From the NCBI RefSeq assembly GCF_016595415.1, contig NZ_JAENIO010000038.1, positions 1 to 41,146 of the forward strand: a stretch of DNA of 41,146 bases. Direction: 5' to 3'. Both the position numbers and the translations under genes were made by a program. Shown piece after piece: positions 1-41,146 of this stretch. This stretch comes from Roseibacillus ishigakijimensis (GTDB lineage: Bacteria; Verrucomicrobiota; Verrucomicrobiia; Verrucomicrobiales; Akkermansiaceae). Each line of letters starts with the position of its first letter. The first letter of the stretch is position 1. Below the pieces are notes generated by a model. The model was not told where the DNA came from and did no database searches. It worked only from the letters and a program-made list of their open reading frames with translations.

Positions 1-31
1 AAATGGTGGAGGCGAGGGGGATCGAACCCCT
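1..31. repeat. Left prophage attachment-site repeat
   Basis: These 31 bases recur identically as the last 31 bases of the window (41116-41146). Read on the minus strand they form a T-arm (AGGGG, TTCGATC loop, CCCCT), a 7-nt acceptor strand CGCCTCC, discriminator A and CCA. This is the classic att core made when a phage integrates into the 3' end of a tRNA or tmRNA gene. The T at acceptor position 70 with A73 fits alanine-type acceptors (tRNA-Ala or tmRNA), but the 5' half of the gene is outside the window. This copy is the displaced 3' fragment, because the RNA body would lie to the right of 41146. Confidence 0.93.
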
Positions 32-133
32 CTTTTCTTATTAGCCTATAATACACAGAATTACAGAAAAACTCACCATAAGCTATTTACTTCAATACCA
101 GAATTCTACCTTGGGGCAGAAAAGCAAGAAATT

Positions 134-154
134 TGCGAACCCATTGCAAACCCT
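134..154. promoter_or_regulatory. Candidate integrase arm-type site, left
   Basis: Two direct copies of TGCRAACCCW (134-143 and 145-154) lie 11 bp apart. The same paired motif occurs at 41055-41075 near the other att core. A pair of short direct repeats, one helical turn apart, on both sides of the core is the arrangement expected of integrase arm-binding sites. The right-hand pair lies in the coding end of the integrase gene, so a small duplicated gene fragment is the rival explanation. Confidence 0.5.
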
Positions 155-173
155 CTTTTGCTTTGAATCAGCC

Positions 174-755
174 TTACTCATCCAAATATCGGATGACTCC
201 GCCCACCGGAATGCCCACTCGCGCCTTTACGATCTTGAGGCTCGAAATCACCGCTGTTCCCGAAAAGGTCATTCCGCCGAAGGCAACGCAGTTTCGTGAG
301 GGAAAGCGCAATTCTTCCTTCCCAGTGTGCAAGACAGAATATGCCGCCTGCGCGCCGTGCATCTGCAGAACCATGGTGCGCGCCCATGGAAAGGGAATCT
401 CCCCTTCTGATTCCAAGCCCGCCATTTTGATGGTCGCGTGCGTTTCGGTCTGTCGCCAGAACATGCCTTTGAGCGGATTCTCTGCAGAGATTGTGAACTC
501 GGTCAGCTCTTTCAAGCGGAGCACGATGGCCCAGTCATGAACCGTCTGCCCTGCCGAATGGGGAACCGGAGGGGCCACCCGAAACAATTCTCTGACCCGG
601 AAGGAACCATCGGTGAGCTTGATGAGATTGTCTTCCACGACAACCCCCGAGACCTCCGTGATGGCATGTTGGGAAAGCCCGAGGTCAACGAGCCCATGAC
701 GACCCTCCAATCGCAACTGCGGCCAGGAATGTTCATTCTGGTAAAGTCTGCTCAT
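174..755 (-). CDS. Distal late-operon protein, unknown function
   Basis: A 193-residue protein, the last gene of the leftward late operon. Its start overlaps the stop of the large tail fibre-like gene as ATGA (752-755), so translation is probably coupled. I recognise no family. The sequence is soluble-looking, without a signal peptide or transmembrane segment, and is rich in alternating hydrophobic and polar residues, consistent with a beta-rich structural protein. Position after the fibre genes suggests a fibre-associated, chaperone or decoration role; this is inference from order only. The stop lies about 140 bp from the att core, so nothing else of the phage follows it. Confidence 0.75.
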   Translation of the reverse strand: MSRLYQNEHSWPQLRLEGRHGLVDLGLSQHAITEVSGVVVEDNLIKLTDGSFRVRELFRVAPPVPHSAGQTVHDWAIVLRLKELTEFTISAENPLKGMFWRQTETHATIKMAGLESEGEIPFPWARTMVLQMHGAQAAYSVLHTGKEELRFPSRNCVAFGGMTFSGTAVISSLKIVKARVGIPVGGVIRYLDE

Positions 756-3700
756 ACGGGAATGCTTTCGTCTTCGTTGAAAAGCGGGTCGCTTGCATCA
801 GGGTCGTTAATCGGCTGGTGATAACGGCGGGCGGGAATTTTTACGATGGCGGTCAAATCCGCAGCGGTCACAAACAAGGGAGAATCGGAAGCCATCATCA
901 CGATGTCGAAGACCTCCATGGGCTCGCTTCCGTTGCCAAGGCTCATTTGGATGGTGCTCCCCAATCCCACCTGATCGAGCGGCTCGGATTCATTGTAGCC
1001 ATCGACGTTGAGATTTCCGGACACATCGACGCCACCGTCACCTGAGACCGTGTAAGCGATAGTACTCAAGTCATGGTAGCGCTCGGAGCGGGAAATCACC
1101 CGCGCCCCGACTTCGGAAAATTCGTGCGTGTCGAGCACCGCATCCGCCGCCAAACAGGCGTAGGCGTAGAAACGCATGTCGAAGGTTTTTCGCCCCCCGG
1201 CCCGGGCGGTCTCGGTCAAAGCGCGATAGCCTTCGAACTCCACTTCCCCAGTGACCAGATTGAATTCCTCTTCGGCCGATTCCATCGCCTTGCGAATCAC
1301 CTCCGGGATTCTTGCCTTCAAGTCCTCGTTTTCACTCAGAATGTAGTATTGGCCCAAGAGAGCGCACCCCACACACTGATAGCTGGTGTCCTTGGCCCAG
1401 CGCTCGGGGTTCACCCCGTTCTCGGCCTGTTTGTTCATACCCATTTCCAACAGGACTTCGCCAGAGGCCTTGATGGCATCATCCTCGAGCAAATGACCGG
1501 CTAGCCAAATCCCCCAGCCGCGAAGGAAGAAGCGGTGAGTGAAGGGCTCCAAGGTGTCGGCATAAACCGAAGGGTCATCTTCCGGATTCCAGACGGCGGG
1601 GTCTCCCAGCCACTCGGCCAGAATGCGAATTTTCGGACCCCAATCGCTTGGCCGCAGATTGTAGTAGGTGTCCAGGTAGCTTTCCCACTGGGTGCCATGA
1701 ACCTCGTCGCTTTCCCGCAGGCATTGGAGAATATTGGCAGCCGCTTCCAAGAAAAAGGACGACGAATGAAGCATGTCTCCAGACTCGAATCCCCCGAAGT
1801 TCGGATCCTCTGGGTCCGTGACTTGGAACTGCCACCCCCAGTTGATGAACCGAATGGCCCGCTTGACGTTGCCGTCAGCATTCCGAGGGAACTCCCCCGT
1901 CTCGTCATCGGCGACATCGTCGCCCACTTCGGGAAGACCGAGCAGGCCCGCGATGGCGCAATCACGCGCCCAACGCTGGTTCTCGATGATGAGTCTACCG
2001 ATTCCCCGCTCTTCCCAATCTCGATTTCGCCCAATGGCCCCGCCCACATTGTAGTTGGACGTGCTACGCGGCCAATAGCGGGAGAGCGACCGGTTGAGAA
2101 GCGGATGGGCGAAAAGCTCGATCAAGCGGGTAGGTCGACTCGCGCTCACATGGTAAGAGTGCCGGGGAAAGGAAGTGGCCGTCCCCCATGCAGAGAATTC
2201 CAGACGGGTGTTGTAATCCCTTGCGGCCCGATAGGCGGAGACCTTGCCGGTCCCCACGCCGTCGATTTCGAAGAAGGTCTGCGCCTCTCCATTGAGAACA
2301 TCACGAACGGTGACGTGCGCATAAAAGTGGTCCGTGCTGGGCGGAGAAACTGGGCTCAATTTTGCAGGCGTTCCCGAGGTTTGCGCCGGAATCACCAGCT
2401 TCTGTTTCTGACGCTTCTCATCGAACTCCAACGTAGCGGGCGGATTGGAGAGGACTTGGATTTCCCGACCGGTGATATGGCATTTGAAGCTCTGCACCTG
2501 ATTGCCGGTTTGGAATTTGAAGAGCCCCTCCGGAATCATCGCGAACTCAACCTTTTCTCTCAGGTCCTTGCGGATGTATTGCAGCAGGTTGTGCCCCATG
2601 GCCTGCACGTCCGTCAATTCGAAGCCCGTGTCGTCGATATAGGATGTCGAATCATGGCTGGAGACCCCGCCCCCATATTTCTTTTGCCAGAAAAGCGAAA
2701 TTCTCCGAAAGGTGTCGGGATGAAGGGTATAGGGAAGGAACACAAACGCCGCGATGGTGATGTCCGCATGAGCCGAGCTGCCTGAGTTGTTTCCCAAGTA
2801 GACTTTCGTATCGCCCAAGTCAGGATCGTAGTCGATGGCATCGCCAGATTCGACGATGTCGTATGGGCCGGTATGCGTGCGCAGCTTGTTGCGTCGATCT
2901 GAGTAGGTCAGCCCTGCGGTTGTCCATTGGTTTGTCAGCACCTCGAAACGTCCGGAGAGCGAAAGGTCGTCGGGAGGCGTATTCGTCCAGCCGACCACCG
3001 CCCGAAACTTGTTGTCGCGAAAGGCCAGCTTCAGGTGGTCCTTGTAGAAAATGTAATAGTTGTTCCCGTCGTCTGGAATGCTATTGCGGCGGATGAAGGT
3101 CATGACCGTGAACCCATCAGCGGAGTTGACGTTGTAGTTCTCAGGGTCATCGGTGTTATCCCACTCTCCGACGATTCGGGTAGGATCTCCCAAGTCGTCC
3201 ACGGTGCGGATGGCGTCATGTCCTGCCGGAGTGGCTTCAATCGAGTTGTCTGCCAGCAGCCAGTGATCACGAGCCTCCTGGGCAATGGTTCCCCGGTCCA
3301 ACGGGCCAGTTTCCCCGCTGATGCCATCGCTACCCTCCCACCACGAGACGGGCTTGAATTCCCGGTTGGTGGAACGCTCGATGTCTCCAGCAAGGCCGAC
3401 CTTCTCCGAGGCGAGATAGAGGTTGAAACGTTTCGCCGCTTCTTTCTCCCAAGCCTCGGACACCTCGATTTCCAGAGATCGGGTTGTGAGAATGAGTTCT
3501 GCAAAGTAAGTCTCAGCCCCGGGCGTGGTGTCGCCGCCAATGTCGACAAACTCACCGGGAGAAGTGAAGCCCCCGGACACGCGCACGAAGCGGCCATTGA
3601 GCCGGAAGTAGGCCTGCGCCTCGGTCACGGTTTTCAGTTCCGGACGGTCATTCCGATCATGGGTGAGCTTCTCGGTTTTGACTGAACCTTTCAACACCAT

Positions 3701-4177
3701 CGGCACCAGGTTATTGACGGAACAATAAGGCTCAAAAGTGACCGCCGAAGGAAAGAACGCTCCTATCTCACAGGTGTCTCCAAGTTTGAGGCGATGATTG
3801 CCAGCGGCCTCAAAGTCCATCACATCCACGCCGGGCGCATGACCCGCCCCCGCGCCGAGCACAGCCCAAACCTGCTCGATGTCGTCGCCTAAGTGCACGG
3901 TGACCGCCGGATTGACCACCACGGGGCAGCCATTGATGAGACGAAGCTCTGGCGTTCCGATCTCGATGAACTCGGGCACAAAACCCGGGTCCACGAAAGC
4001 TTGATTGTAGAGCCGCTTCACCGTGGGCGATGTCTCGTTGGCCAAGGTGGCAATTTCGTCGCGAGAGAAACAATCCACCTCTCCGCTTTCCACAGTGCTC
4101 ACCCGACACAGCGGGCCCGCATAGGATTCAATAGCGCGCGAGAGAGAAAAGGCCGCCTGTTTTCCAAATCGCTTCAT
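752..4177 (-). CDS. Large tail fibre / receptor-binding protein with LamG-like and alpha-helical domains
   Basis: A 1141-residue protein, the longest in the window. Three parts are visible. The N-terminal third is beta-rich. Residues about 350-520 look like a concanavalin/LamG-type jelly roll (alternating strands, with a closing ...FLPYTLHPDTFRRISLFWQKKYG segment typical of such lectin folds). Residues about 690-1020 are helical and rich in Trp, Tyr and Ala-Leu repeats, resembling an alpha/alpha toroid as in polysaccharide lyases. Its position after the tail tip and lysis genes fits a host-surface-binding fibre, possibly with depolymerase activity. Enzymatic activity is inference; no catalytic residues were assigned. 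It overlaps the upstream gene by one base (TGATG). Confidence 0.8.
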   Translation of the reverse strand: MKRFGKQAAFSLSRAIESYAGPLCRVSTVESGEVDCFSRDEIATLANETSPTVKRLYNQAFVDPGFVPEFIEIGTPELRLINGCPVVVNPAVTVHLGDDIEQVWAVLGAGAGHAPGVDVMDFEAAGNHRLKLGDTCEIGAFFPSAVTFEPYCSVNNLVPMVLKGSVKTEKLTHDRNDRPELKTVTEAQAYFRLNGRFVRVSGGFTSPGEFVDIGGDTTPGAETYFAELILTTRSLEIEVSEAWEKEAAKRFNLYLASEKVGLAGDIERSTNREFKPVSWWEGSDGISGETGPLDRGTIAQEARDHWLLADNSIEATPAGHDAIRTVDDLGDPTRIVGEWDNTDDPENYNVNSADGFTVMTFIRRNSIPDDGNNYYIFYKDHLKLAFRDNKFRAVVGWTNTPPDDLSLSGRFEVLTNQWTTAGLTYSDRRNKLRTHTGPYDIVESGDAIDYDPDLGDTKVYLGNNSGSSAHADITIAAFVFLPYTLHPDTFRRISLFWQKKYGGGVSSHDSTSYIDDTGFELTDVQAMGHNLLQYIRKDLREKVEFAMIPEGLFKFQTGNQVQSFKCHITGREIQVLSNPPATLEFDEKRQKQKLVIPAQTSGTPAKLSPVSPPSTDHFYAHVTVRDVLNGEAQTFFEIDGVGTGKVSAYRAARDYNTRLEFSAWGTATSFPRHSYHVSASRPTRLIELFAHPLLNRSLSRYWPRSTSNYNVGGAIGRNRDWEERGIGRLIIENQRWARDCAIAGLLGLPEVGDDVADDETGEFPRNADGNVKRAIRFINWGWQFQVTDPEDPNFGGFESGDMLHSSSFFLEAAANILQCLRESDEVHGTQWESYLDTYYNLRPSDWGPKIRILAEWLGDPAVWNPEDDPSVYADTLEPFTHRFFLRGWGIWLAGHLLEDDAIKASGEVLLEMGMNKQAENGVNPERWAKDTSYQCVGCALLGQYYILSENEDLKARIPEVIRKAMESAEEEFNLVTGEVEFEGYRALTETARAGGRKTFDMRFYAYACLAADAVLDTHEFSEVGARVISRSERYHDLSTIAYTVSGDGGVDVSGNLNVDGYNESEPLDQVGLGSTIQMSLGNGSEPMEVFDIVMMASDSPLFVTAADLTAIVKIPARRYHQPINDPDASDPLFNEDESIPV

Positions 4178-5277
4178 CAGGAGGGCTCGGGCAAATATTC
4201 GTAGTAAACATAGACATCGACGCCCGCATCATTCCAGCTACTGGCGCTGACCTCCAATGTTTCGCCGTTGGAGTCATCAATCGGAAAGGCAGAATCCGGC
4301 AGAAGAATATCCTTGGCCCCCCGCCGTAGCTCGTAGCTATTGACCAAGCGCTTGCCCGATACCTTGGCGGTGATGGAAAGGCCATCGACGGCAATGTTAT
4401 CGAGCCCGATTCCCCCGGATTGAATGAGGACAATTCGCGTGATCAAGACGCCCTTGGGCAGGGTCCAGACGGTTTCCCCATCGGCATCGAACGAGGCGAT
4501 TTTCCGGGCGTTGTAGCCCAACGAAAAAGCGGTCGCCTCTTGGTCTCCCTCTTCGGTGAGTTCCAAGGCGTGAACTTCCACAGAAGCATTGGTGATGTTG
4601 CCTGAGTTGTCGGACTTCCCGCGCATCCGCATCAGGTCGGTGGTTCCCACCCGGAAGGTAAAGCCATGGAAGGTATTGGCATCCGCGTTCTCATTCATCG
4701 GAATCCAAGCGAGCAACTGCTCCCCGGAATTCGGGAAGAACTCATGCCCCACAGTCAATTGCCCGGTCTCCGAGAGAATGATGTAATTGGGCGGATAAGG
4801 GTCCGGGGCTGCCAAGGTAGGGGCCGCATGAGGACCCTTGCGAACCTCGATGACGTAGCTTCCGAAAGTCGTTTTATCACCGTCACCATCGGTATGGATG
4901 GCATAAATGAAATAGAGCTGGCTCGCTTTGGAGTCTGGCACCTCCAATGCCGCATCAGCCGCATCCCATGACGCTACAGCCAGAGAGCCCCCGGTTCTCC
5001 AGTCGCTCGCAGTGAAACCCCCATCGCAATCCCCCGAGTCGAGATTGAGAACCATGCGTTTCGGCTCCGCCTCGTCATCATTGGCCGCCCGCACTACGAG
5101 CTCGATGTTGCCAATATCGGACGCAGTCAGAAAACTGCCATCCTGCCTCTCGAGAGCGAACTCAATTTCGAGGTCATCCCCCCGCACCCAATAAGGCCGC
5201 TGGCCGGTGTTTGCGTCGAGAGCTGCACGTGATGAGTTCTTCTCCGAAAAAAGAATGCGACAGGTGTGGCGGGACAT
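4177..5277 (-). CDS. Baseplate/fibre-type structural protein
   Basis: A 366-residue protein whose first 130 residues have the style of phage baseplate upper-protein N-domains: a WVRGDDLEIEF-like strand, a DGSFL turn, then an immunoglobulin-like beta sheet containing FIYAIHTDGDGDKTTFGSYVIEV. The rest is also beta-rich and mentions no transmembrane or signal segments. It is followed without a gap by the large fibre gene, so it probably links or accompanies that fibre at the tail tip. The start is an ATG preceded by the late CTTTCTG motif (5285-5291) rather than a Shine-Dalgarno sequence. Exact family is not certain. Confidence 0.72.
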   Translation of the reverse strand: MSRHTCRILFSEKNSSRAALDANTGQRPYWVRGDDLEIEFALERQDGSFLTASDIGNIELVVRAANDDEAEPKRMVLNLDSGDCDGGFTASDWRTGGSLAVASWDAADAALEVPDSKASQLYFIYAIHTDGDGDKTTFGSYVIEVRKGPHAAPTLAAPDPYPPNYIILSETGQLTVGHEFFPNSGEQLLAWIPMNENADANTFHGFTFRVGTTDLMRMRGKSDNSGNITNASVEVHALELTEEGDQEATAFSLGYNARKIASFDADGETVWTLPKGVLITRIVLIQSGGIGLDNIAVDGLSITAKVSGKRLVNSYELRRGAKDILLPDSAFPIDDSNGETLEVSASSWNDAGVDVYVYYEYLPEPS

Positions 5278-5279
5278 GA

Positions 5280-5564
5280 CTACTCAGAAAGAGGAGAGGT
5301 GATGATGGTGCGCTTGGGGCACTCGGGCAGTTCACAGGGTAGTTGTTCACGCACTTTCAACTCGGCTACAGAAACTGTCAGGGAAGTGATCTTCTCATCC
5401 TGACTCGCCAGCTCCTTCTTCAATTCTCCCCGCTCCTTTCGGCATTCCGCAATGGCTTTCCGGGTCCAAAGGCAGAGGAGACCGAAGAGAAAAATCACCG
5501 CGAGGATGAGGAGCTTTTCCCACTCGGTGATTTCGAAATCTTGAACGTTGAAGGAGGCGATCAT
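5280..5564 (-). CDS. Small membrane protein of the lysis cassette (holin- or spanin-like)
   Basis: A 94-residue protein with one strong transmembrane segment (about residues 18-34, LLILAVIFLFGLLCLW) followed by a charged coiled coil (about 36-70). It overlaps the amidase gene as ATGA, which places it in the lysis cassette. Architecture resembles Rz-type inner-membrane spanins, but the positive residues directly after the membrane segment predict a cytoplasmic C-terminus, which fits a holin-type protein better. Which of the two it is cannot be settled from sequence alone. Two Cys residues near the C-terminus (PCELPEC) could form a disulfide if that end is periplasmic. Confidence 0.7.
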   Translation of the reverse strand: MIASFNVQDFEITEWEKLLILAVIFLFGLLCLWTRKAIAECRKERGELKKELASQDEKITSLTVSVAELKVREQLPCELPECPKRTIITSPLSE

Positions 5565-6271
5565 GAGGGGTCGAGAGTAGATAGTGCGCGCTTGATTGCC
5601 GTGAAATAGAGCATGGCCAGCCTGTTCGCTCCCAACCGGGCAACAATGGCGCGGTGTTCAGAGTTCGAGCAGTCCCAACACTCGGTGAGCACACAAGGAG
5701 CTTTGGCGGAGACGAGGCTTTTGCCGCCCCGGTCACTCCCCCGGCGCGATAAGAGGCGGCGTTGACCCGGGAAGACGGCCCCACACACATCGAGGAAGGC
5801 TTGCCCGACTTTCTCGCCAGCCTGTGAGTCCCTGAAAACGACCATCTCCACCCGACCCGCTCCGGCGAGCCAATTGAAATGCAACTCGATGACCATTTCA
5901 GGATTCCACGCATTCACCCGACGGTAGCATTCGAGGATTTCAGCCGAGTAGCTGGCGAGAGGTTGGCGACGGAAGACGTGGAGGTCAATTTCCTCATCAT
6001 CATCGGCGAGCTTGGCCATGAGGTCGGCGACTTCACCATTGAGTTGGTATTCGCTCGCGTTGACCGGACCCTCTGCGAAGGCTCCCGGCGCTTTTGAATT
6101 ATGCCCCACGACGACCGCAACTTTGCGAGCTCCCGGCGTGGATTTCGAAACGTTCGACTCCGGCACCAGAAACGCCCGCAGCATGTCAGCCGCTTTGCCA
6201 GGGAGGGAATTTTCCGAAAGCCAAATGGCTGTCCAAATGTCCCGCTTGGAGATGGTGACTGATTCGCTCAT
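5561..6271 (-). CDS. Endolysin, N-acetylmuramoyl-L-alanine amidase (Amidase_3 type)
   Basis: A 236-residue zinc amidase that cleaves the bond between muramic acid and the peptide stem of peptidoglycan, releasing virions. The catalytic set of the Amidase_3 family is visible: His57 in VVVGHNSK, Glu74 in NASEYQLN, His131 in VIELHFNW and Glu197 in VLTECWD. There is no signal peptide, so export would depend on a holin. It overlaps its neighbours by 4 nt on both sides (lipoprotein upstream, membrane protein downstream), forming a three-gene lysis cassette. The first 45 residues are an extra N-terminal helical region before the catalytic domain. Confidence 0.92.
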   Translation of the reverse strand: MSESVTISKRDIWTAIWLSENSLPGKAADMLRAFLVPESNVSKSTPGARKVAVVVGHNSKAPGAFAEGPVNASEYQLNGEVADLMAKLADDDEEIDLHVFRRQPLASYSAEILECYRRVNAWNPEMVIELHFNWLAGAGRVEMVVFRDSQAGEKVGQAFLDVCGAVFPGQRRLLSRRGSDRGGKSLVSAKAPCVLTECWDCSNSEHRAIVARLGANRLAMLYFTAIKRALSTLDPS

Positions 6272-6402
6272 TTCTGTGCGTTGATTTCGGCGATGCGGCG
6301 GGCGAGGTAGCCGCCGGTGTCTATGGTGCGGGCGATGTCCTCGGCAGTGGGGGTGCAGGAGGACAAGGCCAGCGCCAGGGCGATGGTTGCGATTCCCTTC
6401 AT
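6268..6402 (-). CDS. Tiny lipoprotein, candidate outer-membrane spanin (Rz1-like)
   Basis: A 44-residue protein with a lipoprotein signal peptide: MKGIATIALALALSSC, in which LSSC is a good lipobox and Cys16 the lipidated residue. The mature part would be only 29 residues. Size, lipobox and position immediately before the endolysin (ATGA overlap at 6268-6271) match o-spanins, which fuse the outer and inner membranes at the last step of lysis in Gram-negative hosts. A longer reading frame begins upstream, but the ATG at 6402, 4 nt after the preceding stop, is the only start that gives a signal peptide. Confidence 0.72.
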   Translation of the reverse strand: MKGIATIALALALSSCTPTAEDIARTIDTGGYLARRIAEINAQK

Positions 6403-6406
6403 GGCC

Positions 6407-6691
6407 TTACTTTGCGAGGGCTTCCTTGGCGGCGGTGACGGCATCGAGGATGGCCTTCGTGCTGCGGAGGCCCGCGCTGGCGAGCTCGCGGATTTCCTGC
6501 TCGTCGAGGTCAGCGAGTTCGTCGTCGATTTCATCAACATCGGCGATGGCATGCTTGACCGCTTCGAAGGGCTCGAAGGCGTGCACGAGGTCGGAAATAG
6601 CGAAGCCATCGGCGGCCGCTTCTTCAACGGCGTTGGCGGTTGATTCGACAGCTTCGAAGACTTCGAGGGTGTTGGTGATTCCTTTTTGCAT
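6407..6691 (-). CDS. Acidic helical protein, unknown function
   Basis: A 94-residue acidic, Ala- and Glu-rich protein predicted to be almost wholly helical (AVESTANAVEEAAADGFAI..., then DEIDDELADLDEQEIREL). No family recognised. It lies between the phage sigma factor and the lysis cassette. The start ATG is preceded by CTTTCTG (6697-6703 on the plus strand as CAGAAAG) with 5 nt spacing. The next gene begins 4 nt after its stop. A role in controlling lysis timing or late expression is possible but not supported by any motif. Confidence 0.75.
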   Translation of the reverse strand: MQKGITNTLEVFEAVESTANAVEEAAADGFAISDLVHAFEPFEAVKHAIADVDEIDDELADLDEQEIRELASAGLRSTKAILDAVTAAKEALAK

Positions 6692-6711
6692 CCCCTCAGA
6701 AAGGGCGGGTC

Positions 6712-7353
6712 TCAGGCGGCCGCGATGAGCTTGCGGGTCGCGCGGTAGAGCATGGGCAAGACGGACTTTTCCGCCAATCCGAGACGGGCGGCCATCTCCT
6801 CCGGCGTTTCGCCATCGGGCTCGAGGTAGACGGTGGTGACAATCTCCCTTTCGCGGGCCGTCAGCAACTTCAAGAGGCTGGCATCAAAGGCGAGGTGTTC
6901 CTGTTCCTCCTCTCCGCAGGCCGCTTCCTTGCGGGTCTCGTGACCATCAGCACTATCGGCCTCGTTGCCGAGGGGGGCATCGAGGCTGTCTTCGTCTTTC
7001 CACAGCTTGCGGGCCTCACGGTTCACGCCCTCGCGAATCCACAGATAAGCGTAGGTCACGAAGGGCGCGGGCTTCTTATAGCCGGGCTTGTGCATCGGTT
7101 TCCAGCGCTCGGCCGCTTTGCGAAGCCCCATCAGGCCAGACATGAAGAGGTCGTGTTTGTCGCACTCCTTGGCATTCATGCGCTCGACGTGCTGGACCAC
7201 GGCGCGCAGGTTGTGGAGCACGAGCTTTTCGAGCGCCTCCTCTCCCCGGCGCCCGCCCTCATCGCGCTGTCTGGCCAAAGCGCCTTCCTCCTGCCAATCC
7301 AAGACCGGATGCGTGGAAATGATGTCGTCCCAGTGTGAGAGCCCTCCCTTCAT
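6712..7353 (-). CDS. Phage-encoded sigma-70-family RNA polymerase sigma factor
   Basis: A 213-residue sigma factor. Residues about 42-115 match sigma region 2: VLHNLRAVVQHVERM, DLFMSGLMGLRKAAERW, then FVTYAYLWIREGVNREAR with the aromatic residues used in promoter melting. Residues about 159-211 match region 4, a helix-turn-helix (LTAREREIV... ETPEEMAARLGLAEKSVLPMLYRATRKL). It would direct host RNA polymerase to phage promoters, most likely late ones. The reading frame can be extended upstream to a TTG at 7440, but that runs into the tail-tip gene; the ATG at 7353 lies just after that gene's stop and has a CTTTTTG element 5 nt before it, resembling the late-gene motif. Confidence 0.87.
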   Translation of the reverse strand: MKGGLSHWDDIISTHPVLDWQEEGALARQRDEGGRRGEEALEKLVLHNLRAVVQHVERMNAKECDKHDLFMSGLMGLRKAAERWKPMHKPGYKKPAPFVTYAYLWIREGVNREARKLWKDEDSLDAPLGNEADSADGHETRKEAACGEEEQEHLAFDASLLKLLTAREREIVTTVYLEPDGETPEEMAARLGLAEKSVLPMLYRATRKLIAAA

Positions 7354-7369
7354 GCTTTCAAAAAGGAGC

Positions 7370-9259
7370 CTATTCCACCGCCGGGTAAACCCAAGGGCCA
7401 AACTCGCCAGCAGAGAGACGGGCGCGGAGGCGGACGACAACCATCACATGACTCCGGAAGTCATAAGGACCATCGGTCAGGCTCTCATCCTCGAAGTCGA
7501 ATGCAGCCGTTTCGACACCGGGCACGATTTCGCGGGTCTCGGAGATGGCGACAATCCCCCACGGCCCGGGAACGGGGGCGGGTTCGGGCGGGGGCTCTTC
7601 TCCCGGTTCGGGGGGCTCGGGCTCGGGATTGGTGTTCTGCTCGCGGCTCTCGACCCGCAGGGCAGCTTCAATCTCGATGGCTTCGAAGCTCGTGGCCGGG
7701 TCGGTCCAATTCAGGGAGAGACTACCGGCCCTGTGGTCGTCATCGGCAAAGATGGGAGTCAAGGCATAGGTGGCAGCGGTGGGAACGGTCTTGTCCCCCA
7801 CTCCCGGCAGATTGGTCTTCGCATTCTGCAGGTCGCCTTCCTGTGTGGCCGGGTTCCAGTCGTAGACCTCCGGGTCGTGGCGCTTGAGGGTCAGCTCAGC
7901 GGTGATGGGCATTCCCGGTAAAATCCGATGGTCGATCACGCGAAAAGTCTCGTCGAAGCCGAAGATATTGGAGACGAGGCGCACGTTGTCCCAGGGCTTC
8001 ACATCCAGGGCCACCACGAGGGGCACTTCCACAGTCATGGTTTCATCGCGGCGACTTTCCTGCAGGAGGATGTTCGCCACACGCTGGGCTTGGCGATGGT
8101 CGTTGACCATTTCCAAATCAAGTTCCAGCCAATTGACCCGCCCGCCATCCTCACCGATGGCCACAGCATCTTTCACGATGGGGAACTCGGTGGGTTCATC
8201 GTAGCTCTGCGGGCCGATGAAGGTTCCTTTGGCGGCGTTGGAGCGGTCGCGGTCGCTGCCGGAAAGGCTGCGGGTGAAAGCTCCCATGAAGTCGTCATCG
8301 GTGAGGGTGAGAACAGGCTCGGTCCACGCCCCAGCGTGGATGTAGTAGGTCCCGCCCCACTCCACCACCGCCCCCGCCATGGCATTGATGAAGGGGGTGA
8401 GCCACTTTTCCCAGTCGCCATCGAGCTCGATGTAGCCGTTGGCAGTGTATCGGGGCGACTCGCTGGCGTCTTTGTTAGTGACTCGCTCATCACAAATATC
8501 AGCGGCGGTGGCGAGGGCGGTTTGGTCGATGTTCTCGCGGGCGACTCCGAGGTAGCTTTCGAGGATGTCGGCGATGATGAGCGCGGGATTCATGGTCCAG
8601 CGAGTTTGACTGTCGCGGGGGTCATAGAGCTTTCTCCCGAAGACTTCCGCCGTCACGTTGGGGATGAAGCTGGTGAAGACACTGCTCTTATAATTGAGCC
8701 GCAAGTAAAGATAGGCCTGCCCGCGCGCCCGGTGGTCGTTAGTCCAATTGGTGTTTTCGCTCACGGCGTTTGAATCCGCGCTCTGGGTCGGGCTGCCCAA
8801 ATGCTTCTTGATGCGGCTTTGATGGGCCGCCGAACTGTTCTCATCACGATTGATCACATTGCGCAAGCCATTGACCACGGTGGAAAGGAAGCCGCCCCCG
8901 CCTGCGGGTTCGGGCAAGGTCACATCCCCCACCGCCTCGACGTTTTCGGCATTGTAGCGCACATCGCCGATGGCCTCGACCTCATGACCCGCGAGAACAA
9001 GCATCTCATGGAGGTAGTCATTATCACTGCCGGTGCCATTGATGTAAAAGAGGGTGCCGCCCTTGGTGGTGTAACCATAGACCACGTGCTGGGCGGTCTC
9101 CGCGCTGCGGACATTGCCGCTGCGGCCCTTGGCCTCTTCTCCCTTCTGACCCTTGGGCTTGGGCGCGAAAAAGTAGCTCACCGCCGAAGCCGCAAGCCCT
9201 CCAATCAAAGCCCCGATGACGATGGTTTCGAGGCCGGCCAGGATTAGCGGTTGGTCCAT
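7370..9259 (-). CDS. Tail-tip / central tail hub protein (gpJ-like)
   Basis: A 629-residue tail-tip protein. The N-terminus has a short hydrophobic Gly/Ala-rich segment (residues about 10-31) followed by basic residues, as in many siphophage tip proteins. Then come blocks typical of gpJ-type hubs: QHVVYGYTTKGGTLFYING, LHEMLVLAGHEVEAIGDV, TRWTMNPALIIADIL, and RRDETMTVEVPL, ending with a fibronectin-like region and a Pro/Glu-rich linker (EQNTNPEPEPPEPGEEPPPE). It sits after the NlpC/P60-like gene, as in gene transfer agent and lambdoid tails. It probably forms the tip that contacts the host and initiates DNA delivery. Overlaps the preceding gene by 16 nt. Confidence 0.87.
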   Translation of the reverse strand: MDQPLILAGLETIVIGALIGGLAASAVSYFFAPKPKGQKGEEAKGRSGNVRSAETAQHVVYGYTTKGGTLFYINGTGSDNDYLHEMLVLAGHEVEAIGDVRYNAENVEAVGDVTLPEPAGGGGFLSTVVNGLRNVINRDENSSAAHQSRIKKHLGSPTQSADSNAVSENTNWTNDHRARGQAYLYLRLNYKSSVFTSFIPNVTAEVFGRKLYDPRDSQTRWTMNPALIIADILESYLGVARENIDQTALATAADICDERVTNKDASESPRYTANGYIELDGDWEKWLTPFINAMAGAVVEWGGTYYIHAGAWTEPVLTLTDDDFMGAFTRSLSGSDRDRSNAAKGTFIGPQSYDEPTEFPIVKDAVAIGEDGGRVNWLELDLEMVNDHRQAQRVANILLQESRRDETMTVEVPLVVALDVKPWDNVRLVSNIFGFDETFRVIDHRILPGMPITAELTLKRHDPEVYDWNPATQEGDLQNAKTNLPGVGDKTVPTAATYALTPIFADDDHRAGSLSLNWTDPATSFEAIEIEAALRVESREQNTNPEPEPPEPGEEPPPEPAPVPGPWGIVAISETREIVPGVETAAFDFEDESLTDGPYDFRSHVMVVVRLRARLSAGEFGPWVYPAVE

Positions 9260-9660
9260 GCGGCGAGGATTTCGGGCTCTTCGGTGAGGTGCAGGGCGGG
9301 CGCTTCCATGCGGGAGATGGCTTTGCCTTCCGAGAAAATGCCGATGGCTTTTCCGCCCAGGGCTTGCTCGCAGCGATAGAAAACGATGTCGCCATCCTGC
9401 GGGCTATCGGTGCGGGACCAGTTCAGATCGGCGAGGGCTTGCGCACCGATGATTTCCATTTTGAGGGCTTGGCGCTTGGCTTCACCGTAGGTGATGGGCC
9501 GGAGCTTCACCGCCTCCTTTCCCGCGAGGTGGTTGACCCAGCCAGCCACGAAGGCCGCACAATCGGCGGTGCCTCGGCAGAATGGAGGCAGGGGCTTGGC
9601 AAGGTAGGCTTGCAGGGAGGTGGGTTTGGTTTTCTTGGGCTCGCTGGTTTTCTCACTCAT
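9244..9660 (-). CDS. Tail assembly protein with NlpC/P60-like fold (DUF6950-like)
   Basis: A 138-residue protein. CRGTADCAAFVAGWV carries the cysteine helix typical of NlpC/P60-related phage tail proteins (lambda gpK, the gene transfer agent cell-wall peptidase), and DGDIVFYRC begins the following strands. The usual catalytic His is not visible: the equivalent strand reads GGKAIGIFSEG. The domain may therefore be structural rather than a working peptidase, which is also how the DUF6950 group appears. Gene order (two distal tail proteins, this gene, then tail-tip protein) is the same as in gene transfer agent-type tails. CTTTCTG precedes the ATG by 6 nt. Confidence 0.78.
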   Translation of the reverse strand: MSEKTSEPKKTKPTSLQAYLAKPLPPFCRGTADCAAFVAGWVNHLAGKEAVKLRPITYGEAKRQALKMEIIGAQALADLNWSRTDSPQDGDIVFYRCEQALGGKAIGIFSEGKAISRMEAPALHLTEEPEILAAWTNR

Positions 9661-9720
9661 CGAGTCCAGAAAGCGCGAGAAGAGTTTATCCCTCTACCCC
9701 CCGACTTTAACGGCGAAAAC

Positions 9721-9890
9721 CCCGAGTTCGTATCCAAAAACCCCGAGTTCATCGGAATATCACCCGAGTTCGCCCAGAAAATGCCGTCTCGATCCGATAT
9801 CGTTGCGTCTCGATTGCTCTCCAATGGCGTCTCGATTTCGATTTCCGCCAAAAAGTGCCGTCTCGATCCTATTTTTGTTGCGTCTCGATT
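9721..9890. repeat. Helically phased short direct-repeat array in a 231-bp gap
   Basis: The gap between two tail genes (9661-9891) holds three copies of CCCGAGTTC starting at 9721, 9742 and 9763 (21-bp period), followed by five copies of GTCTCGAT starting at 9786, 9807, 9829, 9860 and 9882 (steps of 21, 22, 31 and 22 bp, i.e. two or three helical turns). There is also a higher-order repeat: the stretch around 9779-9814 resembles that around 9854-9889, offset by 75 bp. No open frame here looks like a protein. The rest of the late operon is tightly packed, so this gap stands out. Function unknown: protein-binding array, inserted host repeat or decayed sequence. Confidence 0.75.
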
Positions 9891-9891
9891 C

Positions 9892-10482
9892 TTACCGATA
9901 GAACGCCCCTTCTTGGCCCCATTTCACTTCCACGCCGCTCGCGAGGTAGCTGAGGAACTGGAAAGCCCGGTCGCCGGGGTAGTCGTCGCGCTGCTGGGCA
10001 TCGGTCCAGCGCTTCACGCTGCGCTTGCCCCCTGCCATCAGCTCCGACTCGATTTTGAGGGAGAGTTCGGCGGAGGCCTTCGGGTCGATGCGGTATTCGA
10101 GCACATCCATGAAATAGCGCCGTTCCAAGGTGTGGATGACCTCGCCAAAGCCATCCTTAAAAAAGGCGAGGATGACCCGCGCCCGCCGCCCCTTGTATTC
10201 ATTGGGCTTCACATTCTGGAAGCGCGGCACGGGCTCGCCATTCTGGAAAGGGATGTTGATGGCCAATTCAAGACCGTTGGCGCGGAGGTCTTGCGAGGAC
10301 TCCAGCGGAGAGAGCTTGCCGAGTTGGCCGACCGGGTTCCATATCTCGCCCTCGAAGGCCAGCGGGGTGACTCCGGTCCAATAGCGTTCGGTGCCAAAGG
10401 TGAAATCCAGCTCAACGAGGTTGGCGGCTTCCACCCGGCCAGAGGCAAGGGCAGTGCGGGCTTCAGGAGAGAGAAGAGACAT
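9892..10482 (-). CDS. Distal tail protein (DUF2163-like)
   Basis: A 196-residue protein. The beginning (MSLLSPEARTALASGRV, then VELDFTFGTERYWTGVTPLAF and GEIWNPVGQLGKLSPLE) has the pattern of tail hub proteins that precede the NlpC/P60 gene in gene transfer agents and related siphophages, where a strand pair with Tyr-Trp-Thr-Gly is followed by a GxxWxPxGxLxxLS segment. Probably part of the distal tail ring connecting tube and tip. Its start is only one base past the stop of the upstream gene; no Shine-Dalgarno sequence and no CTTTCTG element is present, so translation is probably coupled. Confidence 0.72.
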   Translation of the reverse strand: MSLLSPEARTALASGRVEAANLVELDFTFGTERYWTGVTPLAFEGEIWNPVGQLGKLSPLESSQDLRANGLELAINIPFQNGEPVPRFQNVKPNEYKGRRARVILAFFKDGFGEVIHTLERRYFMDVLEYRIDPKASAELSLKIESELMAGGKRSVKRWTDAQQRDDYPGDRAFQFLSYLASGVEVKWGQEGAFYR

Positions 10483-10483
10483 T

Positions 10484-11101
10484 TTAGAGAGCTTCGATGA
10501 GGTTCATTCCGGTGCTGTGGCGCTGGCCGGCCGCTTGGCGCTCAAAGACGCTTTCAGGGCTGGCCAGTCGCCAAAGTCCGGTGGGGTTGAAGAGTTTGAC
10601 CTCGGTTTCGGCTGCGTAGTCCTCGCGGAGATTGGGCCAGACGGTGAGGGTGGCATTGCCGCTGGGGTCGCTCGCGACAGTATCGAGCACACGGTAAAGA
10701 CGGTCGCCCAATTGCAGGTAGTCGCCTGCCAAGAGTTGCGCGGGGTGATTGGGCTGCCAACCGCTGGTGGTGAAGGTCTGGGCTCCGGCGATGGCGGTGA
10801 CCACCTTGGGCACTCCCCGGGCTCGGCCCATGGGCAGAGAATGGAATGGATCGCCGAAACGAAAGACCCCGGCCCCGCCGCGCAGTTTCAGCAGGAACGC
10901 TTCGAGTCGGCTCCCGGTTTCGGACTCGTGGGTTTTGAAGTCGACGCGCATGGCGAGCATCTGGCCGGGAAAAACCTGCACCTCTTGCCGGAAGTTGAAC
11001 TCATTGAGGCGCGAAGCCACGGCCTCGCGGGCGGTGATGGATACTCCGGCGATGCAAATCCCCTCCGGAAAATCGAGGATGGTTTCCCAAGTCTGCGGCA
11101 T
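10484..11101 (-). CDS. Distal tail / tail-tip assembly protein
   Basis: A 205-residue protein. Segments such as LLAGDYLQLGDRLYRVLDTV, NATLTVWPNLRE and VKLFNPTGLWRLAS recur in siphophage distal tail proteins that lie between the tape measure and the tip. The first half has LNEFNFRQEVQVFPGQMLAMRVDF and an FRFGDPFHSLP segment. Likely forms a ring at the tail end. The ATG is preceded by CTTTCTG (11106-11112 on the plus strand) with 4 nt spacing. Confidence 0.73.
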   Translation of the reverse strand: MPQTWETILDFPEGICIAGVSITAREAVASRLNEFNFRQEVQVFPGQMLAMRVDFKTHESETGSRLEAFLLKLRGGAGVFRFGDPFHSLPMGRARGVPKVVTAIAGAQTFTTSGWQPNHPAQLLAGDYLQLGDRLYRVLDTVASDPSGNATLTVWPNLREDYAAETEVKLFNPTGLWRLASPESVFERQAAGQRHSTGMNLIEAL

Positions 11102-11118
11102 GGGTCAGAAAGCGCGAA

Positions 11119-13566
11119 TTAAGCGCGGCTCCCTCCCCGGCGCTCCCGCTCGGTTTGAGCCTTGATAGCAAGCGCGACTGACTCGCTTTTGATTCTCGCC
11201 ACGATATCCTCCGAAGGATTCCCGTTGATTGTTAGATTTACGGTCACCCCTCCCATTGACTGCCCCTTGGTGTGGTCGATGACGGTCTCGTTGGGGTGGA
11301 CGATGGCGGGGATGCCACCCTTGCCATCCACTCCCCCGGTGCGGGCTCCCATGCCAGTGAAGCCGCCGCCCTCGAAGCTCTGCAGGTTCGTCCCCTTGAT
11401 GGTAGAGACGATGCCCGCCGCCTGTCCAGCCACGGTAGCCGCCGCTCCCAGGTTGGCCGGGAATGGCAACGACAGCGCATTGGCAATGCCCTGCTGAATC
11501 TTGATAATCGACTCCGCGATGGCGAAGCCCTTGGAGACCGCGAAGAGTCCCTGATAAATCCCCGACTGCTCGCCCGCGAAAGACCGAGTCAAGCCAAGGA
11601 TGGCGTCGAAGCTCTGCCCAAAGCCCGCGATTTGCTGGCTGCGAATGTCCGCGATTTCGTTGGTCCGGCGAAGCTCCAGGTCTTTCGCAACTTGGGTGTG
11701 CTCCAATTCCCGTTCGGTGAGAAGCGCCAAGCGCTCGTCGTAGAAGCTCGCGATGGCATCAATTTCTTGTCGACCGGGAATGAAGATTTCCCCCGGGCCA
11801 TCGCCAAAGCCTCCAAGTCCGCCCCGGGTTTGTGGGGCCTGTTGCACGAGGACGGGGCCTTGCCCTCCCATCACCCCGCTGGCGCTGGCGAGAACATCGC
11901 GGGCCGCTTGTTCGGCAGACTGAGCGGCGAGAGGCGCACCGGTGGCGATGCCCATGGAGAGGCCTGCCATCGCGAACTTACCCAGCTTGGCGAACTCCCG
12001 CGAGGGCGAGCGGATGCCCAGCTTGCTTTTGACCGCATTGAGGGCATTGCTGGCCGCATTGGTCGCGGCATCGGCCACGCTCTTGGCACCGTTGGCGATG
12101 CCGCTCTTGATGCCGTCCATGATGGCCCCGCCCAGCGAAGCCCAGTCGATGGAGGTGAAGGCGGTTTTGATGTTGCCCAGGGACTCCTTGACCTTTGCCA
12201 GCATGAAGGAAGCGACATTGCCCACGATTTCCTTAAGGCCTTCCCAAGCGGTCTTGTTGCCCTCGAGGACATCGGCCACAATGGCGAAGTTCGCCGCGAG
12301 GCCCGCGAACCAATCCCCGATCAGACCGGTGAGGGTGTCGATGACCGCACCGACGACGATTTGCAAGGACTGCCAAGCGCCTTCGATGCCGCCCAAGGGC
12401 TCGAGGAAGCCATTCAGCCAGCCGATGGCTTCTTGGGTCCGCTGTCCAAGTGCCGCCACCACGCGCCCGAAGGTCTCGCGAATTGAAGCGAAAGAAGCCG
12501 AAATGCGGGCGATGGTCTCGGCGTTGCGTTCCCGCCAAGCATCGAAGGCCGCAATGGCGTTTTCCTTGAGGGAGAGGGCTGCGGCTTTGACGGTTTCCCA
12601 ATTCTGGACCAGCAAGAAGCCCGCTCCCGCCACGGCAGCGATACCGGCCACGATGGGCGCGAAGCTGACCCCAGCCGCGATGCCTGCAATTGTGGAAACA
12701 GCTCCGGCAAGCTGGCCGAAGACGAAGAGGGCGGGCCCAGCAGCTGCGGCCGCACCCGCGATGGCTACCCCCATGGCCACAGTCTTGTTGTCTGCCTTTT
12801 CCAGCGCGGTGATGGCTTTGTCCAGGTGCGGGGAAATCTTTTCGATGACGGGCAAGAGAGCTTCCCCGATGCGCTCGGAAAGGTCTCCGATCCGATTCGA
12901 GAGCTGCTTCATGGGTCCCAGCCCCGCCTCCGCCGCCGCTTGTGCCGCGCCTCCGTATTGCTTCTCCAACTCCTCGAGGATGAGCCCTTGCGCTTCCGCC
13001 ATCTTCCCGCTTTCGGCGAGAGCTTTGATGGTCTCCCGCTGGCTGTCGGAGAACTGGATCCCCGACCGCGAAAGCGCAGAGAGGTTCTTCACGGGGTCAT
13101 TGAGGGCCTTGCCGAGTTGGATGGAAGCACTCTTCAAATCGCCATCGAGGCGGGTGGCGAGGTCGAGGGCAGCTTGCTGGGTGCGCTTGAACTCATCGCC
13201 CGCAATGTTGGTGAAGGTCTGGAGCTGGGCGGTGACATTGGCAAGGATGTCTTCATCTCCGAAGAGGCTCTTGGTCTGGAGGCGCGAGGCTTCCTTCTGC
13301 AAATCCTCGAAAGAAATCTTGGCCGCATTGCCCGTGGACTTGATGGCCGCTTCCACCTGCGCCAGTGCTTTGGCTTGGGTGTCGAAAGCTTTCAACGAAG
13401 CACCGAAGCCCGCGACCACGGGCACGGTGAAGGCCACGGTGGCCGCCTTTCCCGCATTCTTCATGTCCCGCTCAATCTTGGCGAACTGCCGGGAAATCTT
13501 TTTCAGTTCCCGGCTCGCCTTGTCTTCGGCGGTGATTTCGATGGAGGCTTTTGCTTTCGATGCCAT
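11119..13566 (-). CDS. Tail tape measure protein
   Basis: An 815-residue protein that sets tail length and is ejected with DNA. The N-terminal 230 residues match tape-measure style: ITAEDKASRELKKISRQF, KAATVAFTVPVVAGFGASLKAF, SFEDLQKEASRLQT, LQTFTNIAGDEFKRTQQAALDLATRLDGDLKSAS. Ala/Gly-rich hydrophobic stretches follow (about 265-325), then helical repeats and a GIRSPSREFAKLGKFAMAGLSMG block common in tape measures. At roughly 0.15 nm per residue the tail would be about 120 nm, an inference from length. The ATG lies 13 nt after the stop of the frameshifted chaperone; no Shine-Dalgarno sequence is seen. Confidence 0.93.
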   Translation of the reverse strand: MASKAKASIEITAEDKASRELKKISRQFAKIERDMKNAGKAATVAFTVPVVAGFGASLKAFDTQAKALAQVEAAIKSTGNAAKISFEDLQKEASRLQTKSLFGDEDILANVTAQLQTFTNIAGDEFKRTQQAALDLATRLDGDLKSASIQLGKALNDPVKNLSALSRSGIQFSDSQRETIKALAESGKMAEAQGLILEELEKQYGGAAQAAAEAGLGPMKQLSNRIGDLSERIGEALLPVIEKISPHLDKAITALEKADNKTVAMGVAIAGAAAAAGPALFVFGQLAGAVSTIAGIAAGVSFAPIVAGIAAVAGAGFLLVQNWETVKAAALSLKENAIAAFDAWRERNAETIARISASFASIRETFGRVVAALGQRTQEAIGWLNGFLEPLGGIEGAWQSLQIVVGAVIDTLTGLIGDWFAGLAANFAIVADVLEGNKTAWEGLKEIVGNVASFMLAKVKESLGNIKTAFTSIDWASLGGAIMDGIKSGIANGAKSVADAATNAASNALNAVKSKLGIRSPSREFAKLGKFAMAGLSMGIATGAPLAAQSAEQAARDVLASASGVMGGQGPVLVQQAPQTRGGLGGFGDGPGEIFIPGRQEIDAIASFYDERLALLTERELEHTQVAKDLELRRTNEIADIRSQQIAGFGQSFDAILGLTRSFAGEQSGIYQGLFAVSKGFAIAESIIKIQQGIANALSLPFPANLGAAATVAGQAAGIVSTIKGTNLQSFEGGGFTGMGARTGGVDGKGGIPAIVHPNETVIDHTKGQSMGGVTVNLTINGNPSEDIVARIKSESVALAIKAQTERERRGGSRA

Positions 13567-13579
13567 AGGGCGGGCGGGG

Positions 13580-14106
13580 CTAGCGGTTTTTGGGCGGGTT
13601 CAGGTAGGAATCGAGGTCGTAGTAGGAGAGCCAGTTGAGGGCTTCAGCAGCGGGCATCCGGCGGACAGCGGCGAGGGAGATTCCCCGCTTGTCGGCGAGG
13701 AAATAAATCACGCTCGCCATGCTGAAGCGCGCCCGGGTCACTTTCCCGCCAGCTCCTCGGTGGCGGCGGTGTTGGCGCTTCCCGCGATTTGCGAGAAGAG
13801 GCCAAAGAGGAGGCTGGGCTTGACCATGGTTCGCAGCACCTCGACCGCTGGCTTGTTCATGCAATTGCGGAAAGCGCGCTCCCCCTCCTCGGTCTCGACC
13901 TTGTCGACCAAGAAGCGGGCCATGCCGTTGGCGCGGGCGGTGGGGTCCTTCTCCTCGGAAATCGAGACGAGCCGCAAATTATCTTCCAACGTGCAGGGCT
14001 GGGCAAAGAGCTGGGCCTTGAGGTCCGGGCACTTTAGCGCGAGGCGCTCGGTGGTGGCGAATTGGCTGGCGAGTTCTTCAAGGGCGTTGGTAGTCGTTTT
14101 ACTCAT
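13580..14106 (-). CDS. Tail assembly chaperone GT, -1 frameshift product
   Basis: Inferred fusion of the 122-residue G protein with about 53 residues in the -1 frame. Ribosomes would slip at GGGAAAG (13741-13747), directly before the G stop codon, and continue as VTRARFSMASVIYFLADKRGISLAAVRRMPAAEALNWL... to the stop at 13580. The downstream segment (ALNWLSYYDLDSYLNPP) resembles the T-part of siphophage chaperones, and it is too short and lacks a convincing start of its own. In lambda, GT binds the tape measure while G stays free; the same ratio-dependent role is likely here. The tape measure gene follows immediately, as expected. Confidence 0.82.
13738..14106 (-). CDS. Tail assembly chaperone G
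   Basis: A 122-residue protein starting at the ATG at 14106 (MSKTTTNALEELASQF...). A TTG 48 nt further upstream is open but CTTTCTG (14113-14119) sits 6 nt before the ATG, which decides the start. It is small, helical and Leu/Glu-rich, lies between the tail tube and tape measure genes, and ends ATEELAGK with the slippery sequence overlapping the last codons. These are the hallmarks of the siphophage G gene. It should assist polymerisation of the tail tube around the tape measure. Confidence 0.83.
   Translation of the reverse strand: MSKTTTNALEELASQFATTERLALKCPDLKAQLFAQPCTLEDNLRLVSISEEKDPTARANGMARFLVDKVETEEGERAFRNCMNKPAVEVLRTMVKPSLLFGLFSQIAGSANTAATEELAGK
13741..13747 (-). promoter_or_regulatory. 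Programmed -1 ribosomal frameshift site
   Basis: On the minus strand the heptamer is G GGA AAG in the G frame, the same slippery sequence used by phage lambda G/T. A TGA stop codon follows at once, which adds a pause. Slipping back one base joins the open frame that ends at 13580. Confidence 0.85.
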
Positions 14107-14148
14107 ACGCCCCAGAAAGGCGAGGGCCGCCTCCTTAAACCGACAAAG

Positions 14149-14182
14149 TCCCAAGTCCCCCTGAAATCAGGAGAGCTTGGGA
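14149..14182 (-). other. Two-tier hairpin upstream of the tail chaperone gene
   Basis: TCCCAAG (14149-14155) is complementary to CTTGGGA (14176-14182), and CCTGA (14160-14164) to TCAGG (14167-14171) inside it. It lies between the PEP-CTERM gene and the G start. No T-run follows in either direction, so it looks like mRNA structure or a processing site, not a plain terminator. Confidence 0.4.
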
Positions 14183-14217
14183 CGAACTGAAAACCTCAAG
14201 ACGGGCAATCAGCGTCT

Positions 14218-14844
14218 CTATCGCTTCCGTCGCAGAAGAAAGAGAGCTGAGCCCAAGAAGCCGAGCATAGAAGCCGAAGGCTCTGGAATCATTGTAAGAG
14301 TTTGCGGACCAGAAACCTGATTAAGATCACCATCAGCCATATAAATCTGAGCAGTCGTGAAATCCGGCAGAAGAGGGGTAGAACTTCCTTCGAACACGTA
14401 AGTTCCATCGGACAAGGTAACCGAAGAGTTTTCGGCAATATAGAGTGCATCCTCGGTGGTGGGAGTGCTGAAGGTAATGAGCAGGTCGCCTGGCACAAAA
14501 GTGCCCACATTGAAATTCACATAGCCCGCTTGGCTTGTGGTTGGGCCTGTATCTGCCGTGCGAACTCCGTTGGCATCAGGAGCATTTGTGCCATCGTCAG
14601 AAATAGTCATCGTCCCCCGTATTTCCTCGGTGAGGTAATTCACTCCAATGCTCGATGGATCGGTAAAAGCACCCTTCACAATCAGGTAAAGGCGCCAACC
14701 TCCCACGTCTTCAGTGGGAGTGAAGACCACTTCTTCGGTTAGAGTCATCGTAAGCTCATTTCCAGAGCTACTAAACATAACGGCTGCTGTCGAAGACAGA
14801 GACATCACCAATGACAACGAACAGATTAAAAAATTCAGCTTCAT
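14218..14844 (-). CDS. Secreted PEP-CTERM protein (prophage cargo)
   Basis: A 208-residue exported protein. It has an N-terminal signal peptide (MKLNFLICSLSLVMSLSSTAA) and a typical C-terminal PEP-CTERM sorting tail: the PEP motif in IPEPSASMLGFLGSALFLLRRKR, a hydrophobic helix and an arginine cluster. Host exosortase would process it and send it to the envelope or extracellular matrix. The body is beta-rich and Thr/Ser-rich, of unknown function. It is not a virion-type protein and it sits between the tail tube terminator and the tail chaperone gene, in AT-richer DNA with its own leader, so it is probably a moron expressed in the lysogen. It points to a Verrucomicrobia-like or other exosortase-bearing host. 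Confidence 0.88.
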   Translation of the reverse strand: MKLNFLICSLSLVMSLSSTAAVMFSSSGNELTMTLTEEVVFTPTEDVGGWRLYLIVKGAFTDPSSIGVNYLTEEIRGTMTISDDGTNAPDANGVRTADTGPTTSQAGYVNFNVGTFVPGDLLITFSTPTTEDALYIAENSSVTLSDGTYVFEGSSTPLLPDFTTAQIYMADGDLNQVSGPQTLTMIPEPSASMLGFLGSALFLLRRKR

Positions 14845-14862
14845 AGTAAGTAATGGAAAATT

Positions 14863-14874
14863 GCACCAAGGTGC
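14863..14874. promoter_or_regulatory. Perfect 12-bp palindrome in the leader of the PEP-CTERM gene
   Basis: GCACCAAGGTGC is a perfect palindrome located 18 bp upstream of the ATG at 14844. It could be an operator for a dimeric regulator or a short mRNA hairpin. The surrounding leader (14845-14986) is AT-rich, but I could not assign a convincing -35/-10 pair. Confidence 0.35.
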
Positions 14875-14986
14875 TAGCTGCTCAGCTTATCCAACAGAGC
14901 GTTTACGCCTAGTTTAAATTTTATCAAAAGGAAGCTTAAATTCTCCCTTGCGGCTTCCAACCATCCGCTCACACAAAGCCCCTTTC

Positions 14987-15032
14987 CAAAAAAAAGGCCG
15001 CCACGGGTATGAACCAACCCCGCGACGGCCTT
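14987..15032 (-). terminator. Strong intrinsic terminator after the tail tube gene
   Basis: On the minus strand, a 14-bp stem (15032-15019 with 15007-14994, two G-T pairs) closes an 11-nt loop and is followed by about eight T residues. It lies 31 bp beyond the tail tube stop. It would cap the most abundant late transcript after the major tail protein, so genes to the left need read-through, antitermination or separate promoters. Confidence 0.88.
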
Positions 15033-15063
15033 GCTTGCTATGGCTTCTCAACTAACCAAAAAA

Positions 15064-15531
15064 TCAGGCTGCTGGAACGATGGTCTTGGTCACCGTTCCA
15101 TCGATTTGGAAGGTGCAGGTCTGAGTGATTTTCCCATTCACCTCAGAGGGCACGGAGGTATCCTCGACAATCGCGGTGCCGGAGTATTCGACTTTTCCTT
15201 CCGCATTTCCATTCGGGTAGAGCTTGAAGGTGATGGTGTCGCCCACGTTGGTCACATCGAGAACTCCGGTGGTGCCGATGTCTTGTCCTTCCTGCCAAAA
15301 GTGCTCGGTGGTCAGGTTGAAATCCGTTCCATTGGTCCACTTCCGGTTTCCCTTGGGCCCGACTGCGGAACCGCCATCGCCATTGCTGGCCATGCAGGCC
15401 GCACTCTCGCTCTGAATGTCCGCTGTCCCGTTGAGGGTCCAACTGGTGAGGCAAGGAATCTCTTCCGTGGTCGCCCCGCTTGTGATTTCGATGATTCCGT
15501 CAATTCCTCGGATGATTTCTCCTGTTGGCAT
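15064..15531 (-). CDS. Major tail tube protein
   Basis: A 155-residue beta-rich protein of the size and style of siphophage tail tube subunits. It starts MPTGEIIRGIDGIIEITSG and contains EIPCLTSWTLNGTADIQSES, WTNGTDFNLTTEHFW, GDTITFKLYPNGNAEGKVEYSGTAIVED and KITQTCTFQIDGTVTKT, the repeated strands of the tube fold. It lies between the tail terminator and the G/GT chaperone and is followed by a strong terminator, as expected for a highly expressed subunit. CTTTCTG precedes the ATG by 4 nt (15536-15542 on the plus strand). Confidence 0.87.
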   Translation of the reverse strand: MPTGEIIRGIDGIIEITSGATTEEIPCLTSWTLNGTADIQSESAACMASNGDGGSAVGPKGNRKWTNGTDFNLTTEHFWQEGQDIGTTGVLDVTNVGDTITFKLYPNGNAEGKVEYSGTAIVEDTSVPSEVNGKITQTCTFQIDGTVTKTIVPAA

Positions 15532-15547
15532 GGCTCAGAAAGGCGGG

Positions 15548-15985
15548 TCAGTCGCTCAGGGAAATAGAATCCTCATACTCCGCCCGCCAAGTGGTCACGA
15601 GGTCGCCCGCCCGCTGCTTGCCGTGCTGGGTGGGGCGGAACTCGGCACTGGCGAGGAAAAGGATTCGCACTCCGGGGATGTCCCCCGCCATCGCCGCCTT
15701 GAGGATGCGTTGTTCCAGCTCTTCAAGAAGCGCATCCGCCTCAGCATCGGCATCGGTGGCACTATCGAGGTGGAAGTCGACGTTGATCGACAGGGTGCGC
15801 TCCATGGTCGCCATCCCCCGCATCATGTGGAGATTGTCGGTCTCGGTCTCGTTGAGATAGACGCTGGCGAAGGGTGTTCGCTCCACGGTGTCGAGCTTGT
15901 AGAGAGCCACGTTGCCGGGAGAAAACCCGGCGAGGGATTCCACCAGCTCAAGGACTTTGTTTCGGATCGCAAGTCGTTTGCTCAC
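15548..15985 (-). CDS. Tail terminator / minor tail protein (gpU-like)
   Basis: A 145-residue protein starting with GTG at 15985, overlapping the previous stop as GTGA. It opens with a helix (MSKRLAIRNKVLELVESL), then PFASVYLNETETDNLHMM, a negatively charged region and a C-terminal TTWRAEYEDSISLSD. Size, position directly before the tail tube gene and this helix-then-sheet layout match tail terminator proteins, which stop tube growth and join tail to head. Family assignment is by position and general pattern, not by a diagnostic motif. Confidence 0.65.
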   Translation of the reverse strand: MSKRLAIRNKVLELVESLAGFSPGNVALYKLDTVERTPFASVYLNETETDNLHMMRGMATMERTLSINVDFHLDSATDADAEADALLEELEQRILKAAMAGDIPGVRILFLASAEFRPTQHGKQRAGDLVTTWRAEYEDSISLSD

Positions 15986-16194
15986 TTCTTCCCCCCTTGT
16001 TCCTCTACCGGCATTTTCTTCTCCGAAGACTCGTCGTCGAGCCTCTTCTTGGCCTGCTCATACTCCTTCCGCAAAACCTCGCATGCCTTCTCTACAATCT
16101 CCTTCTTTTTCACCCTGAAGAACACGAAAACGACAATAGCTCCCAATAGAATCTCCAACAGAAAGGATAACCCCGAAATAAGCAGTTCATTCAT
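15982..16194 (-). CDS. Small single-span membrane protein
   Basis: A 70-residue protein with one N-terminal transmembrane helix (about residues 4-26, LLISGLSFLLEILLGAIVVFVFF) followed by a basic junction (RVKKK) and a charged coiled coil ending GGKK. It overlaps both neighbours by 4 nt (ATGA and GTGA). A membrane protein inside the head-tail connector cluster is unexpected. It could be a holin-type lysis protein placed away from the endolysin or a superinfection-related membrane protein; nothing decides between these. CTTTCTG is present 8 nt upstream (16203-16209). Confidence 0.68.
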   Translation of the reverse strand: MNELLISGLSFLLEILLGAIVVFVFFRVKKKEIVEKACEVLRKEYEQAKKRLDDESSEKKMPVEEQGGKK

Positions 16195-16493
16195 TCCGTC
16201 AGCAGAAAGGTGGTCTGCGTGCCATCGCTCAGGCGGTCCACGATGGTTTTTTCTTTGCCGCCTATGATGACCTTGTCTCCTTCGGTGAACTCGCCCGCAT
16301 CGGCGGTGGGCACGGTCACTTGAGGCTGCAAGGCATGGTGGCTGGCGCGCCCGGTCAGGTTCTCCTCGGTCACCGCATCCTCGGGGATGCCGACCGTCTC
16401 CACTCTCCCGGTGCCATCGTGGCGACACAAAGAGACCGGAGTGGTGAACTCCGGTCCCCAGAAGACGCGCTCGTCTTGGTCAAGCGTGGGCAT
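16191..16493 (-). CDS. Head-tail joining protein (gpFII-like)
   Basis: A 100-residue protein. The C-terminal part, EGDKVIIGGKEKTIVDRLSDGTQTTFLLTE, has the pattern of small lambda gpFII-like connectors, which end with a hairpin around an RLxDG turn. The N-terminal part begins MPTLDQDERVFWGPEF. It lies between the capsid gene and the tail terminator, where head closure proteins are found. Its start (TAATG) overlaps the stop of the preceding small gene. Confidence 0.6.
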   Translation of the reverse strand: MPTLDQDERVFWGPEFTTPVSLCRHDGTGRVETVGIPEDAVTEENLTGRASHHALQPQVTVPTADAGEFTEGDKVIIGGKEKTIVDRLSDGTQTTFLLTE

Positions 16494-16732
16494 TACTTGG
16501 CGGGTGATTTCTCAACCGGGGTCTTGCCAGCCTTCGCCTTGTCGGCGCGGGCCTTGGCCGCTTTCCCGGCCTCGGGGTCGAGGCTCCAACGGTTGCTGGC
16601 GAGGAGTTTCCCTGCTTCCCCACTCTCGCGGGGGCCGAAGGTTTTCTTCTCGCCGGGCTCGTGGTGGCCGCCTTTGCCATCGAGGCAACGGGCAGTGCAA
16701 TAGATGGTCATGGCGCGGTTATCATCAGACAT
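16493..16732 (-). CDS. Small basic head-region protein, unknown function
   Basis: A 79-residue protein with a compact N-terminal part (MTIYCTARCLDGKGGHHEPGEKKTF) and a Lys/Ala/Pro-rich basic tail (KAAKARADKAKAGKTPVEKSPAK). No family recognised. It is immediately downstream of the capsid gene and upstream of the connector gene, so it may take part in head completion. The ATG at 16732 has neither a Shine-Dalgarno sequence nor the CTTTCTG element. Confidence 0.65.
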   Translation of the reverse strand: MSDDNRAMTIYCTARCLDGKGGHHEPGEKKTFGPRESGEAGKLLASNRWSLDPEAGKAAKARADKAKAGKTPVEKSPAK

Positions 16733-16759
16733 AGTTATTCGTTTTCTACGGGTTAGGGA

Positions 16760-18757
16760 TTAGGAGTTGTCGACTTCGAGGTCGTCGATGACGGCGAAGC
16801 ACGCAGGGCGCGGGATGGCCATGTCGGCATCGAGGAAGACGCGGAGGGTCTTGCCCCCGGTGTTGCGCTTGGTGGTGTCGTCGAGGTCGATTTCCATCGC
16901 GCCCCAGGTGCCGATGTAGAGCTCGGAGGGCTTGCCATAGAGCACCACGCTAGCGGCATCGCCTGCAGCGGTGTTGGGCAGGAGATTGGTGAGGCGGGCA
17001 GAGCCAATCGCAGTGCGGAGACGGGTCACGTCCTCGCGGTCATAATCCGCCACGAAGAGACCCGAACCGGCATCGGTCTTGACCTTAGCGAACTCGCCCG
17101 CGGTGTGCTCGGCCATCAGAAGGGCGGTGTCTGGGCTGGCCGCATTGGCGATGCCGAGGGCTTGGCGCAGCTCGATGAGCACGTCACGCGAGTAGGTGCC
17201 CAGCGTGCCGACCATGGAAGAAACCGAACCGACTCCGGCAGTGTTCAGAATGCCCTCGGGCTCGGTAGCGGTGCCTGCCCCGTTGTATGCGGTGTTTTCC
17301 AAGGCGAGGGCCGCGCCCTTACGAAGAGAGTTGGCAAGGAGCCCTTCGATATTGGGAGTCGACTGCTTGTCGGCCCGGCGGGTGAAGGGGATGCGAGCGG
17401 CGAGGGTCTTGAAGTTGAGCGCCACTTGGCCCAACTGATAATTGCCCTCGGTGGGCTCGTCATCTTCCCCGATCCAATAGAACTCGGGATTGAGCAGCTC
17501 GACGGGGATTTCCGCATCACCGACGAGACCGGGAATCATGGTGACTCCGAGGCCGAGCAAGACGGACTGCTCGCGCAGAGACTCCACAAAGAGTTCATCG
17601 AGCAATTCGGTCTCGACCACGTTGGAAACGGTATCAGACTGACCGCCTCCGGTGAGAGAGACACTCATCAAGTTGCGCTGTCCGCCAAAGACCTTCTGAG
17701 CGAGGGACGGATTCTTCGGAGTCCAACCGCGAAGAAGGATGTCCATGGGAATCGCCACCGACCGGCTGTCAGCATCCTTGCCTTTGGCTTCCTTGACGGC
17801 TCGGGACATTTCCAGCTCGTAGCCAGCGACCTTCTCCAGATTGCCGTAACGGATGCCATCCATCACATTCTTGAGGCTGTAGCGCTTCTGCTCTTTGCCG
17901 GTCGCGCCAATATCGGCTTGCGACAGTTTGGGAGCATTGGAACGGATGTGCTCAAGGGCCTGCTCGTTGAACTGGTCGAGGCTCATGCCCTCGTCGATGG
18001 CGCGCTCGGCGATTTCGGTCAGGTCATAGCCCTTGGTGCCCTTGGCGGCATTGCGAATCTTGAGTTGGCGCTCGCGCTCATCACGCTTGGCCTGCTCGCG
18101 AACTTCGCTCACGTCGATTTTGGGGGCCTTGGGCTCTTCGGTGGGTGGGTCTGCGGTTTTGGGCATATTGCGGTCTTTGTTGTCGGGTTCAGAAAGGGCG
18201 GGTTTTTTGCGCTCCTTGTAACTGCGGCCAGAGCCAACAGAACGGTCGGCAGGGATGGGGCACAGGGTGGCCTCGATGGGCTCCCAATCGGTCACCCGGT
18301 AGTAATCGCCGGTGTCGTCGCTCTTCACATGGTCCCAGGCATGGACGCGGTAGCCCACGGAGACGTTTTTCAAGATGCCCTCATCCCAATCGCGCTTTTT
18401 CTCCTGCGCAAAATCGCTGCTGCCAAAGCGGATCCGGCAGTAGAGGAACCCGCCCTCGACCCGGGAACTCTCCACGATGCCGAGTTGCTGGCTACGGTCG
18501 TGCATCCAGAGGAGCGGAGCATTGCCACTGGCGAGCCAATCGAGGCGGACCTCGCCGGGCTGGTGGCCGAGAATCTCGAACTCGTCGCGCCAGATTTCAA
18601 CCGGCGCGTCTGAGGCGAGCTTGAACTCGTAAACGTCGGGCTTCCCCTCTTCCTCGGCGCGGACTTTCTCGAAGCTCTCGATAGAGAGAGCCCGGGTCTG
18701 GACTTGGGAGGGCTCGGGGTTCTTGCGGGTGCGGTAAGGGGCGGGGTCTTCGGACAT
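16760..18757 (-). CDS. Fused prohead protease and HK97-fold major capsid protein
   Basis: A 665-residue protein made of two head functions that are separate genes in most phages. Residues about 40-175 are an S78-type prohead protease with likely catalytic His86 (LLWMHDRSQQLGIV) and Ser133 (LKNVSVGYRVH). Residues about 200-290 are a helical, charged scaffold-like segment. Residues about 330-665 are an HK97 gp5-type capsid domain (VETELLDELFVESLREQSVL, NFKTLAARIPFTRRADKQST, ALENTAYNGAGTATEPEGIL). Met198 begins MPKTADPP, preceded by a buried CTTTCTG copy (18190-18196), which suggests that the capsid gene once had its own start and may still be initiated there. Autocleavage between the parts is expected during head maturation. 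Confidence 0.9.
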   Translation of the reverse strand: MSEDPAPYRTRKNPEPSQVQTRALSIESFEKVRAEEEGKPDVYEFKLASDAPVEIWRDEFEILGHQPGEVRLDWLASGNAPLLWMHDRSQQLGIVESSRVEGGFLYCRIRFGSSDFAQEKKRDWDEGILKNVSVGYRVHAWDHVKSDDTGDYYRVTDWEPIEATLCPIPADRSVGSGRSYKERKKPALSEPDNKDRNMPKTADPPTEEPKAPKIDVSEVREQAKRDERERQLKIRNAAKGTKGYDLTEIAERAIDEGMSLDQFNEQALEHIRSNAPKLSQADIGATGKEQKRYSLKNVMDGIRYGNLEKVAGYELEMSRAVKEAKGKDADSRSVAIPMDILLRGWTPKNPSLAQKVFGGQRNLMSVSLTGGGQSDTVSNVVETELLDELFVESLREQSVLLGLGVTMIPGLVGDAEIPVELLNPEFYWIGEDDEPTEGNYQLGQVALNFKTLAARIPFTRRADKQSTPNIEGLLANSLRKGAALALENTAYNGAGTATEPEGILNTAGVGSVSSMVGTLGTYSRDVLIELRQALGIANAASPDTALLMAEHTAGEFAKVKTDAGSGLFVADYDREDVTRLRTAIGSARLTNLLPNTAAGDAASVVLYGKPSELYIGTWGAMEIDLDDTTKRNTGGKTLRVFLDADMAIPRPACFAVIDDLEVDNS

Positions 18758-18772
18758 GAGGCAGAAAGAGCC

Positions 18773-19108
18773 TCATTTCATAGCTTCCCAATCCTCATGG
18801 ATCAGCTCGACCACGGCCCCCGCCTCGATGGCGTCGGCGACAAGGACATCGTCGGCGGCGGTAAACCGCCAACCGTCGATAGAGATAAGAAGCCGCCCGG
18901 AACCGTCATTGGCGGTGGCAAGGTCCTCTGGAAGGGGCAAGCCCCGCACCGTCACAGCCGAGGTTCCCTCGCCATGAGGGTAACCGCGCGATTCGTCGAT
19001 CTGAGCACAGAGGGCCGGGTAGGCCTCAGGCGAAACCGCGAAAAAGCGCAGGCCAGTCGCCGCGAGGCTGGCTTCAAGAGGGGTCAATTCTAGTTCTTCG
19101 GGGTTCAT
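18773..19108 (-). CDS. Small head-region protein, unknown function
   Basis: A 111-residue acidic protein (MNPEELELTPLEASLAATGL..., DGSGRLLISIDGWRFTAADDVLVADAI). No family recognised. It overlaps the preceding LamG-like gene as ATGA and lies just before the protease-capsid fusion, so it is co-translated with head genes. It could be a minor head or decoration component; this is inference from position. Confidence 0.68.
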   Translation of the reverse strand: MNPEELELTPLEASLAATGLRFFAVSPEAYPALCAQIDESRGYPHGEGTSAVTVRGLPLPEDLATANDGSGRLLISIDGWRFTAADDVLVADAIEAGAVVELIHEDWEAMK

Positions 19109-20439
19109 GATGCCGGCAGGTTGTATTTTCGGAGAAGGTGTGCGGTGATGGCCTCTCGGTTGACGTTGTAGGGGGCGAGGATGATTTCTTGGACGAATGC
19201 AGCATGGTTGTTAGCGCCCACCCCGCTCCCGAATAGGTTGACTTTATTAGGTGACAGAGCGCTCAAGTCTGCGGTTGAGGTTCCTACGCTCACACCGTTC
19301 ACAAATAGCTCTTGAGACATTGCCGATACTCGGGATTCTACTAAGACCAGACCATTCAATGTCGGGCTAGCCATCAACAAAGAGCCCGAATAGGCAATGC
19401 GAGCAACGTCCGTGCTTCCTAGCGCAATAATCCCCGTGCTGTTGTTATCTGTGTTCGTATCTTTTTGAAGGGATACCAAGCGCCCGAAAGCATCTCCGCC
19501 CAGCGGTTTATAAACGGCGAAAAGGGAAAACTCGCCAATAGGCTCAGACAAAGCCACGGTCATGTAGTCATCAACACCATCGGTCCGCAACGTAGGACGC
19601 CCGATAATTGCGGCGGGATTGGTGCCGCTGGCGTTGAGAGATAGGCCGTCAGGAGACGATCCAAAGTGATCGGCCTCTCTAAAATCAAAATCATGGTCTG
19701 GAGCGGCCGCCGGGTTGGCTCCCCACCAGAGGGAGGCATGAGTCACTGCGTGGCCAAGAGTGTGCCCAAGACGGACTGCGTCGAACGGGTCACTCGAAAC
19801 GGTGTGTGGCTTACTTGAAATCAAAGACCAGCTCACTCCGTCCGTCGACCCGTAGAAATCAGTCGAGGCACCGGCCCGATGAATAACTCTGACGTGGGTC
19901 AGCGAATCTGGGCTCATATCATAGAATTCACTGAGATAAACTGACGACCCCCCCACATCCTTTGATTCAATCTTACCCCATACCGTCTCAGGTAAGTTTT
20001 CACCATAAACGTAAAGAGACCCCCTGTTTGCGCCCTCATGATTGAGGGTGAGGAGATGGTCGCCTGTAGGCGGTTGATCCTCCCAAGTTGGCAAAAACGA
20101 ATACTGAATGGTGTAGCTTCCGCCGCCGAAAGCAACCGATCGGTCAAAGAAGTTGCCGACGACGCCAGGCAAATGCCCGTAACCCTGCCCCCCAATCAAC
20201 GGCAGTGCCTCCGGCTGCGCGGTCGCGGTGCCTTGGGTGGCATTGGAACCCGCGTTGCTCCCGCTCGCCCGGTTAGGAATCGTCGCAACGCCCGCCCGAT
20301 AAACCGCGAGCCCCCCTCCCGCCGCCTGCATGTCTTCCGCGGAGAGCCAAAGGTAGGGGTTAGCGGCCGCGATGGGGTCCGCAGGCTGGATTGTCAGCGG
20401 GACAGTCAGCGGCTGTCGCAAGGATCTCGTCAGATTCAT
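19105..20439 (-). CDS. LamG/concanavalin-like protein in the head gene cluster
   Basis: A 444-residue protein with two jelly-roll-type domains. The first covers about residues 25-240 (NPYLWLSAEDMQAAGGGLAVY, SYTIQYSFLP, HVRVIHRAG, DAVRLGHTLG). The second covers about 265-444 (DGVDDYMTVALSEPIGEFSLFAVYKPL, FVNGVSVGTST, then AAFVQEIILAPYNVNREAITAHLLRKYNL), a common C-terminal signature of LamG-like folds. Such domains bind glycans. Position between portal and capsid, coupled by ATGA overlaps on both sides, suggests a head decoration or head fibre, not a tail fibre. No catalytic residues seen. Confidence 0.75.
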   Translation of the reverse strand: MNLTRSLRQPLTVPLTIQPADPIAAANPYLWLSAEDMQAAGGGLAVYRAGVATIPNRASGSNAGSNATQGTATAQPEALPLIGGQGYGHLPGVVGNFFDRSVAFGGGSYTIQYSFLPTWEDQPPTGDHLLTLNHEGANRGSLYVYGENLPETVWGKIESKDVGGSSVYLSEFYDMSPDSLTHVRVIHRAGASTDFYGSTDGVSWSLISSKPHTVSSDPFDAVRLGHTLGHAVTHASLWWGANPAAAPDHDFDFREADHFGSSPDGLSLNASGTNPAAIIGRPTLRTDGVDDYMTVALSEPIGEFSLFAVYKPLGGDAFGRLVSLQKDTNTDNNSTGIIALGSTDVARIAYSGSLLMASPTLNGLVLVESRVSAMSQELFVNGVSVGTSTADLSALSPNKVNLFGSGVGANNHAAFVQEIILAPYNVNREAITAHLLRKYNLPAS

Positions 20440-20690
20440 GGCAGGATTCGCGAGAGAGTGACCTCGGCAGCGTCAGTGATTGTAACCGTAATCAGACCCG
20501 GTCCCATGTAGAGCCCCTCCCTGACCTCATCGTCCGCCGCGTCAAACCCTTCAAAAGCGAGCCCGTTTTTTGCGACCGTCACCGTTCCCGCTGAGGGCTT
20601 GGAATGCACCTCGAACAATCCACCCTCGGGGACATGCACATTTTCCGTGGCGGTCATGACGATAGGCCGCTCTCTTAAAATCGTTGCCAT
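20436..20690 (-). CDS. Small beta-rich head-region protein
   Basis: An 84-residue protein predicted to be mainly beta strands (VHVPEGGLFEVHSK, GTVTVAKNGLAFEG, GPGLITVTITDAAEVTLSRI). No family recognised. It lies between the portal and the LamG-like gene and overlaps the latter as ATGA, so it may anchor or assemble that protein on the head. CTTTCTG (20696-20702) is 5 nt before the ATG. Confidence 0.68.
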   Translation of the reverse strand: MATILRERPIVMTATENVHVPEGGLFEVHSKPSAGTVTVAKNGLAFEGFDAADDEVREGLYMGPGLITVTITDAAEVTLSRILP

Positions 20691-20702
20691 GGCTTCAGAA
20701 AG

Positions 20703-22346
20703 TCACCCTTCCTCCTCTTCCTCATCCTGCACCGTGGCCACCGCCTTCGGGTCCGGCGCGCGGGGCTCGATGCCTTTGTCGCGCATGTAAGATTCTTCCT
20801 CGGCGAGCTCGTCGATCACGTCCTCGAACTCGCGGCCATCGGACTCGGCAATGAGCTTGCGGCGGGTGGTGAGGCCAAGAGCGAGGGCGGTTTCATGCGC
20901 TTTGAGCTCCTTGAGCGGGTCCACCCATGACCAACCACGGGGCACGAAGAGGAAGGTTTCATTCTCCACCAGCTTGGCGAGCTTGCCCTTGTCGATGGAA
21001 AGCGCGTTGTTGAAGGTTTGTAGACTCGCCCAACGCTCGAAATGCGGTTCCATCAGCTCCGCAGAGAGGAAGTTTTGCAGCTCCCGCCAGACATCGCGCT
21101 GGCTCAGTTCCCCGGTGCGGCTGCTGGTGTAATTGACGCCCTCGAGGTCGTTGGCCATGCCGTGGTATTGATCGCCGAAGCCGCTGGCCATGCCGCGAAG
21201 CATGCGCTTCTCGAACTCCTCGAAATTGGCCGGCGGATAGTCGGTATCGAAGCTCTCCAGCCCGTCGACGTAGGAAGGCAATTGCTCGAACATGCCGAAA
21301 CCCGCCCGCTGCACGAGGGTCGCATCATCGTTCACATCCTCGGTCTGCTCGTCATCCTCCTCGATGTAATTACCAAGGATGCCGTAGTCGTCCGCCTTCT
21401 CTTGGTTGACCTTGTAGAAGCCGACCTTGCCCGCCGCCACGATGCCGCCGATAACAATGGCCTTCTCGAATTGATTGATGAGATGCGCCCGCAAGGCCGC
21501 GCTCGCCAGCATGGAAACGCCCCGGGTCTGGCCGGGTAGCTCCGAAACAAACGAGTGCGTGATGAACTCGGCGGGCACACGCTGGTGCTTGTAGAGGCTC
21601 CGGTTGGTGAAGATATGTTCCTGCGGGTGGCGCTCCAGAATCCAATAGGCAACGGGCATGTTGTCGCCATCGCACTCGACGCCCATTTTGACCTGGTTCC
21701 CATTGGGCAAGGTCTCGTTTTTCATCCAATCCAGCCGGGCGGGGTCGATGAACTCGATGCCGTAGCGGAACTTGTTCTTGGTGGTGCCATCGTGGTGGCG
21801 AATGAGCACCTCGCCATCAATGACGAGGCAAGACATCCAGAGCGCCTGCACCTCGCGCAGGCTCAATCGCCCGTCCACGGTGGGGCGATTCTTTTTCTTC
21901 CCCGCCGCCCGGTAGAGGGCCTCGAGGTCGGTGTTAAAAACCTTGTCGAGCTTGCCGAAGTTTTTCCCGCCGGAGAGCTTAGCCCGTGCCTGAAACTTGA
22001 GGCCATGGGGCCCGACCACGTTGGATTTCACCCGCCGGATGAAGGCACGGGCATAGTCATTATTCCGCGCAAGGTCCCGGCACCGGGCGCGAATGCGGTC
22101 CATGTTGGTGTAAATCGCCCCGTCCGCTGTCGAGTCCCGCGCATCCCAGCCGATGCAATCATCCAGCTCGCCGACATCGTAGGAGCGCTTCCGCATGGGC
22201 ACAGCTTGGCGGTGGGCATGCTTTTTGGCCGCTGGCGGGCCGAAAGTGGAGCGTTTCCGCGCCGGAAGGGCCCCGATGGGCTCGAATCGGGCCGGATTAG
22301 GCGGGGTGAGGACGGGGATCTTCTCTTTTCGGGGCCAAAGTCGCAT
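20703..22346 (-). CDS. Portal protein (lambda gpB family)
   Basis: A 547-residue portal subunit, forming the dodecameric ring through which DNA is packaged. The lambda-type signature is clear: CRDLARNNDYARAFIRRV followed by KSNVVGPHGLKFQAR, then SLREVQALWMSCLVIDGEVLI, YGIEFIDPARLDWM, and QTRGVSMLASAALRAHLINQF. The C-terminus is highly acidic (DEEEEEG). It follows the terminase and gpW-like genes in standard order. CTTTCTG is found 5 nt upstream of the ATG (22352-22358). Confidence 0.94.
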   Translation of the reverse strand: MRLWPRKEKIPVLTPPNPARFEPIGALPARKRSTFGPPAAKKHAHRQAVPMRKRSYDVGELDDCIGWDARDSTADGAIYTNMDRIRARCRDLARNNDYARAFIRRVKSNVVGPHGLKFQARAKLSGGKNFGKLDKVFNTDLEALYRAAGKKKNRPTVDGRLSLREVQALWMSCLVIDGEVLIRHHDGTTKNKFRYGIEFIDPARLDWMKNETLPNGNQVKMGVECDGDNMPVAYWILERHPQEHIFTNRSLYKHQRVPAEFITHSFVSELPGQTRGVSMLASAALRAHLINQFEKAIVIGGIVAAGKVGFYKVNQEKADDYGILGNYIEEDDEQTEDVNDDATLVQRAGFGMFEQLPSYVDGLESFDTDYPPANFEEFEKRMLRGMASGFGDQYHGMANDLEGVNYTSSRTGELSQRDVWRELQNFLSAELMEPHFERWASLQTFNNALSIDKGKLAKLVENETFLFVPRGWSWVDPLKELKAHETALALGLTTRRKLIAESDGREFEDVIDELAEEESYMRDKGIEPRAPDPKAVATVQDEEEEEG

Positions 22347-22375
22347 GGGGTCAGAAAGCGACTCTTCACGCTAGC

Positions 22376-22606
22376 TTAGTTGTTGTCTAAGCTCCTAACT
22401 TCATCCTCAAGCTCTAAGATTTTTGCCCTTGCTGATAGCAAGGCAGCAATCAACTCCTCAAAGTCGAATGGCCCAATAACCTTGTCGTGAACGCTTCTTT
22501 TACCGTCCTCACGGAGAGATTTTAGAATTGCGTCGATTCTATCGAGCGATTCATCCGCAGGGACTGGCGAGAACAATACTTCAAAATCGTAGGGCAAATC
22601 CTTCAT
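22376..22606 (-). CDS. Small coiled-coil protein, probable cargo
   Basis: A 76-residue acidic protein (MKDLPYDFEVLFSPVPADESLDRI..., FEELIAALLSARAKILELEDEVRSLDNN) with a C-terminal coiled coil. No family recognised. The DNA is noticeably more AT-rich than the portal and gpW-like genes on either side, and the start lacks both the late CTTTCTG element and a Shine-Dalgarno sequence. It looks like a later insertion between core head genes. Confidence 0.55.
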   Translation of the reverse strand: MKDLPYDFEVLFSPVPADESLDRIDAILKSLREDGKRSVHDKVIGPFDFEELIAALLSARAKILELEDEVRSLDNN

Positions 22607-22641
22607 AACGAGACCGACCTAATCTTTTTGGACCTTCAAAA

Positions 22642-23148
22642 TCAAATCCTAGTTTTTATCGGTCGCCAGCGGTCGGCACTCTTCCCGGTCTGGCGGATGA
22701 GTCGCCGCCGTTCCGCCCGCAGCTCTTCGAGGGTCATGCGGGTGAGCTGCCGCTGGCCCACGGTGGTCTGGATGCTGTAACTCTGCACCGCCCCGCCCGC
22801 GATGATGTCACGGATGGCCTGTTCGACGGCGGCAAGGTCTTTCTCGACCTGACTGCGCTTGTCCCCCGCAAGGGTCGGATCGGGAAGAACTTCCAAGCGC
22901 CCCCGGCGGATGATGGCCGCCTCGGTGCCATCGGTCACCTTGACCGCAAAATCCTTCACCCCCACCGCAATGGTCGAGGTCTGGGCCGGAGTCAGCGAAA
23001 CCACGAAGCCCCCCGCCCCATCGTCCACCATCGGGAACTCGTGAGCGGTGTTCTCGTCGGTCAGGTAAAGGGTCGCACTCCAATCGGGCGAAGGGTGGTC
23101 GGAGCTGCAAGCGGCGAATCCGGCGCTGGTGCCTTTGGTGAGGGTCAT
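22642..23148 (-). CDS. Head-tail joining protein with gpW-like C-terminal domain
   Basis: A 168-residue protein. The C-terminal 60 residues (QVEKDLAAVEQAIRDIIAG, VQSYSIQTTVGQRQLTRM, TLEELRAERRRLIRQ) have the helix-hairpin-helix layout of lambda gpW and stand directly between terminase and portal, as gpW does. The N-terminal 100 residues are an additional beta domain (SATLYLTDENTAHEF, GFVVSLTPAQTSTI, FAVKVTDGTEA). The frame is open up to 23175, but the ATG at 23148 is preceded by CTTTCTG with 4 nt spacing, which fixes the start. Confidence 0.72.
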   Translation of the reverse strand: MTLTKGTSAGFAACSSDHPSPDWSATLYLTDENTAHEFPMVDDGAGGFVVSLTPAQTSTIAVGVKDFAVKVTDGTEAAIIRRGRLEVLPDPTLAGDKRSQVEKDLAAVEQAIRDIIAGGAVQSYSIQTTVGQRQLTRMTLEELRAERRRLIRQTGKSADRWRPIKTRI

Positions 23149-23203
23149 GGGGCAGAAAGACCTACTGGACGGCACACAATGTGACTGTCAAACTCCGCCG
23201 CCT

Positions 23204-23458
23204 ATGCCTCGACAACAAAAACCTCCTGGATACGAAAACTGGACATGGGAAGAGATTAGATTGGGACGCAGACTTTCAAAGGCCGAGAAAAGAAATCGTC
23301 GGATGATGCGAGCATTTGGGGCCGAAGAACGAAAAGACGGCAGCTTCAAACCCCCAGAATCTTCAGAAGATAAATTTGTCTACTATCTGTTCCTATTTGG
23401 CCTATTACTTTTGAGTTTTGTTGTCATTTTGTTCTTCCCTGAAGGGTGCGCTTATTGA
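23204..23458 (+). CDS. Tail-anchored small membrane protein on the opposite strand
   Basis: An 84-residue protein encoded against the direction of all neighbours, in the 300-bp gap between the gpW-like and terminase genes. The N-terminal part is basic and hydrophilic (NWTWEEIRLGRRLSKAEKRNRRMMRAFGAEE) and the C-terminus is one strong transmembrane segment (YYLFLFGLLLLSFVVILFF) plus a short tail. The stop codon lies 5 bp from the terminase stop. Probably a cargo gene expressed on its own; possible roles include superinfection exclusion, but no family was recognised and no good promoter was found. Confidence 0.6.
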   Translation: MPRQQKPPGYENWTWEEIRLGRRLSKAEKRNRRMMRAFGAEERKDGSFKPPESSEDKFVYYLFLFGLLLLSFVVILFFPEGCAY

Positions 23459-23462
23459 GAAT

Positions 23463-25505
23463 TCATTTTCTCACTCGATTTCTCCGCCGAGCCATCTTCA
23501 CCACCCGGCCTTTGCGCTTGGGTTTTTCCGGATTGGAAGTTGGGGCCCGCTCTTCGTCGGGTGGGGGCTCGCTCTCTTCTTCCTTGGGGCCCGCTCCCTC
23601 GCTTTCGTCCTCTTCCTCGGGTTCTGACTCCCGGGCGGCACGGGCGGCGGCATCCTGAGCGGCTTTGAGGCGGCGACTGATTCGGCGAAGATGGGGGTGC
23701 ATGGCTCGGCAAGCGGCGTAGGCATAGACAAAACAGTCGAGAGGCTCGTTGCGGATTTTGGACTTCTTCTTCTGATAGGAGACCTGCCCCTTTTTATCGA
23801 TCACTCTCTCCTCAGAAACGAGGCCTTCGAAGTAGCTCTTGGGAAGGTCGCTGACGAAGTGGACGCGGCCGGCCTCCTGCTCATCCATGGAGAGCTTGGC
23901 GAAAATTTGCTCCTTGGCGGTGACGGTGTCGACTTGGCCGATTTTGACCTTGGCCTTCTTGTTCTTGTTGAAGCCATTGAAGAGAGGATTGCCCCGGGTG
24001 GAGAGGCCTTTGCAGGCGAAGATGCGCTGCACCTGCTTGCCCCTGACAAACTTGTAGACCGAATCGGTGCGCTGTCCGCCGAGGTCGATGAAGGTTCCGC
24101 GGATGGCGAGCTGACGGCCGTCCTCGGTCTTGTAACGTCGCTCGGCAATGACCTGATAGAGTCTCGCCCGGGTGTCCATGTCCTCCGGATCACCATCGAC
24201 GACGACATGCTCGAGCACGAAGGCTTCCTCGTGCCTGCCCCAGCCGATGATGGAGAGCTCGAAGCGGTCGTTCTGAGTATCGACTCCAGCGGTGATCGCG
24301 AGGACATTCCGCGGCAAGACCATGTCCTTCCACTCCTCGGCCCGTCCCTGGAGTTCGTCGGGGTCGAGGTCGTTTTGGGTGTATTCGTAGGGCTGGCCGA
24401 CGATGGTGTTGTAGAAGGTCTGGAGAAGCTCGGGGTCGGTCTTGGCCTCGTTGTATTCGTCGCAGATGGTCCGCCAGGTCAGGAAAGGAGAGTAGGCGGC
24501 CCAAATGTAGTAGGAGCGCACCACCGGCGCGGTTTCCTCATAACGGCCCAGCTCGGCATCCCACTCGTAGCGCACGGGCTCAGCCTCGCGGGTCCACTCC
24601 CCTTTTTCGCGCGACCAAGAGCGGGATTTCCGCCTCTCGGTCGGCAGCCAATGGGCGGTGCCTCCCATGGGGACATCACGCACCATGCGGGCCTTGTGCT
24701 TGTGCTCAATCCAGCCCTCGCACTTCGGGCACTGGAACTCGCCATAATGCTCGCGGTCGGGGTTCTTCTGCAGGTCGGAGAACTCCAGGGCGATGTGCTC
24801 GCCACAGCACGGACACGGCACCTGATAGCGGCGCTGGTCGCCCTTGAGGAAATTGCGCTCGGACTTGGAGGCCCCCTTGAGCACCGGCGTTCCCCCGGCG
24901 ATGAGCTTGGCATCGTGAAAGGTTGTTTGTCGCCGCTTGGCGAGCTTTTCGGGGTCACCCTCCTTGCCCGCACTGCTGGCGCTGCGGTCTTCCTCATCAA
25001 TGATGACATCGCGGATTGGTCGCGAGGCGAGGGAAGCAGGAGAATTCGACCCCGCGAGCTGGAGCAATCCGCCCGGGAAATGCTTTGAGAGGATGGTGTT
25101 TCCGCTCGTGCGGCTCTTGTCGTCGATGAGCGCAGCCAGGGAAGGAGAGTCCCGAATCATGGGCGAAATCCGGTCCTTGGAATAGGATTCCGCCATCTCC
25201 AAGGTGGGCTGAATCATCAGGATGGGTCCCGCGCAAATGTGGACCTGCCGCCCGATGAAGTTGTTGAGGTTCTCCGAGTAAGCGACCTGCGAGGACTTCA
25301 TCACCCGCACCTCGGCCACCTTTGGATCGCCCATGGAGTCGGCGACCTCCCGCATGAACGGGGTGACATCCGGGTCAAACGGCCCCGGCGTCGCCGCACT
25401 CTCCGGCGACAAACGCCGATGCTCTCGCGCCCACTCGGAGACGCGAAGCATGCGGGGTGGACGCAAGCGGGCGAAGCGGCGAGAGCGGAGGGTTTCGATG
25501 GTCAT
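23463..25505 (-). CDS. Terminase large subunit (lambda gpA family)
   Basis: A 680-residue packaging motor. ATPase: a variant Walker A around residues 70-79 (KSSQVAYSEN, as in the lambda family) and Walker B VIIDEEDR at about 167-174. Two zinc-binding CxxC pairs follow (CPCCGEH and CPKCEGW). The nuclease part has GVDTQNDRFELSIIGWG and GTFIDLGGQRTD with acidic metal ligands. The C-terminus is an acidic then basic extension (EPEEEDESEG... KMARRRNRVRK). It would translocate DNA into the prohead and cut it. It is separated from its small subunit by the DUF262-HEPN cargo. CTTTCTG is 6 nt before the ATG. Confidence 0.94.
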   Translation of the reverse strand: MTIETLRSRRFARLRPPRMLRVSEWAREHRRLSPESAATPGPFDPDVTPFMREVADSMGDPKVAEVRVMKSSQVAYSENLNNFIGRQVHICAGPILMIQPTLEMAESYSKDRISPMIRDSPSLAALIDDKSRTSGNTILSKHFPGGLLQLAGSNSPASLASRPIRDVIIDEEDRSASSAGKEGDPEKLAKRRQTTFHDAKLIAGGTPVLKGASKSERNFLKGDQRRYQVPCPCCGEHIALEFSDLQKNPDREHYGEFQCPKCEGWIEHKHKARMVRDVPMGGTAHWLPTERRKSRSWSREKGEWTREAEPVRYEWDAELGRYEETAPVVRSYYIWAAYSPFLTWRTICDEYNEAKTDPELLQTFYNTIVGQPYEYTQNDLDPDELQGRAEEWKDMVLPRNVLAITAGVDTQNDRFELSIIGWGRHEEAFVLEHVVVDGDPEDMDTRARLYQVIAERRYKTEDGRQLAIRGTFIDLGGQRTDSVYKFVRGKQVQRIFACKGLSTRGNPLFNGFNKNKKAKVKIGQVDTVTAKEQIFAKLSMDEQEAGRVHFVSDLPKSYFEGLVSEERVIDKKGQVSYQKKKSKIRNEPLDCFVYAYAACRAMHPHLRRISRRLKAAQDAAARAARESEPEEEDESEGAGPKEEESEPPPDEERAPTSNPEKPKRKGRVVKMARRRNRVRK

Positions 25506-25601
25506 TCATGGCAGAAAGAGGGGTAACTCCTTTCACATTAATGATCACAAGTCTCCTTACTTGATACCGCATTGTAGAGGCTTGCCGATTACAATGCCTA
25601 G

Positions 25602-26198
25602 TTACGTGATTGCTTCATCAACGGCTTCGCTAATTGCAACCATGTAATGACTAATCACGTTGATATAATCTTTTAAATCCCCAAAGGAGACATCCGCAGC
25701 TGCATCATTGTGGTGAATAATATTATTTCGTTTCGAAACAATCGAACACACCAAATCCTTATTACTTTCAAATGCATCTTTTCCAGACAAATCCACCCCC
25801 AACAACTGAAACAACTTCAGAGTTCTGTATGGATTTGCCGAGATTTCATCAGCGACATCTTTCTTTGCAACCGGCAGAGAAATAACGTCATAATTTAACT
25901 GATTATTCTTTAATTTTGTAGCAAGTCTCCAATGTATGAAATTGTGCGGAATTCGCGCTGAAAGAACACGACCTGAGATTTGCTTACTATACTCTAACGC
26001 TACGTCTTGTAGAAACGCCTCCAAGTAGCTACAAATGCTAACCAGGTACGATTTAGTAAAAAAATTAACATTCTCCACAATAAGAACATCAGGCTCATCA
26101 GAGATAACCCTTTGCTCAGAAACATCAATCACATTCCTTAGTGACTCAAACAGCTCTTTATACTTCACCAAAGAGCTAGAACTAATTGATTGCATCAT
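25602..26198 (-). CDS. HEPN-domain protein, probable RNase effector
   Basis: A 198-residue all-helical protein. SKRNNIIHHND contains the HEPN RNase signature R-N-x3-H (Arg157, Asn158, His162). Surrounding helices (NFFTKSYLVSICSYLEAFLQDVALEY and a C-terminal DLKDYINVISHYMVAISEAVDEA) fit the RiboL-PSP/MAE_28990 type of HEPN proteins. Its start overlaps the end of the DUF262 gene by 17 nt, so the two are one operon. HEPN proteins with this motif are metal-independent RNases in toxin and abortive-infection systems. DNA here is AT-rich compared with the terminase genes on both sides. Activity is inferred from the motif. Confidence 0.82.
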   Translation of the reverse strand: MMQSISSSSLVKYKELFESLRNVIDVSEQRVISDEPDVLIVENVNFFTKSYLVSICSYLEAFLQDVALEYSKQISGRVLSARIPHNFIHWRLATKLKNNQLNYDVISLPVAKKDVADEISANPYRTLKLFQLLGVDLSGKDAFESNKDLVCSIVSKRNNIIHHNDAAADVSFGDLKDYINVISHYMVAISEAVDEAIT

Positions 26199-27231
26199 CT
26201 AAAAGCTCCTTCCAAAGACTTCTTCGTCTCAAAATTGACGTTTTCTTCTGCAAACCACCAGAAAGCGTACGTCTAAAACCATCGCTTCGACACAATCGAT
26301 CGTAGGCACTTTTAATCCTTTCCTTGTTAGATAACGCCAACTGCTTATCCAACAGCCCTACAGTAACCATAAGCAAATCGTAATGAATCATTCCTTGCCT
26401 AGGTCTTTCCCGCGTTGCATCTAAAAACAAATCCTGCCCAAAAACATTTTTGCAGTTTTCCAAAGCAGCGTGAAATTGGGCACGTAGCCGACCAATCTCT
26501 TCCTTATCTGCCTCAGATTTACGTTCCATGTACTTATCGAGAAGATCACTCAAAACATCATTAAACCCCTCAAGTTGAAGATCCTCTGAAAACGCGAAAA
26601 ACCTGAGCACCTGCTCTTCAGGCTCTCGATTATGTTTGACCTTGCCACTACCATCAGCAATGCCAAAATTTTTAATTTCATCTATTTCAGACAACTCGAC
26701 AAGTAGGTCGTCCAGCGGTCCCGGATAAATGGCATGCCTTACTTCTTGAGCACTGAGTTGGACAGCCCCTTGATTCAGCCTGGCAAAAATTTCTCTAACA
26801 AGACTTTTCGGATTTTCCTTGCGAAGGACAATGCATCGAATTGTTGTTGATTCAAGCTCAGCTTGTAAACCACCAAGCTCAGAGAACCTCTTACCTTCCA
26901 AATCTCTAAAGGTCGTCATTCCCTCTAAAGCAAATTCATCATTAAAGAACATAGTTATCGTCGTCAACCTTTGCACGCCATCAATAACCAACTGCCTTCT
27001 ATCACTATCCTCTGCAAAATAGCACGAGGGAAGCGGAATTCGCATTAGACACGATTCAATAAACTTTGAAGCTCTCCCCCAGCCATCCTTATCCCATTTG
27101 TATTTCCTTTGAAACTCCGGGTTCAAAATTGTCTTTGGATTATCAGCGGTAATTCTTGACACTAATGTCTCGAAAGGGTAATCAATTGGGTATAAATTTA
27201 ACGTCGTTCCTCCAGATTCATTGCTCATCAT
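26182..27231 (-). CDS. DUF262-family protein (GmrSD N-terminal type)
   Basis: A 349-residue protein. ParB/sulfiredoxin-fold DUF262 motifs are present: NPEFQRKYKWD (QRxYxW at 41-46), IPLPSCYFAE, VIDGVQRLTTI (DGVQR at 84-88; the commoner form is DGQQR) and FARLNQGAVQLSAQEVRHAIYPG (about 149-171). In GmrSD, SspE and BrxU enzymes such a domain hydrolyses NTP and senses modified DNA. Here the DUF1524 HNH nuclease domain is missing: the rest of the protein is helical. The nuclease function may instead be supplied by the overlapping HEPN gene. It lies between the two terminase subunits, with an AT-rich leader of its own at 27232-27363. Confidence 0.85.
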   Translation of the reverse strand: MMSNESGGTTLNLYPIDYPFETLVSRITADNPKTILNPEFQRKYKWDKDGWGRASKFIESCLMRIPLPSCYFAEDSDRRQLVIDGVQRLTTITMFFNDEFALEGMTTFRDLEGKRFSELGGLQAELESTTIRCIVLRKENPKSLVREIFARLNQGAVQLSAQEVRHAIYPGPLDDLLVELSEIDEIKNFGIADGSGKVKHNREPEEQVLRFFAFSEDLQLEGFNDVLSDLLDKYMERKSEADKEEIGRLRAQFHAALENCKNVFGQDLFLDATRERPRQGMIHYDLLMVTVGLLDKQLALSNKERIKSAYDRLCRSDGFRRTLSGGLQKKTSILRRRSLWKELLDDAIN

Positions 27232-27363
27232 ATATTTTTAAATTTTTCTTAATATTTACCTAGATTCACGCTCATACATTTGAAATAGGCGGCTGACATG
27301 CAACGCTCCGATTTCTCATGAAACGCTGTTAGCAGTTTTAGAAACAGTGCGATTTTGTCGAGC

Positions 27364-27999
27364 TTATTCGCTATCTAAATTACCCTCCAAAGCCGCTAAA
27401 CTTTTCCGAATTACTTGGTCGAGAGCGAGCTGCACTTCCCTCGGCTCTTCGATTCCTGCCAGCTCCCCTGCCATCCGCGCCGGAATCGCCAGCATGTTCG
27501 AGCGGATGATACCATCGACCTCGGCATTCATGGCATCGACCTCGGCGGCATCGACCAGCTTCCCTTCTGCGAGGGCGTTTTCACGCTCCAGCTTGCGGCG
27601 TTGCTCCCGCTCCTTGAGGGCGCGTTCCTGATCAAGGTCGAGTTTGTCGGGGCTGTCGGACTCGATGCGGCGGCGCTGAACGAGTCCCTGCAGATAGGCG
27701 ACGTAGGCGCGGAGGTGCTCGAAGCGGTATTTCCCCCGGCCATTGTCGGGGATGTGACCTTCCTTCTTGAGCTGCTGGATGCGGCGGGGATCAAGGCCGG
27801 AGAGCTTCACAAAATCAGCCAGCAGAAGCGCCCTGGCGAGCAAATCCACTGGCTGTTTCTTCTCCTCGGGCGCGGGGCCGATTTTGTCGCGCAGGAAGTT
27901 AAGCTGCTCGGAGGTGAGCGGCTTTCCCTCACTGACCCGCGAGAGCAGGTTGCGGGCGTTGAGCCTTTCGACTTTTTCGAGCTGGTCTTTTTCGCTCAT
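27364..27999 (-). CDS. Terminase small subunit (lambda Nu1-like)
   Basis: A 211-residue DNA-recognition subunit. Residues about 57-105 form a winged helix of the Nu1/MerR type (LLADFVKLSGLDPRRIQQLKKEGHIPDNGRGKYRFEHLRAYVAYLQGL), followed by a long coiled coil (RRRIESDSPDKLDLDQERALKEREQRRKLERE) for oligomerisation and a C-terminal part that would bind the large subunit. The ATG at 27999 (MSEKDQ) was preferred to an upstream in-frame codon at 28035. The DUF262-HEPN module separates it from the large subunit, which normally follows directly. Confidence 0.85.
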   Translation of the reverse strand: MSEKDQLEKVERLNARNLLSRVSEGKPLTSEQLNFLRDKIGPAPEEKKQPVDLLARALLLADFVKLSGLDPRRIQQLKKEGHIPDNGRGKYRFEHLRAYVAYLQGLVQRRRIESDSPDKLDLDQERALKEREQRRKLERENALAEGKLVDAAEVDAMNAEVDGIIRSNMLAIPARMAGELAGIEEPREVQLALDQVIRKSLAALEGNLDSE

Positions 28000-28141
28000 G
28001 GGCGGCAGTGAGGGCATCGACGACGGCTTGCGCACCCTTCTTGTAGACGGTCACGACGAGGAGTTCCTCGCCCTGATAGACGGCCCAGTTGCGGGAGCGG
28101 CGATACTTGGTGATGCGGTAGGTGGGTGATTGTTCTGCCAT
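27929..28141 (-). CDS. Small conserved-looking protein overlapping the small terminase gene
   Basis: A 70-residue basic protein. YRITKYRRSRNWAVYQGEELLVVTVYKKGAQAVVDAL is a pattern I recognise from many small hypothetical proteins of phages and proteobacteria, with a Trp-Ala-Val-Tyr strand and VTVYKKGA. Function unknown. The gene overlaps the start of the small terminase gene by 71 nt in another frame. A 6-bp hairpin (AGCAGG/CCTGCT, 28142-28163) immediately precedes its ATG. Confidence 0.6.
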   Translation of the reverse strand: MAEQSPTYRITKYRRSRNWAVYQGEELLVVTVYKKGAQAVVDALTAAHERKRPARKSRKAQRPQPALAGQ

Positions 28142-28203
28142 AGCAGGCTCGCTTGAACCTGCTGTCGTCCGTGGGGGTAAAGTTCGCGGTGGTCATTTTT
28201 CCT

Positions 28204-28965
28204 TCAAACTCCCCCGATGGGAATGCGGAGCTTGGGATTGAGGTCGTAGGAAGCTTCGCGCACCCGGCGCTTGTTGTGGCTGGCGCCCTTGTCGATGCGC
28301 ACGATGTCGGTTCCCCACTTCTTGACCAAGAGGGCGAATTGTTCCTTCTCCCGCTCCAGATTCCGCATGTCGGCACACCCCCCGGGCAGGCCGTGCATGT
28401 CGTTGAAATAATGGACCATGTTGAAGCGCAGCAGGCGGCGGTAGCGGTTGAGGACTTGGAGGGTCATGTCGTAATCCTCCTTGAGCGGGATGCGCTCGTC
28501 ATAGCGCAGAGGGCAATCGATGAAGCCGGTGAAGGGACCACCCACGAAGGCCGCAAGGCTGAAGGGGTTGCTCTCGCGGTAGGCTTGCTTGTCGGCAGCG
28601 GCGGGGTTGAGCCCCCACAGGCGCACGCCCATTTCGCTGGCGAGGGCAAAGCCGTGCCCGATGAACTCGAGGGCCTCGGGCCCGGTCATGCGCCTGCGGG
28701 CGGTGCCATTCCACTGGCCAAGGTCGCGGAGGTCGTCATCGACCATGAGGAGCTGCTTGGTGGGCGTGTTGTCGAGGATCCAGTTGCGCACGCGGGAGGT
28801 GCTGCCTTGGGCGGAATCCGGACAGACCCAGACGGGAAGGTCGCGGGCGCGGTAGGCCTCGGCCTGACTCTCCGCCACGACATAGACGGTGGGCAAATAG
28901 CGGTGCGTGATGGCGCGATCGGCGCGCTTCCACGAGGGGCTGGCGATGGTGATGTCCGGGCTCAT
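28204..28965 (-). CDS. Glycosyltransferase of the TET-associated (TAGT) type
   Basis: A 253-residue GT-A-fold enzyme. Its core reads STSRVRNWILDN, then QLLMVDDDLRDLG with an Asp76-78 metal/sugar-nucleotide motif, VGGPFTGFIDCPLRYDERIPLKEDYDMTLQ with Glu163-Asp164, and MVHYFNDMHGLPGGCADMR. This matches phage TAGT-type enzymes predicted to glycosylate hypermodified DNA bases. It overlaps a ParB-like gene as ATGA; ParB-like domains accompany these transferases in other phages. No TET/JBP dioxygenase or nucleotide-modifying enzyme is visible in the window, so the acceptor base is unknown. It could modify phage DNA against host restriction. Confidence 0.72.
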   Translation of the reverse strand: MSPDITIASPSWKRADRAITHRYLPTVYVVAESQAEAYRARDLPVWVCPDSAQGSTSRVRNWILDNTPTKQLLMVDDDLRDLGQWNGTARRRMTGPEALEFIGHGFALASEMGVRLWGLNPAAADKQAYRESNPFSLAAFVGGPFTGFIDCPLRYDERIPLKEDYDMTLQVLNRYRRLLRFNMVHYFNDMHGLPGGCADMRNLEREKEQFALLVKKWGTDIVRIDKGASHNKRRVREASYDLNPKLRIPIGGV

Positions 28966-29582
28966 GCGGTGATGCGATTGAGGTAGGCGGCACCATTGAC
29001 CACGCGCCCGACTCCGCGGGTGTGGGGCTTGCCATTCTGCCGGCGGTTCATCACGGGCTGAAGCTCGAAGTGAGTCTGTGCCTGGAGCCAGTCGACATCA
29101 TTGTCGAAGACGAGCACGATGTAATTGTTGGACTCGTTGAGGACCTCCGAGAAGGCAACTTCGGGCTCGGTATCGGCGGGGTCGTCGCCTTCTTCCTCCG
29201 CGAAGAATCCGGCCAGCTCCACGTCATCGAGTTCCGCGAGGAGCCCCTTCACTCCCGCCTCATCAAGGTCGGCCAACTGGGCCAGCTGGTTGTCAGCGAG
29301 CAGGTCGGCAACCTCATCCTCGGGGCTGGCGTAGTCTTGGAAATCAACGGGCACCTCCGCCCAGCCCTGCAGCTTAGCCACCGCGAGGGCACCATGACCG
29401 GCGGTGATGCAGCCGGAGAGATTGGAGACCCGAATCGGCCGGCGCCAGCCCTGGTGCGCGATGATTTTAGCGAACAGCTCCAACTGCTCGCGCGGGTGCT
29501 GGTTGGGGTTTTTCGGATGGGGCTTCAGCTCCCCCACCGCGACCAAGCGGGTGTAGCTGCAACGAATCTCGGGTTCACTCAT
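28962..29582 (-). CDS. ParB-like nuclease-domain protein
   Basis: A 206-residue protein. Residues about 10-100 are a ParB/sulfiredoxin-fold domain: VGELKPHPKNPNQHPREQLE, IIAHQGWRRPIRVS, CITAGHGALAVAKLQGW, VPVDFQDYASPEDEVADLLADNQLAQL. The last 60 residues (NYIVLVFDNDVDWLQAQTHFELQ, RRQNGKPHTRGVGRVVNGAAYL) are an added domain. Stand-alone phage ParB proteins of this style are found next to DNA methylases and hypermodification enzymes, so it probably works with the downstream glycosyltransferase. It is not part of a partition system: no ParA is present. CTTTCTG is 5 nt before the ATG. The 178-bp gap upstream (29583-29760) holds short hairpins only. Confidence 0.78.
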   Translation of the reverse strand: MSEPEIRCSYTRLVAVGELKPHPKNPNQHPREQLELFAKIIAHQGWRRPIRVSNLSGCITAGHGALAVAKLQGWAEVPVDFQDYASPEDEVADLLADNQLAQLADLDEAGVKGLLAELDDVELAGFFAEEEGDDPADTEPEVAFSEVLNESNNYIVLVFDNDVDWLQAQTHFELQPVMNRRQNGKPHTRGVGRVVNGAAYLNRITA

Positions 29583-29760
29583 GAGCGCAGAAAGGGAAAT
29601 TCTGAACCGAAACGAAGTGCCCTAGAAAAATTTCATATCTAGCCCCTTTTTGCGGGCTCGATCGACCTCTTAACCATTTCGCCGGAAAGGACCCGCTTTT
29701 TTCCGAGGAAACTCTTGTGATGCCGCGATGCGGTCTTGTCATCCCTGTTCAAAATCCCCC

Positions 29761-30291
29761 CTATAACCCCCGGAATACCTTCACCAGTCGAAGGAACTCG
29801 GCCACGAACATCGGTCCGGCCTTGCGCTCGGTGGTCTCGGGGACTTTGAGCTTCTCCGCTTCCTGAACCATGGTGAACGAGAAGACGCGCTCGGGCTTGC
29901 CGGGCTTGCGCATGAAAACCTTGGCATCAGAGCCGAAGCGGAAGGCTTTCACGAGGGTCTTGCCTCGGAACGACACGCGCACCGCTCCCCCACCATTGCG
30001 CACCTTGCGGATGGTCGCCTTGCGAGTGTTCTCCACGCCAAGGCCCATCTCGCTCAAGTCGATGTGAGCGGAGAGATTGCCCTTGCTGGCCTTGCGAACG
30101 GTGATGCGCTTGTTGAGCGAAGACACTCCGCCTTTGCGGGGCTTGATTTCCTCTTGGATTTCCCGGCGGGCGGCGGTGCGCAGGGTGGTCGCTGTCTTGT
30201 TCAAGGAGCGGGCGGCAGTGGTCTCAATGCGCTGGGGAGAGAGGTCCAGCTCTCGCTTTAGACGGTCGAAGTCAGCTTTGACGGAGATCAT
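29761..30291 (-). CDS. Minor tail protein, lambda gpZ-like
   Basis: A 176-residue basic protein. RIETTAARSLNKTATTLRTAARREI followed by VRKASKGNLSAHIDLSEMGL resembles the lambda gpZ/GPZ family of minor tail proteins, which help connect head and tail. The ATG at 30291 (MISVKADFDRL) was chosen over one 15 nt upstream because a CTTTCTA element (30296-30302) lies 4 nt before it, a single-base variant of the late-gene motif. The location at the beginning of the late operon, before the terminase genes, is unusual for this function. Confidence 0.72.
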   Translation of the reverse strand: MISVKADFDRLKRELDLSPQRIETTAARSLNKTATTLRTAARREIQEEIKPRKGGVSSLNKRITVRKASKGNLSAHIDLSEMGLGVENTRKATIRKVRNGGGAVRVSFRGKTLVKAFRFGSDAKVFMRKPGKPERVFSFTMVQEAEKLKVPETTERKAGPMFVAEFLRLVKVFRGL

Positions 30292-30438
30292 GAGGTAGAA
30301 AGCCAACCCTTCTCATCTTGCTGGATTTCTCATATCAGGAGTTCTTCTGCCTTCACCTCTGCCTTTTTATTATCACTCACGACACTCGAAAACTCGCCAC
30401 CTCCTTTTAGAGACGGTAAGTAATTGAACGGTGTTTTC

Positions 30439-30466
30439 TTGACGTGTTTTTTTGGGCTCTTACAAT
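30439..30466 (+). promoter_or_regulatory. Sigma70-type promoter for the plus-strand cargo gene
   Basis: TTGACG (30439-30444), a 16-bp spacer and TACAAT (30461-30466). It lies 23 bp upstream of the ATG at 30490 and points into that gene. This is the best housekeeping-type promoter seen in the window. Confidence 0.75.
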
Positions 30467-30489
30467 CGGTCCCTAATGTTCGCCTAAAA

Positions 30490-30876
30490 ATGGTTACACA
30501 TCACAACGCAGATATCAAGGTGGGATTTGAGTCTCATTCGGATGCAGAGACAGCAGAAATTACTATACGAGACTTTGGTGCAGCGGGAGAGCTACGGTTT
30601 GGAAACAATAGATTGGATGTCGTTGCAAATCTGTGCCCCGTCGACATGCGTAGGCTTTTCGATATTTTGCGATTCACTGAGTCGCAGCGGATCGAGCCAG
30701 ACGAGGAAATCATAAAGGCTTTGTCTCTTCTAGAAGACAGATTTTCTTACCATACTGAGGACGATCCATCTCGTCTCTGTTTAGAAATCGAGATAATCAT
30801 GCCTATTTCTTCTTCTGGCTCTGTCCGTTTGGAGCCGAACTTTCCTGATGAGGACGAGGCTGATATCGAAGAGTAG
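30490..30876 (+). CDS. Acidic protein of unknown function, probable cargo
   Basis: A 128-residue acidic protein (MVTHHNADIKVGFESHSDAETAEITIRDFG..., ending PNFPDEDEADIEE), encoded opposite to the flanking genes, between the early and late leftward operons. No family recognised; the layout of alternating strands suggests a small alpha/beta domain. The frame is open upstream to a TTG at 30424, but the ATG at 30490 fits the promoter at 30439-30466, giving a short leader of about 17 nt. DNA is AT-richer than the core phage genes. It is likely expressed from the lysogen. Confidence 0.68.
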   Translation: MVTHHNADIKVGFESHSDAETAEITIRDFGAAGELRFGNNRLDVVANLCPVDMRRLFDILRFTESQRIEPDEEIIKALSLLEDRFSYHTEDDPSRLCLEIEIIMPISSSGSVRLEPNFPDEDEADIEE

Positions 30877-30925
30877 CGACCAAGACCTTCCATCCAACTC
30901 CGACCGCGCTAGTGGGGCAGATTTC

Positions 30926-31402
30926 TCATCTGCAGAGTGATTCCTCTAGGTTCCCCGCCTTCTTCACCCTCAGCCTCAAAGCCTCCACGCTCATGGTTGA
31001 GCCGGTCATGGCGAGGGCTTCTTCGAGGGTGACGAGCTTGCCCCGGAAGCGGTAGCGCTTGGCGGTCTTTTGGCTCGGGAGCTTCCGGTCTCTCTGCTGG
31101 GCGGGGCGGACGAACTCAATCTTGGCCTCGCGCAGGAGCTTCTTGAACTGAGCCAAGGGCAGGTGGGCCCGGTGGGTGAAATGCCGGTGGCAGAAGTCGG
31201 GAGAAAAGTTCATCCCCGCGAAAAAGCTCCAGATGCCCTCGTCAGCGAGTTCCCAGAAACGGGCCTCGGCCTCGAGGCGGTTGGCCTGCTGCAGGGCTTT
31301 CTCGAAGTTCCGGCTCGTGGTCATGGCTGATGACTTTGTTCCGTCAAAATTCTTCCATTGAGCGCGATAAAATCCGTTTTCTTTTTGCTCTACACTTGCC
31401 AT
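30926..31402 (-). CDS. Early-operon protein, unknown function
   Basis: A 158-residue basic protein, last gene of the early leftward operon. The N-terminal 45 residues (ENGFYRAQWKNFDGTKSSAMTTSRNFEKALQQANRLEAEAR) look like the AP2/arm-binding style domain found in phage integrases. The C-terminal 45 (RGKLVTLEEALAMTGSTMSVEALRLRVKKAG) look like a helix-turn-helix. It may be a DNA-binding regulator placed at the early-late boundary. A functional assignment is not justified. Confidence 0.68.
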   Translation of the reverse strand: MASVEQKENGFYRAQWKNFDGTKSSAMTTSRNFEKALQQANRLEAEARFWELADEGIWSFFAGMNFSPDFCHRHFTHRAHLPLAQFKKLLREAKIEFVRPAQQRDRKLPSQKTAKRYRFRGKLVTLEEALAMTGSTMSVEALRLRVKKAGNLEESLCR

Positions 31403-31451
31403 CTTATTCTTTATCAGCGGTTTTCACGTTGTCCCCCCATCTCCAAGCGGC

Positions 31452-32273
31452 CTAGATTTCCAAGATATTCGAGAATCCACTGAGGCGGGAGAGGTTGCGC
31501 TTGCGGGCCTTCTCGGTGATTCCATCGCCCGCGAGCATTTCCGAAATGGTCTCGTTGGAGGTCCAGAGCATGGGGCGCTGGCCTGCGGTGCGCTGCTCAA
31601 GGAGCGCATAGAGGTTGTCGACGACCGTTCCCGATGACTTGAGAGAACCGATGTCGTCGAAAAAGAGATAAGGCGTCCGCAAGCACCGTTCGAGCACTGC
31701 TTGAGCTTTCTTGGAGTGTTCGCCGAACTGATTTTGACAACACCACTGGTATTGCGAAGAGTTGATCCAAAAGATTCCCTTTTCCTCCCAAATGAGCTGT
31801 TTTGCGACCAGAGCCAGCACTCGGGTCTTGCAGCGTCCAGACTCACCGATGAGCCCGAAGAAAAGCCTCAACTCGTCAAACAGAGGCTCCTTTCTCCGGT
31901 TCAGCGGAATCTCTCCCCGGCTCCAGCTCATGGACTGCGCAAGGAGCCTCAGAGAAAAGCCCGGATAGTCCTTTTTCGTCTCCCGATAGACCGCAGGAAC
32001 CGCCGATTCCCAACGCTTGGCACAGCGTTCGATGCGGGCGCGGCGTTCCTGTTCGCGCTTAAGGTCCTCGTTCAGTTGCTCTATGCACGGATCGCAGTAG
32101 ACCGACTCGCTTTCGTCCGTCTCGGCGGTGATTTGGCCCTCCTCGTCAGCCACGAGCCCGGTGATGGGTTTGCCATCCGGAGAGAGCCAATCGAAGTGCT
32201 CGAACTCGTCCCCGCAGCGGGCACAAACGCGAATCTCGGGCTCGCTAAATCTCAACTTTTTCACAGCGGGCAT
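31452..32273 (-). CDS. DnaC-like helicase loader ATPase
   Basis: A 273-residue AAA+ protein that probably loads the host replicative helicase on phage DNA. The N-terminus has a zinc-finger-like set (Cys17, Cys20, Cys60, Cys63). P-loop: GESGRCKT at about 143-150; Walker B: LFFDDIG at about 203-209; sensor 1: WTSNET; and an arginine-finger candidate in LSRLSGF near the C-terminus. It follows the replication organiser with a 13-nt overlap, the same order as lambda O/P-type modules. Confidence 0.85.
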   Translation of the reverse strand: MPAVKKLRFSEPEIRVCARCGDEFEHFDWLSPDGKPITGLVADEEGQITAETDESESVYCDPCIEQLNEDLKREQERRARIERCAKRWESAVPAVYRETKKDYPGFSLRLLAQSMSWSRGEIPLNRRKEPLFDELRLFFGLIGESGRCKTRVLALVAKQLIWEEKGIFWINSSQYQWCCQNQFGEHSKKAQAVLERCLRTPYLFFDDIGSLKSSGTVVDNLYALLEQRTAGQRPMLWTSNETISEMLAGDGITEKARKRNLSRLSGFSNILEI

Positions 32274-33160
32274 TCGTCTTTGATTTCGATTTCCAGTTCA
32301 GGTTCAGCCAAGTCCTCTGCTCGGGCTACACTGGCCGTGCGCCCGCCGATGTCGGCTTCGCGGGATGACCTCGGGGTCTCGGGCTCCGGCGGGCTTTCCC
32401 ACTGCCGGCGCTTCACCCATCGGTGCGCACCCTCGGCATAGCCACCCCGCCATTTCTCGGTCTGGCACCATGCCGCCAAGGCTGCCTTGAGCATGTCGAG
32501 GCTGGGCCTGTCAGCGGCCTTGATGCGTTTCCACTCCTCGCCGAGCTCCCGTTTGCTCGACCTCTCCCGGGAGACTTTCGGGAAAAGCGGCCACAGCTCG
32601 GCCACCACGTCCGCCGGAGGCGGGCAGGCGTCCGATGGCATCGGACAAGAGTTCCTTTCCTCTCCTTTACCCTCCCCTCCTCTACTCTCCTCTCCGCTGG
32701 GTGTGTCTTGGAATTTCGACGGCGGGTCTTGGGAGACGGGTGGCAGATTGTCGGCAGACGATGGAATTTCTTTGGCGGATAGCTGGCGGGGCTCGGGATT
32801 TCCTTGGTTCTCGGCGGACCCAATCTCTTCCAACCAGCCGACACTTTCCAACAACTCGATGGCAGGTCTCAGGATTTCCTCGGGAAGCCGTGTCAGGTCA
32901 CAGAGGTCGTCCTCATCCATCAACGTGCCATCGGAATTCCGCATCTCGCCAGCTTTGCGCGCCTCTTGGGAGAGCGTCGGCATCACTTGGCAGAGGCTTT
33001 GGAAAACGCCGAAGGCAATCACGCCGGGAGCCCCCTGACGCATCAGCTTGCGGTAGCCCTTCGAGTCTGTCCCAGAGGGGGCGGAGAAGTAGGAGCAATT
33101 CTTGAGCTTGCGAGAGCCCGAGTTCTCGAACTTGTCCCACCATTTCTTGATTCGGATCAC
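32261..33160 (-). CDS. Replication initiator / organiser protein
   Basis: A 299-residue protein starting with GTG at 33160, with a good Shine-Dalgarno (GGAGAGGAGG). The N-terminal 110 residues form a winged-helix-like region (KLMRQGAPGVIAFGVFQSLCQVM, DEDDLCDLTRLPEEILRPAIELLESVGWLEEI). A long low-complexity linker (about 115-185) follows, then a C-terminal block, LDMLKAALAAWCQTEKWRGGYAEGAHRWVKRRQW, common at the ends of phage replication proteins. It likely binds the phage origin and recruits the helicase loader encoded next. As in lambda O, the origin may lie within this gene. Confidence 0.75.
   Translation of the reverse strand: MIRIKKWWDKFENSGSRKLKNCSYFSAPSGTDSKGYRKLMRQGAPGVIAFGVFQSLCQVMPTLSQEARKAGEMRNSDGTLMDEDDLCDLTRLPEEILRPAIELLESVGWLEEIGSAENQGNPEPRQLSAKEIPSSADNLPPVSQDPPSKFQDTPSGEESRGGEGKGEERNSCPMPSDACPPPADVVAELWPLFPKVSRERSSKRELGEEWKRIKAADRPSLDMLKAALAAWCQTEKWRGGYAEGAHRWVKRRQWESPPEPETPRSSREADIGGRTASVARAEDLAEPELEIEIKDECPL
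32652..32695. other. Polypyrimidine/polypurine tract in the replication gene
   Basis: A 44-bp stretch of almost pure pyrimidines on the plus strand (two exceptions), coding for the Glu/Gly/Arg-rich linker of the replication protein. Position in the middle of the initiator gene parallels the lambda origin, and such tracts can unwind or form triplexes. No clear iterons were found beside it, so an origin role is only a suggestion. Confidence 0.35.
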
Positions 33161-33831
33161 GCCGACACCTCCTCTCCACTGATGGCTGCATACAGCTCGG
33201 GGTAGACGCTGAGATAGTAATCCGCAAAGCGTCCCAGGGCATCCTCTAGCTTGGCGGTGTAACCATCACGCTCGATGCGCTTAGTCTGAATCGGCACATT
33301 CGGCTGGAAAGTGGCGAAATACCAGTAGTCGAGCCCGGTAATAGCCATGCCGCCATGAACCTGCTGAATGTAGCTATCCGGCAGGCCATGCGCGATGGTG
33401 TGGGCAAAGGCTCCGTTGTCCGGGCACTTGATTTCAAGCCCCGCCACGAACTCACCGCTCGCATTTTTAACGAGAGCATCTGGCGAGCATCCCGCCCAAT
33501 CATCCTGACCGGTGACGAATCCGACCTCGATCACCTCGACGCCAACTTTTGCCATTTTCTCAGCAAAGGCTTCACGGGCCAATGGCTCCAAAACGTTGCC
33601 CCGCTCAGTGTGACGGTTGCCTTGGAAAGAGCCCTCGGGAGAGAGACCCTTCCCAGCCTTGTAGCTCTCAAGCACCAGCTCGGCGGCGAAGCTTCTCCAG
33701 TCGCCCGCATCCGCTCCCTTGGCGGTGATGATGCGGGAAAACTGGCTGGCAGTCGGTCGACCAGCGCGAGCGCGGAACCAATTCTCTTGGCCCTGCTCGA
33801 TGGGCCAGATGCGGTCTTCGAGAGGTTTCAA
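33157..33831 (-). CDS. YqaJ-type exonuclease (lambda Exo-like)
   Basis: A 224-residue nuclease of the recombination module. Conserved YqaJ blocks are present: RAGRPTASQFSRI, GNRHTERGNVLEPLAREAF (Glu82), DWAGCSPDALV (Asp118), GLEIKCPD (Glu133, Lys135) and YIQQVHGGMAITG. It should resect double-stranded ends to give single strands for the annealing protein encoded upstream. The start is a TTG at 33831, overlapping the previous stop as TTGA, with AAAGGAGG 6 nt before it; the frame is open further upstream, but that would overlap the resolvase gene by 80 nt. Confidence 0.9.
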   Translation of the reverse strand: MKPLEDRIWPIEQGQENWFRARAGRPTASQFSRIITAKGADAGDWRSFAAELVLESYKAGKGLSPEGSFQGNRHTERGNVLEPLAREAFAEKMAKVGVEVIEVGFVTGQDDWAGCSPDALVKNASGEFVAGLEIKCPDNGAFAHTIAHGLPDSYIQQVHGGMAITGLDYWYFATFQPNVPIQTKRIERDGYTAKLEDALGRFADYYLSVYPELYAAISGEEVSA

Positions 33832-34316
33832 AACAAGCCTCCTTTCCTCACAAAGCCCAGTTCTCCACCGTGCTCGATCTGGATGAAGATTCCCGGCTCC
33901 TCGCCCCAATACTTGCGGGCCGACTCGTCGAATACCTGGGAATCATCCCCCCAGAAACCCAAGTCGGTCATGCAATCGATGAGCAGCTTGTTCGAGTTCC
34001 CCGCATCCGGTTTCGTGGTCTTGGGTATTGCCGAAAACGCCCGGCGAACGGTCTTCCGCTCGCTCTTGCGCCAAGGGAATATCCATTCACAGGAGACCCG
34101 CACCGCGCCCTCGATTGGCTTGGCAGGCTTGAAGGGCAAGAGTAGCGTTTTGAAAAGCTTCTCAGCATCCTTGAGCGACTGCTTCTTGTAGTGAACAACA
34201 AAGTGCTTTCCACCCTTGCCGGGAACGACTCGCTCGCCCTTCTGCTGCGCTGTGGCAGTGGGAGGGTCAAGGCTGAGGAAGAAACGCACCTGCTTCATCT
34301 CATTAGCGATGGTCAT
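33828..34316 (-). CDS. RusA-like Holliday junction resolvase
   Basis: A 162-residue endonuclease. The diagnostic block KTTKPDAGNSNKLLIDCMTDLGFWGDDSQV (residues about 99-128) carries the acidic metal ligands of RusA (Asp104, Asp114, Asp124, Asp125), with Asp-Asn of the usual KPDxDN changed to Ala-Gly-Asn. It would resolve branched DNA during phage replication and recombination. It overlaps the previous gene by 4 nt and has AAAGGGGG as a ribosome binding site. Confidence 0.85.
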   Translation of the reverse strand: MTIANEMKQVRFFLSLDPPTATAQQKGERVVPGKGGKHFVVHYKKQSLKDAEKLFKTLLLPFKPAKPIEGAVRVSCEWIFPWRKSERKTVRRAFSAIPKTTKPDAGNSNKLLIDCMTDLGFWGDDSQVFDESARKYWGEEPGIFIQIEHGGELGFVRKGGLF

Positions 34317-34525
34317 TTCAGGTCCCCCTTTCGCAAGAGTTCCGCCCGCCGCTTGAGCGGACGCAATAAGGTCACCCGATTGAGGCCCCGCTCTTCGAGC
34401 TGGATCGCTTTTTCAATGATGAGCAAATCATCCTGCGACTTGTAGCCGCACTGCAACGAGGCCCGGCAATCGTATGCCGAGGCCAAGAGGCGATGGGCCT
34501 TCACCGCGAGTTCATCCTCACTCAC
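34313..34525 (-). CDS. Small early protein, unknown function
   Basis: A 70-residue helical, charged protein (MSEDELAVKAHRLLASAYDCRASLQCGYKSQDDLLIIEKAIQLEE...). No family recognised. I place the start at the GTG at 34525, which overlaps the stop of the coiled-coil gene as GTGA and has GGGGGT about 6 nt before it; a second GTG lies 18 nt upstream. It sits between the coiled-coil protein and the resolvase inside the recombination operon. Confidence 0.68.
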   Translation of the reverse strand: MSEDELAVKAHRLLASAYDCRASLQCGYKSQDDLLIIEKAIQLEERGLNRVTLLRPLKRRAELLRKGDLK

Positions 34526-35487
34526 TGGGTTACCCCCTTCCACGCTTGGTTAACGCCTTGGCCGAAGCGCGTTCCCTTCTCCTGATTCTCGGGGTAGATC
34601 AACCTTTCCTTGTGCTGTTTCAGCTCGCGGAAAACGTGCTGAACGACGGACGCAAACTGCTTCCACTCCTCTTCAGCGGTCATTCCCTCCACGGGGTGAC
34701 GCTCCATCTCCGGGGATTCGATTTCGGGCTCAGCCGCGGACTTGGGTGGCAGGGGGGCGGGCTTGGCCGCTTCCTCCGCCTCGGCTTTTGCCTTCGCAGC
34801 CTCCTCTCGGGCTTTGCGGGCTTCTTCCTCGGCTTTCGCCTTGGCTTCCCGTGCCGCCTTCATATCCTTCCGGCGGATGAGTTCCATTTCCAGCTTCTCA
34901 ATGGGCCAAATCTCCAAAGACCGCTTGTCAGGCACCAATCCTGGCGTTTCCTCCTCGGCGGCATCAATGAGACTGCGGGCCTGCTCAATGCGGGCATTTG
35001 TGGTCACGACAACCTTGTCGATGGCCTCGCGCATACTCTTGAGGTTGCGCTTCTGCTTGAGCGCCTCTTCAAAGTCCAAGCGGAAAACTTTCCTCTCGTC
35101 GGCTTCGATTCGGCTGATTCCATCCTCGACCAGCTCGGTCTTCACCTCGGCTTTCCTACTCTTGATCTGCCTCTCCATCGTCAACCGAGCTTCGCGAGCC
35201 TCGCCGCTCAATTCATCGATGTTGACGAATAGCCTGTTGACTTCTTCGGCTTGTTCGAGGGCCTTAGCCTTCGCATCGGTCAGAGCCTTCTCGACGGTCT
35301 TGAGGCTTTTCACATCCTGTTCCGCCTGCCCGAAATCCTCGTCGGTCTTGAGGTCCGTGGTCAGCTCTGCAAGCTGCTCGCGGAAGGCCTCCGCGAACTC
35401 AGACAATGAGCTCGAGACCACCTTGCCGGAGACCTCAATTTCCAGCGTGGGCATGGAGAGTTCATTTTTTGAGAGCTTCGCGGTCAC
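34522..35487 (-). CDS. Coiled-coil recombination-associated protein (DUF1351-like)
   Basis: A 321-residue protein dominated by coiled coil (about residues 30-250, with KAAREAKAKAEEEARKAREEAAKAKAEAEEAAK), ending in a conserved-looking 40-residue block (EEWKQFASVVQHVFRELKQHKERLIYPENQEKG). Architecture and position beside a RecT/Redbeta-type gene resemble DUF1351 proteins of other phages. Its role there is unknown; it may regulate the annealing protein. The start is the GTG at 35487, overlapping the previous stop as GTGA with AGGAGG 6 nt upstream. Confidence 0.72.
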   Translation of the reverse strand: MTAKLSKNELSMPTLEIEVSGKVVSSSLSEFAEAFREQLAELTTDLKTDEDFGQAEQDVKSLKTVEKALTDAKAKALEQAEEVNRLFVNIDELSGEAREARLTMERQIKSRKAEVKTELVEDGISRIEADERKVFRLDFEEALKQKRNLKSMREAIDKVVVTTNARIEQARSLIDAAEEETPGLVPDKRSLEIWPIEKLEMELIRRKDMKAAREAKAKAEEEARKAREEAAKAKAEAEEAAKPAPLPPKSAAEPEIESPEMERHPVEGMTAEEEWKQFASVVQHVFRELKQHKERLIYPENQEKGTRFGQGVNQAWKGVTQ

Positions 35488-36455
35488 ATCAGACCTCCTT
35501 CCTCTTCGCCTTCGGCATCGCTCACGATTTCGAGCGATTCCACCGTTGAACGGTCGCCCTCGGTCTTGATGACAGCGCGGGCCCACTTGCCCTCATTGAA
35601 TTCGGCAATGCCGCCGATGGTCTCGGAAAAGGTGCTGGCCTCGATAGTGGCGGGCTCGCCGTCGACTTGGAAGGTGATGATGTAGAGCTTCCAATCCCGG
35701 CCCGTTTTCTGGCTCTTTCCGGTCCTGGTCTTCACGCCGTCGATGATGAAGAGTTCGCCCTCGGGTTCGCTGGCTTCCTCCTTGCGGGGTTGCGCGGAGG
35801 CGGGAGCCGGCTCCTCGCTTCGCTCCAGCCGCTGGCCTCGTGGCTTGGGCATGGCGGGGCCGCTCGGCATGGAGGACGGGGCCGTCGGGGTCACGTCCCG
35901 CAGGGTCTCGGCCTCATCTTCATCGACGATGCCACCGATGCCGAAGGCTACCCGGGCCGCCTCCTTGATGGCCTTGTGCCGCAGCATCCGGCTCGGCATC
36001 TGGTTCCAGGGCTCGGTATTACGCGAGCACTCCGCGAAGTATTCCGAGATGCGCACGGGGTGCTTGCGGTCCTTCAGGTGGATGGTGCAAGTCGCATGGG
36101 TGGGCGTGCCGTTGTCATCGTGGAAGACGTCAACATCCATGCCGTCGAAGTTCGGTTGGCGGTTGATGATTTTCAGCCAGCCATCGACCGACACCACGGG
36201 CACGATGCCCCCGCCCTTCTTGGGGAAGGCATAGAGCTCCCGGAGAATGGGGTTGAGGTCGTAGGTGTTCGCCGTCACCGCCAGCGCGAGGAATTCCTCA
36301 TTGGTCGGCGGGCGGGTCTGGCGGTTCTCAGTGACCGAAAACACGGTCTGTTTGAGCGTCTGGGTGAGGGCCGCATGGTCGACTTTCAACTTGCTGGCCA
36401 ACGCCATCAGGGCGTTGTTCTGCGGAGTCTTGGGCTGGGAAAGAGTCGTGCTCAC
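35484..36455 (-). CDS. bet: Single-strand annealing recombinase (Redbeta/RecT type) with C-terminal domain
   Basis: A 323-residue protein. Residues about 30-190 match Bet/RecT annealing proteins: RPPTNEEFLALAVTANTYDLNPILRELYAFPKKGG, VVSVDGWLKIINRQPNFDG, WNQMPSRMLRHKAIKEAARVAFGI. A Pro/Ser-rich linker (about 195-245) is followed by a 75-residue domain (TGKSQKTGRDWKLYIITFQVDGEPATIEASTF... WARAVIKTEG) that looks like an OB fold and may bind single-stranded DNA. It pairs complementary strands made by the YqaJ exonuclease. The start is GTG with GGAGG upstream; GTGA overlap with the previous gene. Confidence 0.87.
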   Translation of the reverse strand: MSTTLSQPKTPQNNALMALASKLKVDHAALTQTLKQTVFSVTENRQTRPPTNEEFLALAVTANTYDLNPILRELYAFPKKGGGIVPVVSVDGWLKIINRQPNFDGMDVDVFHDDNGTPTHATCTIHLKDRKHPVRISEYFAECSRNTEPWNQMPSRMLRHKAIKEAARVAFGIGGIVDEDEAETLRDVTPTAPSSMPSGPAMPKPRGQRLERSEEPAPASAQPRKEEASEPEGELFIIDGVKTRTGKSQKTGRDWKLYIITFQVDGEPATIEASTFSETIGGIAEFNEGKWARAVIKTEGDRSTVESLEIVSDAEGEEEGGLM

Positions 36456-36802
36456 TTCGCCACCTCCATTTCCACCTTCGCCCCTGCCTTTTCGGCGAGT
36501 TCCACCAGCTTCTTCCCTTCGTTCTGATGGGCTTCAATCTCCGCCAGAAGGAGCTGGTTCGGATCGCGGATTTCACTTTCAGCCTCCAGCGAATGCTTCA
36601 TGGAGAAACTCACCTTGTCGGCCTGCTTATTCTTGGCCAGGTCGATGGTCACCGAGTGGGAGATGGTCACTCGGTCCTCGCTCTCCTGCAGAAGCTCGAG
36701 GAGATCGTCTTCCTGTTCGACGAGGAGGGCTTCATAATTGCGAGCCGATTGCATGGCGATGCCGCGCAGCCGCTCATTTTGGATGTTGTCTAATACACTC
36801 AT
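36452..36802 (-). CDS. Early-operon protein, unknown function
   Basis: A 116-residue acidic protein, first gene of the recombination block. The central part, VTISHSVTIDLAKNKQADKVSFSMKHSLEAESEI, is a two-strand segment seen beside RecT-type genes in other phages, flanked by helices. No function is known to me. It directly follows the 195-bp structured gap 36803-36997, so any transcription control there would affect the whole recombination and replication set. Confidence 0.7.
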   Translation of the reverse strand: MSVLDNIQNERLRGIAMQSARNYEALLVEQEDDLLELLQESEDRVTISHSVTIDLAKNKQADKVSFSMKHSLEAESEIRDPNQLLLAEIEAHQNEGKKLVELAEKAGAKVEMEVAK

Positions 36803-36901
36803 AGTTTAGTCAGTTGAGAGTTTGCCCGCCCCTTCATGGCGGCGCCGGGATGCTTTGGGTTTGTCTGGGCCTAGAGCACTGTCCTTTCCCTGCACCCCGA
36901 A

Positions 36902-36971
36902 AGCCCGACGCTCCGGGGAGACGTCAGGCTGGGGAGAGCTTTTTTGAAACGTGGAGTGCCCTCATTCCACG
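36902..36971. other. Structured intergenic segment (two hairpins)
   Basis: In the 195-bp gap 36803-36997, a long hairpin pairs 36902-36910 with 36922-36930 (one mismatch), with CTCC/GGAG stacked in its loop. A second pairs 36950-36955 with 36966-36971. On the plus strand a T6 run (36940-36945) follows the first hairpin after 9 nt, so it might end transcripts running rightward; on the minus strand it would form structured leader RNA before the recombination operon. Attenuator, antitermination site or small RNA are possible. Confidence 0.45.
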
Positions 36972-36997
36972 GTCGTCAGGGCGTCCCCATCAGAGAG

Positions 36998-37249
36998 TTA
37001 TTTCACCTTCCGCTTCTCCATCTCCGCTTCGATGTCCGAGAGGAGGAAGCGGATGGATCCGCCGTTTCCGGTGGTGTCGTAATGAGGAAGGCGGGTCATC
37101 ACCGTCTGAGGTGACCAATTGAGAATCCCGGCTGCTTCGTTCTTGGTCAGCCAGACCTTTTTCCCATGATTAGTAATCAGAGCCTTAACGAGCTCTCTCG
37201 TCGCTTCTTCAATGATTCGAGCTTCGTGCTCCGGTGAAAGTTGGATCAT
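36998..37249 (-). CDS. Helix-turn-helix protein, candidate excisionase
   Basis: An 83-residue protein starting at the ATG at 37249 (MIQLSPEHEARII). The C-terminal half, VWLTKNEAAGILNWSPQTVMTRLPHYDTTGNGGSIRFLLSDIEAEME, is a winged-helix DNA-binding domain of the excisionase/HTH_17 type. Position in the early operon of an integrase-bearing prophage makes an excisionase that directs prophage removal the likeliest role; a transcription regulator is the alternative. The frame extends upstream to 37372, but that part shows no protein-like features. Confidence 0.68.
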   Translation of the reverse strand: MIQLSPEHEARIIEEATRELVKALITNHGKKVWLTKNEAAGILNWSPQTVMTRLPHYDTTGNGGSIRFLLSDIEAEMEKRKVK

Positions 37250-37300
37250 GATTTTGTGGGGATTGACCCTGCCCGCCGGAGCGGACAGGATCGGGTTGCT

Positions 37301-37525
37301 ATGGAAAAATTGGATTTGGTTCTGGAAAAATTGGAGGCCATCGAGGGGCGGGTTGCCGCTATTGAGGAGCAATTGCCCTTGTTATATGCCTTCCTTACCC
37401 GTGGTTTTCTGGGCTTGGCTCAGGGGGCGAGTCCTGAGGAGTTCGACGATTTACTGATTGATGATTCCGCAGTTCGCGAAGCCCTCGAGCGCTTTCGACA
37501 GCTCGATGAGCCGCCTTCATCTTGA
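37301..37525 (+). CDS. Small coiled-coil protein overlapping an antisense gene
   Basis: A 74-residue acidic protein (MEKLDLVLEKLEAIEGRVAAIEEQLPLLYAFLTRGFLGLAQ...) with an N-terminal coiled coil. It runs against the early operon and its last 131 bp overlap the 3' end of the 37395-37706 gene on the other strand. TTGACC at 37264-37269 and CAGGAT 17 bp later could serve as a weak promoter. It may be a short regulatory or cargo protein; family unknown. Either this or the C-terminus of the antisense gene could be over-called. Confidence 0.5.
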   Translation: MEKLDLVLEKLEAIEGRVAAIEEQLPLLYAFLTRGFLGLAQGASPEEFDDLLIDDSAVREALERFRQLDEPPSS

Positions 37526-37706
37526 TTTCATCCACTTGCTTCGGGTCGATCTTCTCGAAGCACTCAGGAAAGTGCTCTTGGAGCATGGCGTAGGCATCGG
37601 AAATTCCTACCGCCCGATGTCGCTCGGGAGCACCTGGCTCGGCTCGCAAGCCATCGGCCATCATGCGCCCAAGGTCGCTGGCAAGTCGAAGGATGCGGTC
37701 TCTCAT
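37395..37706 (-). CDS. Early-operon small protein, unknown function
   Basis: A 103-residue protein (MRDRILRLASDLGRMMADGLRAEPGAPERHRAVGISDAYAMLQEHFPECFEKIDPKQVDEIKMKAAHRAVES...) with a structured-looking first 75 residues and a Pro/Asn-rich tail. The ATG overlaps the preceding stop as ATGA and AAAAGGAGG stands about 7 nt upstream, so it is clearly part of the early operon. No family recognised. Its 3' end overlaps a plus-strand gene. Confidence 0.68.
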   Translation of the reverse strand: MRDRILRLASDLGRMMADGLRAEPGAPERHRAVGISDAYAMLQEHFPECFEKIDPKQVDEIKMKAAHRAVESARGLRELRNHQSVNRRTPQDSPPEPSPENHG

Positions 37707-37861
37707 CGCTGGCCCTCCTTTTCGAAGTAAGCCTTGCGGTAAGAGGCGAGGCGCTCTTGCAGTTCATCACAATAGCGGCTGTATTTCTCAATCAGGGAAA
37801 GACAACCCTCGATAGTCGCTGCCTGCCGCTTGATGAGGGCATCCTTGGAGGACTCATTCAC
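37703..37861 (-). CDS. Very small early protein (52 residues)
   Basis: A 52-residue frame: MNESSKDALIKRQAATIEGC, then a helical LSLIEKYSRYCDELQERLASYRKAY segment ending EKEGQR. It starts with GTG at 37861, overlapping the previous stop as GTGA, with AAAGGAGG about 6 nt upstream, and its TGA overlaps the next ATG. Fully consistent coupling on both sides and an amphipathic helix make it a real gene in spite of its size. Function unknown. Confidence 0.78.
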   Translation of the reverse strand: MNESSKDALIKRQAATIEGCLSLIEKYSRYCDELQERLASYRKAYFEKEGQR

Positions 37862-38091
37862 TGACCACCTCCTTTCACGATTCGAGTGTTCTTGAAGTCC
37901 CTGACCGTGCAGAACGACTTCGTTCCCGAATCATAGCCGTCGAAAACGAAGCCCGAGCGAAGCTCGACCCAGTATCGTGTTCCCGGCGCGCAGCCCTGAT
38001 TTTCTCCGAGGTCTACAAAGGCGATCCGCGGATCCTCCAAAAATGCCTTGGGAAGTCCCGGGCAGCCCGCTTTGGGTGTCAGCGTGCTCAT
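37858..38091 (-). CDS. Small early protein, unknown function
   Basis: A 77-residue protein (MSTLTPKAGCPGLPKAFLEDPRIAFVDLGENQGCAPGTRYWVELRSGFVFDGYDSGTKSFCTVRDF...) with three Cys residues and a predicted beta sheet. No family recognised. It is the second gene of the early operon, with AAAGGAGA 4 nt before the ATG, and overlaps both neighbours by 4 nt. Confidence 0.7.
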   Translation of the reverse strand: MSTLTPKAGCPGLPKAFLEDPRIAFVDLGENQGCAPGTRYWVELRSGFVFDGYDSGTKSFCTVRDFKNTRIVKGGGQ

Positions 38092-38276
38092 GCCGTCTCC
38101 TTTCTCTTGGAGGTTTCAAGAATCAGTCGTGCTGTTTGCTTCGCGAAGTCCTTCACTACCTCGCCGATCGGACGGCATTGACTGATAGCTCGATCGCGCA
38201 AGAGGTCTTGCACATCAGGTGGAAATTCACGGATATCAATGTCCTCGACCTTCATTTCAGGTGGTTCCTTGCTCAT
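38088..38276 (-). CDS. Ribbon-helix-helix-like early regulator
   Basis: A 62-residue protein, first gene of the early leftward operon and divergent from the repressor. DIDIREFPPDVQDLLRDRAISQCRPIGEVVKDFAKQTARLIL has the strand-helix-helix pattern of Arc/MetJ-type DNA-binding proteins. Its place opposite the repressor is that of a Cro-like regulator. The ATG at 38276 was preferred to a GTG 18 nt upstream because the latter lies in the operator repeats. Stop overlaps the next start as ATGA. Confidence 0.65.
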   Translation of the reverse strand: MSKEPPEMKVEDIDIREFPPDVQDLLRDRAISQCRPIGEVVKDFAKQTARLILETSKRKETA

Positions 38277-38280
38277 TTCG

Positions 38281-38357
38281 TCACCAAAAATCACCTATTA
38301 TCACCAATAGTCAACATTCAAAATCCATTTTTGTTGACATCCGGTGACATGCTGACA
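38281..38357. promoter_or_regulatory. Lysis-lysogeny operator/promoter region with 10-bp-phased repeats
   Basis: Between the divergent regulator genes, TCACC occurs at 38281, 38291 and 38301 and TCAAC at 38311, an exact 10-bp period. Further right TGACA occurs at 38335, 38345 and 38353. TTGACA at 38334-38339 faces the repressor gene; a poor -10 follows near 38357-38364, immediately before the ATG at 38368, so the repressor mRNA may be nearly leaderless. GATAAT-like sequence on the minus strand within the TCACC repeats may serve the early operon. Tandem same-orientation sites, not dyads, suggest cooperative binding by ribbon-helix-helix dimers. Confidence 0.6.
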
Positions 38358-38367
38358 CCCTAATTCC

Positions 38368-39117
38368 ATGAATGAACCAAGTAGTGAGGAGTTTTTTCGA
38401 TTCCTCGACGCACACAATATTTCCAATTCCGAAGCTGCCGAACTACTCGGGGTAGAAGCCCGAAGCCTTTCGAACTACCGCTCACGAGGCCTCCCGAAAA
38501 AGAAGCTCCCTCTGGCCGCCAGAATCATGGCTGAACGAGAAGGGGCGACATCTTACCAAATCCGAGAAAATCGGATCGCAGTGGAAATGACTGACCAAGA
38601 ATTCGACCTCATTGAGAATGCCGCCAACATCGTGCAGACTCCCTTCCGAGACTTCGTCCTAAGGGCTGCCATCGCACGCGCGCGTCAAGAGATGTCAGTT
38701 CAGGAGGCCAACATCACCCCCCTTCGCCCCCGCCAGTCCGCGCACCTCATGGCCGCTGCGGGCTCTCCTATCTCTGCCGAGGTCCTCGAAGAAATGGACG
38801 ATTCCGGCATCATCAGGGTGCAAATCTCCGGCCTTTCCATGGAGCCGAAGCTTCATGATGGCGACATCATTGAGATGCGGCACAAGTCAAAGGCGCGCTC
38901 GCACTTCATGAAAAAGGGTCTTATTTACCTCGTCGAGGTCGAGGGAGGCTACGCCGTGAAGCGCTACAACACCCGCAAGGCCCGCGAAGACGAACAAGAC
39001 GCCGAATACCTCACTCCCACCGGCTCGGTAGGCGTCCTAGAATCGATCAACCCCGAATTTGAGCCCATCGACATCACTTGTCCCGTGGAATGGGTCGCTT
39101 GGTTGGAAGAACAATGA
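38368..39117 (+). CDS. Self-cleaving prophage repressor (LexA/CI-like) with an internal RHH-like segment
   Basis: A 249-residue repressor with three parts. Residues about 15-55: helix-turn-helix (NSEAAELLGVEARSLSNYRSRGLPKKKL). Residues about 68-108: a ribbon-helix-helix-like segment similar to DUF1778 antitoxin domains (IAVEMTDQEFDLIENAANIVQTPFRDFVLRAAIARARQ). Residues about 128-249: S24 peptidase with an Ala131-Gly132 cleavage site, Ser157 in SGLSMEP and Lys198 in YAVKRY. It should keep the prophage silent and be inactivated by RecA-stimulated self-cleavage after DNA damage. The stop overlaps the next gene as ATGA. Confidence 0.88.
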   Translation: MNEPSSEEFFRFLDAHNISNSEAAELLGVEARSLSNYRSRGLPKKKLPLAARIMAEREGATSYQIRENRIAVEMTDQEFDLIENAANIVQTPFRDFVLRAAIARARQEMSVQEANITPLRPRQSAHLMAAAGSPISAEVLEEMDDSGIIRVQISGLSMEPKLHDGDIIEMRHKSKARSHFMKKGLIYLVEVEGGYAVKRYNTRKAREDEQDAEYLTPTGSVGVLESINPEFEPIDITCPVEWVAWLEEQ

Positions 39118-39494
39118 AAACGAATTCATTTGCCTTCTGGAAAGCAATCGGAATCGGTTGCTTTTTGAGTGCTGCCACGCTCTTAGCAGAGTCTGAGGCT
39201 GACCACGCCCGTGCTTGGGCAGACAAACACGGCGGTGAACTCGAGGTCAGACTTGCCGATGGCACCCGGGCCGACATTCTCACCGACACCCACGCCATCG
39301 AGGTCGAATGGGCATCAAATTGGGCCGAGAGTATCGGGCAAAGCCTTTGGTATGCGCGCATGAAAAAGCGGAGAGCCGGGGTGGTTCTCATTTTCAAGAA
39401 ACCAACCGACCTCCGCTATGAATTACGACTCCGCGCCCTCATCCGCCAACATCAGATGCCAATTGATGTCTGGATTGTTGGGAAAGTAGAGTAG
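39114..39494 (+). CDS. Secreted nuclease-like protein co-transcribed with the repressor
   Basis: A 126-residue protein with an N-terminal signal sequence (MKTNSFAFWKAIGIGCFLSAATLLAES). The remainder, HGGELEVRLADGTRADILTDTHAIEVEWASNWAESIGQSLWYA..., then AGVVLIFKK, resembles a small PD-(D/E)xK fold: Asp in ADIL, Glu-x-Glu in IEVEW (in place of the more usual E-x-K) and a Gln in GQSLWYA. It overlaps the repressor by 4 nt, so it is made in the lysogen. A periplasmic nuclease-like protein there might block incoming DNA; this is inference and the altered motif could mean no catalysis. Confidence 0.68.
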   Translation: MKTNSFAFWKAIGIGCFLSAATLLAESEADHARAWADKHGGELEVRLADGTRADILTDTHAIEVEWASNWAESIGQSLWYARMKKRRAGVVLIFKKPTDLRYELRLRALIRQHQMPIDVWIVGKVE

Positions 39495-39496
39495 GT

Positions 39497-39733
39497 CTAG
39501 CCCTTGCAGATCCCACAAGCTTTGCCCTCAGATTTTGTGCATGCCCGACCCTTCTTGGTTTTCTTGTAGTAGCGACAACCAGAATTGTGCCTGACATTGG
39601 TCTCTGTGTTAAGCCAGTAGGTTTTCGACTGATTTTCGATTGCTACGGGAGACAACTGCTTGGGTTTTTCCTCTGCATAGGAGGCAAAGCCAAATGTGAC
39701 TGCTAAAAGAGCAAGGAGCACCGTTTTCATCAC
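39497..39733 (-). CDS. Small secreted Cys-rich protein
   Basis: A 78-residue protein with a signal peptide (MMKTVLLALLAVTFGFASYAEE) and a compact C-terminal module, YWLNTETNVRHNSGCRYYKKTKKGRACTKSEGKACGICKG. The four Cys and the His in RHNSGCRYY form a putative metal-binding or disulfide unit that I recognise from small secreted bacterial proteins of unknown function. It converges with the nuclease-like gene (2 bp between stops). It is more like host cargo than a virion gene. The 155-bp gap upstream (39734-39888), shared with the integrase, holds a 7-bp hairpin (39782-39798) and no clear promoter. Confidence 0.7.
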   Translation of the reverse strand: MMKTVLLALLAVTFGFASYAEEKPKQLSPVAIENQSKTYWLNTETNVRHNSGCRYYKKTKKGRACTKSEGKACGICKG

Positions 39734-39888
39734 ACACAGACAAGCAGAAACACCTCTTTTCTTCTAGCTCTTTTCAGCGCTAGGCTGCTCTGCAGCCTCC
39801 TACCGACACGCTTCCACATGACCATCTAAGGATTGCGAAAGTTCATTTTTTTTCTAATCTCTCATCTCCAGACTCATTTCCCGACTAG

Positions 39889-41094
39889 ATGGCCAAAAAC
39901 CAGAACAATCGGAAATCCGAGCGCATCAAAGTCGGCTCGGTCTCGTTGACGATCTATCCAATCAAGAGAGCTGACCGGGGGCACGAGTATTGGAAGGCCA
40001 TCTACTACGACCAAGACGGCAAACGCCGTTACCTCACCCGCTCTAGCAAGTCCGCCCTGAAGGAAGCGGCACGGGCCAAGGCCAGGGAAATCCACAACCA
40101 GACCCTTGACCTATCCGCCCTCACTGAGGAACAAGCCCGGCTCTGTAGGGCATTTCTCACGCTGAATCCGGATTGGGATGACATCGCAGACCTTCGAAAC
40201 CGCAAGACAGCCCGAAACATTTCCACCGCGCAGGCATTCGAAGAATTCATCGCGACCAAGACCGCCAATGCTGGCAACTCCCCTCACAACGTCGATATTC
40301 TCAAAAAGCGCGTGGGCCCCCTTGCTGCCGCTTTTTCTGGCAAGCCTCTCTCATCCCTCACTCCTCCTCTTTTGGATCAATGGCTGGCCTCTTGCTCAAA
40401 CTGGAGCGCTCAGACGCGCAAGAGGAGCCGCTCATCTGTCTGCACCTTTTTCACTTGGGCTCAGTCCCAAGGCTACCTGCCAGACGGAAAAACCGCCGCG
40501 CAGCTCATGGCAGCCCCTATCGTCACAAAATCCGCACCTGTGACCTACACCCCCGAGGAATTCCACCTCATGCTTGCTGAGGTCCGGCCGCAATATCTCC
40601 CGTGGCTGGCCTTGTCCGGCCTCGCTGGCATCCGTCGCGAAGAACTCTATCCACACGCCCGCAGTAAAAAAGACGCCCTCCGTTGGGAGGATTTTCGCTG
40701 GCGAGAAAAAATCATCGTCATGCCGGCCACAGTCAGCAAAACGAACAAAAAGCGCACGATCCCCATTTGCGACACCCTCTTTGCCTTGCTCACCGACTAC
40801 CATTCAGCCTCGGGGAACTGCTGCGAGGGAAAGACGCCAGAAAAATCCCGCAATGGTGAAGAGAGCGAAACTCACCGCCTTGGGGCCCTTGTGGGAGGTT
40901 GGCGTCAAAACGCCCTTCGTCACTCGTTCGTCAGCTACCGTTGTGCTCTGGTCGGTCCAGGGATCGCCGCCAATGAGGCCGGAAATAGCGAAGCTCAGAC
41001 CCGTGCAGATTATGAAGACTCGAAGAGCGAGGCCGAGGCTCTCCGCTATTTTTCTGCAAACCCATTGCAAACCCACAAAAAAAGCGACCGTTAA
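39889..41094 (+). CDS. int: Tyrosine-family integrase
   Basis: A 401-residue site-specific recombinase that integrates the phage at the adjacent tRNA-like gene. Residues about 15-75: arm-binding-type domain. Residues about 110-205: core-binding SAM-like domain (STAQAFEEFIATKT... SSVCTFFTWAQSQGYL). Residues about 215-390: catalytic domain with Arg250 (GIRREEL), Lys284 (TVSKTNKK), Arg344-His345 (NALRHSFVSY) and the probable nucleophile Tyr375. The first His of the usual HxLRH box is Asn341 and the GH box reads AGNS, both deviations. The gene ends 21 bp from the att core and is followed by a terminator. Confidence 0.9.
   Translation: MAKNQNNRKSERIKVGSVSLTIYPIKRADRGHEYWKAIYYDQDGKRRYLTRSSKSALKEAARAKAREIHNQTLDLSALTEEQARLCRAFLTLNPDWDDIADLRNRKTARNISTAQAFEEFIATKTANAGNSPHNVDILKKRVGPLAAAFSGKPLSSLTPPLLDQWLASCSNWSAQTRKRSRSSVCTFFTWAQSQGYLPDGKTAAQLMAAPIVTKSAPVTYTPEEFHLMLAEVRPQYLPWLALSGLAGIRREELYPHARSKKDALRWEDFRWREKIIVMPATVSKTNKKRTIPICDTLFALLTDYHSASGNCCEGKTPEKSRNGEESETHRLGALVGGWRQNALRHSFVSYRCALVGPGIAANEAGNSEAQTRADYEDSKSEAEALRYFSANPLQTHKKSDR
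41055..41075. promoter_or_regulatory. Candidate integrase arm-type site, right
   Basis: Two identical copies of TGCAAACCCA (41055-41064 and 41066-41075), 11 bp apart, lie in the last codons of the integrase gene, 41 bp from the att core. They match the pair at 134-154 at the other end of the prophage with one internal mismatch and one terminal difference. Confidence 0.5.
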
Positions 41095-41107
41095 GTCGCT
41101 CATTTTT
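41083..41107 (+). terminator. Intrinsic terminator of the integrase gene
   Basis: AGCGAC (41083-41088) pairs with GTCGCT (41095-41100) around a loop that contains the stop codon, and a T5 run follows at 41103-41107. An A-run at 41077-41083 makes it potentially active in both directions, which would shield the tRNA-like gene from phage transcription. Confidence 0.75.
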
Positions 41108-41115
41108 AGTTACTA

Positions 41116-41146
41116 AAATGGTGGAGGCGAGGGGGATCGAACCCCT
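41116..41146. repeat. Right prophage attachment-site repeat (3' end of the tRNA-like gene)
   Basis: Identical to bases 1-31. On the minus strand it is the 3' end (T-arm, acceptor strand, ACCA) of the tRNA or tmRNA gene, whose body continues beyond the end of the window. Integration keeps this gene intact by supplying the same 3' sequence. Confidence 0.93.

Follow-up and report, generated by a model that had tools for sequence, protein, structure and literature searches.

A short sigma-70-family gene in a prophage of Roseibacillus ishigakijimensis recurs in four diverged relatives of that phage, and we propose with moderate confidence, from its sequence and by analogy with characterized phages, that it encodes a lineage-specific small phage late sigma factor that would be self-amplifying here. 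Sigma homology, gene context, retention in five diverged phages and placement outside the compared host sigmas are directly established, and the late role is the reading that we would put upon them. The gene lies in a stretch of 41,146 nucleotides, hereafter the window, which is the complete contig C124 of a 4.14-Mb draft genome.

The original prediction placed a sigma-70 factor at 6712–7353, and these coordinates proved exact: a 213-aa protein is encoded on the minus strand from an ATG at 7353 to a stop at 6712. An alternative start, TTG 7440, would give 242 aa; we prefer ATG 7353 because it stands 16 nt after the stop codon of the fibre gene and has a one-mismatch copy of a start element discussed below, CTTTTTG (7359–7365, minus strand), 5 nt ahead of it. 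The whole protein passes NCBIfam TIGR02937 with 60.2 bits against a cut-off of 42.9 (E 1.8e-16) and matches PHROG_351, ‘RNA polymerase sigma factor’ (E 7.9e-14; a family given without a cut-off), where aa 22–209 align with columns 489–722 of the 928-column profile. Its best sequence match in the PDB is SigA1 (9dvs, 3.5e-9). Sigma region 2 (aa 44–118; 7000–7224, minus strand) matches Pfam Sigma70_r2 with E 3.3e-5 and 24.0 bits, exactly the cut-off of 24, and the region 4 helix-turn-helix (aa 160–209; 6727–6876, minus strand) matches Sigma70_r4_2 with E 0.0013 and 18.8 bits, below the cut-off of 25.7, in the expected place and order. Judged by these profiles, the sigma homology of 6712–7353 is beyond chance.

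The protein begins with a stretch resembling the end of region 1.2, followed by region 2, a linker of ~40 residues and region 4, and regions 1.1 and 3 are missing. An AlphaFold2 model, weak at a pLDDT of 64.7, has helices for both domains, those of region 4 falling within 158–212, and a low-confidence linker at 128–156. The top Foldseek matches of this model were sigma factors, none of them at or below 1e-3; region 4 alone was matched to region 4 of the Thermus aquaticus sigma (1ku3) at an rmsd of 1.9 Å (TMt 0.73, E 0.73). An architecture of region 2 plus region 4 fits ECF (group 4) sigmas, and the N-terminal stretch of the window protein aligns with the region before 2.1 of longer sigmas; we have filed the protein as sigma-70 family only, not as ECF. 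Among its neighbours, a Pfam and PHROGs scan named no gene as an anti-sigma.

The location foreseen for the gene, in the late region between tail-tip and lysis genes, is right and unusual. Directly upstream is a J-like tail fibre/tip gene (7370–9259; PHROG_5616 2e-82, PHROG_31 5.9e-44), and downstream, likewise on the minus strand, follow a 94-aa acidic protein without a Pfam family that has an exact CTTTCTG start element (6407–6691); a 44-aa ORF whose translation is lipoprotein-like and which may be spanin-like (6268–6402); the endolysin, an N-acetylmuramoyl-L-alanine amidase (5561–6271; PHROG_435, Pfam Amidase_3 above cut-off); and a second 94-aa protein without a Pfam family (5280–5564), whose translation has one hydrophobic stretch and then a charged part, and which could be an i-spanin or holin-like. 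After the lysis cassette come a 366-aa protein (4177–5277) and an 1141-aa protein (752–4177), neither with a Pfam or PHROG match; homologues of the former follow the fibre gene in distant prophages.

The gene content of the window is siphovirus-like, with an integrase, CI-like repressor, recombination genes, terminase, portal, capsid, tape measure, distal tail protein and J-like fibre. A 31-bp att core forms a terminal direct repeat, at 1–31 (left end) and 41116–41146 (right end), and also occurs at C105:65–95 and C133:65–95 in the same genome, the C105 copy ending a tmRNA gene. The last 95 bases of C133 (turned) are window positions 1–95, and the first 95 bases of C105 are the window's last 95, with the C105 junction at the end of the tmRNA gene; each overlap comprises the core and 64 phage bases. 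Because the att core matches and the contigs overlap by these 95 bases, the prophage is therefore integrated in the host ssrA (tmRNA) gene. The phage contig has no host sequence, while C105 and C133 each run 64 nt into the phage, and this pattern of assembly breaks, as distinct from read data, suggests that the excised circular (end-to-end) phage junction is also among the reads.

Two other features of the window may be recorded here. A gap between tail genes (9661–9891) holds about five copies of CGTCTCGATY and three to four copies resembling CCCCGAGTTC, spaced mostly 21–31 apart, an array that reads as iteron- or centromere-like. A ParB-like gene (28962–29582), which also matches a DNA methyltransferase family, adjoins a match to PHROG_842, beta-glucosyl-HMC-alpha-glucosyltransferase (28204–28965; 2.8e-15), a pairing that may point to DNA modification.

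Four related but diverged phages (loci L100, L203, L204 and L201) also carry a short sigma-70-like ORF without region 3, of 167–202 aa. Their identities to the window phage are 46–47% for TerL (two compared) and 36–41% for the fibre; tail genes are common to the window phage and all four, as are head genes where these were read. All five sigmas match Sigma70_r2, four at or above the cut-off and that of L204 below it at 22.9 bits, and all five match PHROG_351, a broad family from which function is not deducible by membership. In a genome of the same family, G671, the phage (L100) is split over two contigs, with identities to the window of 47% for TerL, 43% for the portal and 36% for the fibre; its 202-aa sigma, 26% identical to that of the window, lies directly after the fibre gene and reaches 42.1 bits with TIGR02937, just under the cut-off of 42.9. 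The other three are IMG/VR phages with fibres at 37–41%, two with the sigma at the end of the tail module and one with it after helicase and primase. The G762 gene comes after fibre, collagen-like and glycosyltransferase genes and before recombination/replication genes, and the G763 gene is the last of the tail module, next to an integrase-like match on the opposite strand. The G761 gene (contig of 40.6 kb) follows Sak4, exonuclease, SSB, helicase and primase genes and is followed by an integrase gene on the other strand and then by a Neck1-like gene; if that contig were circular, terminase, portal and capsid would come next. Late activators usually sit in such a position, after replication genes and before head genes. 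Collagen-like fibres are followed by similar glycosyltransferase-like genes in L203 (7238–7867, PHROG_1962) and L204 (9001–9627, by eye).

The sigma was retained in five of five phages, the window's included, that have a fibre at 36% or more, other shared tail genes and enough sequence. Another IMG/VR contig, G764, has identities to the window proteins nearly like those of G763, and the ~1.7 kb after its fibre match, where the contig ends, contain no sigma. Neither tblastn nor the profile found a sigma in the stretches read of three distant Akkermansiaceae prophages with fibre homologues (G021, G165 and G009); the G021 fibre (36–39%) stands alone, with no other head or tail homologues within the 40 kb read and no sigma nearby. 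The sigma profile was also empty in the stretches read of four capsid relatives within the family (G685, G261, G142 and G178). Searches of viral contigs with the sigma, fibre, Dit or capsid alone confirmed no close relative, and a TerL search returned 17 viral loci at 31–38%, on which the sigma profile found none; TIGR02937 gave 14.3 bits, 12.4 bits and nothing on three of these records. Further fibre matches were in G678 and in G671:C697. Across 80 genome-contig fibre loci (63 of which extend at least 3 kb past the fibre match), the profile hit only L110, on the same contig as L100, and L189; across the best 80 of 561 viral fibre loci (35 extending at least 3 kb), L209 and L210 were the sole hits, and these are the already known G762 and G763; many fibre-bearing loci without a sigma are short stretches. 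The L189 hit is a 748-aa frame that we took for a chromosomal RpoD. On these comparisons the sigma appears to belong to this phage lineage, with a varying place. The gene is not always in the late region: relatives have it elsewhere.

We placed the protein in a tree with 46 sigmas in all (38 from bacteria, 3 from cyanophages and the 5 phage proteins described above; the sigma ORFs of L046, the duplicate L023, L047 and L048 were left out), in which RpoD and RpoH-like labels on bacterial rows were assigned by length and resemblance, with no profiling. The five phage sigmas form one side of a branch (90/78) in this tree, which has long branches of which the tool warns. They stand apart from the group of the host 623-aa sigma (99/98; RpoD by length), from that of the host 301-aa sigma (96/98; RpoH-like by length) and from the cyanophage sigmas, so that the suggested phylogenetic check put the window sigma outside both host groups. 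Nor did a close identity to a host sigma gene emerge: the best matches within its own genome are at 33–37% and cover region 2, and among 387 genomes of the phylum there was no close relative, the best match being 40% over aa 17–113 only (E 1.7e-8). When 384 genomes of the class were scanned with an alignment of the five phage sigmas, 344 matched at 1e-12; the window scored 244, and among the matches listed none but the window exceeded 61 bits. These matches have frames of at least 288 aa and, by score and frame length, are taken for housekeeping sigmas.

Given its place in the tree, the window sigma gives no impression of being a host gene in decay. That it is a recently acquired host sigma carried as cargo, with no role for the phage, we consider highly improbable: host genomes do contain several sigma genes, and the 33–37% matches over region 2 lie in the host's own genome, but nothing in the 387 phylum genomes comes close, the gene is present in five diverged phages and it falls outside the host groups in the tree. 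As for the five among themselves, leave-one-out profiles ranked only L203 and L204 first; four bacterial sigmas outranked that of the window (5 of 44), L100 ranked 38 and L201 17, and common descent was not confirmed for these three. A single origin of the five is nevertheless likely, because two of the phages have the gene after the fibre and all five lack region 3.

Strongly diverged as they are, all five phage sigmas conserve the region 2.2 D and the FxxYAxxx(I/V)R pattern of region 2.3. The Q-E pair after the region 2.2 D, which we take to be core-contact positions typical of sigma-70 but not family-defining, is M-S in the window sigma, and the Q is present in none of the five. Of the region 2.3 Trp pair, half is conserved in the window sigma and none in the other four. 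With an altered Q-E pair and a Trp pair that has largely disappeared, core contact and promoter choice probably differ from those of the host sigma. The same losses, with the strong divergence in the tree, could point to a decoy or takeover factor that does not initiate transcription and instead binds core polymerase or a host regulator and blocks host transcription. We regard this as unlikely: both DNA-contacting regions persist, with the region 4 helix-turn-helix conserved, and an inhibitor would be expected among the early genes.

The position of the gene in the window, directly upstream of the lysis cassette, invites the reading that it mainly controls this adjoining cassette and times lysis, and in L100 the next reading frame also opens, by eye, with a signal-peptide-like stretch. 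However, the neighbours of the sigma in G761, G762 and G763 are replication, integrase or glycosyltransferase-like genes, and simple scans found no promoter specific to the lysis cassette, which leaves a role chiefly in lysis timing quite unlikely. Consensus promoters between 5000 and 12000 numbered 3, against 1.5 expected. A promoter search had been suggested along with the original prediction; a coarse two-box search of 15 gaps between window genes, one of them containing the 44-aa ORF, gave nothing above 8 shuffles. Boosting of its own operon by the sigma, which had also been suggested, is possible.

The sigma had further been put forward as the reader of the CTTTCTG element. This heptamer occurs 16 times in the window, always on the minus, coding strand (both strands together would be expected to hold 7.7; a count of 16 is reached in 1 of 100 shuffles). 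Thirteen exact sites are within 2–8 nt of an ATG, and 12 of these lie 4–7 nt before the ATG of a gene; these 12 precede late starts (ATG 29582, 25505, 23148, 22346, 20690, 18757, 15531, 14106, 11101, 9660, 6691 and 5277; span 5285–29594, minus strand). With genes listed by eye, 12 exact and 3 one-mismatch elements, that of the sigma included, were found at 33 late starts and none at 12 early starts; an automatic gene caller, which missed starts, counted the element at 9 of 22 late genes. Neither an exact copy nor one with a single mismatch stands before nine late genes whose start overlaps the end of the preceding gene by 1–17 bases. SD-like pentamers stand before 5 of 12 early starts versus 2 of 33 late ones, and early and late genes thus seem, from their sequences, to differ in start signals. 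Within 55 nt upstream of CTTTCTG there is no second conserved box, and the heptamer alone is conserved. It precedes no start in 98 kb of other contigs of the own host, 78 kb of two genomes of the same genus and 123 kb of related prophages, and each locus read in the sigma-bearing relatives has it ahead of an ATG at most once. The own genome yielded no 16S; in three relatives the 16S tail is CCTCCTTTCTA, and none of the three has CAGAAAG, to which the element is complementary, in the 1540 bases up to the tail. Base composition before 120 ORFs of the host genus was flat, with start calls too rough to use.

Because its spacing is fixed to the ATG and there is no upstream box, CTTTCTG looks like a start-associated element and not a two-box promoter, more likely a start-codon-linked, translation-type signal of late genes. 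The Start-Associated Sequences of cluster K mycobacteriophages resemble it in being a short asymmetric repeat just before start codons, mostly in one orientation; as described there they are 13 bp (GGGATAGGAGCCC), whereas the window element is 7 bp, pyrimidine-rich and before late genes only (PMC3203893).

The sigma could alternatively read CTTTCTG as a single-box, -10-like promoter before each late gene, giving near-leaderless mRNAs. The strand bias of all 16 copies, their restriction to late starts 4–7 nt ahead of the ATG, their absence before starts in the host DNA read and the near copy at the sigma's own ATG would suit this, and phiEco32 is reported to have single-box sigma promoters with start sites 6–8 bp downstream (PMC8948821). 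Yet the spacing is tied to the start codon, the sigma-bearing relatives have 0 or 1 match per locus read, and the elements stand at cistron junctions inside an apparently continuous gene run. At the four exact sites with a spacing of 4, a start 6–8 bp downstream would land in or after the ATG. No second box accompanies the heptamer though region 4 is present, and the single-box sigma of phiEco32 is described as being without region 4 homology (PMC8948821). We therefore judge this reading improbable, and the proposal that the sigma is the reader of CTTTCTG was not upheld. Its fuller form, in which one sigma and a single 7-base box would give a separate near-leaderless mRNA for each of a dozen late cistrons, with a transcription factor replacing ribosome-binding sites as the late switch, we rate a shade lower still. 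The window sigma does not need CTTTCTG as its site, and with the two treated apart the element can be studied as a translation signal that marks late and not early genes.

Small phage sigmas for late genes are known from T4, a large lytic myovirus whose gp55 is coupled to the sliding clamp, and phiEco32 and 7-11 are lytic podoviruses. The sigmas of the latter two, gp36 and gp47, which are 15% identical, are reported to direct late transcription at different promoters (PMC8948821). The likeness to our case is in a phage sigma found throughout a phage group and strongly diverged within it, with late transcription in theirs; the difference is that their promoters were mapped, while the window sigma is known from sequence and its gene lies inside the late tail/lysis region of a prophage. 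The original prediction held that siphophages of this size rarely carry a sigma factor, which is only partly right: phage records of 30–41 kb from the cyanophages S-CBS1, S-CBS3, S-LBS1 and KBS-S-2A contain a sigma gene, and S-LBS1, S-CBS1 and S-CBS3 appear in the literature as cyanosiphoviruses carrying an rpoD sigma factor gene (PMC6157547). For S-CBS3 and S-LBS1, the sigma gene is close to where the gene order switches to lysozyme genes on the opposite strand. The S-CBS3, KBS-S-2A and S-LBS1 proteins have 299–317 aa and are annotated as group 2 or RpoD-like, whereas the window sigma has 213 aa, no region 3 and not the ~300-aa form with regions 2, 3 and 4, and is separate in the tree; it does not belong with the RpoD-like cyanophage proteins. 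The kind of gene is thus already known, as are siphoviruses with a sigma, and the window sigma is a diverged new member. A narrow search of the literature by title turned up no publication on sigma factors of Verrucomicrobiota phages.

We favour the late sigma reading because of the analogy with phiEco32 and 7-11, the presence of the gene in five phages and its position in G761; the altered core-contact positions count against it, as does the variable gene position, by which a role tied to the late region is not uniform. The leave-one-out ranks, the long branches of the tree, the weak structure model and the two-box search weigh on the same side. During lytic growth the sigma would bind host core RNA polymerase and guide it to the late (or middle/late) promoters of the phage. 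Host polymerase or read-through would supply the first late transcripts, after which the sigma would amplify transcription of its own gene and of the adjoining downstream lysis cassette, as a feedback and not as the first trigger. This self-amplification is proposed because the sigma gene sits inside the late region. For this phage group, a sigma found in five phages at differing places in the genome would be a testable late regulator, and it may be a further example, after phiEco32 and 7-11, of a phage lineage with a quickly diverging sigma factor.
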